Assembly (NCBI GenBank): GCA_947458405.1
Contig: CANGZW010000002.1
Span: forward strand, 1-64,000
DNA length: 64,000 bases
Reading direction: 5' to 3'
DNA from: Leptospiraceae bacterium
Lineage (GTDB): Bacteria; Spirochaetota; Leptospiria; Leptospirales; Leptospiraceae
In this document: piece by piece, positions 1 to 64,000 of the stretch
How the letters are laid out: every line of letters begins with the position of its first letter
Position numbering within the stretch: the stretch's first letter is position 1
Made by a program: the position numbers and the translations under genes
The notes under the pieces: model-generated
What the model was told of the DNA's origin: nothing
Databases searched by the model: none
Seen by the model: only the letters and a program-made list of their open reading frames with translations

Positions 1-351
1 ATCATTCGGGAAGAGCCTAATCGATTCGAAGAGCAACTTATTCAGCTCTTTATCCTTCTTTCCAAAGAAAAAAAGGAATCAAAAAGGATTGAAATTTTAT
101 TAGATATGATGAAATATATTTTTAGTATTCGCAAGGATGCCGAGAGATTCAATCGTAAGGAAATTTATAAGTCATTGGAGACGGAGTATATGACACTTTT
201 AGAAAAGCTAGAGGAAAAAGGGAAATTAGAAGGTATAATCGAAGGGAAAATAGAAACTGCTCGTAACCTGAAAGCTGAGGGAATCGATATTGCAATCATT
301 CTAAAGACTACAGGTCTCACAGAAGAACAATTGAAAGAGGCTGGAATTTAA
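1..351 (+). CDS. Rpn-family recombination-promoting nuclease / putative transposase, C-terminal part (5' end outside window)
   Basis: The reading frame is open from base 1 to the TAA at 349-351, so only the last 116 residues are visible. The visible part is a charged helical stretch ending in the Glu/Gly-rich tail (KLEGIIEGK, then AEGIDIAIILKTTGLT) that is typical of the C-terminus of Rpn/PD-(D/E)XK transposase-like nucleases. The catalytic domain would lie upstream and cannot be checked. An internal ATG at 106 is unlikely to be the true start because coding-like sequence continues upstream in frame. These genes are often multicopy and sit in accessory regions, which fits the toxin-antitoxin genes that follow. 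Whether the full gene is intact is unknown. Confidence 0.65.
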   Translation: MIREEPNRFEEQLIQLFILLSKEKKESKRIEILLDMMKYIFSIRKDAERFNRKEIYKSLETEYMTLLEKLEEKGKLEGIIEGKIETARNLKAEGIDIAIILKTTGLTEEQLKEAGI

Positions 352-378
352 AATATAAATATACTTCATAGAAATGTG

Positions 379-401
379 TGGACAAATTCCGGACAGAATT
401 C
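379..401. promoter_or_regulatory. direct repeat upstream of tacA, possible operator
   Basis: Two near-identical direct repeats, GGACAAATTC (380-389) and GGACAGAATTC (391-401), sit 14 bases before the chosen tacA start. TacA-type antitoxins autorepress by binding repeats at their own promoter, so this is a plausible operator. It is position-based inference only. Confidence 0.3.
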
Positions 402-414
402 ATATTATAGAAAT

Positions 415-690
415 ATGACTCGGACTACAAACCTTACCCCTAAAGAAGAAAGAATTGAACTCAGAGTGAATCTTGAGCAAAAGTCTATTATTGAAAAAGC
501 CGCTTCTATAAATGGACTTAGCGTGAGTTCTTATATGCTAAGCCAGGCTTTAAAGTCGGCACGAACAGATATTGAAAATTCAGAGATAATTAAACTTACA
601 AATAAGGATCGTGATTTATTTTTAAAATCCATTGAAAATAAAATCATGCCAAACAAAGCTTTAAAAAATGCCTTAAAACGAGGATATTAA
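415..690 (+). CDS. TacA-like ribbon-helix-helix antitoxin (DUF1778)
   Basis: A 91-residue protein if started at the ATG at 415 (MTRTTNLTPKEERIELRV). An in-frame ATG at 376 adds 13 residues that do not look like family sequence, so it was rejected. The N-terminal half is the DUF1778 ribbon-helix-helix DNA-binding domain (ERIELRVNLEQKSIIEKAA, then LSVSSYML); the C-terminal half would wrap around and neutralise the acetyltransferase toxin. The gene is followed after 11 bases by a GNAT toxin, the usual TacA-TacT order, so the pair forms one operon that is probably autoregulated. The family assignment is strong. The exact toxin target is not visible from the sequence. Confidence 0.85.
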   Translation: MTRTTNLTPKEERIELRVNLEQKSIIEKAASINGLSVSSYMLSQALKSARTDIENSEIIKLTNKDRDLFLKSIENKIMPNKALKNALKRGY

Positions 691-701
691 AAGTACATTC
701 G

Positions 702-1208
702 GTGAATCCCTTAGATTTTAGGATCATTCCTTTCGATTCAAATATAGATAGAGATACCTTTGATAGTTCTATAGAACCATTAAATGATTATATTAAGAAA
801 TACGCAAAAAATAATCATTTGAAAGGAATAGGAAAAACTTTTTTATTAATTGATTCTTCAAAAAACTTGGCTGGGTACTACACAGTAAGTATGGCAGAAA
901 TACTATATGATACTCTTCCAGAAGAATCTAGAAAAAAACTTCCTCGTTACCCAATACCTGCTATGCGTATTGGTAGATTAGCTGTTGATAAAAAATATCA
1001 TGGAATAGGTCTTGGAGGTAGATTGTTGGTTGATGCACTAAATAGAGCTATTCATTTATTTGATGAAATTGGTATATATACTGTAATTGTCGATGCTAAG
1101 AATGAAAGTGCAATTAAGTTTTACGAGCACTATGGTTTTACTAAGTTTTATGATCGCTCTAATTCATTGTTTCTTCCGATACAGGCAATCTTGAAAGCAT
1201 TGAAATAA
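702..1208 (+). CDS. TacT-like GNAT N-acetyltransferase toxin
   Basis: A 168-residue GNAT protein starting at GTG 702. The acetyl-CoA-binding core is visible as MRIGRLAVDKKYHGIGLGGR (the R/Q-x-x-G-x-G/A region), followed by a conserved C-terminal YEHYGF segment holding the tyrosine used by TacT-type toxins. TacT toxins block translation by acetylating the amino group of aminoacyl-tRNAs; that role is family knowledge, not shown here. It lies directly behind the TacA-like antitoxin with an 11-base gap, so the pair is a complete type II toxin-antitoxin module. No truncation or frameshift is seen. Confidence 0.87.
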   Translation: MNPLDFRIIPFDSNIDRDTFDSSIEPLNDYIKKYAKNNHLKGIGKTFLLIDSSKNLAGYYTVSMAEILYDTLPEESRKKLPRYPIPAMRIGRLAVDKKYHGIGLGGRLLVDALNRAIHLFDEIGIYTVIVDAKNESAIKFYEHYGFTKFYDRSNSLFLPIQAILKALK

Positions 1209-1250
1209 AATATAGAATTTGAATCTTATAAAATTTTATTCCAGTGTATC

Positions 1251-1525
1251 TCAATCAGGCAATGTAGATTCTTTTTTTGAAAGCCTATTACAAACTTTTA
1301 AAAAGTCATTTTCAATTTTTTCTTTTGTTTTATTTCCAATTCGATTTTGAAAAAATCGGGATGTTTCCATTTCTGAGATACCTTTAGTAAAAGCATAAAG
1401 AGCAAATTGATTTATGGAAACACCTTGAAGAGAGGAGACCTAATATTTTCTAATATAAAACCTGAAGCACCATTTTTATTCTTCAGACCTTGCAAAATTA
1501 CATTAGTATCTAAAACAACCCTCAC
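1251..1525 (-). pseudogene. scrambled remnant of a PIN-domain toxin and its RHH antitoxin
   Basis: Reading on the minus strand from GTG at 1525, about 30 residues (VRVVLDTNVILQGLKN, then GASGFIL) match the start of PIN-domain (VapC-like) toxins, with the first catalytic Asp in LDTN. That frame stops soon after. A different frame then encodes about 57 residues beginning SLQGVSINQFALYAFTKGIS and ending LPD-stop at 1251. This matches the C-terminal half of the small RHH/HicB-like antitoxin that usually precedes such toxins. So toxin N-terminus is joined to antitoxin C-terminus, the reverse of normal gene order. A deletion between two tandem modules would give this. Neither product can be functional as read. 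Confidence 0.7.
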
Positions 1526-1530
1526 AATTT

Positions 1531-1554
1531 AATGATAGCAAATATGCTATCATT
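1531..1554. promoter_or_regulatory. perfect 10-bp inverted repeat, candidate toxin-antitoxin operator
   Basis: AATGATAGCA at 1531-1540 and its exact complement TGCTATCATT at 1545-1554 are separated by AATA. The palindrome lies immediately upstream of the PIN/antitoxin remnant on the minus strand, which is where an autoregulatory toxin-antitoxin operator would be. It appears to have outlived the genes it controlled. Confidence 0.6.
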
Positions 1555-1611
1555 AATCAAGCAATATATGGTTTATTCTTTTTAAGAAATTTATTTCAAT
1601 ACAAAATCTAA

Positions 1612-4600
1612 TCACGATTCCTTATTCAGTAAGAATTTTTGTCTGCTTTTTCCAGCAATCCAGTAATACAATAAAGGCACTGCAAATCTACTGATCACTG
1701 TTGCGGCAATTTCTCCGAACATTAAACTCACTGCCAAACCTTGAAAAATGGGATCAAAAAGCATTATAAAGCTTCCCACAACAACTGCCGCAGCGGTCAG
1801 TAGCATTGGTCTGAATCGTACTACGCCTGCATTTACAACAGCTTCTTTTAAGTCTGTCCCTGATTCAACTTCCTGTTCTATGAAGTCTACGAGGATGATG
1901 GAGTTTCTTACTATAATCCCAGCCCCTGCGATAAATCCAATCATTGACGTTGCCGTGAAGTACGCTCCCATTAGATAATGCCCGGGTAGAATTCCGATGA
2001 GAGAAATTGGAATTGGTGCCATGATGATAAGTGGCACAAGATAGCTTTTAAACCAACCCAATACCAAAATATAAATTAGAATCATTACTATCCCAAATGC
2101 TCCTCCTAAATCACGAAATACTTCATAGGTAATAAACCATTCTCCATCCCACTTTACTACAGGAGAGGAGGTATTCCAGGGAACCTCTGCGGTTTGAGTA
2201 GGATATTTAATCAATGGAGAAAGTTTCATTATACCATAAACTGGTGCTTCTTCTTCTCCTGATAATTCAGAAAACACGTAAGACACTGGTTTTAAATTCT
2301 TTCTGTATAGTACATAGTTTGGAAGAATTTCTTTATCTTTCATAACGGATTCTATGGGAACTATTCCGGTTTCAAAAGATGCTATGGTGTGATTTTTAAA
2401 AGGAGTATCACTTGAACGAAATTTATTTTCAACTGAAAGATCTATTGGAATTTCTTCTGGATGGATGGCTTCTGCGAGAGAAATTATACTAGATTCTGAA
2501 AAGATTAAATGACCTGTCATACCAACATATTGAGATCTTGTCCCTAGCTCTCCTCCTATGCTATGATTATATTTATAAATTAATCTTTCTCTACCCTCTC
2601 TCATCGAAGAATCTAAGTCACATACACTCTTTTCATTTTTAAAAATAGTATATATTTCATTTGCTATCTTATCTCTAGTTTTTCTGTCGGGACCATAAAC
2701 TTCAGCAACCATTGTAGCCAATACGGGTGGACCTGGAGGAATTTCTAAGATTTTTGTAGTACTATTTGTTTTCATTGAAAAATCATTAATTATACTCCTG
2801 ACTTCTTCAATTATTTGATGACTGGATTTCTTTCTATCTCCTTTGTCTGATAAAACAATTTGAAGATCATTCATGAATTCTTTATTTCTTAAAAATGTGT
2901 GTTTTACCATTCCCGAAAAAGAGTAGGGAGCGGCTTCCCCTGAAAAAATCTGTATTTTTTTTATATCTTGATTTTTTAATAGAGAATCACTTAAAGTTTT
3001 TGTCATCTCAATAGCTTTGTCGCGAGGCGTGTATGTCGGATAATCAATAAGAATCTGGAATTCATTTTTATTATCAAAGGGAAGCATTTTTACTTTAACA
3101 GCTTTAAAGTAGATTAAAGACCCTGCAGATAGTAATAAAAGCACAGAAACAAATCCAAATGCAAACGTCGATGTTTTCACTGTTAACATATGATTTACAA
3201 AAGAAACATAGAGTCTATCTAAAAGTGAAAGTTTAGGTTCTTCTGAATGACTTGTATCACTTTTTTCAGAATGATGGTGTTTTAATAATCGAACAGAAGC
3301 CCATGGAGTTACAATGAATGCTACAAAAAGAGAAAGAATCATTGCGAGACTCGCTCCAACAGGGATGGGTTTCATATAAGGTCCCATCAAACCTCTTACA
3401 AATGCCATGGGTAGAATAGCTCCAATTACAGTAAAAGTTGCAAGGATAGTTGGGTTTCCTACTTCGGAAACTGCATTAATAGTCGCTTTCACTATTCCTA
3501 GGGATGGATCGAGTGAAAGATGTCGTTCTATGTTTTCAACAACTACAATTGCATCATCTACTAGAATTCCAATTGAAAATATCAGAGCAAATAATGTAAC
3601 TCGATTTAATGTATAACCCATAAAGTAATAGATTGCGAGAGTCAAGGCTAAAGTAACTGGTATTGCAATTGATACAACGATTGCGGCTCTAATTCCCATC
3701 CAAATTGCTATTAAAATTGTAACACTGAATGTTGCTATGAGTAAGTGTTCAATGAGTTCATGTGATTTTTCGTCAGCAGTTAAGCCATAGTTTCTTACAA
3801 TAGAGAGTTTTATTTCAGGAGGTAATTCTTTTTTAAATAACTCAGCTCTTTCTAAGAGTTGTTGAGCAAGTATTACAACATTGGTACCTTTTCTTTTAGA
3901 AAAGACAATTGAAACAGCAGCTCTAGCTGTACTGCCTAGTTCTTTATCATAAAGTAAAGATAGACGTTTTCTTTCTTCGGGACCTTCTTCAATTTTAGCA
4001 ACATCTTTGATTCTTACTACTCTTCCACCTCTTTGAGCAATAGGTATTTTCCCTACATCCTCTATGCTTCTAACTCTTCCGCCGATTTCAATGTCATAAA
4101 TATGCGTATCACTCCAATTTTTTCCTGCTGGAAGAAAGGAATCATTTGCTTTTAAATTTGAGGCTATATCTAAAAGATTTACCCCATTATTTTTGCTCAA
4201 CTCTGGATTTACTATTACACGAATGGTTTTTTTCCGACCTCCCAATAGTTCCACCTTAGAGAGATCGGGTGTGCTTGATAGTTCTCTGGCTAGAGGTGCG
4301 ACTTGCGTTCTTAGTTCATAATCATCTAAACTATCAGAGCTAAATGTTAGAGTCAAAAAAGGAACATCATCAATTGAAAAAGACTTAATTTGGGGTGGAA
4401 GCATAATTTCTCCAACTTCCGATTTGACTTCCATTAATTTGTGATGCACCTTTAATAATGATGGTTCAATTGGTTCTCCCACTTTAAATCGAACAGTTAT
4501 TAAGGCTCCGTGTGGCTGGCTCATTGAATAAACATATTCAACTCCATCTAATCCCCAGATCCCTCTCTCTACAGGTTCGGTAACTTTTCTTTCTACCTCT

Positions 4601-4803
4601 TCGGGTGATAACCCTGGAGCAGGAATTTGTATGTCAATCATGGGAACGGAAATTTGTGGTTCTTCTTCTTTCGGAGTAAGTATTACTGAAAATATTCCTA
4701 GTAGAATACTAACAATAGCTATTACGGGAGTTAATTGAGAATTGATAAAGGTTTCTGCTAAAATTCCTGCAAATCCTTTCTTATATATTTTTGTAGTACT
4801 CAT
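1612..4803 (-). CDS. RND-family efflux transporter permease (AcrB/HAE-like)
   Basis: A full-length 1063-residue RND pump with the usual plan: TM1, a large periplasmic loop, TM2-6, a second periplasmic loop, TM8-12. TM4 carries the proton-relay pair in GILVDDAIVVVEN. TM10 has GIIVRNSIILVDF, with Arg where AcrB has its relay Lys. It would export a substrate out of the inner membrane or periplasm using the proton gradient. It overlaps the upstream TolC gene by 4 bases, so the two are translationally coupled, and a DUF2892 gene leads the operon. No periplasmic adaptor (membrane-fusion protein) gene is present, although RND pumps normally need one. The substrate is unknown; the divergent SQR gene suggests a link to sulfur chemistry. 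Confidence 0.93.
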   Translation of the reverse strand: MSTTKIYKKGFAGILAETFINSQLTPVIAIVSILLGIFSVILTPKEEEPQISVPMIDIQIPAPGLSPEEVERKVTEPVERGIWGLDGVEYVYSMSQPHGALITVRFKVGEPIEPSLLKVHHKLMEVKSEVGEIMLPPQIKSFSIDDVPFLTLTFSSDSLDDYELRTQVAPLARELSSTPDLSKVELLGGRKKTIRVIVNPELSKNNGVNLLDIASNLKANDSFLPAGKNWSDTHIYDIEIGGRVRSIEDVGKIPIAQRGGRVVRIKDVAKIEEGPEERKRLSLLYDKELGSTARAAVSIVFSKRKGTNVVILAQQLLERAELFKKELPPEIKLSIVRNYGLTADEKSHELIEHLLIATFSVTILIAIWMGIRAAIVVSIAIPVTLALTLAIYYFMGYTLNRVTLFALIFSIGILVDDAIVVVENIERHLSLDPSLGIVKATINAVSEVGNPTILATFTVIGAILPMAFVRGLMGPYMKPIPVGASLAMILSLFVAFIVTPWASVRLLKHHHSEKSDTSHSEEPKLSLLDRLYVSFVNHMLTVKTSTFAFGFVSVLLLLSAGSLIYFKAVKVKMLPFDNKNEFQILIDYPTYTPRDKAIEMTKTLSDSLLKNQDIKKIQIFSGEAAPYSFSGMVKHTFLRNKEFMNDLQIVLSDKGDRKKSSHQIIEEVRSIINDFSMKTNSTTKILEIPPGPPVLATMVAEVYGPDRKTRDKIANEIYTIFKNEKSVCDLDSSMREGRERLIYKYNHSIGGELGTRSQYVGMTGHLIFSESSIISLAEAIHPEEIPIDLSVENKFRSSDTPFKNHTIASFETGIVPIESVMKDKEILPNYVLYRKNLKPVSYVFSELSGEEEAPVYGIMKLSPLIKYPTQTAEVPWNTSSPVVKWDGEWFITYEVFRDLGGAFGIVMILIYILVLGWFKSYLVPLIIMAPIPISLIGILPGHYLMGAYFTATSMIGFIAGAGIIVRNSIILVDFIEQEVESGTDLKEAVVNAGVVRFRPMLLTAAAVVVGSFIMLFDPIFQGLAVSLMFGEIAATVISRFAVPLLYYWIAGKSRQKFLLNKES

Positions 4804-6242
4804 TTTAAGTCTCCAGAAGTTGATTCATTAAATAATGTAAGTTCAGACCTAATTCGAAGATATTCTGTTTCGGCTTCAGCTTTTTTTCGATAGAATTCTG
4901 TAACTTGGTTTAATACTTCTGCTAGTTGAAGAATATTGATTGATCCAGTGGAAAATAGATTTTGAGAATTTATTATCTGTTCTTCTTGTAGTTTTTGTGT
5001 TTCACTCATAAGAATGATATTTTCTTTTAAGGATTTCTCCATCCTTGACAAAGAATTATACTTAGCTTTGTCCTTCATTTTCATATCTTCAACTCTTTCT
5101 TTAATTGCTAAACTATTCTGTTTCGCTTCCTCGATTATACCAATATCTGTTGGAGAAAGTAGATTCATTTGAACATATAAACCAGCATTATAAGATGTTG
5201 CTGTATCTCTCGAACCATTATAGGCATAAGCCTCACCAAACATTCCAACTTTTGGAAGATGCCTTGCCTTTTCAGCTTCAATTTGTATTTCAGAACCTTC
5301 TGCATAAGATTTATATGCTTTCGTAATTTTTAACTCTGGATTTATTTCATCAGAATTTTGAATTTTTAAATATTTATCAGAAAAAAGTATCACATTATCA
5401 TCTTTTGGAACCCAATTATTAATTTTTTTATCAGTGATAATTTCTAAATTCTCTTTAAGAGACATTATTTGAGATCGAACGCTATCTTTATTACCCTTGA
5501 TATAGTTTTGGATACTTTTGATACCTAAATAACCTGAGTATCCAATGGGACTCCCTTTAAGCTGAAATCTTTTTTGTAGTCCATCTACTATTTTATTTAA
5601 CTCAATCATCTTTTTTAAATAATTATTCATAACTAATATACTTGAGTAAGTGAAAACTGCTGAAAAGTATTCACTTTGTATTACGAATTCTCTTTCTTTC
5701 TTCTTCCCTTCCAGTTTCTTTTCTGTCATTTTAGAAATATTTACTTTCGAACCACCTTCGTATAGAGGGAGATCAACGCCGATTGTACCACGAGAAAATG
5801 TGTTTGATCCGGGATTATTCAGAGTGTCGGGTGCAAATAAGTTTAGTGTATTATAATTAGGAGTTGTATATATATTGTTACTTGTATCAACATAATTAGA
5901 AAGCCTACTTCTTGTACTTTTTGTTGAGAAGTCTCCATCTAAAGCAGATCTTTGGCCTAGATTGGAAAAGAAATTCATTGCTGGGTCGTTTGTATTATAA
6001 CTTCTTACGTCAGAATATACTTTTGGAATCCAATGTTTACTAGCTCTATTCTTTGCAATCTCAGCAGATTTTTCTTCATGGGAACCTGCTTTCAGTGTAT
6101 GGGAATTTTCGATAACCAAATTCCATATTTCTGAAAATTCTATAACCGAACCTTTAAATACTTCTTCCTCCTTATCAGAATAAACTGGATTAATAAGAAG
6201 TAAGGAACCAAATAATAAAAATATAAACTTCATAGAGAACAT
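4800..6242 (-). CDS. TolC-family outer-membrane efflux channel
   Basis: A 480-residue protein with an N-terminal signal peptide (MKFIFLLFGSLLLINPVYS) and two long alpha-helical repeat regions typical of outer-membrane efflux proteins, for example the segment ending ILQLAEVLNQVTEFYRKKAE. It would form the outer-membrane exit duct for the RND pump encoded just downstream (4-base overlap). The start at 6242 gives MFSMKF; an ATG three codons on at 6233 is equally possible, and both overlap the end of the upstream DUF2892 gene. The tight coupling suggests equal expression of all three genes. The N-terminal third has a long Ser/Asn/Thr-rich stretch around residues 90-150, which may be a surface-exposed loop. 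Confidence 0.88.
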   Translation of the reverse strand: MFSMKFIFLLFGSLLLINPVYSDKEEEVFKGSVIEFSEIWNLVIENSHTLKAGSHEEKSAEIAKNRASKHWIPKVYSDVRSYNTNDPAMNFFSNLGQRSALDGDFSTKSTRSRLSNYVDTSNNIYTTPNYNTLNLFAPDTLNNPGSNTFSRGTIGVDLPLYEGGSKVNISKMTEKKLEGKKKEREFVIQSEYFSAVFTYSSILVMNNYLKKMIELNKIVDGLQKRFQLKGSPIGYSGYLGIKSIQNYIKGNKDSVRSQIMSLKENLEIITDKKINNWVPKDDNVILFSDKYLKIQNSDEINPELKITKAYKSYAEGSEIQIEAEKARHLPKVGMFGEAYAYNGSRDTATSYNAGLYVQMNLLSPTDIGIIEEAKQNSLAIKERVEDMKMKDKAKYNSLSRMEKSLKENIILMSETQKLQEEQIINSQNLFSTGSINILQLAEVLNQVTEFYRKKAEAETEYLRIRSELTLFNESTSGDLK

Positions 6243-6448
6243 TCTTTTTGAGATTTGATACCTAATTTAAAAAGTATAGTACCCATAATACAGAACCCTG
6301 TAATTGAATAAATGGTTAAGTTAATACTTACTAATAAGCATAAAATTAAAAAGTAGGGAGAAAATAAGAAAGATAGTGTTAACCCTATGAGATTAAATAA
6401 TCCCGCCATTAGTAAAATGATTCTTTCTCTATGCCAAAATATTTCCAT
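6230..6448 (-). CDS. DUF2892 (YgaP-type) small membrane protein
   Basis: A 72-residue protein with two hydrophobic segments and the signature GFCIMGTILFKLGIK near the C-terminus. This matches the DUF2892 transmembrane domain found alone or behind rhodanese domains, as in YgaP. These domains recur next to sulfur-handling genes, and here the divergent neighbour is SQR. It is the first gene of the operon with TolC and the RND pump and overlaps TolC by 13 bases (4 bases if TolC starts at 6233). The biochemical role of the free-standing domain is not settled. A part in sulfide or thiocyanate movement, or in anchoring a sulfurtransferase, is inference. Confidence 0.75.
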   Translation of the reverse strand: MEIFWHRERIILLMAGLFNLIGLTLSFLFSPYFLILCLLVSINLTIYSITGFCIMGTILFKLGIKSQKECSL

Positions 6449-6470
6449 AATAATCTCCTTTAAATATAAT

Positions 6471-6486
6471 ATACCATACGGGGTAT
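6471..6486. promoter_or_regulatory. operator-like site 1, ATACC-N6-GGTAT, in the divergent RND/SQR promoter region
   Basis: ATACC ATACGG GGTAT at 6471-6486 is the core of a longer AT-rich inverted repeat: TTTAAATATAATATACC on the left and GGTATATTATATTTAAA on the right. It sits about 22 bases before the DUF2892 start. The GC-tract core flanked by A/T resembles operators of CsoR/CstR-type repressors, known for copper and persulfide sensing. No such repressor gene is in the window. Confidence 0.6.
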
Positions 6487-6585
6487 ATTATATTTAAATG
6501 TCAAGAGGAAAAATAAAAATAGTAAAAAAATCCTTAAAAAACGATAAATAGACTAATTTTTTCCTAAAAAGAAATAATCATATAC

Positions 6586-6601
6586 ATACTATATATGGTA
6601 T
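6586..6601. promoter_or_regulatory. operator-like site 2, ATACT-N6-GGTAT, upstream of SQR
   Basis: ATACT ATATAT GGTAT has the same 5-6-5 geometry as the site at 6471-6486 and lies 30 bases before the SQR start. One half-site differs by one base. Two sites of the same shape facing the two divergent operons suggest a shared regulator. Confidence 0.5.
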
Positions 6602-6631
6602 TGTATATTTAATGAAATGGGAGATAAATAG

Positions 6632-8089
6632 ATGGCAAGAATAGTGATATTAGGGGCAGGAATTGCGGGAAATACAGCGGCGATGTATTCTAGGTCATTC
6701 TCCAAAAAAGAGGATGAGATCATTGTAATATCTCCAAATAGTAAATGGAATTGGATACCATCAAATATTTGGGTAGGAGTAGGTTTGATGTCACCGGAAG
6801 ATGTTACTTTTGAATTAGCACCGATATATCAAAAAATGGGTATCACATATAAACAGGCAAAAGCAGTCAGTATTCACCCCGAAGGAAGTACTTCAAATGA
6901 CAGAGGGTATGTGACTATTGAATATACTAACTCTTTAAAAAGTGGAACAGTGGAAGAAGTATCCTATGATTTTTTAATCAATGCGACAGGTCCTAAATTG
7001 AATTTTGGGGCAACAGAAGGATTGGGTCCAGAAAAAAATAGTTATTCAGTATGTACTTATGGTCATGCAGTTGAGGCAAACAATGCTTTACAAGAATCTA
7101 TTCAAAGAATGAAAAAAGGGGAACGACAAAAGATAGTTATTGGAACTGGTCATGGAAACTGTACCTGTCAAGGGGCGGCGTTTGAATATATCTTTAATGT
7201 TGAATACATTCTTAAACATAATGGAGTGAGAGATAAAGCAGATATAACTTGGATTTCAAATGAATATGAGTTAGGCGATTTTGGAATTGGAGGAATGCAT
7301 ATTAAACGCGGAGGCTATATCACACATTCTAAAATATTTACAGAATCTCTCTTTGTCGAAAGAGGGTTAAATTGGATTACACGAGCTCATGTTCAAAAGG
7401 TAGAAAAAGATAAGTTGTTCTATGAGAATTTAGATGGGGAAGAAAAGTCAGTTGATTTTGATTTTACTATGTTATTACCTCCATTTTCGGGAGTTGGATT
7501 AAAGGCTTTCAATAAAAATAAGGAAGAAATTACCTCAAATTTATTTGCTCCCAATTCTTTTATGAAAGTAGATGCTGATTATACAGTGAAGTCGTACGAA
7601 GAATGGAAGTCTTCCGATTGGCCTACTTACTATCAAAATCAAAGTTATAAAAATATTTTTGCTGTCGGGATAGCATTTGCTCCTCCCCATGCAATTTCAA
7701 AACCTATGAAAAGTCCCAAAGGAACACCAATTTTCCCTACCCCTCCTAGAACTGGTATGCCATCAGGAGTCATGGGAAGAGAAGTAGCAAGAAGTATTAC
7801 AGATATGATAAGAACAGGATCAGATAAACCAACAAGATCTGCTTCTATGTCCTCTATGGGAGCGGCTTGTATTGCATCAGCAGGAGCTGGTTTATTTGAT
7901 GGGACAGCAGTATCTATGACAATGTTTCCAATTATTCCCGATTATGATAAGTATCCAACGTATGGTAGGGATATCAACTATACATTTGGAGAAATTGGAC
8001 TTGCAGGTCACTGGATAAAACATATTTTACATTATGTTTTTATGTACAAAGCAAAAGGAAATCCCTTTTGGAAGATGATACCAGAATAA
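6632..8089 (+). CDS. sqr: sulfide:quinone oxidoreductase-like flavoprotein
   Basis: A 485-residue FAD protein starting with the Rossmann motif ILGAGIAGNTAA. It carries cysteines at about 141 (SVCTYGHA), 177/179 (GHGNCTCQGAAFEY) and 413 (GAACIASAG), matching the places of the three redox cysteines of sulfide:quinone oxidoreductases. The enzyme oxidises sulfide to zero-valent sulfur or polysulfide at the membrane and passes electrons to quinone. The last 30 residues hold hydrophobic and aromatic groups suited to membrane attachment. A GGGAG ribosome site precedes the ATG. It is divergent from the DUF2892-TolC-RND operon and followed after 10 bases by a 48-residue gene. Flavocytochrome c sulfide dehydrogenase is a less likely alternative because no cytochrome gene is near. 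Confidence 0.85.
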   Translation: MARIVILGAGIAGNTAAMYSRSFSKKEDEIIVISPNSKWNWIPSNIWVGVGLMSPEDVTFELAPIYQKMGITYKQAKAVSIHPEGSTSNDRGYVTIEYTNSLKSGTVEEVSYDFLINATGPKLNFGATEGLGPEKNSYSVCTYGHAVEANNALQESIQRMKKGERQKIVIGTGHGNCTCQGAAFEYIFNVEYILKHNGVRDKADITWISNEYELGDFGIGGMHIKRGGYITHSKIFTESLFVERGLNWITRAHVQKVEKDKLFYENLDGEEKSVDFDFTMLLPPFSGVGLKAFNKNKEEITSNLFAPNSFMKVDADYTVKSYEEWKSSDWPTYYQNQSYKNIFAVGIAFAPPHAISKPMKSPKGTPIFPTPPRTGMPSGVMGREVARSITDMIRTGSDKPTRSASMSSMGAACIASAGAGLFDGTAVSMTMFPIIPDYDKYPTYGRDINYTFGEIGLAGHWIKHILHYVFMYKAKGNPFWKMIPE

Positions 8090-8099
8090 GGAGAAAGAA

Positions 8100-8246
8100 A
8101 TGAAAGTAAGACAATCCTATGAAAAAGATTTTTATGCACCAATGCCAACAGAATTTACAATAAATATGAGAACTAATATTTTTTGGCAATTCTATAGATT
8201 TTTAGTTATTAATTATAAGATGATTCGTATGACACGATTTCATTAG
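8100..8246 (+). CDS. 48-residue protein following SQR
   Basis: Starts at ATG 8100 behind a strong AGGAG site and ends at TAG 8244-8246, giving 48 residues (MKVRQSYEKDFYAPMPTEF to RMTRFH). It is rich in aromatic and basic residues, with one amphipathic hydrophobic run (NIFWQFYRFLVINYKMI) that could lie on a membrane. Spacing of 10 bases from sqr and the terminator that follows make a two-gene operon. No known family is recognised. It may be a small partner that helps dock SQR at the membrane, but that is inference from position and composition. Confidence 0.7.
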   Translation: MKVRQSYEKDFYAPMPTEFTINMRTNIFWQFYRFLVINYKMIRMTRFH

Positions 8247-8312
8247 AATTACAAATAAGATTGTTCAAGTTGTTAAATATTACAGCTCTGAAAAAAACTA
8301 AATTATTAAAAT

Positions 8313-8350
8313 AAAGGTAAAATATTAGATATACCTAATATTTTACCTTT
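8313..8350. terminator. perfect 16-bp stem-loop after the SQR operon
   Basis: AAAGGTAAAATATTAG at 8313-8328 pairs perfectly with 8335-8350 around a 6-base loop. It lies 66 bases after the small ORF. The T-run is short, so it is a good but not ideal intrinsic terminator. Confidence 0.65.
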
Positions 8351-8753
8351 ATAAAAGTTTTTGAATAAAGAACTAAATAGTAGTTTATATATATCCTGAA
8401 GTCAGCTAGAATCCTATTTCTTCTACCTAACACATTTTATATCCCACTAAATGTGAATAAGAAGTTCATCTAAACCCTTATTTGTTGCTTTCTCAAGCCA
8501 GGTCATAATCAAATTCCTCGCAAATATGGAATTAAGAAATAAAGAATATTTCATTCAGCAATTAAGATCAATTCTGGAAAAGATATTAACAGAAATAATC
8601 TTAAGATGGTTTTATAACCGTACGGAAGTATTACACTATTCTACTTATGATTTTGAGATTGCCGTTTGAACAGTGTAAAATTCTGATTATGTCATTTAGT
8701 TGCCTTTCAAGTTGGGAGGTTAGCAGATTTTAATAAAGAATCTGATAATCCAA
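8351..8753. other. 400-bp stretch with no supported gene
   Basis: Only short, interrupted frames are seen. One plus frame, 8526-8669, reads about 47 residues without a ribosome site or recognisable family. On the minus strand a short frame around 8450-8520 reads MTWLEKATNKGLDELLIHI before stopping. Both look like decayed coding DNA, but the parent genes could not be named. Confidence 0.4.
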
Positions 8754-8787
8754 TTGACAGGAAACTCAGGAAACTTTTATAGTTTCC
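8754..8787 (+). promoter_or_regulatory. sigma-70-like promoter with overlapping inverted repeat, before the second RND pump
   Basis: TTGACA at 8754-8759 and TATAGT at 8778-8783 are 18 bases apart. An inverted repeat GGAAACT (8769-8775) / AGTTTCC (8781-8787) covers the -10 region. That placement is typical for a TetR-family operator, and a TetR gene closes this operon. The transcript would start about 35 bases before the pump's ATG at 8822. Confidence 0.6.
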
Positions 8788-8821
8788 GAAGGTACCTTTA
8801 ATTCTAAAGGATTTATAATAT

Positions 8822-11800
8822 ATGAAATCACTTATCAAATTTTTTATGAGCCGAAGCATGTTGGTAAATGTTATTTTAGTATTTATCGCCATGCTTTCTT
8901 TAAAAGCCATCACTTCTATGAATAGAAATAAATTTCCAGAAGTTGACCTGGCAAAAATGATAGTTACCACCAAATATCCCGGAGCCTCTCCCAAGGATGT
9001 GGAGCAAAATGTAACACGATTAATTGAAGATGAGCTCAAAAGTGTTACAGGAATTGATAAGTATACCTCTGTGTCTAGTGAAAATGTATCTGTTGTTACC
9101 GTTGAAATTGATATAAATTATCCCGATACAGATGAAGTGAAGGATAATATCCGTAGAGCCGTCGATAGAGTCGCATCTTTACCATCAGAAGTTACAGAAA
9201 GACCAAATGTAAGGGATTTAAAATCTTCAGAACTACCAATTTTATCAATTGGTATCTCAGGAGATGCTGATTATGCAGAAATTAGAAGAATTGCTAAAAT
9301 TATAGAAAAAGATCTCAAGCAAATATCAGGTGTCTCCTATGTTGATAAATATTCATTTAGAGATAAAGAATTTGATGTTAACTTAGACCCTGAAAAATTA
9401 AAAAAGTACTACATAGCTTTAAATGATGTTTTACTAGCATTAGGAAAACGTAATATTAGAGCTACAGGTGGAAACTTAGAATCTTATAATACTCAAAGAA
9501 ATATTCTCACACTTTCTCAATTTGATACAATCGAGGATGTGGGGGAAGTGATAGTTCGATCGGAGTTTGGGGGTGGTTTAGTCAAAATAAGTGACCTTGG
9601 TATAGTAAAGGAAGGATATAAAGATGAAAAAATGAGGACAATTTTTAATGGTAAGCGTGGAATCATGCTAGTTATTAAAAAATCCTCAAACGCAGATATC
9701 ATTCGAGTTGTAAATAAAATCAAAGAATATCTCAAACAAAAACAAGAAACAATTCCTTCTGGCATTAACTTAATTGCAGTAAATGATGAAACTAGGGTAG
9801 TTGCAAATCGATTAGATGTTGTGGTATCAAATGCTTTCATTGGATTTTTTCTTGTAATACTAATTTTAATACTATTTTTAGATTTTAAGTCTTCTTTTTT
9901 GGTTGCTTTAAGTATTCCCATCTCATTTGCGATGACATTTGTCTTAATGAAATTTGTAGGTGCTGATATAAACTCGATTTCACTTGCTGCAATGATTATT
10001 GCATTGGGAATGATTGTAGATCAGTCAATTGTCGTGACAGAGAACTCTTTGTACTACTCTACCCAAGGCTACAATAAAATTGAGTCTATTTTAGAAGGAA
10101 CAATGGAAGTAGTGCTTCCTGTATTTGCTTCTGTTCTCACTACTGTACTATCTTTTGCTCCAATGTTTGTTATGACCGGTATTATGGGAAAATTTGTTTC
10201 TGTAATACCTACTGTGGTTATTGCATCCCTCATTGGGTCTCTATTTAATTCATGGTTTATTCTTCCCAATCATTTACGTCATATTATGAAGGAAAAGCAA
10301 GAAGTTACTAAGGAAAAATGGCAGGATAAGTTTTTTCAAAAAATATCAATTCCTTATGAAAAAGCTATGAGAAAGATATTAGAATATAAGTATATTACAA
10401 TATTACTGACTATTTTTCTTTTAGTTTTTACTCTGTATTGGGGAAAGACTAAGATTTTGTTTAATATATTTCCTCCTGACGGAGCAGATACTTTTTTTGT
10501 TTATGTAGAAATGAAAGATGATGTAACATTTGATGCAACAGAAGAAGTTATAAAACAAATAGAGATTGAAGTAAAGAAACTTCCGAAAGAAGAATTAGCA
10601 TTTTACATAGCAAAGATAGGCACTAAAAATTCGCAAGAACTTGCTGTTCCAGTAGGTGGAGAAAAGCATTTAGCGTATCTACAAGTATCATTGGTACCAT
10701 CTTCCAAAAGGAAAAGAGAGGCTGGTTTGATTTTAGAAGAATTGCGCGGTTACGTAACACAAAATGTTAAAGGAGCCAAAGAATTAACTTTTGACTTACA
10801 AAAACCTGGCCCACCCGCAGGGAAGTCAATAGAGTTACATGTGCACTCTGACAACGACGAAGCCAGACTCAAATTTGTAAATAACATATCTGAAGATTTA
10901 AAGAACTATCCAGGAGTTTCTGATATTTCTTCTAACTATAAAATTGGCAGGGAAGAATTTAAGTTAGATATAGATTATAAGTCATTGGCAACTACAGGTT
11001 TAACAGTTCAAGATGTTGCTAGTACATTACGTATTGCATTTGATGGAGTAAGATCAACATCTATTGTAAGACAAAATGAGGAAATTGAAGTACGGGTTAG
11101 ATTCCCAGAAACATCTAGACGTGATATTACAAATGTCCTCAATTTAGAAGTACGAAATAGAGAAGGAAGACTTGTTCCGATAAGTTCGTTTGCAAAACTC
11201 TCAACTATCAATGCAGATTCATCTATATTTCATACGAATGGTGATGTTACAACAACCATTAATGCTAGAACAGAAGTTACTCTGAATCCTCAAAAAGTAA
11301 TTGATGAGTTAATGCTAAAATATGCGCCTCTCTTAAAAACAAACCAAGATGTAAGAATATCTTATGGTGGAGAAGCTGAAAAGTCAAAAGAATCCGTGAA
11401 ATCATTACTAGTTGCATTTATCGGAGGAATTGTAGCTATATTTTTGGTTATCGCACTCTTGTTTAATTCGCTGTCCCAACCAATTATGGTTCTACTTGCA
11501 ATACCTTTTGGACTCATAGGTGTGATATGGGCATTTTATTTTCATGGAAGGCCTTTTTCTTTTATGGGATTAATTGGAGTGATTGGACTCAGTGGAATTG
11601 TTGTAAATAATTCGATCATGATGGTAGAGTTTATCAATAAAATCGTTCAAGATAATGTCACCGATGATAGTTTTAATCAGAATAATTTGATCGATCAAAT
11701 TATTACTGGTGCAAGTAGGAGACTTCGCCCAATAATTATAACAACGGGTACTACAGTACTAGGATTATTACCAACAGCATATGGAGTAGGTGGATCGGAT

Positions 11801-11998
11801 GCATTTATTGAACCGATGGTTCTTGCTCTTGCTTATGGGATTATTGCATCCACTCAAATTACTCTTATCTTGATTCCAGCATTTTACTTAGCAAATTTAG
11901 AAGGAATGTATTTTATTAAAAAAGTATTTAGATTTATAACTAGGATTCCAACTTTTGTAATTAAGTCAAAAAAAACAGAGTCAACTATAAATGGATGA
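8822..11998 (+). CDS. RND-family efflux transporter permease, second copy
   Basis: A 1058-residue RND permease with 12 expected membrane helices and two large periplasmic loops. TM4 reads GMIVDQSIVVTEN: the first relay Asp is kept but the second is Gln. TM10 reads GIVVNNSIMMVEF, with Asn where AcrB has Lys. These changes recur in RND subfamilies far from AcrB, so transport may use a different proton path. It is followed by a TetR regulator with 8 bases of overlap. No adaptor or TolC gene is adjacent, so it must borrow partners from elsewhere. It is not a recent duplicate of the pump at 1612-4803, because their motifs differ. Confidence 0.92.
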   Translation: MKSLIKFFMSRSMLVNVILVFIAMLSLKAITSMNRNKFPEVDLAKMIVTTKYPGASPKDVEQNVTRLIEDELKSVTGIDKYTSVSSENVSVVTVEIDINYPDTDEVKDNIRRAVDRVASLPSEVTERPNVRDLKSSELPILSIGISGDADYAEIRRIAKIIEKDLKQISGVSYVDKYSFRDKEFDVNLDPEKLKKYYIALNDVLLALGKRNIRATGGNLESYNTQRNILTLSQFDTIEDVGEVIVRSEFGGGLVKISDLGIVKEGYKDEKMRTIFNGKRGIMLVIKKSSNADIIRVVNKIKEYLKQKQETIPSGINLIAVNDETRVVANRLDVVVSNAFIGFFLVILILILFLDFKSSFLVALSIPISFAMTFVLMKFVGADINSISLAAMIIALGMIVDQSIVVTENSLYYSTQGYNKIESILEGTMEVVLPVFASVLTTVLSFAPMFVMTGIMGKFVSVIPTVVIASLIGSLFNSWFILPNHLRHIMKEKQEVTKEKWQDKFFQKISIPYEKAMRKILEYKYITILLTIFLLVFTLYWGKTKILFNIFPPDGADTFFVYVEMKDDVTFDATEEVIKQIEIEVKKLPKEELAFYIAKIGTKNSQELAVPVGGEKHLAYLQVSLVPSSKRKREAGLILEELRGYVTQNVKGAKELTFDLQKPGPPAGKSIELHVHSDNDEARLKFVNNISEDLKNYPGVSDISSNYKIGREEFKLDIDYKSLATTGLTVQDVASTLRIAFDGVRSTSIVRQNEEIEVRVRFPETSRRDITNVLNLEVRNREGRLVPISSFAKLSTINADSSIFHTNGDVTTTINARTEVTLNPQKVIDELMLKYAPLLKTNQDVRISYGGEAEKSKESVKSLLVAFIGGIVAIFLVIALLFNSLSQPIMVLLAIPFGLIGVIWAFYFHGRPFSFMGLIGVIGLSGIVVNNSIMMVEFINKIVQDNVTDDSFNQNNLIDQIITGASRRLRPIIITTGTTVLGLLPTAYGVGGSDAFIEPMVLALAYGIIASTQITLILIPAFYLANLEGMYFIKKVFRFITRIPTFVIKSKKTESTING

Positions 11999-12572
11999 GT
12001 CAAAATCAATTTCTGTGATACTAGAAGTAGCCGAAAGGATATTTTTTCAATTTGGCTACACTAATTCTAGTATGGAAGAAATAGCTAATGAATGTGGAAT
12101 GTCTAAGAAAACAATTTACAAGCACTTTGCGAGTAAAGAAGAAGTCCTTATGGAATGTGTGAAAAGAAAGATAGATATTAATTCAAAAAGAATAACTGAA
12201 ATCATATATTCAGAAGATATTAAATTCCATGATAAGATAGAAAAAATAATATTAGCTACTAGTGAAAATTTTAAAGAAATTGATATTTCGTTTCTTTATG
12301 ATATTAAAAAGTCATGCAAAGAGGCTTGGAAACTAATTGAAAATCATAAATTAAATCATATACCAAAAAATTTTACTGATTTAATCACAGATGGGATAAA
12401 AAAGGGCTATGTAAAAAAAGATGTGAAGGCAGAGATAGTTGCTTATATTTATTTATCTGCAATGTTAAATCTTTTAGATTCTAGTTTTTTTAGTAATACA
12501 TCAAATTATAGTATTTTAGAAATCATAAAAGAAATAGACAATACGATTTTTTATGGTGTTATAAAGAGATAA
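11991..12572 (+). CDS. TetR/AcrR-family transcriptional regulator
   Basis: A 193-residue protein with an N-terminal TetR helix-turn-helix (residues about 8-55): [20 protein letters not shown] followed by [17 protein letters not shown]. The C-terminal ligand domain is family-variable. It overlaps the RND pump gene by 8 bases and is cotranscribed with it. It therefore probably represses the pump through the inverted repeat over the promoter at 8769-8787. The ligand is unknown. Confidence 0.9.
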
Positions 12573-12661
12573 TTCTATCTGTAAGATTGAAACGATTTTT
12601 TAAAAAAATATCTCTTTACATAATTTATTTTTTAATTCAAGATTACCTAAAGGAGAGCATT

Positions 12662-13192
12662 ATGTATAAAGTTTTAATTTTAATTCTACTATCTATATCA
12701 ATTCATTCATCTGAATTTTATAAATTCAAAGCAAAAGATATCAAAGGTAAGGACGTTGATTTTTCTAAGTATAAAGGATCACCTGTTTTGATTGTAAATG
12801 TTGCGTCGCAATGTGGTTACACAGGGCAATATAAGAATATTGAAAATCTAAATAAAGAGTATTCTTCTAAAGGATTAAAAATAATTGGATTTCCGTCGAA
12901 TGATTTTGGAGGACAAGAACCTGGTACAGATTCCGAAATTGCAGAGTTTTGTAAAAATAATTATGGAGTTTCTTTTGATATGATGTCAAAAATATCTGTA
13001 AAAGGTAAATCTAAGCATCCTATTTATCAGTTTCTGTTAACTAATTCTTCATCAAAAGAGGAAATATCTTGGAATTTTGAAAAGTTCTTACTAGATAAAA
13101 AAGGTAATATAGTTGCTAGGTATCCATCTTCTGTCATACCCGATTCTTCGGAAGTAAAAACCAAGATAAATAATTTACTTTTAGAAAAATAA
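12662..13192 (+). CDS. glutathione peroxidase-family peroxidase, exported
   Basis: A 176-residue protein when started at ATG 12662, which follows a clear AGGAGA site; an in-frame start at 12587 adds an unlikely leader. Residues 1-17 are a signal peptide, so the enzyme is periplasmic. The catalytic tetrad positions are visible: Cys51 in [12 protein letters not shown], Gln85 in [13 protein letters not shown] and Trp137-Asn138 in SWNFEKF. It uses Cys, not selenocysteine, so thioredoxin-like reductants are more likely than glutathione. It reduces peroxides and lipid hydroperoxides. It lies 89 bases after the TetR gene and ends at a strong terminator. Confidence 0.9.
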
Positions 13193-13209
13193 AAATTTAT
13201 CTAAAATTT

Positions 13210-13246
13210 GCGAAATCATATTTGTAATTACAAAATATGATTTCGC
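13210..13246. terminator. perfect 14-bp stem-loop between gpx and gcvP
   Basis: GCGAAATCATATTT at 13210-13223 pairs exactly with 13233-13246 around a 9-base loop. It lies between two convergent genes and can serve both. On the minus strand it is 27 bases past the gcvP stop. Confidence 0.75.
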
Positions 13247-13273
13247 CATTGTCTCAAGTAATATCTGTCTAAA

Positions 13274-16177
13274 TTATAGATAACTCTCTAAAGGTTCACA
13301 GGAACATACTAAATTTCTATCTCCATAAACATTATCAATTCTAGCAACTGTAGGCCAAAATTTAAATTGTTTAGACTCTTCCGAAGGATACACAGCTTTC
13401 TCTCTTGAGTATGAATTCTTCCAATCTGAAGATAAGCTCATCATAGCAGTGTGAGGAGCATTTTTTAAAGGATTGTCATTTTTATCAAGGATTCCCATTT
13501 CAATATCCTGTATTTCATTATAAATTGAAATCATCGCATCACAAAATCTATCAAGTTCAGGTAAAGACTCACTTTCTGTTGGTTCAACCATCAATGTCCC
13601 AGGAACTGGCCAAGACATTGTGGGTGCATGAAATCCATAATCCATTAATCTTTTTGCGATGTCTTCTACTTCAATATTTGCACTCAATTTAAACTTTCTA
13701 AAATCTAAAATACATTCATGTGCTACAAGCCCTGACTCACCTTTGTATAACACAGGAAAGTAATTTTCTAATCTTTTTGCTATATAATTAGCATTCAAAA
13801 TAGCAATCTTAGTGGCGAGAGATAAGCCTTCTTGACCGAGCATTCTAATATAGGCATAAGAGATTAATAATATACTTGCACTACCATACGGAGAAGATGT
13901 GATTGAGCCCGAGTTATTACCAGATCCATTGTCAATTACAGAATGACCTGGCAAGAAAGGTGCTAAATGTTTTACAACTCCAATTGGACCAACACCGGGT
14001 CCCCCACCACCATGTGGAATACAAAATGTCTTATGTAAATTCATATGACATACATCAGCTCCAATATCAGCGGGTCTACAAAGTCCTACTTGAGCATTGA
14101 GATTGGCTCCATCCATATAAACATGACCACCAAATGAATGTACTATCTCACAAATTTCTTTGATTTGTATTTCAAAAACACCATGGGTTGAAGGGTAGGT
14201 TACCATTAGAGCACCTAGCTCATTTTTGTGTTCCTCTGCCTTCTTTTTTAAGTCTATTAAATCAACATTTCCTTTATCGTCGCAGGCAATAACTACAACC
14301 TTGTAGCCTGCCATTACGGCGCTAGCTGGATTTGTTCCATGGGCAGATACAGGAATTAGGCAAATATTTCTCTTAGATTCACCCCTGCTAATATCATAGG
14401 ATCTAATTGTCAAGAGACCAGCATATTCACCTTGTGAACCAGCATTAGGTTGTAATGAAATCTTATCAAATCCTGTGATTTCGCATAACCATTTATCCAA
14501 ATCATTAAATATTTCTTGGTAACCTTCAGCTTGATTTTTGGGTGCAAAAGGATGTATAGATCCAAATTCAGGCCATGTTACGGGTATCATTTCAGTTGTC
14601 GCATTCAATTTCATAGTGCAGGATCCTAGAGGAATCATTGATGCATTAAGTGATAAATCTTTAGATTCTAGTCTATGTATGTATCTCAGCATTTCAGTTT
14701 CAGTGTGGAAAGAATTGAAAACCTTTTGTTGTAAAATTTCTGACTTTCGTATGAATTTTTCCTCTAAATCAGAGGATATAGAAACTAGATCTCTTGCTGA
14801 GTATTCAGATTCTTCTTTTGGATGGAAAATTTTTAATAAATCATCAATATCCTCCAAATTGGTAGTTTCATTAATTGTAATACCAACTTCAAAAGTTGAA
14901 TAAATTCTGATATTTATTTTATTTCTCTCAGCTCTATTTTTTAGAGTTTCTGATTCTAAATGATTTAATTTTATTTTTAATGTATCAAAATAGTTTTTAT
15001 AAATAACTGTATGACCTTGCTTCTTAACTCCCTCTGCTAAAATATTACTTAGAGAGTGAATCCTCATTGCGATTCTGCGAAGCCCTTTAGGTCCATGGTA
15101 TAGAGCATACATAGAGGAAATTACGGCAAGTAAAACCTGAGCGGTACAAATATTACTAGTTGCTTTATCCCGTCTAATGTGCTGCTCTCTTGTCTGTAAA
15201 GATAATCGTAATGCAGGATTTCCTAATCTATCCTTAGAAACACCGACTAATCGCCCCGGCATACTTCTCTTATATTCATCTTTAGTTGCAAAGAAACCTG
15301 CATGAGGTCCACCATAACCCAAAGGAAGCCCAAATCTCTGACTACTTCCAACTACTGCATCTGCACCCATTTCTCCGGGTGGTGTTAATACTACTAAAGA
15401 TAATAAATCTGCAACGAAAATAGATTTAATTTTTAATGATTTACATCTTTCTATAAAAGTAGAATAGTCGGGAATATTTCCATCTGTTTCAGGATATTGC
15501 ACTATAACACAAAAATATTTATCATTGAGTTGAACTTCTTTCCAGTCTCCTATTTCAACATCAATACCCATCGGTAATGCTCTAGTTTTTACAACATCAA
15601 TTGTCTGTGGATGACATGAACTTGATATTAGTATTTTATCTGAGGATTCATTTTCTCTAAGATGATACAGCATAGTCATAGCTTCTGCGGCAGATGTTGA
15701 TTCATCTAGTAATGAGGCATTTGCTATATCCATTTTAGTTAAATCCATTATCATTGTTTGGAAATTTAATAATGCTTCTAATCTTCCCTGAGCGATTTCA
15801 GCTTGATAGGGTGTATATGCTGTATACCAACCGGGATTTTCTAAAATATTTCTAAGTATGACGGTTGGTGTAATAGATTCTTGAAATCCCATTCCTATAT
15901 ACGATTTAAAAATTTTATTTTTATTTGAAATATTTTTTAAGAGCTTTAAGATTTCAAACTCACTTACCCCATTAGGAATATTCATTTCACCTGAATATCT
16001 AATATTATTCGGTACAACAGATGTAATGAGATCATCGAGATTTTCATAATCTGTAATACTTAACATCTTTTTTATATCATCAAGAGAAGATCCAATATGA
16101 CGCTCAATAAATGATTCTTCCAATAGATAAGTTGATGCTTCGTTTTTAAATATTTTTGAGGGATTATTAATTACCAT
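13274..16177 (-). CDS. gcvP: glycine dehydrogenase (aminomethyl-transferring), P protein
   Basis: A 967-residue single-chain P protein of the glycine cleavage system. It decarboxylates glycine on pyridoxal phosphate and passes the aminomethyl group to the lipoyl arm of H protein. Both halves are present: the N-terminal half starts with the ERHIG and [10 protein letters not shown] regions, and the C-terminal half holds the PLP Lys in [19 protein letters not shown]. Length is normal for the fused form. The T and H protein genes are not adjacent, so the pathway is completed from elsewhere in the genome. The upstream gene on the same strand is 125 bases away, which suggests an independent promoter. 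Confidence 0.97.
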
Positions 16178-16302
16178 CGAAGTCTTCTCCGAATTATGTT
16201 CTTTTTTTCCAAAATAATGTAAGGCTATAAATATTCAATATCAATTATTCGCATCAATTTTCAATTTTTACTAAAAATAATTTAAAAAGTATATTATCTC
16301 TA

Positions 16303-18327
16303 CTAAATGCCGTGATACTCAATCATAAGTAAAGTTGCATCGTCTTGAATTTTATTTGTCCCTAGTTTATTTTTCCAATCTTGGATAACATATTCTAATG
16401 CACTATCAAATCCAATATTTGATGAATTAATAAAAGAAAACAGAAGCGTCTCAGCATTCCATGAATTTTTTATACTTTCCTCTAAAACTCCATCGGTATA
16501 AAATAATAATCGATCACCTTTTTCTAATTTATCTTTCTTTTCTTCATAAGGAGCTTCAAAATTAGTATTCATACCTAAAAATAAGCCTTTTGTAAAAAGT
16601 ATTTCACCAACATTTTTATTCTTTCTTAATATCAATGGGGGGCGGTGGGCGGCAGATGAATATGTAATATCTCCATCTGGGCTAATTGTAATTAAGAATG
16701 CAGTCAAGTAATCGTGTGTATCTAAAACTTTCCTGGTCTGAATATTTATTTCTCTGAATATTTGAGCTGGTGAAGAGAATTTTGAAATAGCATTAGTAAA
16801 ACTCATTTTGTACATAGTTGCTAATAGGGCCGCAGAAATTCCATGTCCAGATGCATCTGCAATAAAAACAGCAACGGAATTGTTATTTATATTTATGATA
16901 TCAAAAAAATCTCCCCCAACTTGCATTAAGTATTCGTAATGATATTTTACCTTAATAAAAGGATAAATTTTCTCTTTTTCCGGGATAAGACTTCTTTGTA
17001 TATCAGATGCTAATTTTAGTTCATCTAAAATAATTTTTTCTCTTTCTTCTGTCTCTATAAGTTTTTTATATTCATAATTCTTTTGTTTTGAGAGTGATTC
17101 TAATTTTTCTTTTTGTTTTTGTATCTCAATTTGTGGTTCACGAATTCTTAAGGTGATTAGAATAGCTAATACTATCATTTGAATTGAATTGAAAATTTCA
17201 AAAATATTAAGTGTAATAATATTTATAGGAATCAATCCTAAATTTTTAAGATGAAATAAAGAAATTCCTAAAATTGAGGGAAGTAATACAATACTTTGAA
17301 TTTTCGTAGATTTAGGAATATTATTTAATTTGGTTACGCAAAATGAAATTAGTGTTATTAAAATAATCAATTCCATTGTATTTAAAATTATTAATGAAGT
17401 TTGGTACTCTAATTTAAAGACAGGAATTACAAATGGAGTTGAACTTAGAATTAAGTAAAAACAAAAATTCCTTTCCTTTTTATAATTATCCTCTGAGAGT
17501 AATATTTTTATGATTGTATAAAATGTAACCCAATGTAAAAAATAAATACTTAGTAAATATAATTTTTTATGAGTTTCAGGATTTTCAACTAAAAAATAAA
17601 TATAAGTCCCATCTAATCCAGATTGAAAAAAGAAAATCGATAAAATAAATAATATATATTGTAAATATACTAAATCATTTGATCCAATATAAACAATTAT
17701 ATATACTATAAGGACGATGATTATTAATCCATAATATAAACCTAAAATTAAATTATAATCTCTATTTTCCTGCCATAGTGTATCTTCAGTTAAGATTCTC
17801 ACACTAAAAATAGAGGTATCTTCAAAACTTAATTTTAAAAATATATCAATCCTTTGATTCTTATCAAAAGATGAAATTTCAAAGATATGTTTTCTATCTT
17901 TCATATTTCTATCATTAATAGAAATCATTCTTCCAGATTTATAATTTATATACTTATTATTATTTTTTATATACACTTCAATTAAATCAATTAGAGGGTC
18001 ACTAATTTCTAGGTATATTTTTTTATCGATTAAATCAGTTATACTAAGGTATAGAAGAAGATCATTTTGAGAGTATCCAATTCTAAAATATTCTTCTTCT
18101 TGTTTATTAAATGATTCTTTAGGAATTTTATCTAGATAGTCATAATTGGTTTGATAATTTTTATTTATTTCTTTATATAAAATCTTTGAAGTAATGTTGA
18201 TTTTCTTTGAATTTTCATCTACTTTAATATCTTGGGATAATATTGTATTGAATAAAAAGAGAATAAGTACGACAAAATAAATTATTTCATCAAAATATTT
18301 ATAAAATTTTAGATAATAAAATAACAT
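16303..18327 (-). CDS. 7TMR-DISM sensor with PP2C/SpoIIE serine phosphatase output
   Basis: A 674-residue membrane signalling protein. In order: signal peptide (1-31), an extracytoplasmic 7TMR-DISM ligand domain (about 40-185), seven membrane helices (about 190-400), a coiled coil (about 405-440), then a SpoIIE/PP2C phosphatase. The phosphatase shows the metal-binding motifs MQVGGDFFDI and FIADASGHGISAALLA, plus FYTDGVLE near the C-terminus. It would sense a periplasmic ligand and dephosphorylate a cytoplasmic protein, often an anti-sigma antagonist. It is the last gene of an operon after the lipoprotein and ICMT genes. No partner kinase or antagonist is adjacent. Confidence 0.9.
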   Translation of the reverse strand: MLFYYLKFYKYFDEIIYFVVLILFLFNTILSQDIKVDENSKKINITSKILYKEINKNYQTNYDYLDKIPKESFNKQEEEYFRIGYSQNDLLLYLSITDLIDKKIYLEISDPLIDLIEVYIKNNNKYINYKSGRMISINDRNMKDRKHIFEISSFDKNQRIDIFLKLSFEDTSIFSVRILTEDTLWQENRDYNLILGLYYGLIIIVLIVYIIVYIGSNDLVYLQYILFILSIFFFQSGLDGTYIYFLVENPETHKKLYLLSIYFLHWVTFYTIIKILLSEDNYKKERNFCFYLILSSTPFVIPVFKLEYQTSLIILNTMELIILITLISFCVTKLNNIPKSTKIQSIVLLPSILGISLFHLKNLGLIPINIITLNIFEIFNSIQMIVLAILITLRIREPQIEIQKQKEKLESLSKQKNYEYKKLIETEEREKIILDELKLASDIQRSLIPEKEKIYPFIKVKYHYEYLMQVGGDFFDIININNNSVAVFIADASGHGISAALLATMYKMSFTNAISKFSSPAQIFREINIQTRKVLDTHDYLTAFLITISPDGDITYSSAAHRPPLILRKNKNVGEILFTKGLFLGMNTNFEAPYEEKKDKLEKGDRLLFYTDGVLEESIKNSWNAETLLFSFINSSNIGFDSALEYVIQDWKNKLGTNKIQDDATLLMIEYHGI

Positions 18328-18361
18328 AATAGAGTATAATTTATTTTTAAATCAATTGAAT

Positions 18362-18970
18362 TTAAAAAATCCCTGGTATAAATCTTTTTTTATCTGCAAA
18401 ATGTTTTAAGTATTTTACATTTTTAAATAACTTTTCTTCTTCAAAATTAATTCTAAAGAATAACAATACTAAATTACATAGTGAAAAAAATAAGAAAGAC
18501 CAAATAGCTGTATGAAATAAAGATAATGATATAATTTCTAAAATAACTATTAAATAATTGGGATGACGGATATATTTATAAATTCCAGTAATTGTTATAG
18601 AGTCTTCTGATTTAGGATTATATATAACCTTCGTATTCCAGTTTTTTCCTAAAACATTTAGCACATGAAATCTTAAAATCAAGCACATAAAATAAATCAA
18701 TAGCATTATAATACCAAGTAAATTAAAGAATGGGCGATTTAGATAAAAAACTTCAACAGGAACTAGTATTAAAAAAGATACATGAAGTAGTACAAATAAG
18801 AAAAATGATTTTTCAATTGGAATTGTAATACCATTTTCATCTTTCCTGCTTTTAAAATTTTTATTTGAAATAATTAACTCAATTACTCTTAAAATCGAAG
18901 TAAATGAAAATAAAATTATTAGAATAATAAATGGGTATGGCATCTTTTTTAATAAACTGTTATCTTGCAA
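18362..18970 (-). CDS. isoprenylcysteine carboxyl methyltransferase-family membrane protein
   Basis: A 202-residue protein with about five hydrophobic helices and the ICMT/PEMT signature GIYKYIRHPNYLIVILEI followed by FEEEKLF. Members transfer methyl from S-adenosylmethionine to lipids or prenylated cysteine; bacterial homologues mostly have unknown substrates. It overlaps the upstream lipoprotein gene by 22 bases and sits 34 bases before the PP2C sensor, so the three form one operon. The substrate cannot be deduced. Confidence 0.8.
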   Translation of the reverse strand: MQDNSLLKKMPYPFIILIILFSFTSILRVIELIISNKNFKSRKDENGITIPIEKSFFLFVLLHVSFLILVPVEVFYLNRPFFNLLGIIMLLIYFMCLILRFHVLNVLGKNWNTKVIYNPKSEDSITITGIYKYIRHPNYLIVILEIISLSLFHTAIWSFLFFSLCNLVLLFFRINFEEEKLFKNVKYLKHFADKKRFIPGIF

Positions 18971-19683
18971 TCACCAGCCTGAGTAGTTACAAAAAATTGT
19001 AATGTATAACCTCCATCAAATGTCAATTGTGGTGTTATATTGCTTGGAACTATATCTTTAGTTATCGAAGGGGAGCATGTTTTAGAAAATAAAGTTACAG
19101 TCATATTATTAGGACAATTTAATAACATAGATCTGGTTCCTATAGCTAAATCTATTCTAAATGCCTTCGTTCCAATTGATTCAGTAAATGTGATACTATT
19201 TTGAGTTCCGTATGACAGTAAAATTTCAGTCCCATATTCTGCTTTAAATGGAGCATAGCAACTTACAAATAAGTCTGATCCTCCACAATTTATTCCAGAC
19301 TTTTTATCTATACTTGTGCAACTTCCCCCAACCTTAGAAACAGTTACAACTCCAGAATAAACTCCATCGGGAACCAGTGTAGAAATCTCTGTTGTGGTGG
19401 AAGAAATGACATTAGCCGTAATTCCATTAAAAAGAACTATATTGTCTGTAGTAACTGCAGAGAAATTCCTACCAGTAATTTTTAAAGTAGTAGCAGGGTA
19501 TGTTATTCCGCTGATAGCAAAGGAAGAATTTACAAATCTAGGCTCTATGGATGTAATAATAGGATAAGTTAAAAGAGAAGCGGCTAATGAACTACTGGAA
19601 CTGGAATTAGAACTGGATTCACATCCAATGAATATAAAGAATATAATAAAAAAAAATGTAGAAAGTTTAATTTTAACATTCAT
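18949..19683 (-). CDS. IPT/TIG-domain lipoprotein
   Basis: A 244-residue lipoprotein: signal peptide, lipobox FIFIGC with Cys20, then a Ser/Asn-rich linker (SSNSSSSSS). An IPT/TIG immunoglobulin-like domain follows at about residues 40-115 (IITSIEPRFV through VPDGVYSGVVTV). The C-terminal domain has several cysteines (CTS, CGG, CYA, NCP, CSP, CKI) that could make disulfides in the periplasm or on the surface. Serine-rich tethers behind the lipid Cys are common in leptospiral lipoproteins. It heads the operon with ICMT and the PP2C sensor and might feed a signal to that sensor, which is inference. Confidence 0.8.
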   Translation of the reverse strand: MNVKIKLSTFFFIIFFIFIGCESSSNSSSSSSLAASLLTYPIITSIEPRFVNSSFAISGITYPATTLKITGRNFSAVTTDNIVLFNGITANVISSTTTEISTLVPDGVYSGVVTVSKVGGSCTSIDKKSGINCGGSDLFVSCYAPFKAEYGTEILLSYGTQNSITFTESIGTKAFRIDLAIGTRSMLLNCPNNMTVTLFSKTCSPSITKDIVPSNITPQLTFDGGYTLQFFVTTQAGDCKITVY

Positions 19684-19894
19684 TATTTCAAATTATCTCC
19701 GGTATTTTTTTAAATCTATCAACTAATTACTTTTTTAATTTATTTTTACTGTAATCACAAGTAAAAAAAATAATATTTCAATTTATTCCCATGTTTACTT
19801 AAAAATTTTTTGATTCTTCTATATGTCAAAAACATGATTAGGTAGTCAAATGGGCAAAAATTAATTCAGAATCGAAAAAGATTTATTAAAAAAT

Positions 19895-20566
19895 TTATAA
19901 CAAATCCTGAAGATGGTCAATAATTTCTGAAGTGGAAGTATGTGCTTTTGATAGGGCTTTGTTGAATGCTCGGAGAGCTTGGTCTCTGTTTCCCTGTCGT
20001 TTGAGTATTACTCCTAGTGTATCGAGATAAGCGGGGTTATTCGGATCATTATTTAGAGCTAATTTTATACATTCCATTGCCTCAATTAATTCCTCTTTAG
20101 AAGAATTGGGTTGAATTGCAGTTAAATACGCTACCGAATTCAAACTGTTTAAATAATCGGGATTTAATTTTAAAATATTTTTATGAATTTGAATTGCATC
20201 ATGAAGTTTAGATGTTTTCTCTAAAATATGTGCTCTGAACGATAATAATCTAATATCTCCTAAATTTATTTTAAGTCTTTCATCGGTAGTTTCGAGAGCT
20301 TTATCAAATTCTTTTAATTGAATATTCGAGAATATCATTAACCTATATACATTATCAATATCTATATATTTTATTGATTTAATTATTAGATCGTTTAAAA
20401 CCGTAATACACTTTTTATAATTTCCTGTCCTTGCGCAACAAATTGCCAAGTTATATAATAATTCTGGATTACTTGGATCCTCTCTTAGCTCATTATCAAT
20501 TAAAGTAAGAGCTAATGGATAATTTTTCTTTTCAAGTTCTATTAAATATTTTTTTTTCTTACCCAT
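19895..20566 (-). CDS. TPR-repeat protein
   Basis: A 223-residue soluble protein built of tetratricopeptide repeats, with motif-bearing units such as NPELLYNLAICCARTGNYKK, NPDYLNSLNSVAYL and NPAYLDTLGVILKRQGNRDQ. Such repeats mediate protein-protein contacts; no catalytic domain is seen and no signal peptide is present. It overlaps the DUF1289 gene by 8 bases and is the last gene of the adenosine deaminase operon. Function unknown. Confidence 0.85.
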   Translation of the reverse strand: MGKKKKYLIELEKKNYPLALTLIDNELREDPSNPELLYNLAICCARTGNYKKCITVLNDLIIKSIKYIDIDNVYRLMIFSNIQLKEFDKALETTDERLKINLGDIRLLSFRAHILEKTSKLHDAIQIHKNILKLNPDYLNSLNSVAYLTAIQPNSSKEELIEAMECIKLALNNDPNNPAYLDTLGVILKRQGNRDQALRAFNKALSKAHTSTSEIIDHLQDLL

Positions 20567-20744
20567 GAGAGTTTTTTTTCAAAAATTTACGAACTTCCAA
20601 TTCTTTTAATAACTTTATTTTCTCTTCTTCATTCAAAGATGTCCAAGTTCCGATTTCATCTAATGTTCTAAAGCAACCAGAACATAATTCTGTTGAGTAA
20701 TCCATTTCACATATTTTAATACAGGGAGATTTTAAAATAGTCAT
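20559..20744 (-). CDS. DUF1289 cysteine-rich small protein
   Basis: 61 residues from ATG 20744 (MTILKSPCIKICEMDYST); a TTG three codons earlier is possible. It has the DUF1289 pattern C-x3-C-x8-C-x2-C (CIKICEM, LCSGCFRTLDEIGTW), which probably binds a metal ion or iron-sulfur cluster. It starts 12 bases after the adenosine deaminase stop and overlaps the TPR gene. The family has no settled function. Confidence 0.8.
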   Translation of the reverse strand: MTILKSPCIKICEMDYSTELCSGCFRTLDEIGTWTSLNEEEKIKLLKELEVRKFLKKNSHG

Positions 20745-20756
20745 CAAAATCAAAGT

Positions 20757-22091
20757 TTATAGGTCATAGATGATTCGAAATTTATCTATTTCTGATTTTA
20801 TTTTGCTCCATAACTCATCTTTTTCAGGATGAAAAGTAGCATAGACACCTGATTTAATTATGTCCATAATTTCATCTATATTAAATTTTAAGTTTTCATG
20901 CAAAATTAAAAATTCATCAGAAAGTCTCACATCAAATATTTCAGGATCATCTGTATTTATTGTAATTATAATTCCATTTTCGTAAAATTGTTTTACGGGA
21001 TGATTTTCTGCTAACTTCACGTATTTCCCTGTAAATAGATTACTAGTGATACATACTTCAAGAGGAATTTTGTTATCCTTTAAATATTTCATTAACTCGG
21101 GGTCTTGAATTGCTGAAGTACCGTGACCTATTCTTTCCGCTTTTAAATATTTTATTGCATCCCAAATTGACCAAGGACCATCATCTTCTCCAGCGTGAGC
21201 AACTACTCTAAGACCTGATTGTTTTGCAAGGGCAAATACTTCTTCATAATCTTTTGCAGGTCCTAATAATTCTGCTCCACCGAGTCCAATTCCGATTACT
21301 TCTGGATATTCTAGTTTGAGTACCCTCTTTAAATTATTCATTGCATTATCAGATCCAAAAGTTCTGGAAACATCTACTAATAATTTAATTTCTCTTTCAT
21401 CTTCCGATTTAATTTTACGAATACCTCGTATCACAACCTCCATCATCTTATTGAAGTCTAAACCTATTTGTAAAAATTTTGTAGGAGCTAAATAAACTTC
21501 TGAATAGATAATGTTATCTCTTTTCATGTATTGACCAACAGAATCAATTAAGATCGAGAAATCGCTTTCGTGTTTTACGGAGCTTTGAATAAAAAAGAAA
21601 AGCTGAATAAATCCATTTAGATCGTTAAAAATAAATTTTTGATTAAATTCTTCTTCACTTATTTTAATTTCATTTTTATTTAACAATTCCAGGAGGGATG
21701 ATTTACTTAGGCATGCCTCGAGATGGAGATGGATTTCGGTTTTGGGAATATCTCGCAAAAATTGTTTAACGTTGCGACTTGAATTCATAGTTTTCTCTAG
21801 TTTAGGAAGATTCCCCAATCCTTTTGGTGTATATGATTTATTTTCGGATCGACTCTCAATTGCAAACGAATTTATCACTCCAAGTATCCAATTTGGAGGA
21901 TTTTTTATTGTTAGTTCTAATAAAGAATCTTTTTCATGCTTTAATTCTTTAAGTTTCCCATCAAAAGTAGCATTCAGGTTAGAATAATATACCCGATTTC
22001 CAGGAATTCTATTTTTGAACCTGTTTAGCTCTTGGATATCACGATCTATAGTTGATATCCTTCTCAAAATTTGGTCAAAACTAACTTTCAC
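20757..22091 (-). CDS. adenosine deaminase-family hydrolase with N-terminal extension
   Basis: A 444-residue protein; residues from about 110 onward form the adenosine/AMP deaminase barrel. Metal ligands and catalytic residues are visible: IHLHLEA (His121, His123), HAGEDDG, RIGHG and NTDDP. It would convert adenosine to inosine. The first ~105 residues (basic, helical, coiled-coil-like) have no counterpart in standard bacterial adenosine deaminases, and the usual HLHLEG is HLHLEA. These features leave room for a related substrate. It leads a three-gene operon with DUF1289 and TPR genes. Confidence 0.87.
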   Translation of the reverse strand: MKVSFDQILRRISTIDRDIQELNRFKNRIPGNRVYYSNLNATFDGKLKELKHEKDSLLELTIKNPPNWILGVINSFAIESRSENKSYTPKGLGNLPKLEKTMNSSRNVKQFLRDIPKTEIHLHLEACLSKSSLLELLNKNEIKISEEEFNQKFIFNDLNGFIQLFFFIQSSVKHESDFSILIDSVGQYMKRDNIIYSEVYLAPTKFLQIGLDFNKMMEVVIRGIRKIKSEDEREIKLLVDVSRTFGSDNAMNNLKRVLKLEYPEVIGIGLGGAELLGPAKDYEEVFALAKQSGLRVVAHAGEDDGPWSIWDAIKYLKAERIGHGTSAIQDPELMKYLKDNKIPLEVCITSNLFTGKYVKLAENHPVKQFYENGIIITINTDDPEIFDVRLSDEFLILHENLKFNIDEIMDIIKSGVYATFHPEKDELWSKIKSEIDKFRIIYDL

Positions 22092-22233
22092 AATAGCAAA
22101 GATTGTCTATAATCTATAAAAAGTAATATCATTTTAAGGCCTTTAATTGCAATAAGGAAATTGAAAATAAATATAGAATTTTTCGTTTCAGTCGAAGAAT
22201 TATTATAACCCAATATGGAGCGACATAATTACT

Positions 22234-23430
22234 ATGATTAAGACTATAAGAGATACTTTTCTTCCTTTTGCCCTTCCAAGTATTTCTGAAGAGGCAATTG
22301 AAGAGGTTGCATCAGTTCTACGCTCCGGCTGGGTGACCTCAGGTCCAAAAGTAAAGCAATTTGAAAATGATTTTTGTGATTATGTGTCCTCAAAAGAATC
22401 GATCGCATTAAATTCAGCAACTGCCGGATTACATCTGGCGCTTGAAGCAATTGGATTATCCGAAAATAACGCAGTTATTACATCATCTGTTACTTTTACT
22501 GCCACTACTGAAGTAATTTGTTATTTTAAAGCACAACCAATTCTGACTGATGTAGACCCTATTCACAATGTTATGACTCCAGAAACCCTCCTGGAAACAA
22601 TAGAGAAAGAATGCACTGTGAATGGAAATTCCCTTATTCACAAATCATCTGGTAAAATTGTAAAAGCAATTATGCCCGTGCATCTTGCGGGTTATACTTG
22701 CGATATGGAAGCCCTCATCGAAATTTCTAGAAAGTACAATTTATTCGTAATTGAAGATGCCGCCCATGCTTTTCCTGCGATTCATAAAGGAAAAATGATC
22801 GGAGCATGGGGAGACTTTACTGTATTTAGTTTTTACGCAACAAAAGGCATCACAACAGGAGAAGGGGGGATGGTTACTACTAACAATTCCGAACTTGCCT
22901 CTAGAATGAGAGTGATGAGATTACATGGAATCAACAGAGATACTTATAATCGACCGGGTTGGTTTTATGAGGTAGTTGATGCAGGCTTTAAATACAATCT
23001 GACTGATATAGCCGCGGCATTAGGGATTGTGCAACTCAAGGAGTCCCCAGGATTTTGGAATCGTAGAGAAGAGATTGCTCTAAGATACAATGAAGAGTTC
23101 TCTAAACTAAAAGGAATGAAGCTTCCCCTACCCGATTCTCGTGGTAAACACTCCTGGCATCTTTATAGAATAGAGCTAGATCCCAAGGTTGCAAAAATGG
23201 GAAGGGATAGTCTTGCAATTGAACTCAAAGATAGAAATATAGGCTCGAGCCTACATTTTATACCAATTTATGAACATCCATTTTATAAGAAAAATTATAA
23301 TTTCAAGAAAAAAGATTTTCCAAATGCCTCAAAAATGTATGACAGAGCTCTCTCATTACCATTATTTGCTGGGATGAATAATTCTGATGTAGATGATGTT
23401 GTTACAGCAGTTAAAGAACTCCTTGGATAA
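22234..23430 (+). CDS. DegT/DnrJ/EryC1/StrS-family sugar aminotransferase
   Basis: A 398-residue PLP enzyme of the nucleotide-sugar aminotransferase family. It has the internal-aldimine region FSFYATKGITTGEGGM with the PLP Lys, and the conserved IEDAAHAFPA segment. These enzymes make 4-amino sugars on UDP or dTDP for lipopolysaccharide, lipid A or glycoprotein modification. It starts a plus-strand run with a carbamoyltransferase and RsuA only 12 and 3 bases apart, although the functions differ. No sugar-nucleotide gene is adjacent, so the substrate is unknown. Confidence 0.9.
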   Translation: MIKTIRDTFLPFALPSISEEAIEEVASVLRSGWVTSGPKVKQFENDFCDYVSSKESIALNSATAGLHLALEAIGLSENNAVITSSVTFTATTEVICYFKAQPILTDVDPIHNVMTPETLLETIEKECTVNGNSLIHKSSGKIVKAIMPVHLAGYTCDMEALIEISRKYNLFVIEDAAHAFPAIHKGKMIGAWGDFTVFSFYATKGITTGEGGMVTTNNSELASRMRVMRLHGINRDTYNRPGWFYEVVDAGFKYNLTDIAAALGIVQLKESPGFWNRREEIALRYNEEFSKLKGMKLPLPDSRGKHSWHLYRIELDPKVAKMGRDSLAIELKDRNIGSSLHFIPIYEHPFYKKNYNFKKKDFPNASKMYDRALSLPLFAGMNNSDVDDVVTAVKELLG

Positions 23431-23442
23431 TATTTTATACTT

Positions 23443-24384
23443 ATGCCAAGCCAAAATAATTTATCTTCTGGTCATCTTATTTCGTGGGAGGGTTGGACGG
23501 ATTCAGAGATTGAATCCCTACTCGACTTTTCAGTCTATGTAAAAAAAAACAGAGTCTATTTTTCAGGAAACATGCAAGGAAGAACCCTTGCAATGTTATT
23601 CCAAAAAACATCTACAAGAACTAGAGTTTCTTTTGAAGCTGGTATGACAGAAATGGGTGGGCATGCAATTTATTTGGATTGGATGACTTCGAATTTTCAA
23701 TTATCAGATATAGAATTTGAAGCTGAATATTTATCTAGAAATGTATCAATTATAATGGCGAGGCTTAAAAAGCATGAGGATTTACTCAGTTTACAGAAGG
23801 GCTCTAGGGTTCCAGTAATCAATGGTTGTTGTAATCTATACCATCCCTGTCAATCTCTAGCGGATATGTTAACTATTAGAATAGATCGTAATACAATCAA
23901 AGGATCGACCCTATGTTATGTTGGGGTACATAATAATGTAGTCAATTCCTTAATTGAAATTACATCTGCTCTTGGAGTACATCTAGTTCTTGTGACTCCA
24001 ATGATTAATGAAAATGCAAAAATAGAACGTGTCATTAAAAAAGCTCTCGATAAAAAAACATTAACATGGGAAACCGATTTGCGAAAAGCAATCAGTGGTT
24101 GTGAATATGTCTATACGGATACATGGATTGATATGGAATTTTTTAATGATCCAGGGTATCAGGCAGAAAAGGCAAAGAGAATTGAATTGATGATGCCTTA
24201 TCAAATAAATTTAGAGTTATTAAAAAATTCAAAAGTTAAAATCATGCATGACATGCCAATTCATCCGGGATATGAAATAAGTAGGGAAATGGTGAGTGAT
24301 CATCGATCTATTATTTTTCAACAGGCAGAGAATCGACTAGATGCCCAAAAAGCTATCATTCTACGCTTGATTGGAAATTCTTAA
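23443..24384 (+). CDS. ornithine carbamoyltransferase-like enzyme with altered amino-substrate site
   Basis: A 313-residue transcarbamoylase. The carbamoyl-phosphate half is canonical: STRTRVSFE (residues 57-65) and YHPCQSLADM (His134). The second half is not. OTCases have the motif HCLP, where the Cys contacts ornithine; here it is HDMP (269-272). The usual SMG loop after DxW is replaced by TDTWIDME. The chain should still use carbamoyl phosphate, but the amino acceptor may be something other than ornithine. It could still be the organism's ArgF, so no gene symbol is given. It sits 12 bases after the DegT gene and 3 bases before rsuA. Confidence 0.8.
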   Translation: MPSQNNLSSGHLISWEGWTDSEIESLLDFSVYVKKNRVYFSGNMQGRTLAMLFQKTSTRTRVSFEAGMTEMGGHAIYLDWMTSNFQLSDIEFEAEYLSRNVSIIMARLKKHEDLLSLQKGSRVPVINGCCNLYHPCQSLADMLTIRIDRNTIKGSTLCYVGVHNNVVNSLIEITSALGVHLVLVTPMINENAKIERVIKKALDKKTLTWETDLRKAISGCEYVYTDTWIDMEFFNDPGYQAEKAKRIELMMPYQINLELLKNSKVKIMHDMPIHPGYEISREMVSDHRSIIFQQAENRLDAQKAIILRLIGNS

Positions 24385-24387
24385 AAA

Positions 24388-25107
24388 ATGTCCAATTCAA
24401 AACGATTAGATTATGTCCTAGTTCATGCAGGAATCGGCTCAAGAAAAACAGTAAAAGGCTTAGTACGTAAATCTGATGTATTGGTCAATGGAGTTCGTGT
24501 TCGCGATTCATCTACTCATGTTAAATTTGGTGATACTATTTCCGTCGATGGGGAAGAAATTGAATTTAAAGAGTTTTATTATTTTATGATGAATAAACCT
24601 CCAGGTGTAGTCAGTGCTACAACAGATCCTAGAGAGAAAACAGTTTTGGATTTATTATCAGAATCTGACCAAAAGAAAAGCGTATTTCCCGTAGGTAGAT
24701 TGGATAAAGACACAGAGGGATTAATTTTTCTCACAACTGATGGAAAATTAGCTCACACCCTTCTCTCCCCTAATAATTTTAAAATAAAATCGTATATCGC
24801 ACAAGTTTCTAGTGAGATAAGCAAGGCTGATATAGCCTTTTTTAGAAAAGGGATTATCTTGGATGATGGGTATAAAACAGCCCCTGCAAGACTGGAAATT
24901 ATAGAAGATAATCCTCACAAATGCTCCATTGATTTAACTGAAGGAAAATTTCACCAAATAAAGCGAATGTTTGAGGCAATCGGCAAGGAAGTTATAAAAT
25001 TGAAAAGACTTTCCATAGATAGTCTAAATTTGGATGAATCTCTTCTTCCTGGGGAATATAGAGAACTTACTGAAGAAGAAATAGTCAAATTAAGAGGTAT
25101 CGAATAG
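24388..25107 (+). CDS. pseudouridine synthase, RsuA/RluB family
   Basis: A 239-residue protein with an N-terminal S4 RNA-binding domain (KRLDYVLVHAGIGSRKTVKG) and a pseudouridine synthase domain with the catalytic Asp in PVGRLDKDTEGLIFLTTDG. It converts a specific uridine in rRNA to pseudouridine. RsuA (16S) and RluB/RluE (23S) cannot be told apart safely by reading. The stop codon overlaps the GTG start of the next gene by one base. Confidence 0.9.
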   Translation: MSNSKRLDYVLVHAGIGSRKTVKGLVRKSDVLVNGVRVRDSSTHVKFGDTISVDGEEIEFKEFYYFMMNKPPGVVSATTDPREKTVLDLLSESDQKKSVFPVGRLDKDTEGLIFLTTDGKLAHTLLSPNNFKIKSYIAQVSSEISKADIAFFRKGIILDDGYKTAPARLEIIEDNPHKCSIDLTEGKFHQIKRMFEAIGKEVIKLKRLSIDSLNLDESLLPGEYRELTEEEIVKLRGIE

Positions 25108-25925
25108 TGCCCGATGACGAAATAATATTGACAACCTCTCAATTCCTTCAAGTGGAGAAACTTTCTCTATTGGGAGCTATGTTGGCCGGTATAACCCATG
25201 AGATAAATAATCCATTGAATTATGTCTCTATGGCAAAAGACAGTTTAAAAGATGAACTTAAGGATTTAGATAAAACCTTACAGATTCTAACCGAAGACCC
25301 AGAAGCAGAAGAGATAAGAATAAAGTTCCAGCAAAAATTCGACAAATTATATACGCTACTGTCTGATATAGAAATGGGATTAATGAAAGTATCTACCATT
25401 AACTCTTCTATGAGGAATTACTCTAGATTCGATCAATTAATAGATGAAAATGTAGCTTTGAAAGAAATCTTAGAAGAAACTGAAATCATTTTAGCGAATA
25501 AATTAAAACGTTTTACATACTCAAAATACATTGATTCAATTCCAGCTGTTGCCTGTAACAGGAGTCAAATCTCTCAAGTTATAGCAAATTTACTTACAAA
25601 TGCATGTGATTCTCTTACAGAAAAAAAAGGAAAAGAGAGTTCATTTAATGGTCAGATAAGAGCTAAAATATTTCTATTAAGAGAAGATATAGTAAGAATT
25701 CAGGTTGAAGATAATGGAGATGGTATTAAATTAGAAATACGTGATAAGATTTTTGAGCCTTTTTTTACAACCAAGTCAAAATCAGATGGTATGGGCTTGG
25801 GTTTGACTATAAGCATGAATATAGTCAAAAATCATAAAGGAAATATTTCTGTATCTCATTCTGAAGATTTAGGTGGTGCTAAGTTTATAATTGATCTACC
25901 AGTTCGTTTAACACAGGAAAAATAA
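25107..25925 (+). CDS. soluble histidine kinase without a sensor domain
   Basis: A 272-residue protein from GTG 25107, overlapping the previous stop by one base. The H box GITHEINNPLNY (His31) comes almost at the N-terminus. N box (NLLTNACDSL), G1 (VEDNGDGI), F (FEPFFTTK) and G2 (GMGLGLTIS) boxes are all intact, so ATP binding and autophosphorylation should work. No membrane or sensor domain exists, so input must come from another protein. The response regulator-cyclase 12 bases downstream is its natural partner. The H-NOX/HNOBA pair converging on the same locus is a candidate input. Confidence 0.92.
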   Translation: MPDDEIILTTSQFLQVEKLSLLGAMLAGITHEINNPLNYVSMAKDSLKDELKDLDKTLQILTEDPEAEEIRIKFQQKFDKLYTLLSDIEMGLMKVSTINSSMRNYSRFDQLIDENVALKEILEETEIILANKLKRFTYSKYIDSIPAVACNRSQISQVIANLLTNACDSLTEKKGKESSFNGQIRAKIFLLREDIVRIQVEDNGDGIKLEIRDKIFEPFFTTKSKSDGMGLGLTISMNIVKNHKGNISVSHSEDLGGAKFIIDLPVRLTQEK

Positions 25926-25937
25926 AGAAATTTTAAT

Positions 25938-27071
25938 ATGTTAAATTGGAAGAAAGCGAATACAAAAGATGATTTTATAAGCGAAGGAAAAGTCCTTATC
26001 GTAGATGATGAAGAGCCTAACCTACGACTTCTCGAAGCAATTCTTTCAAAAAAATATAAAGTTATCACCGCCAATAGTGCCCAAGAGGCACTTGAAAAAA
26101 TGAAAGAAAAAGATCTCGGTGTGATTGTCAGCGATCAAAGAATGCCTGATATGAGTGGTACTGAATTATTTGAAGTTATGGAAAAGCAACATCATCCAGC
26201 CCTTCGTATTATTCTTACAGGATATGCTGACATACAAACAGTAGTTGAGGCTATCAATTCAGGAAAAGTATTTCGTTTTATGTCTAAGCCTGTAGAAAAA
26301 TCTGATTTAATGCAAACTGTCCATTCGGCTATGGCACAATTTCATGTAACACAAACGAATCTAAGACTCCTATCTCAAATAAAGAGAATTATGGAAGATA
26401 ATGCAACACTTTCAAAACAAGTCCAGTTGTACAGTGGAGCCAAAATAGAATCATCCAATGAGTTTTTATCTTTTAATAAAGCTCAATTGATTAACCTGTC
26501 AATTCTCAATATTGACTTAAGGGGATACTCTATATATTCTCGAGGAAAAAATCCTGAGCAAGTAATTGGAACTCTACAAGAAGTTTATGAACCTATTTAT
26601 AATTTAATTCATGAGTATGGCGGAATCGTAGATAAGCACATGGGTGATGGTTTGATGGCTCTATTTGGTTTAAATGGAGAAAGTGGACTGGAAGCAGGTA
26701 TCACTAGTCTTGAAAAAATAGTAAATACCTTCCCTTCTATAAAAAATAATCTTACTGATCCATCTGCAAAATTATTAAAAATGGGTATGGGACTTGCTTC
26801 AGGGGAAGTAATTATGGGCATGTTAGGTGATGCAACAAGGTATGAGCTTGCCGTAATCGGACAAGCAGCAAATCTATCGGCTAGATTACAGGAATATTCA
26901 AAATCAATTTTAGCAGGTAAATCTAGCTTAACTAATTTTAATCATATTATTGGTATTACATCAGTAAATGAATACACTTTGCCTCCTAATTTTAAAGATA
27001 TTTATTTACAGGAAGGGGAAGCGATCAGAGATTTCGAGGAAATTAAAAAACTTTCAGTCTTATATAATTAA
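25938..27071 (+). CDS. response regulator fused to class III adenylate/guanylate cyclase
   Basis: A 377-residue two-domain protein. Residues about 16-135 form a receiver with the acidic pair VDDEE, phospho-acceptor Asp66 (IVSDQRMPDMSG) and Lys117 (FMSKPVE). After a helical linker, residues about 185-340 form a class III cyclase with metal-binding Asp193 (NIDLRGYS) and Asp237 (KHMGDGLMALFG) and the ELAVIGQAANLSARLQ segment. Substrate (ATP or GTP) is uncertain because the base-recognition positions are atypical. Phosphorylation would switch cyclic-nucleotide production. It ends tail-to-tail with the HNOBA-kinase gene (4-base overlap). Confidence 0.92.
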   Translation: MLNWKKANTKDDFISEGKVLIVDDEEPNLRLLEAILSKKYKVITANSAQEALEKMKEKDLGVIVSDQRMPDMSGTELFEVMEKQHHPALRIILTGYADIQTVVEAINSGKVFRFMSKPVEKSDLMQTVHSAMAQFHVTQTNLRLLSQIKRIMEDNATLSKQVQLYSGAKIESSNEFLSFNKAQLINLSILNIDLRGYSIYSRGKNPEQVIGTLQEVYEPIYNLIHEYGGIVDKHMGDGLMALFGLNGESGLEAGITSLEKIVNTFPSIKNNLTDPSAKLLKMGMGLASGEVIMGMLGDATRYELAVIGQAANLSARLQEYSKSILAGKSSLTNFNHIIGITSVNEYTLPPNFKDIYLQEGEAIRDFEEIKKLSVLYN

Positions 27072-28438
27072 TTATAAGATAGTAATAATACTATTTCAAC
27101 ATTTCCCTTACTTCCATCCTCTGCTAAAGTAAGAAATCCTCCGCTCTTCCTAATTAATTCGCGCATCATTCCTAAATTTATTAATTCTCCAAAACCAGTT
27201 TTATTTATGTGTAATGAGAATATATCTTTCTTTTCATCACTAGTTAATACCCTACTTTTATGTGATACGCCTATGGATATGAATTTTTTTGTATTATTGA
27301 TTACTCTATCTACTAAAATATTTAATTCATTTACTTGGTTTTTAAATCCTTTTTTCATACTATAATCAAATATTATACGTAAGGCGAATGCCAGAATAAA
27401 AGGATTTCCAAAAAAGTCAAAAGATTCCTCATTTGTATGAAAATAACCATATAAATCTTTACTATTAATATTTACCTTCCAATCATCTTTATTCCATTTG
27501 TTTTTTTGGAGTAAAGAAAGAAAGGTTTTCTGAACCTCTGAAAATATATCCAACCTTGTATATATATCGCCATCAATTTGAGTAATACCCCTCAATTCTT
27601 TAATATTTTCTTGGATACGAATTGATCCCTGCTTAATGCTATCTAAACTACTATATATAGAATTTATGTATTTTTGTATATATTCAAAAAAATCCTCACT
27701 TTCGGGTCCAGGAGGAATTGCTTCTTTAATAGTAGAGATTAAACTTTCAATTGAATCAGAGAGAACCATGTTTCCCGTCAAAATATAATTTAAAGGATTA
27801 TTTATTTCATGTGCTAAGTGAGTTGCAATCTGAGTTAAGCTGGCATCCCTTTCTGCTCTTGAGAGGGCTATTCGAGATTCTTTTAGCTCACTTAAGGCTT
27901 TCTCTGCAGTCTCTTTTTCTAATTTATATTTAATTGTTTTTATTTCTACTGCTGTTGCTAGACTTTCTCCGAGTTTTCTTGTTTCTTCCAGAGCTTTTTC
28001 TAGTTTAGTCATACTCTCTTTTGCATCTAAGAGAGAAATTCTATTCGCTTCAACCGCAAGGAGTAAGTCTCCTGTAGAATCATGAATAGGAAGATCGGTC
28101 ATTTTCATGCCAAATCTTTCTAATTCAGAAGCTGAGTTTATCAATGGAGTACCAATAAGTATCACAAGATCATTATAAATAATAGATTGACCTTTCATTT
28201 GTCTTACAGTCTCTCCCTCAATAGAGAAAAAAAGTACCATCCCTGTAAGTTCTTCCAAAATAGATCTATAAATATTTGTTGAAAAAGGCCGAGTAAGTTT
28301 GATACAACTTAAATCTTCATTGATAAGAATCTTTTTAAAAAATGGTGATATGTAATTAATATCACCTGATTTATCTAGAACAATATAGAATGGAGAGAGG
28401 ATATTTATAAAATCAAATGGTAGTACACCTTCTCCCAT
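27068..28438 (-). CDS. HNOBA-domain histidine kinase-like protein with degenerate ATPase domain
   Basis: A 456-residue cytoplasmic protein. Residues about 5-130 match the H-NOX-associated (HNOBA) domain, including MKGQSIIYNDLVILIGTPLI and MKMTDLPIHDSTGDLLLAVE. A long coiled coil follows (about 130-200), then an intact H box THLAHEINNPLNYI (His210). The C-terminal part should be the ATP-binding domain, but no N box or DxGxG (G1) box is found; only a weak GFGELINLGMM remains. It may be a pseudokinase that can be phosphorylated but does not bind ATP well. It follows the H-NOX gene by 5 bases and is surely its effector. Confidence 0.88.
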   Translation of the reverse strand: MGEGVLPFDFINILSPFYIVLDKSGDINYISPFFKKILINEDLSCIKLTRPFSTNIYRSILEELTGMVLFFSIEGETVRQMKGQSIIYNDLVILIGTPLINSASELERFGMKMTDLPIHDSTGDLLLAVEANRISLLDAKESMTKLEKALEETRKLGESLATAVEIKTIKYKLEKETAEKALSELKESRIALSRAERDASLTQIATHLAHEINNPLNYILTGNMVLSDSIESLISTIKEAIPPGPESEDFFEYIQKYINSIYSSLDSIKQGSIRIQENIKELRGITQIDGDIYTRLDIFSEVQKTFLSLLQKNKWNKDDWKVNINSKDLYGYFHTNEESFDFFGNPFILAFALRIIFDYSMKKGFKNQVNELNILVDRVINNTKKFISIGVSHKSRVLTSDEKKDIFSLHINKTGFGELINLGMMRELIRKSGGFLTLAEDGSKGNVEIVLLLSYN

Positions 28439-28443
28439 ACCAA

Positions 28444-28986
28444 TTATATAAATTCTAATTGCATTCTTTCTGAAGGCAAAGGATTTTCTGATTTAGGAAT
28501 ATGTGTTAATGTAAATTTTTGATTATAGTATGTTCCTAGTCCTGATAATAATCCTTCCACAAAGGGTAATAAACCTGCTCGACTAGAAAAATAATCTATT
28601 TGTATCTTGGTATCAGTAATTTTTTTTACTCGAAAAGAGGGAGGATTTAAATCAGGCATAGTTGCCTTAATCCGACTGTGCATTCCATCGATATTTTCTA
28701 AAAATGATACAAACCCAGTTCCAGTAGAAGTCATTAAATCATTATAACTTTGTGCGGCAATTTTTAATACCCAATATTCACCAAACGCATTCAAAATTTT
28801 TTCAGCAGGTATTTCAAGAACTTCTACAGCCGCTCCAACCAAGTTGTAAGTAATTGAGTCATCATAACTTTGAAATCCTACAAAATCATCAGGAGCATTT
28901 GCCTTCAATTTTATATTATCCCACTTATCCGCTCCAAATTGTTCAGTTACAAGCTCCTTGATTGCTTTATTTACCATTCCGTACAT
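28444..28986 (-). CDS. H-NOX haem-based gas sensor
   Basis: A 180-residue stand-alone H-NOX domain. It begins MYGMVNKAIKELV as in the family, has the proximal haem ligand His103 in IDGMHSRI, and the haem-propionate motif Y-x-S-x-R as Tyr132-Ser134-Arg136. At and next to the position of the distal Tyr that lets some H-NOX proteins bind O2, this protein has Leu-Pro-Phe and no Tyr. This favours a nitric oxide sensor that excludes O2. The HNOBA kinase-like gene follows after 5 bases. NO binding would change the partner's activity and so reach the kinase and cyclase next door. Function in the wider pathway is inferred. Confidence 0.94.
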   Translation of the reverse strand: MYGMVNKAIKELVTEQFGADKWDNIKLKANAPDDFVGFQSYDDSITYNLVGAAVEVLEIPAEKILNAFGEYWVLKIAAQSYNDLMTSTGTGFVSFLENIDGMHSRIKATMPDLNPPSFRVKKITDTKIQIDYFSSRAGLLPFVEGLLSGLGTYYNQKFTLTHIPKSENPLPSERMQLEFI

Positions 28987-29151
28987 TCTACATTCCTTTA
29001 TATTCTAGCTCTATTTTTTTTTAATAAAACTCCAATAATCATCATATATTAACTATTTAAATCATATTTTTTTTAAAAAGATTTTTTCAAGTTATAAATT
29101 ATAAAAAATTTTAATAAATAATTATCTCATTTTGATACAAATTAGTAAGAT

Positions 29152-31059
29152 TTACACAACAAATTGATGTTCATATAATCTAGAATAAATTCCATTCTTT
29201 GCAAGTAGTGATTCATGATCTCCTTCTTCAGCAATTCTTCCGTCTTCTAATACAATGATTCTTTTGATTTTTCGAATTGTTGAAAGCCTATGTGCAATTA
29301 TGAAAGTAGTTCTATTTCTAAAAAGTCTATCTAATGCATCACTGACCAATCTTTCTGACTTTGTATCAAGGGCACTGGTAGCTTCATCTAAAATTAATAT
29401 CTCTGGGTCTCTCAACAGGGCTCTGGCAATCACTAATCTCTGCCTTTGGCCTCCAGATAAATTATATCCTCTTATGCCCAGTATACTGTTATATTTTCCA
29501 TCCATTTCAGAAATAAAATCATGGGCATGTGCGAGTCGAGATACACGAACTATATCTCTAAATGAACTCTCTGGTTTTCCGTAAGAAATATTTTCCATTA
29601 CACTTCCATGAAATAAAAAAATATCTTGTGTTACAATCCCTATTTTTTTACGCAAATCTGTTAGATTTATTTCTTGAATATCTATCCCATCTATTAGGAT
29701 TCTACCGGATGTAGGAGGATAAAACCTAGGAATCAAATCCATCAATGTTGATTTTCCACTTCCACTAGAACCTACAAGAGCAACAGTTTCGCCTTTTTTT
29801 ACGGTTAGGTTGATACCCTTGATAACTGAGGTTTGTGACTCAGGATAAGAAAAACATACATTTTCAAAAACAATATCATTATTTATTTTTTTTGTCACAA
29901 CCTTAACGGAAGGCTCACCATGAGTTTCAAAAATCTTTTTATCAATTATTTCAAAAATTCTATTCCCAGATACTCTTGCTTGTGATATTTTTCCAACCAT
30001 TTGCGATAATTGAGTTAAAGGTCTCAATAAAAATAGGAGAGTCAATAGAAATGCCATAAATTCTCCCTGTGAAAAAGATCCATCAAATATCAATTTTGCA
30101 CCCAAAGCAAAAAAACCAAGAACTACTAAGGATGAAGTCAATTCAACCAAACTGGGTGCCATTTGAAGATAAAATTGACCTTTAAAATTCCGATGAGTAG
30201 CTTTCTGATTTATATCCTGAAACTTATTTAGTTCAAATTCTTCCATTCCAAAAGATCGTATTACTCTGATTCCAGATATTAATTCATGAATATTATCATT
30301 TAAATCAGCCATTCTTTCATGGTATTTCTGTGTGGATTTTGTTATTTTTTTGGTAAATAAAGTAACAGGGTATATGACAATTGGAACTGTGATAATAGCG
30401 ACAATTAATAATTCAACATTTAAATACATTAGAATAACTAAATGAGTAATTACATAAAAAAAGTTCACAATAGCATCTCGTAGATTACTTGAAATTACCG
30501 CAGAAACAATCTCGGCATCATTAATAATTCTACTCATTAAAATCCCTGTCTTTTCTTTGTAAAAGTAAGTCAGTGGTAAGGTTTGAACTTTGTCATAAAG
30601 TTGTTGACGTATATCACGGATAGCCATGTAACCCGAAGTTGCGATACAGTATACAGATAGAAGGTAACAAATTAATTTTATAAATGATAATGGTATAATT
30701 AATTTGCAGATATCCCAAACTATTTCTTTGGGTTCCATGTCTTTGATTTTATCATTTATTTTTTCTTTAAATTCGATGATAATTTTTTTTAGTTTTTCTA
30801 AACCATCTAAAGAGTCGGAACCGAAAATTCTTTCTTTGGCAATAATTTTTTTTTCGGGTAATGTTAATTCCAGTCTGAAATTATGTGTTTTACCGGCACC
30901 TATAGCATCGAAAAGAGGAACCAATACAGTTAAGGATGCGGCATTGAAAATAGCAGTCATGAAAGCAAATACTATACCAATTGAGAATCGGACTTTGTAT
31001 TTTAATGAATAAGATAGTAAACGACGAAATACTGCTTCTTTTGTCATACTATTTTTCAT
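29152..31059 (-). CDS. ABC exporter, MsbA-like (fused permease and ATPase)
   Basis: A 635-residue half-transporter: about six membrane helices (residues 20-340), then a nucleotide-binding domain with Walker A ([13 protein letters not shown]), signature ([17 protein letters not shown]), Walker B ([12 protein letters not shown]) and the H-loop (FIIAHRLST). An insert of about 60 charged residues lies between TM1 and TM2 (about 45-110). It acts as a homodimer in the inner membrane. MsbA-type export of lipid A or another lipid is the usual role, but other lipid or peptide substrates are possible, so no symbol is given. Confidence 0.9.
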
Positions 31060-31087
31060 GTTTGATTTTCATATTAATTATAAAATT

Positions 31088-31137
31088 ATAATACCTCATA
31101 ACGCTTCACTACTTATAAAGCAATCATGAGGTATTAT
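31088..31137. terminator. 12-bp inverted repeat between acyl-CoA dehydrogenase and the ABC exporter
   Basis: ATAATACCTCAT (31088-31099) pairs exactly with 31126-31137, with an inner GCTT/AAGC pair in the loop. It is downstream of the dehydrogenase on the minus strand and followed there by AATTTTATAATT, so it may end that transcript. A second, smaller repeat (CTGCAAAA/TTTTGCAG) lies at 31145-31167. Confidence 0.5.
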
Positions 31138-31215
31138 GTTTTGACTGCAAAAACTATTCTTTTGCAGAAGATTATTCAATTGAGTCTCTGTTTATAATAG
31201 AAGAAGATCTTTAGT

Positions 31216-32382
31216 TTAAAGATTTGGTCCTTCTATACCCTTGCCATCATTGATATACTTAGAGATAATTACCCTTTGTATCTGGGAAGTCCCTTCGTAG
31301 ATTTGGAATATTTTTGAGTCTCTCATCAGTTTTTCTACTGGGTATTCTCCGTTATATCCATAACCACCAAAAACTTGTACAGCATCAGTACAAACTCTTA
31401 CGCACATATCTGCACAAAAAGCCTTTGCAATAGAAGCCTGATAGGTATTTTTAAAACCATTATCTATCAACCATGCAGATTGCCAGGAGAGAAGTCTTCC
31501 CGCCTCAATATCCCTGGCCATTTCTGCAAGGATAAAGCTAATCCCTTGGTTTGAGGAAATTGTTTTACCAAATGCACTTCGAGTGTTTGCATAGCGAACA
31601 GAATGTTCAAAGGCTGAACGTGCAACTCCAACAGCTCCAATGGCAACACAGGGTCGAGTATGGTCAAAAGCTGCCATAGCAATTTTAAAGCCATCCCCCT
31701 CTTTTCCAACCATTTGATTTTTAGGAATTTTCACGTCCTCAAAAGTTACTGCTCTTGTGTCGGAGCACTTTTGTCCCATGTTTTTTTCTTTTTTCCCAAT
31801 GATAACTCCAGGACTTTTTGTATCGACTATAAATCCAGACATGCCCTTGTGCCCAGCGTTTATATCTGTTTTAGTTAGAACAAACATCCAATCGCTGACT
31901 CCAGCATTGGTAATCCATTGTTTGCTACCATTTAATATGTACTCATCCCCTTTTCTAACGGCTGTAGTACGAATTCCCGCAACATCGGAACCGGCACCGG
32001 GTTCGGTTACTGCATAGGCCACAAGTCTGAATTCATGAGTCATTGGCTCAACAAATTTTTTCTTGAGATCATCATCTGCACCAACCAAAACAGGAGCTAA
32101 TGCTAAATTGTTAGCCAAAATGGCTGTTGCAACACCCGAGCAACCAAAGTTAAGTTCTTCTGCAATGATAACCTCATCGAGGTCATGCATTTCCGGTCCA
32201 CCGAACTTTTGCTCAATATGCAGATTCATAAGCCCAATCTCCCAGGCTTTTTTTAAAATATCCATTGGATATTCGCCAGTTTCATCTAAATGTGCGGATT
32301 TTGGAATTATCTCATTTTTGGCAAAATCCCGAGCCATATCTCTGAGGGCTTTTTGCTCCTCTGTCAAAGAAAAATCTATCAT
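31216..32382 (-). CDS. acyl-CoA dehydrogenase
   Basis: A 388-residue FAD enzyme that oxidises acyl-CoA to trans-2-enoyl-CoA in fatty-acid or branched-chain acid breakdown. The usual signature [14 protein letters not shown], the FAD/substrate region QWITNAG, and the C-terminal [20 protein letters not shown] are present. The catalytic base Glu lies in [10 protein letters not shown]. The ATG at 32382 ([10 protein letters not shown]) has an AAAGGG site 9 bases upstream and matches family starts; a TTG seven codons earlier was rejected. Chain-length preference is not readable. An enoyl-CoA hydratase, the next step, is encoded at 62.9 kb. Confidence 0.95.
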
Positions 32383-32502
32383 CGGTGTATCCCTTTCTGA
32401 CAAGACTCATGCTAATAACAGGAATGTCAACTAAAGAGTAAATGTTGACATGGCATATTCAATGGGAATCCTAGTAAGAAATCTAAATGGAAAAGGTATA
32501 CA

Positions 32503-32664
32503 ATGGCTGATAAACCTGAAAAAAAGAATAAAAAGATCTCAAAAATGAATGTATCGGAGCTAGACACTGCTCTCAAAAAAGCAAAGGAAAATAATAATAC
32601 TGATACCAGTAGATATGTGATGCACCTTAGCAGGAGAAAAGAAGAGCTACAAGCAGGAAAATAA
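32503..32664 (+). CDS. small lysine-rich conserved-type protein
   Basis: A 53-residue very basic protein (MADKPEKKNKKISKMNVSEL to EELQAGK) ending 3 bases before the ABC-F start. No ribosome site is strong, but codon use and the tight spacing support translation. No family is recognised. It could bind nucleic acid or ribosome because of its charge and its position in front of a ribosome-associated ATPase gene; that is inference only. Confidence 0.6.
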   Translation: MADKPEKKNKKISKMNVSELDTALKKAKENNNTDTSRYVMHLSRRKEELQAGK

Positions 32665-32667
32665 ATA

Positions 32668-34572
32668 TTGATACAATTTATTAAAATTCGTCATCAGTAT
32701 GGAGCAAATATCCTGTTTGACGAATTTTCCTGGCACATTAAACCCAATCGTCGAATTGGTTTGATCGGGCCAAACGGTGCTGGAAAAACAACACTCTTTC
32801 AAATTGCAACTGCATTAACTAAACCTGATTCAGGGGAAATCGTAAAAGCTCGAGAAACTGTAATCTCGCTCTTCCAACAAATTCCAGACTTTAATCAAGA
32901 GCTGAGTGTTATTGAAACATCTCTTCAAAGCAATAAGTTATATGGTGAATATCACAATAAAAAGGAACTCAATGATATTGAATTCGAGAAAATTCCACAT
33001 GATACACCTGAATTTGAAGGTTTACTTCACAAACAAAGTGAATTGGAAGATTTTGCGAGTGCTCATGATCTGCACACTATAGAAAATAAAGCAAAAAAAA
33101 TATTATCTGGTTTGGGTTTTAAACAAAGTGATTTTGATAGACCTATTAAAAATTTTTCCCCTGGCTACCAACATAGACTGGGATTGGCAATTTCTTTATT
33201 AAACCCCCATAATTTACTCCTCTTAGATGAGCCCACAAATCATCTTGACGATGCTTCTAAGGAATGGTTGGCTGATTATTTATTAGATTGTAAGACAACT
33301 TTTGTGATCGTAACACATGATCCTGAGTTTTTAAATCGTACTACAGATACCATTGCAGAAATATCTTCAAAAGGTGTCATGGAATTCAAAGGAAGCCTAG
33401 AGGAATTTTTAGAGGAAAAGAATGAGTTACATGAAAAACTAGCCCTACAATTCAAAAAAGAACAGGCCTATGTTGAAAAAAGGATGGAGTGGATTAATAG
33501 GTTTCGAGCTCAAGCCACAAAAGCCAGACAGGTTCAGAGTGCAGTTAAAAAGTTAGAGAAAAGAGATAAGATTTCAGGTCCCGAAGATATATTTTGGAAC
33601 AAAAAACCTGATTATAATTTCCAGTATTCTTCGGCAGGAAAAATTTCGTTTCGATTAGAGAATGCAGATTTTATGTATCCAGGAAATAATAATTTTACTT
33701 TTTCAAAAGCGAATATAGAAGTAAGTGCTGGTGATAAAATCGCTTTAGTCGGACCCAATGGTGCTGGAAAGTCTACTCTTATGAGATGTGTTAAAGGTGA
33801 TTACAGCCTATCTAGTGGAAATTTATATTTTGGGCCTAAAACTATAGTTGGTTATTTTTCGCAGACGCACACTGAAGACTTGATTCCAGAAAAATCTATA
33901 TTGGATATGATCTTAACTATTTACCCCGATATGTCTGAAATAGTGGCAAGAACATTACTTGGACATTTTTCATTTAGTGGTGATTCAGTTTTTAAGCAGA
34001 TAAAAAATCTTTCCGGAGGAGAACAGAGTCGTGTGAGATTGGCAATACTAGTTCAAAAGCCTACGAATTGTATAATTTTGGATGAACCTACAAATCATTT
34101 GGATATGGTTACAAGGAATGCATTAAAGAGTGCACTAAAAGATTATCCTGGAAGTGTTTGTATCATTAGTCATGACCCAGATTTTTTGAAAGGTTTGTGT
34201 AATAGAACTTTTGAACTATCTAAAGGTCAATTAAAAGACTTGAATTGCGATTTTAATGATTTTTTGACGTATCACAAAGAAGAAATTTATGAAATAGGGG
34301 AAGGGGAAAAAAAAGAAAAAACTAAGGCTGATTATCAACAAAGAAATCAAGAAAAAAATCGGATAAAAAAAATTCAGAAAGAAATTGAAATAATTGAAGA
34401 AAAAATTTCCAAACTAGAACAATATAGAAAAGATTTTGAGATACGATTGACCGACTCAAATTTTTATTCTAATCCCAATCATAAAATAGAATTACAAAAT
34501 TATGAAAAAAGTAAAGAAGAACTAGAAGATTTAAATTTAAAGTGGGAAGAATTATCTATCGAAATAGCATAA
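32668..34572 (+). CDS. ABC-F family ATPase (Uup/YheS type)
   Basis: A 634-residue soluble protein with two ABC domains and no membrane segments. First ABC: Walker A IGPNGAGKTTLF, signature FSPGYQHRLGLA, Walker B LLLLDEPTNHLDD. Second ABC: VGPNGAGKSTLM, LSGGEQSRVRLA, IILDEPTNHLD. A linker rich in charged residues and a C-terminal coiled coil (about 545-634) complete the family plan. ABC-F proteins act on the ribosome in translation control or antibiotic protection. The start is TTG at 32668, 3 bases after the small upstream gene. The exact subfamily is not certain. Confidence 0.92.
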   Translation: MIQFIKIRHQYGANILFDEFSWHIKPNRRIGLIGPNGAGKTTLFQIATALTKPDSGEIVKARETVISLFQQIPDFNQELSVIETSLQSNKLYGEYHNKKELNDIEFEKIPHDTPEFEGLLHKQSELEDFASAHDLHTIENKAKKILSGLGFKQSDFDRPIKNFSPGYQHRLGLAISLLNPHNLLLLDEPTNHLDDASKEWLADYLLDCKTTFVIVTHDPEFLNRTTDTIAEISSKGVMEFKGSLEEFLEEKNELHEKLALQFKKEQAYVEKRMEWINRFRAQATKARQVQSAVKKLEKRDKISGPEDIFWNKKPDYNFQYSSAGKISFRLENADFMYPGNNNFTFSKANIEVSAGDKIALVGPNGAGKSTLMRCVKGDYSLSSGNLYFGPKTIVGYFSQTHTEDLIPEKSILDMILTIYPDMSEIVARTLLGHFSFSGDSVFKQIKNLSGGEQSRVRLAILVQKPTNCIILDEPTNHLDMVTRNALKSALKDYPGSVCIISHDPDFLKGLCNRTFELSKGQLKDLNCDFNDFLTYHKEEIYEIGEGEKKEKTKADYQQRNQEKNRIKKIQKEIEIIEEKISKLEQYRKDFEIRLTDSNFYSNPNHKIELQNYEKSKEELEDLNLKWEELSIEIA

Positions 34573-34644
34573 AATTTGTATTTTTTATTTTACAGAAATT
34601 TACAAAAAATTAAAGTTAATTAGTAAACTTTTTTCGAGGTAAAA

Positions 34645-35217
34645 ATGAAAAGTATTTTTAATTTTAACAAAATTTATTTAGTAAAAATTGTAGTTTTAAC
34701 CATTTTTCTTTCTCAGGTTGTACTAATAAGTAATCCAATCACTAAGGATCCCACTCCTACAGTAAAAAAAATGATAGGATATATTCGATACAAAAAGAAT
34801 ACAAATGCAATTTCTATGATTGATACAGAAACTTTTTCATCAAATCTCTTGAAGGGCGAATATGAAACTTTTTCTTCCGAGCAAAAGACAGAGTTTGAAG
34901 AAGCGGTAAAGCAATATATTGAAAATAAATCTTTTCCTGTTGCTTTGAAATATTTTGATAAAGTTGATATTAACTATGAAAAGCCTGTACCACGTGGAAG
35001 TGCTGTAGAAATCCCCTCTTCTATTTTATATAATGGATCTCAACAGTTAAAATTTTCATGGATTTTACATGAAAAAAATGGTAACTTTTTTGTTACAGAT
35101 TTTCTAACAGATGGTAAATTAATTTCGGAAGTTAATAGGGAAAAGCAATTACTCCCTTTATATAAAAAAGAAGGCTATGCTAAAATGTTAGAAAAATTAA
35201 GAGATGCATCGAAGTAA
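34645..35217 (+). CDS. MlaC-family periplasmic phospholipid/toluene-tolerance protein
   Basis: A 190-residue protein with a signal peptide (about 1-30) and the MlaC/Ttg2D fold pattern: FSSEQKTEFEEAVKQYIENK, then a beta-rich half with FSWILHEKNGNFFVTDFLTDG. MlaC proteins carry a phospholipid in the periplasm. Two bases separate it from the MMPL gene, and the pairing MlaC-like plus MMPL is the same as HpnM-HpnN, which move hopanoids to the outer membrane. Lipid transport to the outer membrane is the likely role; the lipid is unknown. Confidence 0.85.
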   Translation: MKSIFNFNKIYLVKIVVLTIFLSQVVLISNPITKDPTPTVKKMIGYIRYKKNTNAISMIDTETFSSNLLKGEYETFSSEQKTEFEEAVKQYIENKSFPVALKYFDKVDINYEKPVPRGSAVEIPSSILYNGSQQLKFSWILHEKNGNFFVTDFLTDGKLISEVNREKQLLPLYKKEGYAKMLEKLRDASK

Positions 35218-35219
35218 AA

Positions 35220-38200
35220 ATGAAAAAATATATTTCTCTTTTTTGTGATATTTTTCTAAAAACTCCTTTTATAACTTTAGGAATAATTCTTGTAATACTA
35301 TATTTTTCTGTAATGCAGATTTCTAAATTAAGTATAAATAGCAATCAAATTGATTTATTACCTCCAGAATATCCAGAGGTAATAAATACAAAAAAAGTTA
35401 TAGAAATGATTGGAGGAAATGGATTTTTTATCCTAACTCTAAAGCCTAAAGATGAAAAAGGAATGGAAGAACATCTTCATAAGGCTTATGCAGCAAGAAC
35501 AGCTGGTGATATAGGGCTATATAAAGAAGAGATTGGAATAGCTGAAAAGATAAAACAGGAAAATTTAGATTATTATAAATCCAATGAAAAGTTATTAAAA
35601 GAAACAGCAGATGAAATAAATAAGAAGCTAATTCACGAAAAGGATATTCTTTATATTTCGTATAGATATGATGTATCTTTTTTACAAGATAGATTTCCTC
35701 TTTTTATCCAACCGGTTGATTTAAGAGAAATAAAAAATAGAATTCAAAAAAAAATAGAATTTGAAAAAGAAAAAAGTAATCCTTTTTACATGAATTTATC
35801 AGGAGAGGAATACAATCCTGATTTTAATGATATAATTTTAAAATACTCTAAGTTATCGAAAAGAGATATTTTCGATGAGTATACAATATCCCCTGATAAG
35901 GGTATGCTCATAATGTTAATTAAGCCTACAGGTTCTTTTATTGATATGGGTTTCACCAGAAATTTTGAGGTGAAGTTAACTAAGTCACTTTCAGAAATGA
36001 ATTTAGAAAAACGTGGAGTGCGATATGGATATACTGGAACATACAAATTAAATTTAGATGATTATGATAGCCTTGTCAATGCTCTTAAACCTGTCTCTAT
36101 TGCTTCTTTAGTTGGAATAGTTATTCTATTACTTCTATTTTTCAGAAAGCCAATATTTATAATTATTCTAACTATCTCATTAGTTTCGGGAGTATTAATT
36201 ACATTCGGAATAACAGGGTTTTTTATAGGAAGATTGAATACAATCACAAGTGTACTTTCTGCTGTTCTTATGGGATTAGGGATTGATTATGGAATACAAT
36301 TTTTATATAGATTTAGAGAAGAATTTACAAACCGAAATGATTTTTTAATATCTGTTAAAGAGACGGTTTATCATACAGGTGAGGCCTCTCTAATTAGTGC
36401 ATGTACTACATCATCTGCATTTATAGTTTTAATGTTTTCTGAATTTCGTGGTTTTAGCGAGTTTGGTTTAATAGCCTGCTATGGTATTTTAACTATCGCA
36501 TTTTGTATGTACTTTTTAACTGCATTACAGATATCTTTATTTTTAAAATTTTTTCCTTCTCAAAAGGAAGTTTTCTTTTTTAAAGATTCACATGAAAAAG
36601 AGTTGGGCTTTGTGCATAGAGTCTTTGATCATCCTAAAAGAGTTTTAATAATTAGTGGTTCCATAATATTATTTCTATCCTTACTTTCCCCACTGGCTAC
36701 ATTTAATTATAGCGGAAGAGATCTTTTATTAGAAAATCAAGAATCCTTACTTCTGTATGACGAAATAGCAGATAGATTCGAAGTAAGCTCAGACCCTCAA
36801 GTAATTGTAGTAGATACAATGGAAGAGACAGAAGCTATTTCGGACTTTTTTAATCCTGTTTCAGAGGAAATGAGTGTTAGCGTTGATCAGCTAGTATCTG
36901 CTTGGAATTTAGTTCCACCAATTGACCAACAAAAAGTAAATTTACATATTATTAAAGAAATATCAGAATTAGTTACCCCTTTACTTCCTGCAAAAGAGAG
37001 TAAAAAAAAGAAGAATCAAAATTCTGACTTGGATATAATTAAACCTGAATATCAAAAATATATACCGACCGTTCGCAAATATCTCAATGTCAGAGAATTT
37101 GTACTTTCAGATGTGCCGGAGATTTTTAAATCCTCTTTCAAGGAAGTTGCAACTAGCAAAGAGAAGGGGCACATGCTATTTGTATATCCGAAAGTAGCTT
37201 TATGGCATGGTAAAGATTTACTTAATTTTTATTATAAAGTGGGAGATTTTGAATACCCATATATCAGTTTTAGAACCATAAATACCCTTCTACACTCTGA
37301 AAAAATTGATTATGCAGCTTCAACTAGAGATTATCGTTCTGGAGAATTTAGTGATTCTGAAGTGGAAATAATTTTATCTAAGGCTAATATTTTATCTGAA
37401 GTGGAATTGATGAAATTAGGTCTCTTACCATTAACAGCAAAATTTATTGTGGATCACAGACCTTATCATTCCATAGAAGATATACGAAAGTATAAAAAAA
37501 GGGCTAATACGGTAGGTAGTGTGATACTATTTGCTAAGTTAGCACAAATTGTTCAATCGGAAGGAGTGATTGCAATTTTTGCTACACTTATCATTGTTAC
37601 AATAATTCTTATACTATTTTACCGAAGTTTTCAAGCGGCTTTTGTTTCTCTAATTCCACTGATTTTGGGAATATTTGTAATGCTTGGAATTATGGGTGTA
37701 ACAAATATAAAAATAAATTTTATGAATGTATTAGTTTTTCCAATTATTATCGGATATGCAATACAAAATGGTATTTACATATATTATCGTTTCTTAGAAG
37801 AAGTGGATGTAGCACATGCACTTGTTAAAGTGGGTCCTGCTGTAATTGCATCAACATTAACTACTTTGGTAGGATGGTCTGTATTGCTGTTGGCTGAACA
37901 TCGTGGACTTCACTCAATCGGGTTAGCGGCTAGCATAGGGATTTCAACAACTTTAGTAATCGCGCTTACTCTTTTACCCTCTATTTTAGAAAAATATCTC
38001 AAAAAAACATCACCAATTCCTTCTAATTTAAAGGGAATATCGGAGGAGCCTTCAGTGTCTATACCAGAACCAAACGAAATACAGGAATCAAGATTTGTAG
38101 AAGACTTCTTAGAATTTCAAGAAGCAAATAGTATGGAGTTGCCTGAGAAAAAACCAAAAGTAACTAAAGTAGCAAGTGCTTCCAAAGAAACAAAAGCAAA

Positions 38201-38264
38201 AAAAGAGCCAGCTTCCAAAAAGACTGCTTCAAAGAAAAAGAAAAGTGTTAAGAAAAGTTCATAA
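35220..38264 (+). CDS. MMPL/RND-family lipid exporter (HpnN-like) with HhH-like loop insert and Lys-rich tail
   Basis: A 1014-residue RND-superfamily protein with two sets of helices. MMPL signatures are LMGLGIDYGIQFLYRFREE in the first half and VFPIIIGYAIQNGIYIYYRF in the second. It is preceded by an MlaC-like gene, as HpnN is by HpnM. Two oddities stand out. Residues about 722-765 of the second periplasmic region (ILSEVELMKLGLLPLTAKF, then HRPYHSIEDIRKYKKR) look like a helix-hairpin-helix motif. The last ~45 residues are a Lys/Ala/Ser-rich cytoplasmic tail like eukaryotic H1 tails. The 3' end overlaps the next gene by 20 bases. Confidence 0.88.
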   Translation: MKKYISLFCDIFLKTPFITLGIILVILYFSVMQISKLSINSNQIDLLPPEYPEVINTKKVIEMIGGNGFFILTLKPKDEKGMEEHLHKAYAARTAGDIGLYKEEIGIAEKIKQENLDYYKSNEKLLKETADEINKKLIHEKDILYISYRYDVSFLQDRFPLFIQPVDLREIKNRIQKKIEFEKEKSNPFYMNLSGEEYNPDFNDIILKYSKLSKRDIFDEYTISPDKGMLIMLIKPTGSFIDMGFTRNFEVKLTKSLSEMNLEKRGVRYGYTGTYKLNLDDYDSLVNALKPVSIASLVGIVILLLLFFRKPIFIIILTISLVSGVLITFGITGFFIGRLNTITSVLSAVLMGLGIDYGIQFLYRFREEFTNRNDFLISVKETVYHTGEASLISACTTSSAFIVLMFSEFRGFSEFGLIACYGILTIAFCMYFLTALQISLFLKFFPSQKEVFFFKDSHEKELGFVHRVFDHPKRVLIISGSIILFLSLLSPLATFNYSGRDLLLENQESLLLYDEIADRFEVSSDPQVIVVDTMEETEAISDFFNPVSEEMSVSVDQLVSAWNLVPPIDQQKVNLHIIKEISELVTPLLPAKESKKKKNQNSDLDIIKPEYQKYIPTVRKYLNVREFVLSDVPEIFKSSFKEVATSKEKGHMLFVYPKVALWHGKDLLNFYYKVGDFEYPYISFRTINTLLHSEKIDYAASTRDYRSGEFSDSEVEIILSKANILSEVELMKLGLLPLTAKFIVDHRPYHSIEDIRKYKKRANTVGSVILFAKLAQIVQSEGVIAIFATLIIVTIILILFYRSFQAAFVSLIPLILGIFVMLGIMGVTNIKINFMNVLVFPIIIGYAIQNGIYIYYRFLEEVDVAHALVKVGPAVIASTLTTLVGWSVLLLAEHRGLHSIGLAASIGISTTLVIALTLLPSILEKYLKKTSPIPSNLKGISEEPSVSIPEPNEIQESRFVEDFLEFQEANSMELPEKKPKVTKVASASKETKAKKEPASKKTASKKKKSVKKSS

Positions 38265-39267
38265 AATTAATAAAGCGGGAGATATTAATAACTTAAAATT
38301 AGTCACAGAAGAACTATCTTTTCCAAAAGACAATGAAGTGACTGTAGAAATAAATTCCATAGGCCTTAACTTTGCGGATATTTTTGCTCTAACAGGTTTA
38401 TACAGTGCTACACCCAAAGGGAGTTTTATTCCTGGATTAGAGTTTTCTGGTACTGTTCACTCCATAGGTAAAAATGTAGTACAATTTACTGCTGGACAAA
38501 AAGTTATGGGTGTTACAAGATTTGGGGCATATTCAGATTTTATCAATATTGATCAAAGATATATTTATATTTTACCTGAAACTTGGAGTTTTTCTGAAGG
38601 AGCTGGATTTATTACTCAAGCATTAACTGCATATTATGCTTTAAGTTATCTCGGTAGTCTTAAAAAAAATCAGACTGTGTTAATTCATAGTGCGGCAGGT
38701 GGGGTAGGTATTTTAGCTAATCGTATCGCCAAAAAGTTAGGAGCCTACACAATAGGAAGTATTGGTGATACAAATAAAATTCCTATTTTAAAATCAGAAG
38801 GGTACGATGCTTATATAGTAAGATCAAACAATTTTTATAATGATTTATTCAACGCTCTTCAAGGAAGAGAGTTAAATCTAGTATTGGAATGCATTGGCGG
38901 ACAAATTTTTAAAGACAGTTATAAGTTATTATCTTCCGGTGGTAGATTAATTACTTATGGATCTGCTAATTTTACACCTGAAAATTCTCATCCCAATTGG
39001 ATAAATGTAGTTCGAAACTATTTATTTAGACCTAAATTAGATCCATTGTCTATGACATCAGAGAATAAATCGGTGATGGCTTTTAATTTAATTTGGATGT
39101 GGGATAAAATCGAAGAACTTTCTAGCTTATTAAAAGAAGTTTTAGCATTAGAGCTGAAGCCACAACTCATAGGAAGAGAATTCCCTTTTGAAGATGCAAA
39201 GGGAGCTCTCAATTATTTTAAATCTGGAAAATCTATCGGAAAAGTAATATTAAAAGTAAGATCTTAA
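38245..39267 (+). CDS. medium-chain dehydrogenase/reductase, quinone oxidoreductase-like
   Basis: A 340-residue protein from GTG 38245 (VLRKVHKINKAGDINNLKLV). The longer frame back to 38176 only re-reads the Lys-rich tail of the MMPL gene, so it was rejected. The N-terminal GroES-like domain shows IGLNFADIFALTGLY and PGLEFSGTVHSIG; the Rossmann domain has HSAAGGVGILANRIAKKLGA. Zinc ligands are absent, as in quinone reductases and VAT-1-like proteins. It would use NADPH on quinones or enones. It overlaps the MMPL gene by 20 bases, so it is cotranscribed with it. Confidence 0.88.
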   Translation: MLRKVHKINKAGDINNLKLVTEELSFPKDNEVTVEINSIGLNFADIFALTGLYSATPKGSFIPGLEFSGTVHSIGKNVVQFTAGQKVMGVTRFGAYSDFINIDQRYIYILPETWSFSEGAGFITQALTAYYALSYLGSLKKNQTVLIHSAAGGVGILANRIAKKLGAYTIGSIGDTNKIPILKSEGYDAYIVRSNNFYNDLFNALQGRELNLVLECIGGQIFKDSYKLLSSGGRLITYGSANFTPENSHPNWINVVRNYLFRPKLDPLSMTSENKSVMAFNLIWMWDKIEELSSLLKEVLALELKPQLIGREFPFEDAKGALNYFKSGKSIGKVILKVRS

Positions 39268-39968
39268 GATTCTTTACTTTTAAATTTTCTAAGGACTTTC
39301 TGATAGAATTTGACCCCTGCTCCCTTGTCTATATCACTTTGAAGTTTTTTCAGTAAAACTTGTTCTTCATCAATAGATTTTATCTCTTTGAGATAATTTT
39401 TAGCTAAATCAGGTTGGTTCTTAAAAGCGTAGTATCTCCCAATTGAAAAATAAAAAAGTAAAATTTCAACTATATGAAATGCACCTCTTTGAGGAAATAA
39501 TTCTTTATAATCAAACTTATTATCTAAAAAATTAGGAATAGAATCTAAATCTTGATTGTGTATTGCAGATTCAATAAAACCGATCTTTCCAAACATATAA
39601 TCAGGATATTTATTATATAATGATTTAGCAATTTCTCCAGCTTTTTCATCTTCCTCTAAAATATAAGCCATCAAAAGATACCCACTAAAAATTTGAATAT
39701 CAGGATATTCCTCTATTAATTGCTTTAATCTTTCAATATGTGCAGAGGGCTTTTTTTGAATATCAAGATAAAGTTCTGAAATTTCAAGTTTAAGCTCTTC
39801 ACTAACTTTTCGTTTAGTGTTTAATGCATCCCAATTGATACTAACAATAGAGGCCGGATAAAGTTTTCTTTTTTCTTCCTTGGGAACTTGAAGATTAGTT
39901 TCGGTAGCTATTCCTTCTGAAATAGGGTTTTCTATTTTTTTTCTTCTGTTTGATTTTCTATCTGCCAT
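39264..39968 (-). CDS. hypothetical protein with TPR-like helices
   Basis: A 234-residue soluble protein, convergent with the previous gene (4-base overlap). After a basic N-terminus (MADRKSNRRKKIENP), the rest is helical with TPR-like spacing: HIERLKQLIEEYPDIQIFSG, KAGEIAKSLYNKYPDY, and YYAFKNQPDLAKNYLKEI. No catalytic motif or signal is seen. Probably a scaffold; no named family recognised. Confidence 0.65.
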   Translation of the reverse strand: MADRKSNRRKKIENPISEGIATETNLQVPKEEKRKLYPASIVSINWDALNTKRKVSEELKLEISELYLDIQKKPSAHIERLKQLIEEYPDIQIFSGYLLMAYILEEDEKAGEIAKSLYNKYPDYMFGKIGFIESAIHNQDLDSIPNFLDNKFDYKELFPQRGAFHIVEILLFYFSIGRYYAFKNQPDLAKNYLKEIKSIDEEQVLLKKLQSDIDKGAGVKFYQKVLRKFKSKES

Positions 39969-40046
39969 AAATATCCATTAAATAACTGAGAGCGAATATG
40001 TAAGCTGTTGAATATTTTTCAAGAAGAATTTTCTTATGATTATATC

Positions 40047-40511
40047 ATGAATAAAACTGAAATTTTTTACTTATTAACGGGATTTTTCGCCGGATTTTTT
40101 CTTCGTCATTTTTTTCAGGATCTTCTAAAAGTAGAAGAGAATAATTTAGTAGAAGTACCTGATTTCCAATTGCCTTCTCAAATCGATGAAGAGCCTATGC
40201 AAGTTCAAACTATCCCTCCTCCTATCATAGACATCAAAAGAGTATTTATAGCCAGTAGAATGGGGGATCCTTTGACTCCTGACGAGGTAATTTTTGATAC
40301 GAAAGGTATTACATTTAATGTAAAAACATTGTTTTCAGGTACAGAAAGTTTTGTTTTGTATTCAGATATTTCAGGTGTGGAAGTTTTTGAATCTATATTT
40401 TTCGCGACCATAATAATAAAACCCAAGGCGAGGGGAGAAATAAAAATTGAAAACTTCTCTAAAAAGGATGCGAGGCTAATTAAGAATTATATAACCGAAA
40501 GATTATTCTAA
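40047..40511 (+). CDS. membrane-anchored protein with PH-like C-terminal domain, unknown function
   Basis: From ATG 40047 the product has 154 residues: an N-terminal membrane helix (FYLLTGFFAGFFLRHFF), a Pro-rich linker, and a C-terminal beta-rich domain (GITFNVKTLFSGTESFVLYS to ARLIKNYITERLF) resembling bacterial PH-like folds. A TTG start at 40008 would add 13 residues; it was rejected for lack of a ribosome site, though neither start is strong. No family name can be given. Confidence 0.6.
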   Translation: MNKTEIFYLLTGFFAGFFLRHFFQDLLKVEENNLVEVPDFQLPSQIDEEPMQVQTIPPPIIDIKRVFIASRMGDPLTPDEVIFDTKGITFNVKTLFSGTESFVLYSDISGVEVFESIFFATIIIKPKARGEIKIENFSKKDARLIKNYITERLF

Positions 40512-40539
40512 AAAAGATCCTTAAAAAGACCTTTTTTAG
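40508..40539. terminator. bidirectional stem-loop between convergent genes
   Basis: CTAAAAAAG (40508-40516) pairs with CTTTTTTAG (40531-40539), plus two more pairs inside after one mismatch. A-runs and T-runs on each side let it end transcripts from both directions (the PH-like gene and yceI). Confidence 0.7.
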
Positions 40540-40562
40540 ATTGTTCGTCTAATTGGTTTTAA

Positions 40563-41192
40563 TTACAGACTAATAGCTAAATCTAAATTGATTTCATCTC
40601 TAATTAAATCATCTGGTTTACCTGGGTAAGTAATCTTCCAGAGTTGACGATCGATGTTAAAGTTAGCATTTGCAGATATTGGTTTTTTAGAAGCATCAAA
40701 TCCAATTTTTGCGGGAATTTTAATTGAATTAGTAATATCTTTAATTTTAAGATTACCAGTAATTTCTGTCTTTCCATCTTCAGCAATGGGACCTATTGAA
40801 GTAATTTGAAATTCTGCTGTTGGATACTTTTCCACATCAAAGAACTCATCACTTTTTAAATGACCAACTAGTTTTCCTTTGAGGTCACCTGTTAGATCAT
40901 TATTATCAATGGATTTCATGTCTAAAGTAAACTTACCACCAGTAACTGAATTTCCATCTATATAGATACTTCCCTCAGAAACTTTTAGAGTTCCTTCATG
41001 CTTTCCTGTTACTTTGGTTCCTATCCACTTTACGATACTTTTTTCTGTATTAATAGCAACTGGTGTTCCCTTAATTTCTCCCACACTTGCTTCTGAGCCA
41101 ACTTCTGCTTTAGGGGCATCGGGTGCTTTTTCGCAATTTGCTAAAAAACTGATTAAAATAGTTAATAATAGGAATGATGTAATTTTTTTCAT
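40563..41192 (-). CDS. YceI-family lipoprotein
   Basis: A 209-residue protein with signal peptide and lipobox (FLANC, Cys20). A linker of about 30 residues precedes the YceI lipocalin-like barrel (about 50-209): KSIVKWIGTKVTGKHEGTL, LKSDEFFDVEKYPTAEFQI and FNIDRQLWKI. YceI proteins bind isoprenoid or polyprenyl lipids in the periplasm and are often stress-induced. The upstream region holds palindromic sites 40 bp apart, so tight repression is likely. Confidence 0.93.
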   Translation of the reverse strand: MKKITSFLLLTILISFLANCEKAPDAPKAEVGSEASVGEIKGTPVAINTEKSIVKWIGTKVTGKHEGTLKVSEGSIYIDGNSVTGGKFTLDMKSIDNNDLTGDLKGKLVGHLKSDEFFDVEKYPTAEFQITSIGPIAEDGKTEITGNLKIKDITNSIKIPAKIGFDASKKPISANANFNIDRQLWKITYPGKPDDLIRDEINLDLAISL

Positions 41193-41242
41193 ATTTTTCT
41201 CCTGAATAAGACCAAAATCAATGGAAGGATTTTTTCGTAAAC

Positions 41243-41299
41243 TAGTTTTAACTATAACATCAAATTATTTCAGTTCATATAGTTAAACATTTAACTATA
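41243..41299. promoter_or_regulatory. tandem palindromes upstream of yceI, MarR-like operator pattern
   Basis: A perfect 10-bp inverted repeat TATAGTTAAA (41278-41287) / TTTAACTATA (41290-41299) with a 2-base centre lies about 86 bases from the yceI start. A shorter copy TAGTT-TT-AACTA is at 41243-41254, its centre exactly 40 bp away. A third half-site ATAGTTAAA is at 41321-41329. The TAGTTAAA half-site and short spacing resemble MarR-family operators; the regulator is not in the window. Confidence 0.6.
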
Positions 41300-41329
41300 A
41301 TTTTAGAAAAAAACAAAAATATAGTTAAA

Positions 41330-41701
41330 ATAATTTAAAATGAAATAGAATTAATTATACAATACCAAGTTAAAAATTTAAAATACTATTATGTAATACA
41401 TAGCTGTCAAAGATTTTCATCGATACAAAAATTCAAGATGTAGTACTTTTGGATCGCTAACATAATAGTTAATGTAATATAGATTCAAGTATGTATATTT
41501 AAGTAATTTAGTTTATCTTCTTAAATAATTACTTTCAAAAAGTTGAATTAAAATAAATTGACAAAAAGAAGAAATCCTATTAAAATTTATTTTTAATCAT
41601 TCTATGAAATAAAAATAAAATCTGGTTTATCTGTCGAAAATAGAAAATAGGTTTCACGAAAGTAATGTATAAAATCTTGAATAAGGGTAAAAATATCTAT
41701 T
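41330..41701. other. AT-rich intergenic region before the antiporter
   Basis: No ORF with a ribosome site and no clear hairpin is seen in these 370 bases. It must hold the antiporter's promoter, but no convincing -35/-10 pair stands out in such AT-rich DNA. Confidence 0.4.
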
Positions 41702-43426
41702 ATGGATTATAGTTTTTTTTCGAGCTTGAATGTTCCCATATTTTTAGCTTCTGCAGGTGGTGAACATAATATTCTCCAGGATATTGGAATATCAATAGTT
41801 TTTGCGACTGTTTTAGCCCATATTGCAAAACTAATAAAACAACCCCTTATTTTGGGATATATACTTGCTGGGGTTATCTTAGGGAAGCAGATGGGTTATT
41901 CTCTAGTGACAGACGAAGTCAGTATAGAAGTTATTTCTGAAATAGGTTTAATTTTACTTTTATTCATTATTGGACTGGAAATCAATCTTCCCGAATTGGC
42001 AAAAATGGGGAAGGCCGTTTTCATTCTTGGGATATTTCAATTTTCATTATCTGTTGTATTTTTGTATGGAATTCTTTCTATAGTACCTTTTCCAATAGGA
42101 AGTGAATTGTTTGATAAACTATACTTATGTATAGCATTATCTTTGAGCTCGACCTTAATTGTAATTAAGCTCCTACAGGATAAGGCTGAATTGAGTACAC
42201 TATCGGGAAAACTCACAGTTGGAATTCTCATCTTTCAAGATATTTGGGCAATATTATTTATGGGGGTACAGCCTAATCTCAATGATCCTCAAGTAATTAA
42301 AATTCTTACTTCATTTGGAAGTATATTTGTAATACTCATAATGGCTTTTATTATCAGTAAATATATTTTAGATCGTCTCTTTCGATCAATTTCAACAAGT
42401 CCGGAGTTAGTTTTATTAACCTCTATGATGTGGTGCTTTGGGCTCTGTGGAATGGCTAGTTTTATAGGACTTTCCATTGAGATGGGAGCTTTGATTGCAG
42501 GATTATCGATTGCGGCTTTCCCATTTGGAGGGGATGTTATTTCTAAAGTAATTGGAATTAGAGATTTTTTTATTACACTCTTCTTTGTTACTTTGGGTTT
42601 AAAGGTTCCTATGCCAACTATTATGGTAGTAAAAGTAGCCTTTTTAGTTGTGATTTTAATGTTATTTATCAGGTTAGTTACAATTTTCCCATTAGTATAT
42701 ACCTTAGGCAGAGGTGTTAGAAATGCTTTTGTTACGACAATAAATCTCGCTCAGATAAGTGAGTTTTCTCTTGTGATACTTGCATTGGGGGCAGGTTTTA
42801 AGCATATAACAGAAGAGTTAAGAGCGATAATCTTAACTGCTACGATAATTGCCTCAGTTCTATCTACATATTTGATAGTATTTAATCACTCGCTAGCATC
42901 TATAATGGCAATATTCATAGAAAAATTCGGAATTAAAGAAAAAGAAGATGAAGTTGTAATCAGCGAAGAAGGCCAAACAGAAGCAGTTCGGGACATACTT
43001 ATCCTCGGTTATTTTAGAATTGGTAGAACTTTTATCAATTTAATTGAACATATATATCCCAAATTGGCAGAACGAATTATAATTGCTGACTATAATCCAA
43101 CTCATAAAGAGCAATTAAATAAAGCAGGATTCAAATGGGTTTATGTGGACTTAGCCCATTTAGAATCATTAGAACATGTTGGAGTTCATCATGCGTCTTA
43201 TGTGATCTGTACTATTTCGGATGCCTTTTTAAAAGGTACTACAAACACTCGATTACTTTCATCTTTAAAAAAGATGGCCCCTCATTCAAAAATAATTCTT
43301 ACAGTGGATGATCCTCAGGATGGGGTTCAGTTAGTTAAGGATGGGGCTTATAAAGCTATTTTACCTGCTCAAATTACTGGTGAGTATTTATTTGATTTCT
43401 TATCTTTAAATATTAGAAAAATATAA
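41702..43426 (+). CDS. CPA2-family cation:proton antiporter, KefB-like, with C-terminal RCK-like domain
   Basis: A 574-residue protein. Residues about 25-400 hold 12 or so membrane helices of the Na+/H+ exchanger fold (LILGYILAGVILG, ILLLFIIGLEINLPEL). Residues about 425-574 are a TrkA-N/RCK-like regulatory domain (DILILGYFRIGRTFINLIE, later VICTISDAFLKG). The nucleotide-binding glycine motif GxGxxG is altered to GYFRIG, so ligand control may differ from classic Kef systems. It would exchange K+ or Na+ for protons. No ancillary KefF/KefG gene is near. Confidence 0.9.
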   Translation: MDYSFFSSLNVPIFLASAGGEHNILQDIGISIVFATVLAHIAKLIKQPLILGYILAGVILGKQMGYSLVTDEVSIEVISEIGLILLLFIIGLEINLPELAKMGKAVFILGIFQFSLSVVFLYGILSIVPFPIGSELFDKLYLCIALSLSSTLIVIKLLQDKAELSTLSGKLTVGILIFQDIWAILFMGVQPNLNDPQVIKILTSFGSIFVILIMAFIISKYILDRLFRSISTSPELVLLTSMMWCFGLCGMASFIGLSIEMGALIAGLSIAAFPFGGDVISKVIGIRDFFITLFFVTLGLKVPMPTIMVVKVAFLVVILMLFIRLVTIFPLVYTLGRGVRNAFVTTINLAQISEFSLVILALGAGFKHITEELRAIILTATIIASVLSTYLIVFNHSLASIMAIFIEKFGIKEKEDEVVISEEGQTEAVRDILILGYFRIGRTFINLIEHIYPKLAERIIIADYNPTHKEQLNKAGFKWVYVDLAHLESLEHVGVHHASYVICTISDAFLKGTTNTRLLSSLKKMAPHSKIILTVDDPQDGVQLVKDGAYKAILPAQITGEYLFDFLSLNIRKI

Positions 43427-43443
43427 AGATAAGAAATTATAAA

Positions 43444-44511
43444 TTAATTTTTACTTTCTTGGAGTCTTTGAATTCTATCTTGAAGGGTTAATTCAGCTAT
43501 TAAATCTTCTATATCACCTTCCATAATATTAGCTAAATTATGGGAGGTGTAATTAATTCTATGATCCGTTAATCTTCCTTGAGGATAGTTATAGGTTCTA
43601 ATTCTTTCAGATCTATCTCCTGTACCTACCATTTGCTTTTTTAGGGCATCTGCACTGGCTTTAGCTTCTTGTTCTTTTTTTTCTTGGATTCTAGCTCTAA
43701 GAATTCTCATTGCTTTGTCTTTATTTTTTAATTGGGACTTTTCATCCTGACAGCTTACAACAATACCTGTTGGTATGTGCGTAAGTCGGACTGCAGAATC
43801 AGTTGTATTTACAGATTGTCCTCCTGGACCCGAGGAGCGAAATACATCCACCCGAACTTCATTTTCTGCTATATGTAATTCAGATTCCTCTACTTCTGGT
43901 AATACGGCTACAGTTATTGCACTTGTATGAATTCTTCCACCTGATTCAGTAGTTGGTATTCTTTGGACCCTATGTGCCCCTGGCTCAAACTTAAATGTAT
44001 CATAGGCTTTATCATCTTCAATGGAAAATATAATTTCTTTAAAACCTTTTAGTCCGGTAGGACTTGCCTCAACAATATCATATCGCATTTTCTTTTTTTC
44101 AGCATATTTAGTATACATTCGAAATATATCCGCAACAAAAAGAGCCGCTTCTTCTCCCCCTGTTCCTGCTCTGATTTCAATTAAGATATTTTTACCAGAA
44201 TTAGGATCGGGAGGTAGAAGCATTATTTCTAATTCTTCTGTCAGCTCTCTCAGTCTATTTTCAGAGCTTTCATTTTCCACTTTTAACATTCCAATCATTT
44301 CAGGATCGGACTCTGTTACTAAAATTGCTTTCCCATCAATGAGGTCTTTCTCTGTTTTTAAAAATTCTTCTATTTTATTATAAATAGGTGTAAGTCTGGC
44401 ACGTTCTTTAGAGAGTTCTTTCATTTGGGCAGGCTTTAAATTCTGCGGAGATGATAATTCCTCATCAATTTTCAAATATTTTTGTTGTAATTTGAGTAAC
44501 CTGTCCTTCAT
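43444..44511 (-). CDS. prfA: peptide chain release factor 1
   Basis: A 355-residue class I release factor with the GGQ motif in [21 protein letters not shown], needed for peptidyl-tRNA hydrolysis, and the downstream helix [13 protein letters not shown]. Length and the conserved [17 protein letters not shown] near the C-terminus fit RF1 (UAA/UAG) rather than RF2. The usual hemK/prmC methyltransferase neighbour is not present here. Confidence 0.95.
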
Positions 44512-44636
44512 GATTGAATAGCAAAATATAGTAGCCTATTTTTGAAACTCATTTCTAGTTATGGTTTAAAATTAAGATATAAATTTTTGAAATTACAGCT
44601 ACAGTAGAAGCAAAAATTGGTAAAATTATAAAAATT

Positions 44637-45236
44637 ATGAATAAAATCCCACAAAATCTACCCTCTTCAACCACTGATAAATTTCTCGATTTGTGGCTGG
44701 ATTTGGAAAACTACCAAAGTCCTTATGCTCAGGCTGTGGGTGATCCGGGGGAAATAATTTTCCCATTAATCAAAAAGAAATCTATACAATCGGCATTAAT
44801 TAGTTTTGGTGCGGGCTCAATTCCCGGAGTTGGGGGAGTTCTTTCTATCTTACCTGAGACTTATTTATTGCTGAAGCTACAGGCACGAATGATAAAAGAT
44901 ATAGCTATTCTATTGGGTAGGGAGTCATTTTTATCAAAAGAAATTCTACTCTATTGTTTGTTTAAAGAAAGTAAGATAAATTTATTAGAAACATCAATTC
45001 GTATTACGGGCACGAAATTATTAGTTCGACCAATTTCACTCGATTTAATAACAAATATTTTTTATAAATTAGTATTAAACAAAGTTGGAAAAAATAAAAA
45101 TCAGAAGAATCAAATTCTATTTTCTTTTATTTCTGCAATTACAAATGGATCGATATCTTTTCTTGATACACAAATTGTTGGTAATACAGCAAATTCTATT
45201 TTTCTCAGTGATATTGAGTTTGAAGAAGATATATGA
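44637..45236 (+). CDS. EcsC-like hypothetical protein
   Basis: A 199-residue protein with a glycine-rich hydrophobic region (SFGAGSIPGVGGVLSILPET) followed by a helical stretch typical of EcsC-like proteins (LLKLQARMIKDIAILLGRE). The C-terminal half is less conserved-looking. No signal peptide. It overlaps the next gene by 4 bases. Similarity to EcsC is a pattern match only, and function is unknown. Confidence 0.6.
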   Translation: MNKIPQNLPSSTTDKFLDLWLDLENYQSPYAQAVGDPGEIIFPLIKKKSIQSALISFGAGSIPGVGGVLSILPETYLLLKLQARMIKDIAILLGRESFLSKEILLYCLFKESKINLLETSIRITGTKLLVRPISLDLITNIFYKLVLNKVGKNKNQKNQILFSFISAITNGSISFLDTQIVGNTANSIFLSDIEFEEDI

Positions 45237-46369
45237 TAAATATAAATAAAATTATAAACTTTTTTATAATTTTATTTATTACAACTTTTTTAAATTCCTG
45301 CAAGGACACCAAAGAAGATGATAACACTATTATAAATAGATTATTAGAAGATGAGAAATATGAAACTGCAAATACAAAAATAAAAGAGAAATTATCTACT
45401 AAACAAAAAGAAGATGAGATTTTATCGGATAAGCAAACAAAAGAGCATCATATATTAGAATTATCAAATGATAGAAATCGGGTAGTATTTACAGAAGAGA
45501 AGTCGGTTATTTTTAGAGATTTAGCGAATCCTTTAGTAAAACAGACAATATTTGGACAGATACCTGTAAATTTAAGTATTTCTTCGGATGCCGAACATGC
45601 ACTTGTATCGATATCTTTACCAAATAGCGCGGGATGTCGTATTTATGCTGTATCACTTCTTGAATCTAAGGAATCTTATGTATCTAATTCTATTATTCCC
45701 TGTAATCATCATGGAGCTATTACCTCAGATGGTACTACGATTTACTACTATATAGATGACTCATTATATATGGAATCAACGAATGAACCAAAGCAACCTA
45801 AACTAATTATAGATAAAAAAAAATTTCCACCTCCACTTCCAAATATTAAAAATAGATATTATATATATCCAATAGGAAAAACTTTTCTTATTTTTTCTGG
45901 AAATGCTGGAATGTATCAGTTGTATTGGTTGGATCCAAAAAAAAATGAAGAAGAGAAATTATTAGAGCATGTAGCCTTACCAAAAATTTTTTATGGAACA
46001 GGTAAAAATGCTTATATTGTAACAGGGTTAATTGGAGAGCTTGCAATACAAGAACTTCGCTTTTCTGCTTTTGGGAGACCCATTCTTGCAGTTAAAACCT
46101 TAGTAGATATTGATAAAACATCTCCCTGGCCTACAATGCAGACCGATGAATTCATATCTGGTTATGAGGGAGAAATATTTAGATGGAAAGAAGGATATAC
46201 TATAAAAACCTATCCACTCTTCGCGGATAGGTTTTGGGTTGCGGCTAGAGACCATTTAATCTATGAAGATAGGAATAATGAGTTAGTAATCAGTAACCTA
46301 GAGTTTTCAGAAAGTGATTATAAGCTACTAGATCAGTACCGACAAACTAAAAAACCAAAAGAGGACTAA
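45233..46369 (+). CDS. hypothetical lipoprotein, possible beta-propeller
   Basis: A 378-residue protein with a signal peptide and lipobox FLNSC (Cys23), then Asp/Glu-rich leader residues. The body is beta-rich with repeated blocks (RNRVVFTEEKSVIFRDL, SSDAEHALVSISL, SDGTTIYYYIDDSLYM), in keeping with a WD/propeller-like fold. It is coupled to the EcsC-like gene by a 4-base overlap and convergent with the next small gene. No named family recognised. Confidence 0.7.
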   Translation: MININKIINFFIILFITTFLNSCKDTKEDDNTIINRLLEDEKYETANTKIKEKLSTKQKEDEILSDKQTKEHHILELSNDRNRVVFTEEKSVIFRDLANPLVKQTIFGQIPVNLSISSDAEHALVSISLPNSAGCRIYAVSLLESKESYVSNSIIPCNHHGAITSDGTTIYYYIDDSLYMESTNEPKQPKLIIDKKKFPPPLPNIKNRYYIYPIGKTFLIFSGNAGMYQLYWLDPKKNEEEKLLEHVALPKIFYGTGKNAYIVTGLIGELAIQELRFSAFGRPILAVKTLVDIDKTSPWPTMQTDEFISGYEGEIFRWKEGYTIKTYPLFADRFWVAARDHLIYEDRNNELVISNLEFSESDYKLLDQYRQTKKPKED

Positions 46370-46545
46370 GCAGCTTTCTCGTTAGCTTTTAAATAGATTT
46401 TACAGGATTTGAATTCTTTAGAACAATTATCCAAAAGATTATTTAAATCCTCATTGCTTAAAACATCCTTAGAACTAGGACATGCGGATAAATTTTTAGA
46501 ATAGAACGGACAAGTTGGATGAATTTCTCTGTGTTTAATCACCAT
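46366..46545 (-). CDS. small cysteine-rich protein
   Basis: 59 residues from ATG 46545 (MVIKHREIHPTCPFYSKNLS). Four cysteines in the pattern TCPFYS...ACPSS...NCSKEF...SCKIYL could bind zinc or a cluster. It overlaps the convergent lipoprotein gene by 4 bases. Function unknown; the gene is supported mainly by the ordered cysteines. Confidence 0.55.
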   Translation of the reverse strand: MVIKHREIHPTCPFYSKNLSACPSSKDVLSNEDLNNLLDNCSKEFKSCKIYLKANEKAA

Positions 46546-46621
46546 AATAACCAAATACTTTACAGTTTTTATCTGTCAAGACAGAATATACAATCCTTTT
46601 AGTTTGATTTGTGATAGATAA

Positions 46622-47221
46622 ATGAATTCGGAAAATTACAATGGAACTATGAAAAGCACTTCTTTTTGCCTTTTACTGCTATTTTTAGAATTGAGCAATT
46701 GTGCAATTTTTTTTAAAGAACCAGGTGTTCCTCCTAAAGTAAATGGAGTGCCTATCAGTGATAATCTTAGAGTTCTATATATACAAAACTTTCAAAATAA
46801 TTCCTATGGTCCCGGGCTTCATATAATGCTAACCCAAGCACTCAAATCAGAAGTTGACCGCAGGGGAAGATTTATCCAAACTAGAGAAAAATCCCAGTCC
46901 TATTTTAAATTATATGGAAGCATAAACCATTATCAAAAAGTAGGAAATTTATTGGATTTAGGTAACCAGCAACTCAGCTCTGAGATAACAGTAGTAGCAA
47001 AATTAGAGCTTCAGGAGTTAGGGGGAGAGAGAATAACACTCGAAAGGGATGAAATAATGGTAAGAGCCTATTTTTCTGATCAATTGGGGTATCGGGAGTC
47101 AGAGGAACAGGCTCAAGCTAGACTAATGAATACACTATCCATTCGAATTTCTGAAGAAATCGAGAATGCTTGGTACTATTACATTCAGCAAAAATATTAT
47201 CCCGAGAAAGGTAAGCAATGA
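46622..47221 (+). CDS. LptE-like LPS-assembly lipoprotein
   Basis: A 199-residue protein; if started at the second ATG (46649) it is 190 residues and begins with the signal peptide MKSTSFCLLLLFLELSNC. The lipobox ends LSNC. The body fits LptE: LRVLYIQNFQNNSYGPGLHI, then LTQALKSEVDRRGRF and SEEQAQARLMNTLSIRISEE. LptE plugs LptD in the outer membrane and helps insert lipopolysaccharide. No lptD is in the window. It overlaps the next gene by 4 bases. Confidence 0.75.
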   Translation: MNSENYNGTMKSTSFCLLLLFLELSNCAIFFKEPGVPPKVNGVPISDNLRVLYIQNFQNNSYGPGLHIMLTQALKSEVDRRGRFIQTREKSQSYFKLYGSINHYQKVGNLLDLGNQQLSSEITVVAKLELQELGGERITLERDEIMVRAYFSDQLGYRESEEQAQARLMNTLSIRISEEIENAWYYYIQQKYYPEKGKQ

Positions 47222-47508
47222 AAGAAATTGAGTTATCTAGGGGAAAATTTGCTATTGTCGATGACGAAGACTATAATACATTAGTTCACTATCGTTGGTA
47301 TATCAACGAAAATGTATCCAAAACAAAGCAATATGCTATGAGATCGCGTCTTGCTAATGAACAAAATATAATTTTTGGAACTAAAGTGTATATGCATAGA
47401 TGTGTATTAAATATATACGAAAAGGATATAACCGTAAAACATAAAAATGGAAATACTCTGGATAATCGTAAAGAAAATCTATATACTGTGAAGAAAAAAC
47501 AAAAGTAA
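47218..47508 (+). CDS. HNH/AP2-like homing-endonuclease-type small protein
   Basis: A 96-residue protein whose parts match small HNH homing-type nucleases: FAIVDDEDYNTLVHYRWYI at the N-terminus, VYMHRCVLNI, and VKHKNGNTLDNRKENLYTV at the C-terminus. The motif is normally V-D-H-x-N-G-n-x-L-D-N-R; here the Asp is Lys (VKHKNGN), which may reduce activity. It overlaps the LptE-like gene by 4 bases and is 4 bases before the next gene. So it is embedded in a host operon rather than in an intron. It may be a domesticated DNA-binding protein. Confidence 0.7.
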   Translation: MKEIELSRGKFAIVDDEDYNTLVHYRWYINENVSKTKQYAMRSRLANEQNIIFGTKVYMHRCVLNIYEKDITVKHKNGNTLDNRKENLYTVKKKQK

Positions 47509-47512
47509 TTTT

Positions 47513-47959
47513 ATGCTGAAATCAATGTATTTAAACATAACTTCGAGTAATAAAGAATTTAATTCTGTATTTACTGATGAATTTTATGGTAATATTAATT
47601 TAGTGATAAAAAATAAATTCAGATCTAATCGGTCAAAGATTATCTTTTTTGCAGAGGCGAATCTCGATATCTTTTATATTTTAAAAGGGGGCACAATAGA
47701 GAAAAGGTTAGAAGAATTAAAAAAACATATAAATACTTTTTTTGACTCCACAGAGAGCTGGATTTTAATTTATATTTTATTCTCAGAGAGAGAAATCAAG
47801 ATCCTTACCTCAAAAAATATGGATTATTTGACGCAAGACTTATTACAAATAAAACACGAAAATATATTTATTCAAAATATTCAAAAAGGATTGCATTATT
47901 ATATATGGGAAGTATTTTTTCAATTGGAAGAATACAGTGAAAATCCCTTTTGGACATAA
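47513..47959 (+). CDS. hypothetical protein
   Basis: A 148-residue protein of mixed alpha/beta character (KIIFFAEANLDIFYILKGG, LIYILFSEREIKILTSKN), with no signal peptide or membrane helix. It follows the HNH-like gene by 4 bases and is part of the same transcript. No family recognised. Confidence 0.55.
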   Translation: MLKSMYLNITSSNKEFNSVFTDEFYGNINLVIKNKFRSNRSKIIFFAEANLDIFYILKGGTIEKRLEELKKHINTFFDSTESWILIYILFSEREIKILTSKNMDYLTQDLLQIKHENIFIQNIQKGLHYYIWEVFFQLEEYSENPFWT

Positions 47960-48049
47960 TTTAGAAAATAGGATAATGGTTAAATTATTTTTTAAAAGTA
48001 TAATTTTTCTATTTTCAAATAATGCATATAGTAGTACAATTCCTTTACT

Positions 48050-48979
48050 ATGAGACTACTAAAATATATATTATTGAGTCTTCATTCCAATCTAAAATCT
48101 CAATTGTTTTTATTAAATAATCTTAAGTATCTAAGTATTTGCTTTTTTTTATTATTCACATTCTCAATCTTCGGTCAGGATAATAAGCTAGAGTTTTTAA
48201 GATTAACTGAAAATGCACTCCAAACTCCAATTTATACACTTTCGAATAAAGATTCTTCAATTCGTGTGAAAGTAATTGGTGTAATTCATGTCGGAGATTT
48301 AAGATACTACCAGCAATTACAGAGAATTATACGTGATCTTGATTATTTGTTTTATGAAGGGATCAAAATGACATATTCGTCCAAAAGTGCAATTGGATTA
48401 ATTGGCGTAAAAAATGAACCAGATCGAACCAAGCAGGATGTTAAAACCTTTACAAATCTCCAAAATCAAATTGCGATTAGTTTTAAATTTGTAGAACAAG
48501 CAGATTATTTAAAGCCAGAATCAAATTGGATCAATGCAGATGTAAATTTGAACCAGTTCACTGAAATTTTACAAAAAACAAATCTAAGTCTAGAGGAGTT
48601 GTCCAGGAATTTAACGCTCGACAATAGGAATATATTTGAGCAGGATAACGAAAGTAGAGATTCTTTAAGAAATGAAACCGATCAAAACAAAGTTTTACTT
48701 TGGTATAAAAAGAAAATGGCAGGATATTTGGTTAAATCCGCAAAAGATCTTTGTTTTAATGAAGAAATGAGAATCCCCAGAGAAGCAATCATAGTAGAAA
48801 GAAATAAAGTCGCTTTAGGTTATCTAAAAGAAAAGTTAATCAATACAAATCCATCAGAACTTGGATTGTTATATGGAGCGGCTCATATTCCCCATTTTGT
48901 AGAAACACTCAAAAAAGATCATGACCTTGAGGTAAATTCTATTGAATGGGTTGATGCTTGGAGTTTGAAAACTAATTAA
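48050..48979 (+). CDS. TraB/TIKI-superfamily protein, exported
   Basis: A 309-residue protein with an N-terminal signal or anchor segment (SICFFLLFTFSIFG). Two GxxH motifs mark the TIKI/TraB/erythromycin-esterase clan: VIGVIHVGDLRYYQQLQ with LFYEGI, and LLYGAAHIPHF near the C-terminus. Some clan members are metal-dependent proteases; most bacterial ones are uncharacterised. It overlaps the CorC-like gene by one base. Confidence 0.75.
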   Translation: MRLLKYILLSLHSNLKSQLFLLNNLKYLSICFFLLFTFSIFGQDNKLEFLRLTENALQTPIYTLSNKDSSIRVKVIGVIHVGDLRYYQQLQRIIRDLDYLFYEGIKMTYSSKSAIGLIGVKNEPDRTKQDVKTFTNLQNQIAISFKFVEQADYLKPESNWINADVNLNQFTEILQKTNLSLEELSRNLTLDNRNIFEQDNESRDSLRNETDQNKVLLWYKKKMAGYLVKSAKDLCFNEEMRIPREAIIVERNKVALGYLKEKLINTNPSELGLLYGAAHIPHFVETLKKDHDLEVNSIEWVDAWSLKTN

Positions 48980-50322
48980 TGCCGTTTGTTGAAATTCTAA
49001 TAATATTTTTTTTAATTATAGTGAATGGCTTCTTCGTAGGAGCTGAGTTTGCGATTGTCTCCTTGAGACCCTCTAGAATTGAAGAATTAATAAAAGAGGG
49101 CAGACCACTAGCTACTCTTACTAAAACGGTAGCTACACAACTCAATGATATGCTATCTGTATGTCAGGTTGGAATCACCATTGCAAGTTTATTATTGGGG
49201 TGGTTAGGCGAGAAATATGTAGCTAAAATTATTGAATCTTTTTTTATTATGATGAATCTTCCACTGGGGGAGGATTTCAACATTCATGGTGTATCTATAA
49301 TGTTAGCTTTTGGTGTAATTACATTTTTACATATTACAATGGGGGAGCTGATACCTAAATCAATTTCAATTGTGAGTTATGAAACGGTGGCAATCTACTC
49401 AGCAATTCCCATGATGTTTTTTTATTACTTATTTTATCCAGTTACTTTCCTATTAAATCGTGTCACAAATTTAGTTCTTACCGCCTTAAAAATTCAAGAT
49501 TCAAGCCATAAATTTGTTCATACAGCCGAAGAGCTTATGATAATTTTAGAAGAGCAGAATAGGCGTGGGACAATTGATGAGCAAGAATTAAAGATCATTC
49601 AAAATACTTTCGAGTTCTCGGAACATGATGCGAAAGAAGTCATGACTCATCGTTTAAATATGGTTGGTTTAGCAGAAGATGCAAAAATTAAAGATATTTT
49701 AAGTGTAATTGCTGAAAATAGATTTTCAAGATACCCAGTGTACGATAAATCTATGGATAATATCATTGGCGTACTACATGTCCAGTCCCTAATTGAATGG
49801 CTATCCAACTCTACAAGAAATAAGAATGAGACTGTAAGATCAATTATGCAAAAGCCAGTTATAGTATATGAGTCTTTGTCTATCGAGAAAGTAATGCAGA
49901 AGTTACGCGTAGCAAAGCAACATATGGCCATTGTAATTGATGAGTATGGTGGGGTATCAGGACTATTAACAATGGAAGATATTATCGAGGAAGTTTTTGG
50001 TCAGATTAGCGATGAAACAGATGATGAACACCCTATAACACATGATATAAATACTGATTCCTATATAATTGATGGGGAAAGTGAGTTGGATGAGCTAGTG
50101 GATGACGTTCTTCTGGGAGAAAATATTGAGCATAATCAGGGTGTTAGAACAATTGCAGGATTTTTTCTGCAAAAGCATGAGGATGTTCCAAAAGAAGGAA
50201 GTATAATTACAATTAAAAAAGGAACTCTCACAGTTACAAAGATGGAAGGTAACAAAATATTAAATATTAGGTATGACCATACACCTGATCAAATACTTCC
50301 TATAAAAGAAGATTATGATTGA
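48979..50322 (+). CDS. CNNM/HlyC/CorC-family membrane protein with CBS pair
   Basis: A 447-residue protein: DUF21/CNNM membrane domain (residues 1-180, [19 protein letters not shown]), two CBS domains (about 205-335, [49 protein letters not shown]) and a CorC_HlyC domain at the C-terminus (about 350-440). The family is linked to Mg2+ or Co2+ efflux; the older name hemolysin is misleading. It overlaps coaC by 8 bases. Confidence 0.93.
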
Positions 50323-50860
50323 TTCTGAAAAATGTATTACGATTGCAGTTACTGGAAGTATAGCCGCCTATCGTACTTGTGAAATTGTTCGTAATTTGAA
50401 AAAAGCAGGGTATCCGGTTAGAGTCATAATGACAAAGAATGCTCTTAATTTTATAGGAAAAGCGACTTTTGAGGCTTTAACGGAAAAATTAGTTTTAGTG
50501 GATGAATATGAGTCATACATGGCCCATATTGAAGTAAAAAGATTAGCATCTGTATTTGCAATCGTCCCAGCCACAGCCAATATAATTGGGAAAATGGCTA
50601 ATGGAATATCAGATGATCTTGTTAGCTCAACATATCTTGCGATACAGTGCCCTGTTGTTGTAGCTCCAGCCATGAATCCTGGAATGTATCTAAGTAAGCC
50701 AGTACAGCGTAATATTATCCAGTTAAAGAATGATGGAGTTGAGGTAATTGATCCATTAGAGGGAATAGTTGTTTGCGGAGATGAGGGAAAAGGAAAGCTA
50801 GCTGATAATAGTATAATTGAGTCTCGTCTGATTCAAAATCATATGTCATACAAGTCGTGA
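50315..50860 (+). CDS. coaC: phosphopantothenoylcysteine decarboxylase (stand-alone CoaC)
   Basis: A 181-residue HFCD flavoprotein that makes 4'-phosphopantetheine for coenzyme A. Visible are the FMN-binding start [20 protein letters not shown], the catalytic His in YMAHIEVKR, the PxMNxxM motif PAMNPGMY, and the active-site Cys in [13 protein letters not shown]. In most bacteria it is fused to CoaB in one chain (Dfp); here the two are separate genes with a 4-base overlap. Confidence 0.93.
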
Positions 50861-51519
50861 AATTTAATAAAGCAATAGTAACATCAGGACCCACTAGGGA
50901 ATGGATAGATCCTGTCCGATATATTTCTAATGCCTCTTCAGGAAAAATGGGGTATCATATAGTAAATGAACTACAAAAATGGATTCCTAATACTGTTTAT
51001 ATTTACGGAAATGTTTTAGAAAAGTACAAAGAATATCAAGGATTAAAAAAACAGGTTGAAACAACTTTAGAAATGCTAAATGCAATTCTCGAGGAATTAC
51101 AAGATAATACCTTAATAATAATGGCCGCGGCTCCTGCTGATTTTAGACCACAGGATTACGTTGAGAATAAAATCAAAAAAACTTCAGAAGAGAATTATTC
51201 TTTAAATTTAGTTCAAAATCCGGATATCTTAGCAACCGTATCACAAGAAGTTATTAATAGAAATTACAAATCAGTCCATAAAATTGGATTTGCTGCAGAG
51301 ACAAATAATCTTGATGAAAATGCGAGAGAAAAAATAATGAAGAAAGGACTTGATTATATTATTGCAAATTATGTAGGAAGAGAAAAGGGGTTTGGAGAAG
51401 CTGAGTCATCCGTAAAAATAATATCAACCGATGGCATACAAATTCAAATTGAAAACCAATCAAAAGAAGAAATATCAATTCAAATAGTTAATTTTTTACG
51501 ACTAAAATTTGATTCTTAG
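50857..51519 (+). CDS. coaB: phosphopantothenate-cysteine ligase (stand-alone CoaB)
   Basis: A 220-residue protein from GTG 50857 with the CoaB signatures [20 protein letters not shown] and [10 protein letters not shown], and KIGFAAET with IIAN(Y) later. It joins cysteine to 4'-phosphopantothenate in the step before CoaC. Overlap with coaC (4 bases) makes a coupled pair, so the fusion protein of other bacteria is split here. Convergent with the next minus-strand gene. Confidence 0.93.
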
Positions 51520-52634
51520 AGATTAAGAGTTTTATCAATTAAATCATAATTTTTTAATATAATTGTATTTAAAGATAAAATTAGAAAAATTGCGATTATA
51601 AAAAAGATCACTCCAGTTGTAGATAATAAAAAATAAAAAACATTTCTTAGAAAACGAAATTGAAGGAAAGCAGAGCTTATGATGATAGCTTTACCAATAG
51701 GAGTACCTTCTTCTTTTATAAATATATAGTAATTTCTAATATAAAAAATACACATAATTATAACAGAGATAAATAGCAAAAAGCCGAATTGTGAAGAATA
51801 GTGTTTTTGAAGAGAAAAAAGTGGTATGTATATAATATTACCAATGATAATACCTGAAACAATAATTATAATAAAATGTCTTACAATCTGATTTGTAAAA
51901 ATAAACAAAAATAGTTTTACTGGCATAGAATCAAAAATCCAATTTAGAATTGAATTTTTAAAATTAGGTTTATTCAACTTCCTTTCTGGTAAAATGATTT
52001 TTCCTGTATTACTTTCTTCATTATTCTGAGAAGCAACATAAAGTGAATAAAAATTCATTTTTTCAATAGCATTTTCATTTCCTAGCAATCTAAAACCCCA
52101 TATCATAATTATAATAAAAATAATTTGAGATATGAAATTTATGAATCCGTAAATTGGAATGTGAATCATATGTGGTACTGAGAGTGTCAAATTTTGAAAT
52201 CCAATGAGTATTGATAAAAAGAATAAAACTCTCCCGGTAAAAGGTCCAAACCAAGCATTCATATAAATAGAAATGAATGTTGAAAAACATAATAATCCAA
52301 TGAAAATCCAAAAGAAGGCAGATATTTTAATAGCCAAAAGAGATCTTTCTAATTTATCGATTGTTTTTTCAAGTTGTCCATCGGAGGGGATTTCATTTTC
52401 TCTCAAGTAAGAGAGTGCTACATTAATTTTAGAAATTTTAAAAATTAATCCAGGTAAAAAAGCAATTTCAGGTGTAATTTCTTCGGTTGGAGGTGGTATT
52501 GAGCCTTCTAATTGATCTTCAAATGAATTAATAATATTTGGAACTTCATAAGAAAACTTAATATTTAAAAAGAATGCTTCTATACATAATAGAAGGCTTA
52601 GAATAGGTAAGAGTAAGAGAAACTTTCTTTTCAT
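51516..52634 (-). CDS. polytopic membrane protein, unknown
   Basis: A 372-residue protein with about eight hydrophobic helices and an extracytoplasmic loop of about 60 residues after TM1. No transporter or enzyme signature is recognised. It follows the upstream minus-strand gene with a one-base overlap, so the two are coupled and probably form a membrane unit together. Confidence 0.7.
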   Translation of the reverse strand: MKRKFLLLLPILSLLLCIEAFFLNIKFSYEVPNIINSFEDQLEGSIPPPTEEITPEIAFLPGLIFKISKINVALSYLRENEIPSDGQLEKTIDKLERSLLAIKISAFFWIFIGLLCFSTFISIYMNAWFGPFTGRVLFFLSILIGFQNLTLSVPHMIHIPIYGFINFISQIIFIIIMIWGFRLLGNENAIEKMNFYSLYVASQNNEESNTGKIILPERKLNKPNFKNSILNWIFDSMPVKLFLFIFTNQIVRHFIIIIVSGIIIGNIIYIPLFSLQKHYSSQFGFLLFISVIIMCIFYIRNYYIFIKEEGTPIGKAIIISSAFLQFRFLRNVFYFLLSTTGVIFFIIAIFLILSLNTIILKNYDLIDKTLNL

Positions 52635-53557
52635 TACAATAGAAAATAAATCAAAACCCAGACAATTACAAGAACAAGAACAGCAACTATAGCAGGAACC
52701 ATTAAGCCACCCTCTCCCTGTGCTACTTTTTCTCGGATGAATTTCTCATCTTTAGAAACGGTTGAGAGTTCTGCCATCTTCACTTTTACTCCAGATTCTT
52801 CTTCTATATAGAGACCATAAACCCTTTCTAGCACTTTAACTATAAATAGAATTGATTTCTTTTCTTTTTTTATAATATCAACTATCTCTGCCGGACAGGG
52901 AAGGATTTGTCCATTTTCTGCTTTTAATTTAAGACCATTAATAGTGCTTTCTCCCGTAGGAGTATCTTTGTTAATTTTAATTTGAACCTTATCACCAATT
53001 CTTAATTCGGTTGCAATAGTCCCACCTACGGGAGATAGAACGAATTGGTAATTTAAAATACTCGCATCATCAGGAATTGAAGGATATGGTGATTTTTTTT
53101 CAGGTTCTTCTGTAGGTAGGTTAGAACTTCCTTCGAGCTCCTCTTGTGTGACTTGATCAATATGGCAAATATAGTCATATTCCGATCTTCCTAATATTTT
53201 ATGAATATTTTGCTCAAATAAGGTTTTCATTTTAACAGTATCATTTTTTTCAAGATAATGTGCAAATTCAGTCATAAAACCTTCTTGAGCGAATGAATTA
53301 TTATATGAATTCGTTAGGCTGATAGTAGAACTCTGTGAAAACTGACCACTTAGGGTAAGTTTTTGAATTTTATTCATACAATCTCTATATGTATCAATAA
53401 TTCCAATAGAAGAGGCTTCAGAATTTTGAGAAACTATCAAATCGAATCGATCTATTTTAAAAATAGTATCGATAATCGTCATACAAATCAATAAGTGGGT
53501 TCTCGATGGAACATCTCTGGCAGATAATTTAAAAAAATAGTATTTGTCTGATGACAT
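52634..53557 (-). CDS. C-terminally anchored protein, unknown
   Basis: A 307-residue protein: a soluble N-terminal region of about 285 residues and a single C-terminal membrane helix (MVPAIVAVLVLVIVWVLIYF). The middle holds a Pro/Glu-rich linker followed by a beta-rich domain (FVLSPVGGTIATELRIGDKV, ERVYGLYIEEESGVKV). Coupled to the polytopic membrane protein gene behind it. Family not recognised; tail-anchored topology is inferred from the sequence. Confidence 0.68.
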   Translation of the reverse strand: MSSDKYYFFKLSARDVPSRTHLLICMTIIDTIFKIDRFDLIVSQNSEASSIGIIDTYRDCMNKIQKLTLSGQFSQSSTISLTNSYNNSFAQEGFMTEFAHYLEKNDTVKMKTLFEQNIHKILGRSEYDYICHIDQVTQEELEGSSNLPTEEPEKKSPYPSIPDDASILNYQFVLSPVGGTIATELRIGDKVQIKINKDTPTGESTINGLKLKAENGQILPCPAEIVDIIKKEKKSILFIVKVLERVYGLYIEEESGVKVKMAELSTVSKDEKFIREKVAQGEGGLMVPAIVAVLVLVIVWVLIYFLL

Positions 53558-53712
53558 AACCGGAAGAACCTCAATCTATGTTTAGATAGTTATTATAAGA
53601 AAAGATTTTACCTTAAAATATCAATAACTTATGCTATTTTCGGTTAAAAATAGTTTAAAAATTCTTTTATACTTGCTCTCTACCAAGTATTTTTTCAGAT
53701 TAAATTTAAAAT

Positions 53713-54393
53713 ATGCCAGTTGTCTCCATTCAAAAACTTAGAAAGTCCTATTTTATTTCAGATAAAGGAATTCCGATTCTATCAGATATAAATTTAGAGG
53801 TAAATTCCAGTGAGATAGTGTCAGTGGAAGGTGCATCAGGTGTAGGAAAATCTACATTATTAAATATTATTGGTGCCATGGATGACTTTGATTCTGGAAA
53901 AGTAGATGTCTGCGGTGTTGATCTTGCGAATATTTCGTCAATAGATAAAGAAAAGTTTCGGGCTCAAAAAATTTCTTTAATTTTTCAGCATCATCTCCTC
54001 TTACCTGATTTTTCTGCATTAGAAAATGTAATGATTCCTCTTTTAATTTCTGGAATGAATCCAAACAAAGCAAAAAAAGAAGCGGCTACCATGTTATCTA
54101 TGGTTGGTCTTGGAGAGCGATTAGAAAGTTTTCCCTCTCAATTGTCAGGAGGGGAAAGCGCAAGAGTAGGTGTTGCACGTGCACTCGTCTCCCGTAAGCA
54201 ATTGATTCTAGCAGATGAACCAACCGGGAATTTAGATCGAGAAAACTCTAGGAACCTTATGGCACTAATCATGGATTTACAAAAGGAATTTAAGTTTTCT
54301 ATGATTTTGGTAACCCATGACATGGAATTAGCCTCATTTGCAAATAGAAGGAATCGTATCCTTTCAGGAGAATTACAACCTATTCTTACATGA
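53713..54393 (+). CDS. LolD-like lipoprotein-release ABC ATPase
   Basis: A 226-residue ABC ATPase of the LolD/MacB/FtsE class: Walker [14 protein letters not shown], signature [17 protein letters not shown], Walker [14 protein letters not shown]-loop ILVTHDMEL. In its usual role it powers LolCE to free lipoproteins from the inner membrane. No permease gene is adjacent, so LolD versus MacB-type cannot be settled. It overlaps the next gene by 4 bases. Confidence 0.87.
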
Positions 54394-55109
54394 GTAAAGG
54401 GGCTATATGCTTTTATTGTGGAACTGGAGTTAATGAATTTATCAGGGATGGTAAATTAGGTTGCAGGAATTGCTATGAAGTAATTTTAAATTTAAAAGAA
54501 GCTAATGCACTATCACAACTTACCCACTTTGCGAATGATTCAATACTTTCAATAGAAGATTTACCGCAGACGTTTCAATCATGTATGAATTTTAATATAC
54601 CAATACGATTTCGCTTAGCACGGAATTTAAAAAATCAATTTTATACTAAATTAGAAAACTCTAATGTTTATAAAAAGTTAGAATATTTATTGGAAAATGA
54701 AGAAGTAAAAAAATTTACTAAATTTGGAAAAGTATATTGTTTTGATGAAGATCATATTCGTGCAGAATTTTTCCTGACTTCAACTGAATGTAGTAAAAAT
54801 CAATTCCCTGCAATTTTTTATGATAAAAATATATTTGATTTTAAAGATAATTTTGGCTATTTAACTTCCTGTCCTACAAATTCAAAAAAAGGGAATAAGG
54901 TTTCTGCCCTGCTAGATTTATCAAATCTAACAGAGGAAGTTAAATTGAAAATTCTAAATAATTATAAAGAAAATATTATAAAAAAAGATAATTTGAATGA
55001 ACAAATAATCTTTTTTATAAAAAATTATGATAAAAATCTTTTGATAAAATTTTTTAATATTGCTATAGAAATATATAGTTTAAAAGTAAAAATTGATTAT
55101 AATGTGTGA
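54390..55109 (+). CDS. McsA-like zinc domain fused to a shortened, degenerate McsB-like kinase domain
   Basis: A 239-residue protein. The N-terminus has four cysteines at 7, 10, 25 and 28 ([24 protein letters not shown]) like the zinc module of McsA. From about residue 70 the text follows the arginine kinase McsB and its phosphagen-kinase relatives in order: [15 protein letters not shown], then [10 protein letters not shown] (NEEDHLR motif), then [14 protein letters not shown] with Cys161 (the CPTN cysteine). The C-terminal arginine/Glu loop of active enzymes is missing, and the second Arg of the CPTN region is Lys. It is therefore probably not an active kinase. The fusion and loss were inferred by eye. 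Confidence 0.7.
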
Positions 55110-55141
55110 AATTAAGTAAAAAATTTATTTTTAAAAGGTAA

Positions 55142-55456
55142 AATTTAAATTCAAATTTTTCACTTGGTTTGAGTGCGGAAATTTCTAATTACTACCAAAA
55201 CCAAGCGATATGGGATACGTAATTAGAACAATATGGATATCGAATAGAAGAAGGCTCGAGGGAATTTATTGGAACTGGATTTGGCTATGGGCATGTTTTT
55301 TCATCTGGAGTATTTTTGGGAAGTGAAATCGATTTGAGTTTATATCCAAAACAAATACACAGTAAAAAATATTCTGGCTAGGCAGATTCTAATACTTCCT
55401 TGCCCAATGCGAACCACGATATATTTGATTATTATACCAACGTCAAGTGGCACTAG
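55142..55456 (+). pseudogene. decayed outer-membrane beta-barrel gene
   Basis: One plus-strand frame reads as a beta-barrel protein (FSLGLSAEISNYYQNQAIWD, then FIGTGFGYGHVFSSGVFLGS, then ADSNTSLPNANHDIFDYYTN) but is broken by in-frame stops at 55220-55222 and 55379-55381 before a third stop at 55454-55456. No start or ribosome site is seen, so the 5' part is lost as well. No intact copy is in the window. Confidence 0.65.
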
Positions 55457-55564
55457 ATAACTATCTTTCTTCAAAAGGATTTGGTCAATTGATTATATTT
55501 TAGCTAGAATTAAATAGTTACTTATGAATAAATAAAATTATGAAAAATAAATGGAGAATTTTGT

Positions 55565-56281
55565 ATGACAAAAAAAACAATTTTAATAACAGGTGCAAGT
55601 AAGGGTATAGGAAGAGCTATCGCTCTAGAATCTGGAAAGAATAATAATCTTTCTTTGTTTGCTAGATCAGAAAAAGATTTAAATATTATATCTGATGAAA
55701 TTAATAAAAATGATAATAAATGTATATATTATTTGGGTGATATTAAAAAAGAAGAAGATATAAAAAAATGTGTCCAAAATACGATAGATACATTCGGGAA
55801 AATAGATGTTTTAATAAACAATGCGGGTATCGGGAATTTTAAAAGGGTAGATGAGTTTAGCTATGAAGAATTTGACGAGATACAAAAAGTAAATTTATAT
55901 GGAACTTTTTTGTTTTCAAAATATGTAACACAACATATGATAAAGGCAAAATCTGGATATATAATAAATATTTCCTCTGTTGCAGGACTCAATGGTTTTA
56001 AGAGTGGAACGGCTTATGCCGCTTCTAAATTTGCAGTGAATGGCTTTACGGAGTCTTTGCGAGAAGATCTAAAGCAATATGGAATTGGAGTCAGTGTTGT
56101 ATGCCCAGGGAGTGTTAGAACTGGATTTGGGGGATTAGACGAAGCTAAATTGCAGGGAAAAGACTATATGTTGGAGCCTGAAGATGTTGCCAAAACTGTG
56201 CAGTATTTAATTGAAGAGTCTGAAACTGCGAATACAAAATTAATTGAATTAAAACCTAGAAGACGTTTTGAATTTCGCTAG
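55565..56281 (+). CDS. short-chain dehydrogenase/reductase (SDR)
   Basis: A 238-residue classical SDR: cofactor motif TGASKGIGRAIA, NNAGIGNF, catalytic Ser in NISSVAG and the YAASK motif (Tyr-x-x-x-Lys). It reduces a carbonyl using NAD(P)H; the substrate is unknown, with 3-oxoacyl reductases among the closest-looking relatives. It has AT-rich codon use much like the surroundings. It precedes the Fur-box haem operon, but a separate promoter for the latter is likely. Confidence 0.9.
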   Translation: MTKKTILITGASKGIGRAIALESGKNNNLSLFARSEKDLNIISDEINKNDNKCIYYLGDIKKEEDIKKCVQNTIDTFGKIDVLINNAGIGNFKRVDEFSYEEFDEIQKVNLYGTFLFSKYVTQHMIKAKSGYIINISSVAGLNGFKSGTAYAASKFAVNGFTESLREDLKQYGIGVSVVCPGSVRTGFGGLDEAKLQGKDYMLEPEDVAKTVQYLIEESETANTKLIELKPRRRFEFR

Positions 56282-56350
56282 ATCATAATTCCTTTGAATG
56301 ACAAAATTATATTTTTTACAATTAATTTCTAAATCATAAAAAATAGTAGA

Positions 56351-56385
56351 CTATAATTGATAATGATTCTCAATATCAATTATAG
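56351..56385 (+). promoter_or_regulatory. Fur box in a 35-bp palindrome upstream of haem oxygenase
   Basis: The 19 bases at 56359-56377 (GATAATGATTCTCAATATC) match 16 of 19 positions of the classic GATAATGATAATCATTATC Fur consensus. Outside it, CTATAATTGATA (56351-56362) is the exact complement of 56374-56385. The site ends 10 bases before the haem oxygenase ATG and would repress the haem operon when iron is plentiful. Confidence 0.85.
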
Positions 56386-56395
56386 GGTGGTAAAA

Positions 56396-57031
56396 ATGAT
56401 ATTATCAAGTTTATTGAGAGAGGGGACATCAGAAGTTCATAGGAATATTGAGCAATCGAGTTTTTTGAAGGATTTATTTAGAGGAAAAGTGAGTAAAGAT
56501 ACATATCTAAAATATTTGGAGAGCTTTTTTTATCTTTATAACGAATTAGAGTATAGTGTTAATTTAAAGCTATCTGATAAAAATATAGAAAAATTATACT
56601 TCCCTGAATTACATAGAACAAAAGCATTGTATTTAGATTTGATCTATTTTGGTGGGGCTTCCTTTCATCCCGGTCCTCCAACCGAAAAGACAATTAGATA
56701 TATAGACCACATAAAAAAGATTACAGAGAAAGAAACCTACAAAATAATCTCACATCTATATGTGAGATATCTTGGAGATCTTTCAGGAGGACAAATCCTC
56801 GGAGGGATAATTAGAAAAATATTCTCTCTAGAAAAAGGGTTTGGGGATTCATTTTATTCGTTTCCGATAGGGGACGTAGATCACTTCAAAAATACATATA
56901 GAGCTCGGTTAGATAGCCTAGATTTGGAAGATTTTCAAAAGTTGGAACTTTTGGAAGAAGCAAAATTAGCATTTAGTTACAATGGAATGATGCTATCTGA
57001 ATTAGATATCTTTGCCTCGAGCCCCAAATAA
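56396..57031 (+). CDS. haem oxygenase
   Basis: A 211-residue haem oxygenase that opens haem to biliverdin, CO and Fe2+. The proximal haem ligand is His15 in SEVHRNIEQ, and the distal helix glycines lie in RYLGDLSGGQILGG (about 124-137). The start at ATG 56396 sits just behind the Fur box; a TTG 13 codons earlier lies inside the Fur box and was rejected. It opens an iron-regulated operon with a lipoprotein, HmuY and a TonB receptor, which together take up haem and free its iron. Confidence 0.96.
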   Translation: MILSSLLREGTSEVHRNIEQSSFLKDLFRGKVSKDTYLKYLESFFYLYNELEYSVNLKLSDKNIEKLYFPELHRTKALYLDLIYFGGASFHPGPPTEKTIRYIDHIKKITEKETYKIISHLYVRYLGDLSGGQILGGIIRKIFSLEKGFGDSFYSFPIGDVDHFKNTYRARLDSLDLEDFQKLELLEEAKLAFSYNGMMLSELDIFASSPK

Positions 57032-57052
57032 TATTTATTATTGAAGGATATC

Positions 57053-57607
57053 ATGAAAAGACTCTCATTAGGATTATCTATCCTATTTTATATTTTAATT
57101 ACGAATTGTAATATAGTTCAAACTCAAAAAGAGGATGATAAAACTCCAGAATTCTTGGTTGTGGCAAGTCTATTGGGCAGTGGTGGGACCTGTAGTATAA
57201 ATGTTATAAAGTCAAGTAGAACAGTTACAGCTTCTGCCAATCCAGTTACAATAACGACCTCAGAACAATCAGTATCATATTCAAAAGTTCCCGTTGTAAC
57301 TCATTCAATTGCAGTATCTCAAATAGCTAATGCAACTGTAGGACAGATCTTTGAATTTAAAACAGTGGATGTTGCTGATTTTGATGGAGATTCAACTGAT
57401 GCTTTGCCATTGGTATATAGTACTTCTGATTGTCCAATTGCGACAAGTTCACAATTAGATACAACTGCGAAAGCATCTGCATATACAAGATCTGTTGTAA
57501 ATAGTAGTACATGGAGATATACAATAAATACCGCAGGAAGTTATTCCTTTGTTATTTATCAATTGGTATATCCTGCAGTTGCATCAACAGTAAGAAAAGT
57601 TCAATAA
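57053..57607 (+). CDS. lipoprotein of the haem operon, unknown function
   Basis: A 184-residue lipoprotein from ATG 57053, which has GAAGG 9 bases upstream. Lipobox ITNC (Cys19), then an acidic leader and a beta-rich, Ser/Thr-rich domain with Cys in GGTCSINVI and SDCPIATS that could form a disulfide. It lies between haem oxygenase (21 bases) and HmuY (67 bases, across a hairpin). A role as a surface haem-binding or haem-passing lipoprotein is inferred from position only. Confidence 0.65.
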   Translation: MKRLSLGLSILFYILITNCNIVQTQKEDDKTPEFLVVASLLGSGGTCSINVIKSSRTVTASANPVTITTSEQSVSYSKVPVVTHSIAVSQIANATVGQIFEFKTVDVADFDGDSTDALPLVYSTSDCPIATSSQLDTTAKASAYTRSVVNSSTWRYTINTAGSYSFVIYQLVYPAVASTVRKVQ

Positions 57608-57617
57608 TAAAGAAAAT

Positions 57618-57658
57618 AAAAATGAAAGATTTTAGATTCAAATGAATCCTTCATTTTT
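57618..57658 (+). terminator. imperfect 14-bp hairpin within the haem operon
   Basis: AAAAATGAAAGATT (57618-57631) pairs with AATCCTTCATTTTT (57645-57658), one mismatch, with a T-run on the 3' arm. It may end or attenuate transcription between the first lipoprotein and hmuY, or protect the upstream mRNA. Confidence 0.5.
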
Positions 57659-57674
57659 GATTTAATATAGTTAT

Positions 57675-58352
57675 ATGAATTTTTCCATTAAACTTATCTT
57701 AATGATATATATCTTTGTGAATTTATTTTGTGCAAGGGTGAATAAAGCTCAGAATACAGATTTACTAGCATTAAAAAATTTTATTTATACAGATTATCTT
57801 AAACAAGAGGCAGCAAAAAAAAATTTAGTAGTTTCTAATACTGTCCTTTCAGATGGTCATGTTGAAACAGTGATAAATGCAAGTAATTTTGATATTGTTG
57901 CTAGATTTGATTTTAGTACCAGAGTTCAATCAAATGATACAATTTGGGATATAGGTTTTGAGAGATTTAAAGTTAGTACAAATTCAGGTACTACATCCAT
58001 TGGATTAGGAGGATCTTGTTATACGGGAAAAACTGATTTTAATTCAGTCTCTAATTCTTCTACAAATTGTCCTATCTCAAGTTTCCAAGTAGATACTGCA
58101 AATGTTCAAGTAAATGTGGGTAATAATATTTCAGGAAGTCAGGCGGCTACTTTTGGATTACCATATGTAGGTAGTCCGGTTATGAGGGATTGGTATGATT
58201 ATAAGATAGGTGACCTTACTCCTTCTAACAAGGTTTATATAGTTCGAAGCAGTGATTCCTTCAATTATTATAAAGTTCAGATCAAGGGTTATTATAATAC
58301 GGCTGGTACTTCAGGCTATATAACTTTTTGGTGGAAGCAAATTCCTTATTGA
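57675..58352 (+). CDS. HmuY-family haem-binding lipoprotein
   Basis: A 225-residue lipoprotein (lipobox LFCA, about Cys19). The central region carries HmuY features: ARFDFSTRVQSNDTIWDIGF, then RFKVSTNSGT, and at the C-terminus VYIVRSSDSFNYYKVQIKGY with YITFWWKQI. HmuY of Porphyromonas takes haem from host proteins and hands it to the HmuR receptor. Here the TonB receptor gene starts 2 bases after the stop, the same arrangement as hmuYR. The haem-ligand His pair of Porphyromonas HmuY could not be placed. Confidence 0.83.
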   Translation: MNFSIKLILMIYIFVNLFCARVNKAQNTDLLALKNFIYTDYLKQEAAKKNLVVSNTVLSDGHVETVINASNFDIVARFDFSTRVQSNDTIWDIGFERFKVSTNSGTTSIGLGGSCYTGKTDFNSVSNSSTNCPISSFQVDTANVQVNVGNNISGSQAATFGLPYVGSPVMRDWYDYKIGDLTPSNKVYIVRSSDSFNYYKVQIKGYYNTAGTSGYITFWWKQIPY

Positions 58353-58354
58353 AT

Positions 58355-60394
58355 ATGTATTATAAATCATTTTATCAATTTATTAATATTTTTAGTTTAA
58401 TAATTATTTTTATTTTTGGAATAAATTTATATTCTCAAAGTGAAGAGACGAAAGATCTAACCCGACCTGAAAAAAAAACAAAAACTGAATTATCTCCTAT
58501 TGATGAAAAATCAATGATAGTAGTAACAGGATCACGAAGAGAACAAAGATTAAAAGATTCAACTGTTATGACCGAAGTGATTTCTCGAAAAAGAATTGAA
58601 CAAACAGGTGCAAGGAATTTAGGAGAAGTATTACAGGGTCAATTAGGGGTAGATGTTGTTCCATTTTTTGGTGGATCAAGAGTTAGGATGCTTGGAATGG
58701 ATTCTCAATATGTCCTATTTTTAGTAGATAGCGAGCGTATTGCAGGTCGTTTGGATAATGCTGTTGATTTAACTAGATTTAAAACTCAAAATATTGAAAG
58801 AATAGAGATCGTGAAAGGTTCATCATCTGCACTTTATGGAGCCGATGCTATGGGTGGAGTTATAAATATGATCACTCGAGAAACTGAAAAAGATCAAGAG
58901 TATAATTTTCGTACTACATATGGTAGTGGTAGAAGAAATCAACTTGGGACAGGTGGAGATCTACACAGTACTGCTAATGTTGGATTTAAAAAAGAGAAAA
59001 TATCGGCAAATTTTACTTCTGGATTTAATAAAAGTCCAGGATATAAACTTGACCCTTCAACAGAAGCAACAACCGGAAATGCATTCAAAGATATTAATGT
59101 GGGAAGTAATTTTACAATTAACCCAGGAGAGAAATTACAGGCGAAAGGTAGGATAATATATAATAATAGAGATCAATCTGGGATAGACATAACGCAAACA
59201 AAAGCTGTGTATGACAGAGAGAATAAAACAAATGATTTGTTGTCAGTTGGTATTCTCCAATATGATTTTGGGAAAAGAAATCGTATTTCATTTAGAACAA
59301 ACTACAGTAGATGGGAGAATAAATACGAAAATCAGCAGAGAGCAAGTACTAGCGGACCTACAAAAGAATTAACAAATAATATGACATCTCAGGGAACCGT
59401 TCAGCTAGATTATGAAGTTCATCCTGATCATATGATATCGACTGGTGTTGAATCATTTGCAGATGAGCTTGAATCTGATAGAATAAATGGAAGATTTAAA
59501 TATAGAACCAGAAGGGCTGCATTTTTGCAGGATGAGTGGACATTTATGGGGATGAAGTCATTACGATTTATTCCGGGTGTAAGATATGATGAAGACTCGA
59601 TTTTTGGAAATAAAACAACACCTAAATTCGCAATGCGGTATGATATTTCAAAAGAATTAGTATTCAGGGCAAGCTATGGTAGGGGATTTAGACCTCCCAG
59701 TTTTCAAGATCTATTTTTACGATTTGAGAATCCAGGAGTAGGTTATGTGGTAGAAGGAAATTCAAATTTAAGACCTGAAAAATCTATAACATTAAACGCA
59801 GATATTGAATATAATCCGGTATCATGGATGACACTCTCTGCTAGTTTATTTAAAAATGATTTATATGATTTATTACAATATAAATTATTAGCATCTAATA
59901 AAGGTGAACTTACAAGATTTCAATTAATTAATATTTCAAGAGGTTATACACGGGGTGGTGAAGGAGCAGTAGCATTTAGATTCTTAAAAAAATATCAATT
60001 AGAATTGGGGTATAATCATACTGATACAAGGGATTTAACAAATGATAGACCATTAGACGGTAGAGCCTTACATACAGGTATATTGAATTTCACATATACT
60101 TCACCGTTTGGTTTAGAACTTTTTATAAGAGGAAAGAGAGTGGATAAAAGACCATTTTATCGTGATACGAATCAATTTACAAATACTGGAATATTAAATT
60201 CAGATAATCCTGAGAGGCAAAATGGATTAGTTTATAGTAAACCTTATACGCTTTTAAATATTAGAGTGGAGCAAAGATTAGATGATAATTTTTCTTTATT
60301 TGTAGGGGTTGAAAATCTTATGGATGCGTATGAAGTTCAATACAATCCAACTAGGCCCAAATTTTATTACACTGGATTTAATGCCAAGTTTTAG
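58355..60394 (+). CDS. TonB-dependent outer-membrane receptor, haem type (HmuR-like)
   Basis: A 679-residue receptor from ATG 58355; the frame start at 58328 overlaps hmuY and was rejected. Signal peptide, then plug domain (SMIVVTGSRREQRLKDSTVM, RIEIVKGSSSALYGADAMGG) and a 22-strand barrel ending in FYYTGFNAKF. Haem receptors carry FRAP...NPNL with a His between; this one has FRPPSFQDLF and EGNSNLRPE and lacks the His. So HmuY contact or haem coordination may differ. It is the last gene of the Fur-controlled haem operon. Confidence 0.92.
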   Translation: MYYKSFYQFINIFSLIIIFIFGINLYSQSEETKDLTRPEKKTKTELSPIDEKSMIVVTGSRREQRLKDSTVMTEVISRKRIEQTGARNLGEVLQGQLGVDVVPFFGGSRVRMLGMDSQYVLFLVDSERIAGRLDNAVDLTRFKTQNIERIEIVKGSSSALYGADAMGGVINMITRETEKDQEYNFRTTYGSGRRNQLGTGGDLHSTANVGFKKEKISANFTSGFNKSPGYKLDPSTEATTGNAFKDINVGSNFTINPGEKLQAKGRIIYNNRDQSGIDITQTKAVYDRENKTNDLLSVGILQYDFGKRNRISFRTNYSRWENKYENQQRASTSGPTKELTNNMTSQGTVQLDYEVHPDHMISTGVESFADELESDRINGRFKYRTRRAAFLQDEWTFMGMKSLRFIPGVRYDEDSIFGNKTTPKFAMRYDISKELVFRASYGRGFRPPSFQDLFLRFENPGVGYVVEGNSNLRPEKSITLNADIEYNPVSWMTLSASLFKNDLYDLLQYKLLASNKGELTRFQLINISRGYTRGGEGAVAFRFLKKYQLELGYNHTDTRDLTNDRPLDGRALHTGILNFTYTSPFGLELFIRGKRVDKRPFYRDTNQFTNTGILNSDNPERQNGLVYSKPYTLLNIRVEQRLDDNFSLFVGVENLMDAYEVQYNPTRPKFYYTGFNAKF

Positions 60395-60413
60395 GAGTGA
60401 AAGATTTATTTTT

Positions 60414-60457
60414 ATACCTACTTTTGTTGTTTTTAATTAAACCAAAATATTAGGTAT
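60414..60457 (+). terminator. candidate terminator after the haem operon
   Basis: ATACCTA (60414-60420) and TAGGTAT (60451-60457) pair, with an inner TTTTG/CAAAA pair, followed by a long T-run. It lies 20 bases after the receptor stop. The loop is large, so confidence is moderate. Confidence 0.5.
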
Positions 60458-60532
60458 TTATTTTTTTCTTTATTTCTTTAGTTGGGCTCAAAATATGTAC
60501 TTAGAAACATTCTAAAGGATATTTACTTCGTT

Positions 60533-61285
60533 TTGATTTATATTAAAAATCGTACAGAGATTGAAAAAATGAGATTAGCGGGAAAACTAGCCGCAGAAAT
60601 TCTAAATTTCATTGAGCCTTATGTCAAACCTGGAGTAAATACTCTTTTGTTAAATGATCTTGTTCATGACTATACTCATAAAAAAGGTGCAATTTCAGCT
60701 CCATTGAATTATAAAGGTTTTCCCAAGTCAATTTGTACTTCAATCAATGATGTTGTCTGTCATGGGATTCCAAAAAAAGAAGATATCCTTAAAGATGGTG
60801 ATATAATAAATATTGATGTAACTCCAATTTTAGATGGATATCATGGTGATACATCTAAAACTTTCAAAGTGGGCAAAGTTTCTCCCGAAATTGAACAATT
60901 ATTGATTGATACAGAAAAGGCAATGTGGATTGGTATTGAACAAGTTAAGCCAGGAAGCAGAATAAATGATATTTCTGATGCAATAGATGATTTTTTAACA
61001 GCAAAACGTTATGGAATTGTTAGAGACCTCATGGGTCATGGAATAGGAAGAAAGTTTCATGAAGATCCACAAGTTCCCCACTTTCGTCAAACTAAGAAAT
61101 TAGCTAAAATTGAACCGGGAATGACTTTTACAATTGAGCCTATGGTTAATTTAGGAACCTTTGAGGTTACTTTTTCTAAACAGGATAAGTGGACAGTCCG
61201 CACCAAAGATGGTAAATGGTCTGCTCAATATGAGCATACCATTTTAGCTACTACAACTGGATATGAAATACTTACAAAACTATAA
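60533..61285 (+). CDS. map: type I methionine aminopeptidase
   Basis: A 250-residue enzyme that removes the first Met of new proteins. Metal ligands are visible: Asp in NIDVTPILDGYHGDTSK, His in MGHGIGRKFHEDP, Glu in TIEPMVNLG and Glu in YEHTILATT; the substrate His is in VVCHGIPKK. The start is uncertain: a TTG at 60533 gives (M)IYIKNRTEIEKM, matching family N-termini, while the open frame goes back to 60482. No ribosome site is well placed for either. Confidence 0.92.
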   Translation: MIYIKNRTEIEKMRLAGKLAAEILNFIEPYVKPGVNTLLLNDLVHDYTHKKGAISAPLNYKGFPKSICTSINDVVCHGIPKKEDILKDGDIINIDVTPILDGYHGDTSKTFKVGKVSPEIEQLLIDTEKAMWIGIEQVKPGSRINDISDAIDDFLTAKRYGIVRDLMGHGIGRKFHEDPQVPHFRQTKKLAKIEPGMTFTIEPMVNLGTFEVTFSKQDKWTVRTKDGKWSAQYEHTILATTTGYEILTKL

Positions 61286-61286
61286 A

Positions 61287-62465
61287 TTAGCCTTCAACAA
61301 ATGTAATCGAGGAGATCTCTGGACTATTGGCGGTTCTTATGGGAGGACCCCAATAACCTGTTCCTCTATTGACATATAACCAAGTATTCTCATGTTTATA
61401 TAGTCCAGTTACATATTCCTGAAAAAGATATATTAGTATATTGCCAGGAAAATATTGACCACCATGTGTATGACCCGAGAGTTGTAGATCGAAACCTAAT
61501 TTAGAAGCTCTGAATATACTTTTAGGTTGGTGAGCCAAAAGGATTTTTATATCACATTGTGGTTGATTCAAGAGGCAGGCTTCAGGGTTGGTTTCATGCT
61601 CAGGAATTATTTTTCCTGCTTTATAATCAGTTACTCCGGATAGTAATATTTTAGTATTATTTAGTTTTAATACTAAGCTTTCATTCAGCAAAGTTTTGAT
61701 TCCCAAATTATTAAGTTCTTTGATCCAAGATATTGCTCCACTGTAATACTCATGATTTCCTGTTACAAAAAAAGTTCCTAATTTAGATTTTAAGTCTTTT
61801 AATGGTGCAACATCTTCTCTTAATTGTAATACGCTTCCATCTACTAGATCTCCAGTTATAGCAATTATATCAGGATTTAGATCATTTACTCTTTTTACTA
61901 GACGTTCAATTGTATCTCGTTTTATTGTTGGTCCTACATGTATATCTGAGATTTGGATAATTTTTATACTCTTCAACTCTTCTGATAGATTTGAAATTTT
62001 AATTTTAACATTTTCAACAGTCCAATCCTTTGTAGCTTCAACATATCCATAACCAGTTAAAAGTGAGCTAAAACCCAATATGGAAGGATTGATAAAATTT
62101 AGAAGAAAGTCTTTTCTGCTCTCACCTAGTGGAATTTGTGTTTCAGATAAATTGGAGGTAAAAAATTTATTGTATATATATAAAAAAAGATCAGAAGCTA
62201 CTGAGAAAAATAGAAGAATTGTAAAAAAACCGAAATTTATAAATGCTAAAAGGGAAAAGGTTTTTGATTTTTCTCGTATCAAATCCAATAAGCTGATTAT
62301 GTAAGCACTTGGAGTTAATACCCATAGGAAAATGATAGTTAACCATCCTAATATTGTATAGGAATGAGATATTTCGACTCTATGTAAAAACTTTATCCCT
62401 AAATAATAATATCCACAACCTGTGACAATAGATAGCATGATGATAAAAACCCAAAATTGAATCAT
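61287..62465 (-). CDS. membrane-anchored metallophosphoesterase
   Basis: A 392-residue protein: four membrane helices in the first ~130 residues, then a calcineurin-like phosphoesterase domain with ISDIHVGPT, TGDLVDG, VTGNHEYY and LSGHTHGGQ (the two-metal site). Similar YaeI-type enzymes act on lipids such as UDP-diacylglucosamine or on unknown phosphoesters. It is convergent with map, one base apart. The substrate is not known. Confidence 0.92.
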   Translation of the reverse strand: MIQFWVFIIMLSIVTGCGYYYLGIKFLHRVEISHSYTILGWLTIIFLWVLTPSAYIISLLDLIREKSKTFSLLAFINFGFFTILLFFSVASDLFLYIYNKFFTSNLSETQIPLGESRKDFLLNFINPSILGFSSLLTGYGYVEATKDWTVENVKIKISNLSEELKSIKIIQISDIHVGPTIKRDTIERLVKRVNDLNPDIIAITGDLVDGSVLQLREDVAPLKDLKSKLGTFFVTGNHEYYSGAISWIKELNNLGIKTLLNESLVLKLNNTKILLSGVTDYKAGKIIPEHETNPEACLLNQPQCDIKILLAHQPKSIFRASKLGFDLQLSGHTHGGQYFPGNILIYLFQEYVTGLYKHENTWLYVNRGTGYWGPPIRTANSPEISSITFVEG

Positions 62466-62905
62466 TTGTTCCTCTTTGTAGTACTTAACTTAAATTAATT
62501 GGGATAAAATGTCTAGCGAGAAAAATAGAATTAGTCTATTATTAATTAATAAAATATTTTTAAAAAATTTATTAATGTTTAAAAATTTAAATAAATTTAA
62601 TATAATTATTAATAAAAAAAATAAAAGTATACTATAATAATATTCTAACCACTTTTATAAGTAAAATTTATTTTCAAATACATTGGCTGGTTAGTTAAAA
62701 TTAAAAATTATTATATAATGAGTATTTGTAAATTACTTAGTGAATTTGGCTTTCTATCTTTAATTCATTAAGTAAGATCATTATTAGTTTACACTTTGAA
62801 AAAAGAGGATACGAATTAAAAAAAAAGCTAATATTTTCAAAATTTGAAATAGAAATTGGAGCTACAAAATTCTTGACTACATACTGACTATATAAAAATT
62901 AAAGT
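62466..62905. other. very AT-rich intergenic region
   Basis: About 440 bases with long A/T runs between the divergent phosphoesterase and enoyl-CoA hydratase genes. No ORF with a ribosome site and no strong hairpin is seen. It must contain both promoters. A TTGACT at 62873-62878 lacks a well-spaced -10 box. Confidence 0.4.
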
Positions 62906-63688
62906 ATGAACTACAAATTAGAACCTATTAATCTTAACAATGGAAAAGCCCAGATCATAACTATTCAAACTAATGAACAAAATTCTCTCACAAAAGAAAA
63001 TATGAAAGAATTGGGCAATATACTAGGAGAAATTAAAAAAGATGATACTTTAAAAGGAGCAATCATAACTTCTGAAAATCCAAAGTTTTTTTGCAATGGC
63101 CTCGATGCGGATTCTCTTTTAAATACAACCGAAGCAGAGTTACCTGAAAGTGTGGGAGGGATTTGTTTTTTATTTGGAGAACTTCTTAATTTTGATAAAC
63201 CTCTTGCCGTCGAGGTTACCGGACATGCAATGGGTGGAGGAGCAGTAATCACAATAGCTAGTGACTATAAATATATGTTAGACACTGGTTGTAGGATAGG
63301 TTTTACAGAAGTTATGGTTGGATTACCTCTCCCTGGAATGTTTGTATATAAAATACAAGATTCAATTTTACCTAATAAGATTAATGAGGTCTGTCTAGAG
63401 GCTACAACTTATAAGGGGAAAGAAGCGAAAGAGATAGGATTTATTGATGAGATTGCTCCTTCCCGAGAAGATCTAAGAAAACTATCCACAAAAAAATTAG
63501 ATTCTGTTTTTAAATTTCCAATTTCTGCTTTGCGATATACAAAACAAAATTTAAATAGAAGAGCCTTAAAAGATTTTGATGATTTTTTAAAAGATTCACT
63601 TGCTTGGTTTGGTATTCCTGTAATACGAGAAAATTTATTAGAATCCATGAAAGCTTTAAAAGAAAAAAGGAGACCAAAGTTAATTTAA
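62906..63688 (+). CDS. enoyl-CoA hydratase/isomerase-family protein
   Basis: A 260-residue crotonase-fold protein: ENPKFFCNGLDADSLL with the first oxyanion-hole part, EVTGHAMGGGAVITIASDYK with the second, and GFTEVMVGLPLPG. In the usual catalytic Glu pair, the second position falls in this GFTEVMVGLPL segment; the first is not evident. It may be a hydratase or an isomerase of delta3-enoyl-CoA type. The 4-base overlap at the 3' end is with a convergent barrel gene. Confidence 0.87.
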   Translation: MNYKLEPINLNNGKAQIITIQTNEQNSLTKENMKELGNILGEIKKDDTLKGAIITSENPKFFCNGLDADSLLNTTEAELPESVGGICFLFGELLNFDKPLAVEVTGHAMGGGAVITIASDYKYMLDTGCRIGFTEVMVGLPLPGMFVYKIQDSILPNKINEVCLEATTYKGKEAKEIGFIDEIAPSREDLRKLSTKKLDSVFKFPISALRYTKQNLNRRALKDFDDFLKDSLAWFGIPVIRENLLESMKALKEKRRPKLI

Positions 63689-64000
63689 AATTTGTACTCT
63701 CCACTTAAGAAGGCTTCTTGAATATAGGAGCCTCCATGAAAATCAAAAATAGCTCTAATTCCGTCTTTCGGAAAAAAAATCCCTGAACGAAAAATCATTT
63801 GAAAATCAATAAAAACATTCCATCTTAGATTAAAATTATACTCATCACCTAAATAGGTGGAAGAATGTTTTCCAAATAGAGAATTAAAATCTCTATTTAC
63901 ACCAAGTCTAGGAGCCATGCTTGCATAGAGTCGATAATACCCAAGTGTAAACTGAACAGGTCCTAATACAATATTAGAAAATCCACCATATTCAACTAAA
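63685..64000 (-). CDS. outer-membrane beta-barrel protein, C-terminal part (5' end beyond window)
   Basis: The minus-strand frame is open from base 64000 to the stop at 63685-63687; about 104 residues are visible. It alternates polar and hydrophobic residues with aromatic girdles (IVLGPVQFTLGYYRLYAS, FNLRWNVFIDFQMIFRSG) and ends in EAFLSGEYKF, a typical C-terminal beta signal with terminal Phe. An internal ATG at 63918 is unlikely to be the start. The protein family cannot be named from this part. Confidence 0.7.
   Translation of the reverse strand, partial: LVEYGGFSNIVLGPVQFTLGYYRLYASMAPRLGVNRDFNSLFGKHSSTYLGDEYNFNLRWNVFIDFQMIFRSGIFFPKDGIRAIFDFHGGSYIQEAFLSGEYKF

Follow-up and report, generated by a model that had tools for sequence, protein, structure and literature searches.

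A DUF2892-TolC-RND efflux operon and a gene for a sulfide:quinone oxidoreductase (SQR) are arranged divergently in the window, by which we mean the whole 64-kb stretch of DNA that was analysed, and a palindromic site lies before the start of each. The best reading of these sites, judging from genome comparison, is that they belong to a sulfane-sulfur regulon in which the RND pump would be a conserved target. We hold it to be quite probable that one CsoR-family repressor, encoded on contig C188 of the same genome (G000) and repressing its own gene, controls both divergent units through these two operators and is relieved by sulfane sulfur. A conserved sulfur-stress regulon governed by a CsoR-family repressor would then include an RND efflux pump, and what the pump exports during sulfide stress becomes a directly testable question.

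Two operators between the divergent units

An earlier, sequence-only reading had described two sites of identical 5-6-5 geometry here, and both are present (Table 1). It had also given them a GC-tract core, which holds for operator 1; operator 2 has none. The extent of operator 1 exceeds that description, as the site is surrounded by a long inverted repeat with perfect arms. Operator 1 lies 23 bp upstream of the DUF2892 start codon (ATG at 6448, minus strand), directly before the ribosome-binding region, and operator 2 ends 30 bp before that of SQR (ATG at 6632, plus strand). Most of operator 2 is contained in the spacer of a candidate SQR promoter; note that sigma-70-like promoter matches were no commoner than chance (3 found, 2.0 expected in shuffles).

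Table 1. Features of the operator region and of the two divergent units in the window
Feature	Position	Strand	Description
Operator 1	6471..6486	.	ATACC-ATACGG-GGTAT; best matrix match in window
Operator 2	6586..6601	.	ATACT-ATATAT-GGTAT; second-best matrix match in window
Inverted repeat around operator 1	6459..6498	.	40 bp, perfect 17-bp arms, 6-bp centre
Candidate sigma-70-like SQR promoter	6581..6609	+	TATACA-17-TATATT; weak consensus match
SQR-like flavoprotein	6632..8089	+	485 aa; PF07992
Small ORF	8100..8246	+	48 aa, no family assigned; just 3' of SQR
DUF2892 (YgaP-like transmembrane) protein	6230..6448	-	72 aa; PF11127; first gene of operon
TolC-family outer-membrane protein	4800..6242	-	480 aa; PF02321
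RND permease	1612..4803	-	1063 aa; PF00873; last gene of operon

Both sites recur elsewhere. The 16-mer of operator 1 is found again on contig C139 of the window genome, before a second DUF2892 gene that is followed by a PspE-like rhodanese gene. In the promoter alignment, the reverse complement of operator 2, ATACCATATATAGTAT, is identical to the csoR-like promoter site of two relatives (G016 and G019). The sequence-only reading had likened the sites to CsoR/CstR operators. The likeness is borne out at the level of the CsoR family, of which the genome has one gene with a site in its own promoter, and the prediction that operators 1 and 2 are CsoR-family-type operators is supported.

A single CsoR-family gene

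A whole-genome profile search found exactly one gene of the CsoR family (PF02583) in the window genome. It lies on contig C188, its product scores 58.7 bits against a curated cut-off of 22.8, and the motif stands just upstream, at C188:1823. A gene of the CsoR family, one of the kinds which the sequence-only reading had suggested looking for, does exist, with the motif in its own promoter. The comparison set comprised 61 genomes, the window genome and 60 relatives; 39 of them have PF02583, with 46 genes in total. In a tree of these proteins, 29 divergent rows separate from 17 canonical ones, with support of 100/100.

Every divergent row (29/29) keeps the two cysteines of positions W and Z, and since all 17 canonical rows keep them too, the pair is necessary but not specific. 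The metal-ligand histidine is kept in 20 of the 29 divergent rows, the window genome's protein included, and in 12 of the 17 canonical rows; in the other nine divergent rows it is replaced by Y or S, with both cysteines retained. Loss of this histidine is a trait of CstR, and neither the window genome's protein nor 20/29 of the divergent clade shows it. The invariant C-H-C of copper CsoR is not seen across the divergent clade either, the histidine being gone in 9/29. The best PDB matches of the C188 protein are InrS (E 1.4e-6), then CsoR and FrmR, ahead of entries 7mq1 (E 0.015) and 7mq3 (0.04), which we take to be CstR. By this ranking CstR is not the closest relative; the tree of 46 proteins included no CstR rows.

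Motif statistics

Is the match to the motif beyond chance? A genome-wide count of the 16-bp pattern, as proposed in the sequence-only reading, gives a divided answer. In the 3.94-Mb genome the loose form ATACY-N6-GGTAT has 50 strand-wise matches, each palindrome being counted twice, against 25 in the reversed control. This is about twofold over the control, so the loose form is weak by itself and stronger tests are needed. The stricter forms are enriched on the same strand-wise count, with 8 matches against 1 for ATACC-N5-GGGTAT and 8 against 0 for TATACC-N6-GGTATA. In 11 chosen genomes the latter form has 22 occurrences, and its reversed control has none. Genomes with the divergent repressor have 109 sites strand-wise against 29 in the control, while those without it have 55 against 71 (Fisher p 3e-9).

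A 24-bp motif matrix was derived from a manual selection of 42 regions upstream of csoR-like, pump, rhodanese/DUF2892 and thioredoxin genes; of the 29 csoR-like genes of the divergent group, 17 are represented there. The motif lies above the 99% shuffle level in 35 of these regions, on which the matrix itself was fitted, and is absent from the other 7. As a hold-out, 11 of the remaining 12 divergent csoR-like genes were scanned, G017 being left out because its contig ends there. At least 8 bits were reached by 7/11 of them, compared with 0/17 canonical csoR genes; the other 4 of the 11 fell below this level.

For the window itself, the matrix was trained without any site sharing either operator 16-mer. 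Operators 1 (28.9 bits) and 2 (21.2 bits) are then the top two matches of the 64 kb, ahead of a third with 11.2 bits. Not one of 3000 shuffles of its region was as good as operator 2. No site of at least 21.3 bits appeared in 10 Mb of Markov simulation with a near-identical matrix, and real coding DNA does yield one 20.9-bit match (C68:3534). Operator 2 had at first view been taken for chance, as it has no GGG half; the promoter alignment and the matrix overturned that view.

The pump operon

The reading frames of the DUF2892, TolC and RND genes overlap end to start, which is operon-like. A search of the 61 genomes found orthologs of the pump with at least 60% identity in 8 besides the window genome, the copy of G005 being split in two pieces. 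Seven of the eight also have the divergent repressor (G002, G005, G006, G015, G016, G019 and G027), and a site above 20 bits stands before the pump operon in all seven. The eighth, G014, has a canonical csoR only, and no site was found before its pump ortholog. Moreover, in four of the seven (G015, G016, G019 and G027) the repressor and pump genes are neighbours in tail-to-tail orientation. In G027 a single locus holds the repressor, RND, TolC, the operator, DUF2892, CoADR-rhodanese and rhodanese. Inspection of the ORF lists of six loci (L180, L181, L183, L185, L186 and L187) revealed no adaptor gene. From site conservation and gene order, it is supported that the pump operon would be part of a conserved regulon of persulfide-handling genes.

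Homologs of the pump also occur on plasmids of other phyla (32-42% identity). From 54 matched records 13 were examined, of which 11 are annotated and two are without annotation. DUF2892 and/or rhodanese genes lie alongside in 8 of the 11 annotated contexts and ArsR genes in 7. These ArsR genes, and the TetR gene at 11991-12572 downstream in the window, might suggest that a regulator of another kind uses the motif and that the CsoR-like gene is a bystander. We consider such control by TetR or ArsR very improbable. Across genomes, presence of the motif follows that of the divergent CsoR-like gene, whose promoter contains it, and a CsoR-like protein has been described that binds exactly this pattern (PMC7533328).

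Two side observations concern other RND genes. Genes of a second RND branch, whose proteins share about 32% identity with the pump of the window, are closely preceded by a near-perfect palindrome with a GC tract (L188:3857 in G017 and L189:6449 in G043). Within the window, 8822-12572 holds a second RND permease gene and then the overlapping TetR gene, with no operator of at least 8 bits near.

The SQR gene

Among PDB sulfide-quinone reductases, the best match of the SQR is 3hyv (E 2.2e-44, phmmer). The small ORF just 3' of the gene is probably co-transcribed with it. Orthologs of this SQR occur in few of the related genomes, and among the genomes searched the gene adjoins the pump only in this window.

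Does SQR belong to the regulon as firmly as the pump does? As a predicted target it is less secure. Sites precede orthologous SQR genes in G028 (16.9 bits) and G017 (13.8), and another type of SQR in G004 (19.9) and G015 (14.9). In the matrix scan, from which G024 and G026 were left out because of contig ends, the SQR orthologs of G004, G014, G030 and G035 have no good site, and that of G018 has only a 17-bp variant. The G004 ortholog is the closest one (74% identical), and it is apparently frame-broken. The other SQR type has no site in G027 and G034. The idea that SQR genes of this family generally carry the operator was rejected, for a score of 8 bits was attained at none of 80 SQR loci in other phyla.

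One alternative is that only operator 1 is genuine and governs the pump operon; operator 2 would be a chance match in AT-rich DNA, and SQR would be under some other control. The orthologs without a site, the 80 loci of other phyla, the missing G-tract, the position of SQR beside the pump in this genome only, and the occurrence of a 20.9-bit match within a coding region all speak for it. On the other hand, operator 2 is second-best in the window by 10 bits under a matrix without its 16-mer, it is better than all its shuffles, it is identical to the csoR-promoter site of two relatives, and SQR genes of four other genomes have sites. We regard a chance origin of operator 2 as unlikely. SQR joins the regulon repeatedly, not regularly, and in this genome the case rests on operator 2. 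The sequence-only reading had tied sulfide oxidation and efflux to one sulfur-sensing repressor. This is partly supported. Its pump arm is backed by a conserved regulon and by sites in 7/7 other genomes with the divergent repressor; the SQR arm is weaker, for the closest ortholog has no site, though SQRs in four other genomes carry one.

In protein identity, this SQR is 69-72% identical to its top matches from Ignavibacteria, Calditrichota and Thiorhodospira, and 57-64% to most orthologs of its own class (74% to that of G004). These identities hint that the gene may have been horizontally transferred.

Sulfur or copper?

The motif alone cannot separate sulfur from copper, because copper CsoR and RicR share it. 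The repressor might accordingly be a copper sensor with true CsoR function, and the regulon a copper response including thiol enzymes and an efflux pump. Several points agree with this. The proteins with C-H-C at the CsoR ligand positions (20/29, that of the window genome among them) could also bind Cu(I); ATACCn6GGTAT is common to copper CsoR and RicR (PMC7533328); and the only copper P-type ATPase gene of the genome (C68) starts about 470 bp downstream of the 20.9-bit site. However, that site falls within a fixH-like coding frame, the histidine is Y or S in nine divergent rows while both cysteines stay, canonical csoR genes of the relatives lack such a motif (0/17 at 8 bits), and the predicted targets encode rhodanese, CoADR-rhodanese, DUF2892, thioredoxin and SQR proteins. 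Sulfur is favoured over copper by these targets and by the apparently dispensable histidine, and a copper sensor seems improbable to us. The site at C68:3534 (L013/L247, G000) may be either chance or a copper link.

That the signal is sulfane sulfur is likely by analogy with ScCsoR, CstR and TTHA1953. ScCsoR of Streptomyces coelicolor is a sulfane-sulfur sensor with the site ATACCn6GGTAT, and polysulfide releases it via two cysteines (PMC7533328). It resembles the present case in being a CsoR-like repressor with this site and two cysteines, and in having rhodanese and itself as targets. The difference is that its targets PDO, TauE and rhodanese are described in one cluster (PMC7533328), while here the predicted targets are dispersed, with the RND pump, DUF2892, thioredoxin and CoADR-rhodanese among them and SQR as a probable further one; the targets inspected included no PDO. 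CstR of Staphylococcus and Enterococcus is a dithiol CsoR-family repressor of rhodaneses and of a CoA-persulfide reductase with a rhodanese domain (PMC9405070), and YrkD is a CstR-like protein (PMC9918477). By sites and gene order, genes of the rhodanese and persulfide-reductase types would be targets here as well, but the present protein is weakly similar to 7mq1/7mq3, most members of its clade keep the CsoR histidine, and an RND pump is added as predicted target.

TTHA1953 of Thermus is likewise CsoR-like, with two cysteines, distant sulfur genes under its control and TAC/GTA repeats in its site (PMC10318464). Its site has a TAC-N4-GTA centre, compared with TAC-N8-GTA here, its targets are Sox genes, and NaHS failed to release it (PMC10318464). 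RND pumps near ArsR-type sulfane-sulfur repressors have already been described (PMC12423496), and Azospira suillum has an H2S-induced SQR-RND operon, deletion of which left H2S oxidation unchanged (PMC5358917). What these systems have in common with ours is that sulfide-responsive genes include those for RND pumps and SQR; their regulator is of the ArsR family or is not named, whereas here the regulator is apparently a CsoR-family protein. We found no published account of the present regulon in the literature covered, which was mostly without subscription papers.

Proposed mechanism

In unstressed cells, the reduced C188 repressor would sit on operator 1, in the promoter/ribosome-binding region of DUF2892-TolC-RND, and also on operator 2 in the SQR promoter, so that both divergent units are off; it would repress its own gene as well. 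When sulfane sulfur (persulfide or polysulfide) accumulates, the two invariant cysteines would be modified and the repressor would leave the DNA. SQR, the pump, the DUF2892-rhodanese pair and thioredoxin would then be made together. The sequences themselves show the sites, the one regulator gene with its own site, the conserved regulon and the invariant pair of cysteines. The C188 protein is presumed to bind these sites, with sulfane sulfur as the signal, and the pump may clear the cell of a toxic form of sulfur or of some by-product that sulfide stress generates.

A more general scenario is tentative and, on balance, rather doubtful. Divergent CsoR-family dithiol repressors might run a dispersed sulfane-sulfur regulon. 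Its most constant large target would be a dedicated RND pump, accompanied by DUF2892 and TolC and lacking an adjacent adaptor gene. This pump might expel persulfide/polysulfide or another sulfide-derived toxin; it would be paired with SQR in this genome, and similar pumps in other phyla would keep the same partners under ArsR regulators.

Possible further regulon members

If this reading holds, CsoR-type sulfane-sulfur control would extend to a new lineage, and the motif would predict further members. The strict pattern ATACCMWWMRGGGTAT occurs at six exact places in the window genome, namely operator 1 and sites on C139, C3, C188, C58 and C118. The C3 site precedes a thioredoxin gene, and the C118 site a small membrane protein gene followed by a fatty-acid-hydroxylase-like gene. 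In relatives the motif stands before csoR-like, rhodanese, DUF2892, thioredoxin, CoADR-rhodanese (G001, G005, G006 and G007) and pump genes. Judging by the neighbours of the 22 TATACC-N6-GGTATA places, 16 point towards genes of the csoR-like, pump, rhodanese, thioredoxin, CoADR-rhodanese or SQR kinds and 2 towards that of a shared membrane protein of 72-73 aa, while 4 are without a clear sulfur gene. The CoADR-rhodanese, small-membrane-protein and methyltransferase targets are a biased sample, because they were found beside pattern matches.

The 72-73 aa membrane protein is encoded at 3658-3879 of L011 (G000 C118) and at 1238-1456 of L261 (G004 C161), on the minus strand in both, with the shared motif P.PH..EKI.M...G.L...IDIFDL.FH. 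The G000 copy has no Pfam match. A strong operator lies about 45-55 bp upstream in both genomes, and this protein is likely a new regulon member. On C58 (L010, G000) a 24.9-bit site at 4007 stands just before a lipoprotein-like gene with no known sulfur role. In G006, a class I methyltransferase gene (L198, C80, 630-1351) is preceded by a 30.2-bit matrix match.

Follow-up and report, generated by a model that had tools for sequence, protein, structure and literature searches.

How could an H-NOX protein, a candidate sensor of nitric oxide (NO), be coupled to a nucleotide cyclase when the kinase that carries its HNOBA partner domain is degenerate and the intact kinase beside the cyclase has no sensor? 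The locus that raises this question lies in the window, the whole 64,000-nucleotide stretch of DNA analysed here. It comprises four genes whose open frames are intact and whose Pfam domains agree with the identities and coordinates assigned by an earlier, sequence-only reading:

25107-25925, plus strand: sensorless histidine kinase (HK), GTG start, HisKA and HATPase_c domains, H, N, G1, F and G2 boxes intact, B-type
25938-27071, plus strand: receiver-cyclase (response regulator), Response_reg and class III cyclase domains
27068-28438, minus strand: HNOBA protein, whole gene, HNOBA and HisKA domains
27944..28438, minus strand: HNOBA (PAS-like, H-NOXA) domain and start of the signalling helix, residues 1-165 of the HNOBA protein
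27068..27943, minus strand: pseudo-histidine-kinase part, residues 166-456, DHp motif HEINN kept, CA domain without ATP-contact residues, probably A-type
28444-28986, minus strand: H-NOX (HNOB), 180 aa, identified by Pfam and motif residues
27068..27071, no strand: tail-to-tail overlap of two convergent units, 4 bases, inside a TTAATTA stretch

The four genes had been described as packed tail to tail. The 4-base overlap between the convergent ends of the HNOBA and receiver-cyclase genes was confirmed, but the layout is that of two convergent units rather than one operon. The kinase–cyclase unit lies directly 3′ of the genes for a carbamoyltransferase-family protein and an RNA pseudouridine synthase, overlapping the latter gene by 1 base, and packing therefore leaves a joint function of the four proteins unproven. 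Near the locus, the window also encodes a 7TMR-DISM receptor with a SpoIIE phosphatase output (16303-18327, minus strand).

Sensor pair and degenerate kinase

The HNOB and HNOBA domains were reportedly defined in a 2003 paper. The window H-NOX spans the full HNOB domain (Pfam, 1.3e-45, 1-163/163), shares 45% identity with Nostoc Alr2278 and contains the proximal His103, Pro116 and the YxSxR motif as Y132, S134 and R136. The distal position aligned with Met144 of Alr2278 is occupied by Phe142, with no Tyr, a reading of the pocket that draws in part on what is generally known of H-NOX structure. From its sequence, we infer that this H-NOX would respond to NO. In the neighboring protein, residues 6-162 match HNOBA (Pfam, 4e-11). 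An AF2 model of this domain (pLDDT 85.5) was searched against the PDB with Foldseek; the top 14 matches were all chains of soluble guanylate cyclase (sGC), followed by the PAS domain of Manduca sGC (4gj4) and Nostoc H-NOXA (2p08 and 2p04). Fusion of the domain through a coiled coil to HisKA, in a gene that adjoins H-NOX, is that of an HNOBA/H-NOXA protein.

The C-terminal part of the HNOBA protein matched HisKA (Pfam, 3e-4), and no Pfam HATPase match was found in the protein at E<=1. In an alignment of 18 kinases, its DHp keeps the His, the Glu at +1 and the Asn at +4 (His-Glu-x-x-Asn), bearing out the claim of a retained H box. The claimed loss of the ATP-binding boxes was also confirmed, as contact residues of the N, G1 and G2 boxes that mark an active HK are replaced: the second Asn of the N box by Phe, the G1 Asp by His, G1 Gly by Ser and Val, and two G2 Gly by Leu and Asn. 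Identity in the CA domain is low in this alignment (12-24%). Structure prediction yielded a CA-like fold (pLDDT 72.5 overall) which, together with the DHp and the H box, is that of a pseudo-histidine kinase, with a fold model of moderate quality. The sequence-only reading was to fall if an ATP-binding fold with functional residues were found here; such a fold is predicted, but the functional residues are absent. Judged by these replacements, the pseudokinase is not expected to form phosphohistidine from ATP. Its best Foldseek match was the kinase region of RetS at a low TM-score of about 0.4, and because ZraS, LvrB and many other HK structures score close behind, this match is suggestive only. 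A tblastn search of plasmids with the HNOBA protein returned partial matches to the kinase region only.

Intact kinase and receiver-cyclase

The plus-strand kinase, which matches HATPase_c (Pfam, 1.2e-22) and HisKA, had been called sensorless but intact, and both parts of that description stand. Its boxes are all in place and about 20 residues precede the DHp, so that it is truly sensorless; its input would therefore be needed in trans.

The downstream protein combines Response_reg (1.2e-22) with Guanylate_cyc (1.1e-8). The receiver contains the acidic pair D23/D24, the phospho-acceptor D66 and K117, and its region has as best NCBIfam match the NO-pathway regulator NosR, at a score of 6e-41 that lies below that model's cut-off. 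The cyclase has the class III residues, with D193 and D237 for metal, N312 and R316 for the transition state and K233 for substrate. Glu or Lys at the first substrate-specifying position tells guanylyl from adenylyl cyclases, and the window cyclase has Lys233 where the guanylyl-type Glu is found in 2w01. Its product would therefore more likely be cAMP than cGMP, with some doubt left by the atypical second substrate-specifying position, Ala305, which is unusual and common to both cyclases of the relative described next.

Related gene sets and sensor pairs in other genomes

In a search of the order, the best non-self matches of all three output proteins were found in G022, a relative from another family, within one 13-kb stretch of a single contig:

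L193:5358-18954, G022 contig 96: operon with five kinases and two receiver-cyclases

The operon is encoded on a single strand and contains three A kinases, which are mutually similar and partly degenerate, two intact B kinases and the two cyclases. 7TMR-DISM domains occur in four of the five kinases, and two A kinases carry 7TMR-DISMED2/7TM domains. Of the cyclases, the one at 6540-7694 lacks both the transition-state Asn and Arg, while that at 5358-6521 keeps them, a pairing that hints at a heterodimeric cyclase.

In kinase phylogeny, the two B kinases of this operon form a clade with the window HK (support 99/97 for full-length sequences, 99/98 for the DHp alone), and the operon's three A kinases do so with the HNOBA pseudokinase (98/96 and 91/88, respectively). 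The pseudokinase sits on a very long branch (4.17; 2.39), and AU tests did not reject other placements (p 0.08-0.12); membership of the A kinases is nevertheless the most likely assignment from the trees. The motif ELRG[IV]T..DG is common to the pseudokinase and the G022 A kinases. In all three of the latter, the G1 Asp is already replaced by Asn with the other boxes largely kept, while Asp is present in all other kinases compared; degeneration thus follows a kinase type. Close receiver-cyclases (E<=1e-60) were found in 2 of 393 genomes of the phylum, the window genome and G022, and A-type kinases rise above the general-kinase background in the same two only, as scored with a profile that includes the window sequence and so inflates the window's own score. 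On these patterns there is a good, though not conclusive, case that an A kinase, a B kinase and a receiver-cyclase form one module, and recurrence of the set in G022 favors a functional connection between the two convergent gene pairs of the window. The searches made of G022 found no HNOBA domain and no H-NOX, so that all four proteins together are known from one genome only. Elsewhere, two receiver-cyclases that each adjoin a stand-alone receiver and large kinases were observed at L199 (G024 contig 27, 5094-17000), and G025 (L200) has kinase/receiver-cyclase sets as well.

The sensor pair has a different distribution. Among the 80 most similar H-NOX loci from named genomes, an HNOBA domain is encoded beside H-NOX in 77, and each of the three exceptions is at or close to the end of a contig; across bacteria as a whole, then, there is nothing unusual in the pair. 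Effectors at these loci are mostly kinases, with GGDEF/EAL proteins, PAS-rich proteins and one SpoIIE phosphatase as well. Within the 393 genomes of the phylum, HNOBA was found at E<=1e-8 in the window genome only. Other matches to the family in the class were rejected as HNOBA domains, being short and confined to the model end (the helix before other effectors). The H-NOX neighborhoods of three genomes of the same order (G011, G012 and G014) show a stand-alone H-NOX with no HNOBA or kinase, and the H-NOX gene of G023 runs off its contig. A second H-NOX copy in G014 (L036, contig 26) has five in-frame stops and is apparently a pseudogene, the other copy being intact.

Trees built separately from H-NOX and from HNOBA domains both group the window sequence with the proteobacterial/myxococcal loci L073 and L074 (SH-aLRT 97 and 99, respectively), whereas the kinase part of the HNOBA protein groups elsewhere than with other HNOBA kinases. 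The simplest reading of these trees is that a native A kinase acquired an H-NOX/HNOBA cassette where another sensor had been. Arrival of a whole HNOBA kinase as one unit is less likely, as it is the HNOBA domain and not the kinase part that groups with HNOBA kinases. Several loci in this comparison have architectures of their own. L074:6558-9006 reads, across a masked gap, as HNOBA-HK-receiver-HK with two kinase units in one chain, and L073:6558-8435 is cut off just past a possible second H box. In two cyanobacteria (L125:3095-7989 and L146:2993-7991), a single H-NOX gene is flanked by two HNOBA genes, of which one has GGDEF-EAL motifs and the other encodes a kinase, so that one sensor may drive two outputs. 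At L078:5460-7133, HNOBA is fused to a SpoIIE-type phosphatase adjoining H-NOX.

Proposed route, alternatives and known systems

On balance, and with modest confidence, we favor a two-kinase phosphorelay that controls the receiver-cyclase and to which the H-NOX/HNOBA cassette has been attached, the pseudokinase modulating the intact HK. Binding of NO to H-NOX would alter its contact with the HNOBA domain, whose signalling helix would shift the position of the DHp in the ATP-incompetent pseudokinase. That DHp would in turn modulate, upwards or downwards, the sensorless intact HK within a hetero-oligomer, as RetS acts on GacS. The activity of the intact HK would then set receiver phosphorylation and hence the activity of the putative cyclase, most likely making cAMP. 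The sequence-only reading had drawn the same line from H-NOX through the HNOBA protein and a kinase to the receiver-cyclase; kinase and cyclase relatives that share one G022 operon speak for it, and the convergent, non-operonic units of the window speak against it. More tentatively, and with somewhat less than even confidence, we suggest that there are obligate split-kinase pairs, an ATP-dead DHp kinase with an intact kinase, devoted to receiver-cyclases. The dead partner would be a swappable sensor socket, occupied by 7TM-DISM in G022 and by the NO cassette here, where H-NOX would control a class III cyclase. The arrangement is unusual in its sensor on a dead kinase, its sensorless live kinase, its receiver-cyclase output and its co-operonic parallel. 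It predicts a NO-to-cAMP route in a genome with 29 cNMP-binding-domain matches.

Other functions of the pseudokinase can be weighed against this scheme. It could act on the receiver-cyclase under NO control, as a phosphatase or a phosphate sink, and never contact the intact HK, the latter being only the phosphate donor. The H-E-x-x-N phosphatase motif, kept in the HNOBA protein and in all compared A kinases, fits this idea and is characteristic of bifunctional HKs, NosK among them (PMC12570481). We consider it unlikely, as the absence of any sensor from the HK would be left unexplained. HK phosphatase activity also generally involves the CA domain, which is degenerate in the HNOBA protein. A kept DHp His with a degenerate CA domain is likewise found in Spo0B and ChpT, and the pseudokinase His might receive phosphate in trans from the intact kinase, or in reverse from the receiver, in a phosphotransfer step of that kind. 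This is quite unlikely: with one receiver in the locus, a further relay step would have no obvious acceptor, and the His of the ChrS pseudokinase is dispensable (PMC9491836).

The convergent orientation, the position of the kinase–cyclase unit behind metabolic and RNA-modification genes and the many other kinases in the genome would also suit two unrelated units that meet by chance, with H-NOX/HNOBA acting elsewhere and the HK/receiver-cyclase sensing something else. Such a coincidence is very unlikely given that G022 encodes relatives of the two kinases and of the cyclase in one operon and that no close cyclase occurs in the phylum sample outside these two genomes. Hardly credible is the notion that the HNOBA protein, once an ordinary HNOBA kinase, is a decaying gene that has lost its function. 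Its long branch and low CA-domain identity would be expected of decay, but the frame is open over its full length, base composition in the C-terminal half is of the coding type, the predicted CA secondary structure and the DHp motif are kept, and the G1 Asp was already lost in otherwise intact A kinases of G022.

The favored two-kinase relay can be compared with several known systems. Like H-NOX–HNOBA kinase pairs (Nostoc Alr2278 and the N. punctiforme H-NOXA kinase), the window pair has adjoining genes and an HNOBA–coiled coil–HisKA protein; its CA domain is dead, however, whereas the pairs compared here, among them those at L125, L146, L073 and L136, keep ATP-binding CA domains, and its kinase part comes from another lineage. 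Control of one kinase by another has precedents in RetS-GacS, DivL-CckA and ChrS-HrrS (PMC12189002, PMC9491836). Control of HrrS by the ChrS pseudokinase arose in evolved strains, and heterodimers are described for the native kinases and not for the truncated variant (PMC9491836). As in RetS-GacS and DivL-CckA, a degenerate or atypical HK would here act on an intact one; the RetS region is the best fold match, although the kinship shown is that of the general HK family, and the window adds a NO-cassette input and a receiver-cyclase output. Such pseudokinases dimerise through the DHp, and RetS carries 7TMR-DISMED2/7TM domains, as do two G022 A kinases. The window would offer a natural case in which the sensor is carried by a pseudo-histidine-kinase and the live kinase has none, and RetS-like control would become testable with four small soluble proteins.

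In NosP/NosK/NosR, a sensorless HK is placed under a separate NO sensor (PMC12570481). The window system would share this control in trans, and its receiver region is nearest NosR, but it differs from the FIST-based system in its H-NOX/HNOBA sensor, its class III cyclase output and the pseudokinase between them. FIST/NosP was rejected as the true NO sensor, with no FIST protein in the window genome. In the Shewanella H-NOX/HnoK network, too, a kinase under H-NOX control feeds a second messenger, there c-di-GMP; that network is not known to include an HNOBA protein or a pseudokinase. The bacterial H-NOX pathways that one review names end in c-di-GMP (PMC8846402), and our search of open-licence papers turned up no description of a cAMP or cGMP receiver-cyclase under H-NOX control. 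Finally, the locus had been proposed as a bacterial parallel of animal sGC. The sensor half, with H-NOX, HNOBA/PAS and signalling helix, sustains this comparison. In sGC, however, the cyclase is covalently joined to HNOBA and helix, whereas in the window these are separate proteins: HNOBA carries HisKA, the adenylyl-type Lys233 cyclase carries a receiver, and a phosphorelay would run between them. As the predicted output is cAMP rather than cGMP, the analogy is limited to the sensor half, and HNOB-HNOBA, the sensor half of animal sGC, would appear to move as a cassette between effectors.

Follow-up and report, generated by a model that had tools for sequence, protein, structure and literature searches.

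The McsA/McsB–ClpC system has mainly been studied in Gram-positive bacteria, and its kinase activity is seen as the point of the system. In the crystal structure of the B. subtilis complex, the second zinc finger of McsA and the loop after it contact the McsB kinase domain (8wtc; PMC12387690). R337 and D338 form the phospho-arginine (pArg) receptor site in the C-terminal domain of McsB (PMC8370763), and Glu32 and Glu106 mark the pArg sites of ClpC (PMC12583610). A search of the open-access literature found nothing on McsB in spirochaetes. Here we describe a gene from a Leptospiraceae bacterium, lying in a stretch of 64,000 nucleotides that was analysed as a whole (the window), and compare it with McsB across the Spirochaetota.

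The gene occupies positions 54390–55109 of the forward strand, on which all features given below also lie, and its 239 codons encode a protein of 239 amino acids. Its first codon overlaps the stop codon of lolD (53713–54393; the ATPase of the LolCDE ABC transporter), the two ORFs sharing the four bases ATGA. At the base composition of the ORF, 239 stop-free codons would occur by chance with a probability of about 2e-11, and the coding pattern follows GC1 > GC2 > GC3 (0.335, 0.243, 0.146); the last third of the gene is very A+T-rich. The first-pass annotation had proposed that a McsA-like zinc module and a shrunken McsB-like kinase domain are fused in this one chain, and profile comparisons bear this out. 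Residues 5–38 (54402–54503), with Cys7, Cys10, Cys25 and Cys28, correspond to the second zinc finger of McsA (hhalign against spirochaete McsA, 97.1% over 34 columns) and to residues 77–114 of the solved McsA chain 8wtb_B. Residues of about 70–187 (54600–54950) correspond to part of the kinase domain of McsB (hhalign against unfused spirochaete McsB, 97.8% over 136 columns), in which the landmarks FRLARN (74–79), DEDHIR (119–124) and LTSCPTN (158–164) stand in the order that had been noticed at first sight.

That the C-terminal half is related to the kinase is also supported by PF00217 (ATP-guanido phosphotransferase), which matched at 4.8e-5 and 23.3 bits against a curated cut-off of 22.4, over 45 positions only. 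NCBIfam McsB models matched at up to 1.7e-9 and the McsA model at 0.016, the McsB score of 37 bits missing the equivalog cut-off of 500 and the McsA match likewise falling far below its own. A profile built from four family-level homologues matched animal arginine kinases (4rf6_A, 1.4e-16) as well as solved McsB (8wtc_A, 6.7e-12) and, on the McsA side, the chains 8wtb_B (4.2e-6) and 8gqd_E (1e-3) of McsA–McsB complexes. Structure prediction was less helpful: an AlphaFold2 model from a three-sequence alignment reached a pLDDT of 49.5, and although arginine kinases were its top fold matches, these were not significant (E 0.065), so the model was dropped as evidence of fold. The McsA portion consists of finger 2 only, and neither the first zinc finger nor the UVR tail is present in the window protein, which thus differs in layout from two-fingered, UVR-tailed McsA; the other UVR matches of the genome belong to other genes. 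The McsB portion is indeed shrunken, being shorter between its motifs and ending near position 256 of the 342 positions of the McsB model. Elsewhere in the genome we found no second McsB-like gene, and no McsA zinc-finger region at any other place.

To judge the catalytic potential of the protein, we used the active-site set R29, R31, E122, R126, C168 and E213 in the numbering of Geobacillus McsB (PMC12387690). Five of the six are kept in the window protein, as R73 and R75, E120, R124 and C161, and the position of R177 is a Lys. The region of the Glu213 loop and the following strand IIFFIKN (54960–55050) was placed by alignment with homologues from the window's family (f1), a second sampled family of the same order (f2) and full-length McsBs; its RGxxGEG consensus is lost, and the alignment, uncertain in its placement here, puts Asn at R208 and Asp at Glu213. 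The loop had been reported at first as absent; it is better described as degenerate, since the region and its strand are present and an acidic residue stands at Glu213. The same positions read manually in the other f1 proteins, with the same uncertainty, give Asn…Asp (G004), Lys…Glu (G001) and Arg…Glu (G002), a result that differs from automatic residue calling, which assigned the window to the Glu213-to-Asp class and scored the other three as gaps. In f2, 14 of the 18 fusions keep every active-site residue covered by the alignment, R29 and R31 of several of them lying outside the scored stretch and not being counted as replaced. Judged from these alignments, the catalytic site of the window protein appears partly eroded.

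The kinase of the window protein may thus plausibly be dead, as the first-pass annotation had suggested, on account of the Lys at R177 and the lost RGxxGE consensus, although most residues of the guanidine and ATP sites are retained. It is also conceivable, but in our judgement unlikely, that the protein retains activity as a self-activated protein-arginine kinase, working with Asp for Glu213 and Lys for Arg177. Such activity would agree with the retention of the R29, R31, E122, R126 and C168 equivalents in f1, with the existence of two families (f12 and f30) in which Glu213 is replaced by Asp and the other five residues are intact, and with the R…E spacing of R208 and E213 in G002; yet the lost RGxxGE consensus, the Asn at R208, the Lys at R177 and the shortening of the whole domain speak against it, and G002 itself has lost the histidine of DEDH.

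The fusion is not peculiar to the window. All genes examined in f1 and f2, from four f1 genomes (that of the window among them) and 18 f2 genomes with Leptospira proper left out, are fused; the McsA profile scores in 20 of the 22, and the finger is visible by eye in the remaining two. In the rest of the phylum, 86 genomes were examined, and none has CxxC motifs ahead of the kinase. One McsB-like frame of 480 amino acids (G236, locus L171) has a long N-terminal extension devoid of CxxC. Most f2 members still have the first zinc finger, which the window protein and the rest of f1 have lost, and the UVR tail is lost in all fusions. The McsB match of f2 fusions stops at a point similar to that of the window gene, and the McsB C-terminal domain with R337/D338 was not found in any fused member of f1 or f2. 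Because this domain is missing throughout the fused family, the earlier suggestion that the protein reads pArg by means of the McsB pocket is unlikely and we do not uphold it.

The usual gene order in f1 and f2 is lolD–mcsAB–clpC. In f1, lolD orthologues that are 65–70% identical lie 5′ of the fusion gene, as lolD does in most f2 genomes, and the fusion is linked to clpC in 15 of 18 f2 and two of four f1 genomes. The window genome is without this linkage: its clpC is on another contig, and ClpC and ClpP are both encoded elsewhere in the genome. In other Spirochaetota, mcsA and mcsB are two distinct genes, with clpC usually next in line. Families f9 and f27 have lolD ahead of this pair, and the fused cluster thus plausibly derives from lolD–mcsA–mcsB–clpC. 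Since the same fusion occurs in f1 and f2 and the two genes are separate elsewhere, the window copy belongs, as a reduced form, to an old family of single-chain McsAB proteins, in which the finger by which McsA grips McsB is joined to a shortened phosphagen-kinase core, and whose ancestral place is between lolD and clpC.

The gene can also be lost. No mcsAB match was found in G003 and G005–G007, four genomes of the sister genus g4, though lolD and clpC are present, nor in G016, G019 and G027 of genus g12, where the loss of the fusion gene is independent; in the two g12 genomes whose loci were read, lolD is directly followed by clpC (L055/L064 in G016, L054/L065 in G019). Downstream of the window gene and outside the fusion protein, a decayed gene remnant (55142–55500) contains a 52-codon piece that matches an intact 251-amino-acid frame of G001 and has stops on both sides. 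Its other neighbour is an SDR-type dehydrogenase gene; in many relatives, clpC occupies the place of the remnant.

It might be argued that the window gene is itself functionless and decaying towards the loss seen in g4, a view with which the separation from clpC, the neighbouring remnant and the A+T-rich last third would agree. We consider this improbable. All 239 codons remain open with codon-position structure, and none of the four f1 genomes has an interrupted ORF; their homologues share invariant zinc-binding Cys and guanidine-site residues. Moreover, dN is about 3 times as high in the fusion gene as in lolD, for f1 no less than for f2, so that the window's family does not stand out by faster change; the only usable pair for the window gene itself is near saturation (dN 0.76, dS 1.14). 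The notion that the protein serves the Lol lipoprotein system instead of ClpC, which the constant and overlapping 5′ neighbour lolD could invite, is very improbable, as its homology is to a ClpC partner and LolD orthologues are kept in genomes devoid of the fusion; of the envelope context originally noted, the conserved neighbourhood of lolD stands and an envelope function does not, lolD also preceding unfused mcsA–mcsB–clpC.

We also looked for signs of a pArg system outside the fusion gene. Residues of the Glu32 and Glu106 type are retained in ClpC, a sign that was rejected as non-discriminating because genomes without mcsAB also have both. YwlE carries a Thr loop. Among the low-molecular-weight (LMW) phosphatases in the loci read, which do not include a second, shorter paralogue, a pArg-phosphatase signature was not seen and only a CxGNICR loop was present; those that were checked therefore give no independent sign of pArg turnover. 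At comparable divergence of lolD, non-synonymous change in the N-domain of ClpC is about three times faster in f1 than it is in f2 (L079, L083–L084, L086, L090 and L092 versus L066–L078), which agrees with a weaker constraint where the kinase site has eroded.

A survey of 246 Spirochaetota genomes of at least 80% completeness places these findings in a wider setting. A McsB-like match was present in 165 of them, and the active site was mapped residue by residue in 108 genomes from 30 families. Outside f1 and f2, all six residues are kept in only 6 of 86 McsBs, and at least three of the six are replaced in 57 of 86, from 23 families, with the proviso that a replacement does not by itself prove inactivity. 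The common form of McsB in the phylum (loci L010–L036 and L094–L183) hence has replaced active-site residues, a larger result than the fusion in the window. On the ClpC tree, the distribution of intact and altered states needs at least nine changes, a count that is approximate (a quick tree with open forks), sets aside genomes with Glu213-to-Asp only and, by the automatic call, the window, and includes three f1 proteins that are “altered” only through alignment gaps. Most of the strongly altered genes still lie directly 5′ of clpC. In close pairs of strongly altered McsBs, dN/dS is 0.045–0.14 in genus g36 of family f14 and 0.07–0.11 in family f22, and these McsBs are thus under strong purifying selection, maintained without a normal active site. 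In the two lineages tested, they are thus retained for a purpose other than normal catalysis, and the presence of an altered active site beside clpC in most spirochaetes suggests a role that may no longer need kinase activity.

All of these observations incline us, on balance, to the reading that the reduced single-chain McsA–McsB of the window has weak or lost catalysis, serves as a small regulator or adaptor of ClpC and is heading for dispensability. In those f2 relatives whose catalytic residues are intact, the zinc finger built into the chain could keep the kinase switched on, and the fused kinase would mark proteins for, or deliver them to, ClpC–ClpP. In the window, with R177 changed to Lys and the RGxxGE loop gone, catalytic strength would be weak or lost, and what remains could act on ClpC as a small regulator or adaptor that is nearing dispensability in its family. 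Such a non-catalytic role is feasible, given the strong purifying selection on the altered McsBs of f14 and f22. The Clp-adaptor function that had been proposed at the outset is in keeping with the lolD–mcsAB–clpC order of the relatives; against it stand a clpC that is not adjacent in the window and four sister-genus genomes in which the fusion gene is undetectable. More tentatively, we consider it possible that spirochaetes have repeatedly made McsB into a catalytically impaired but selected partner of ClpC, a pseudo-arginine-kinase, and that one order fused the McsA finger to a stripped-down McsB, of which the window copy is the most reduced. ClpC would then be regulated without arginine phosphorylation, possibly by docking on its N-domain.

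Compared with the McsBs of Bacillus, Geobacillus and Staphylococcus (NF053707, PF00217; 6fh1, 8wtc, 8gqd), the window protein shares the homology of the kinase domain and the order of the SxRxRxARN, EDHIR and TSCPTN motifs, and its relatives share the linkage to clpC. It differs from them in the shorter stretches between motifs, the degenerate RGxxGEG loop, the fused zinc finger and the missing C-terminal receptor domain. With McsA (NF053706; 8wtb_B, 8gqd_E) it has in common the second zinc finger and the CxxC…GC..CY spacing, although the finger of the fusion is covalently joined to the kinase and no fused member retains the UVR tail. The separate clusters of other Spirochaetota, such as lolD–mcsA–mcsB–clpC in G050, contain the same genes in the same order, and many of their McsBs also have altered active sites, but they encode two proteins, with a full-length McsB that includes the C-terminal domain, where the window encodes a single fused one. 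A single-chain McsAB that occurs naturally in a Gram-negative lineage offers a test of whether the McsA zinc finger alone suffices to activate the kinase. The persistence of McsB beside clpC after the loss of catalytic residues, under purifying selection where this was tested, implies that McsB may have a kinase-independent role in the control of ClpC.
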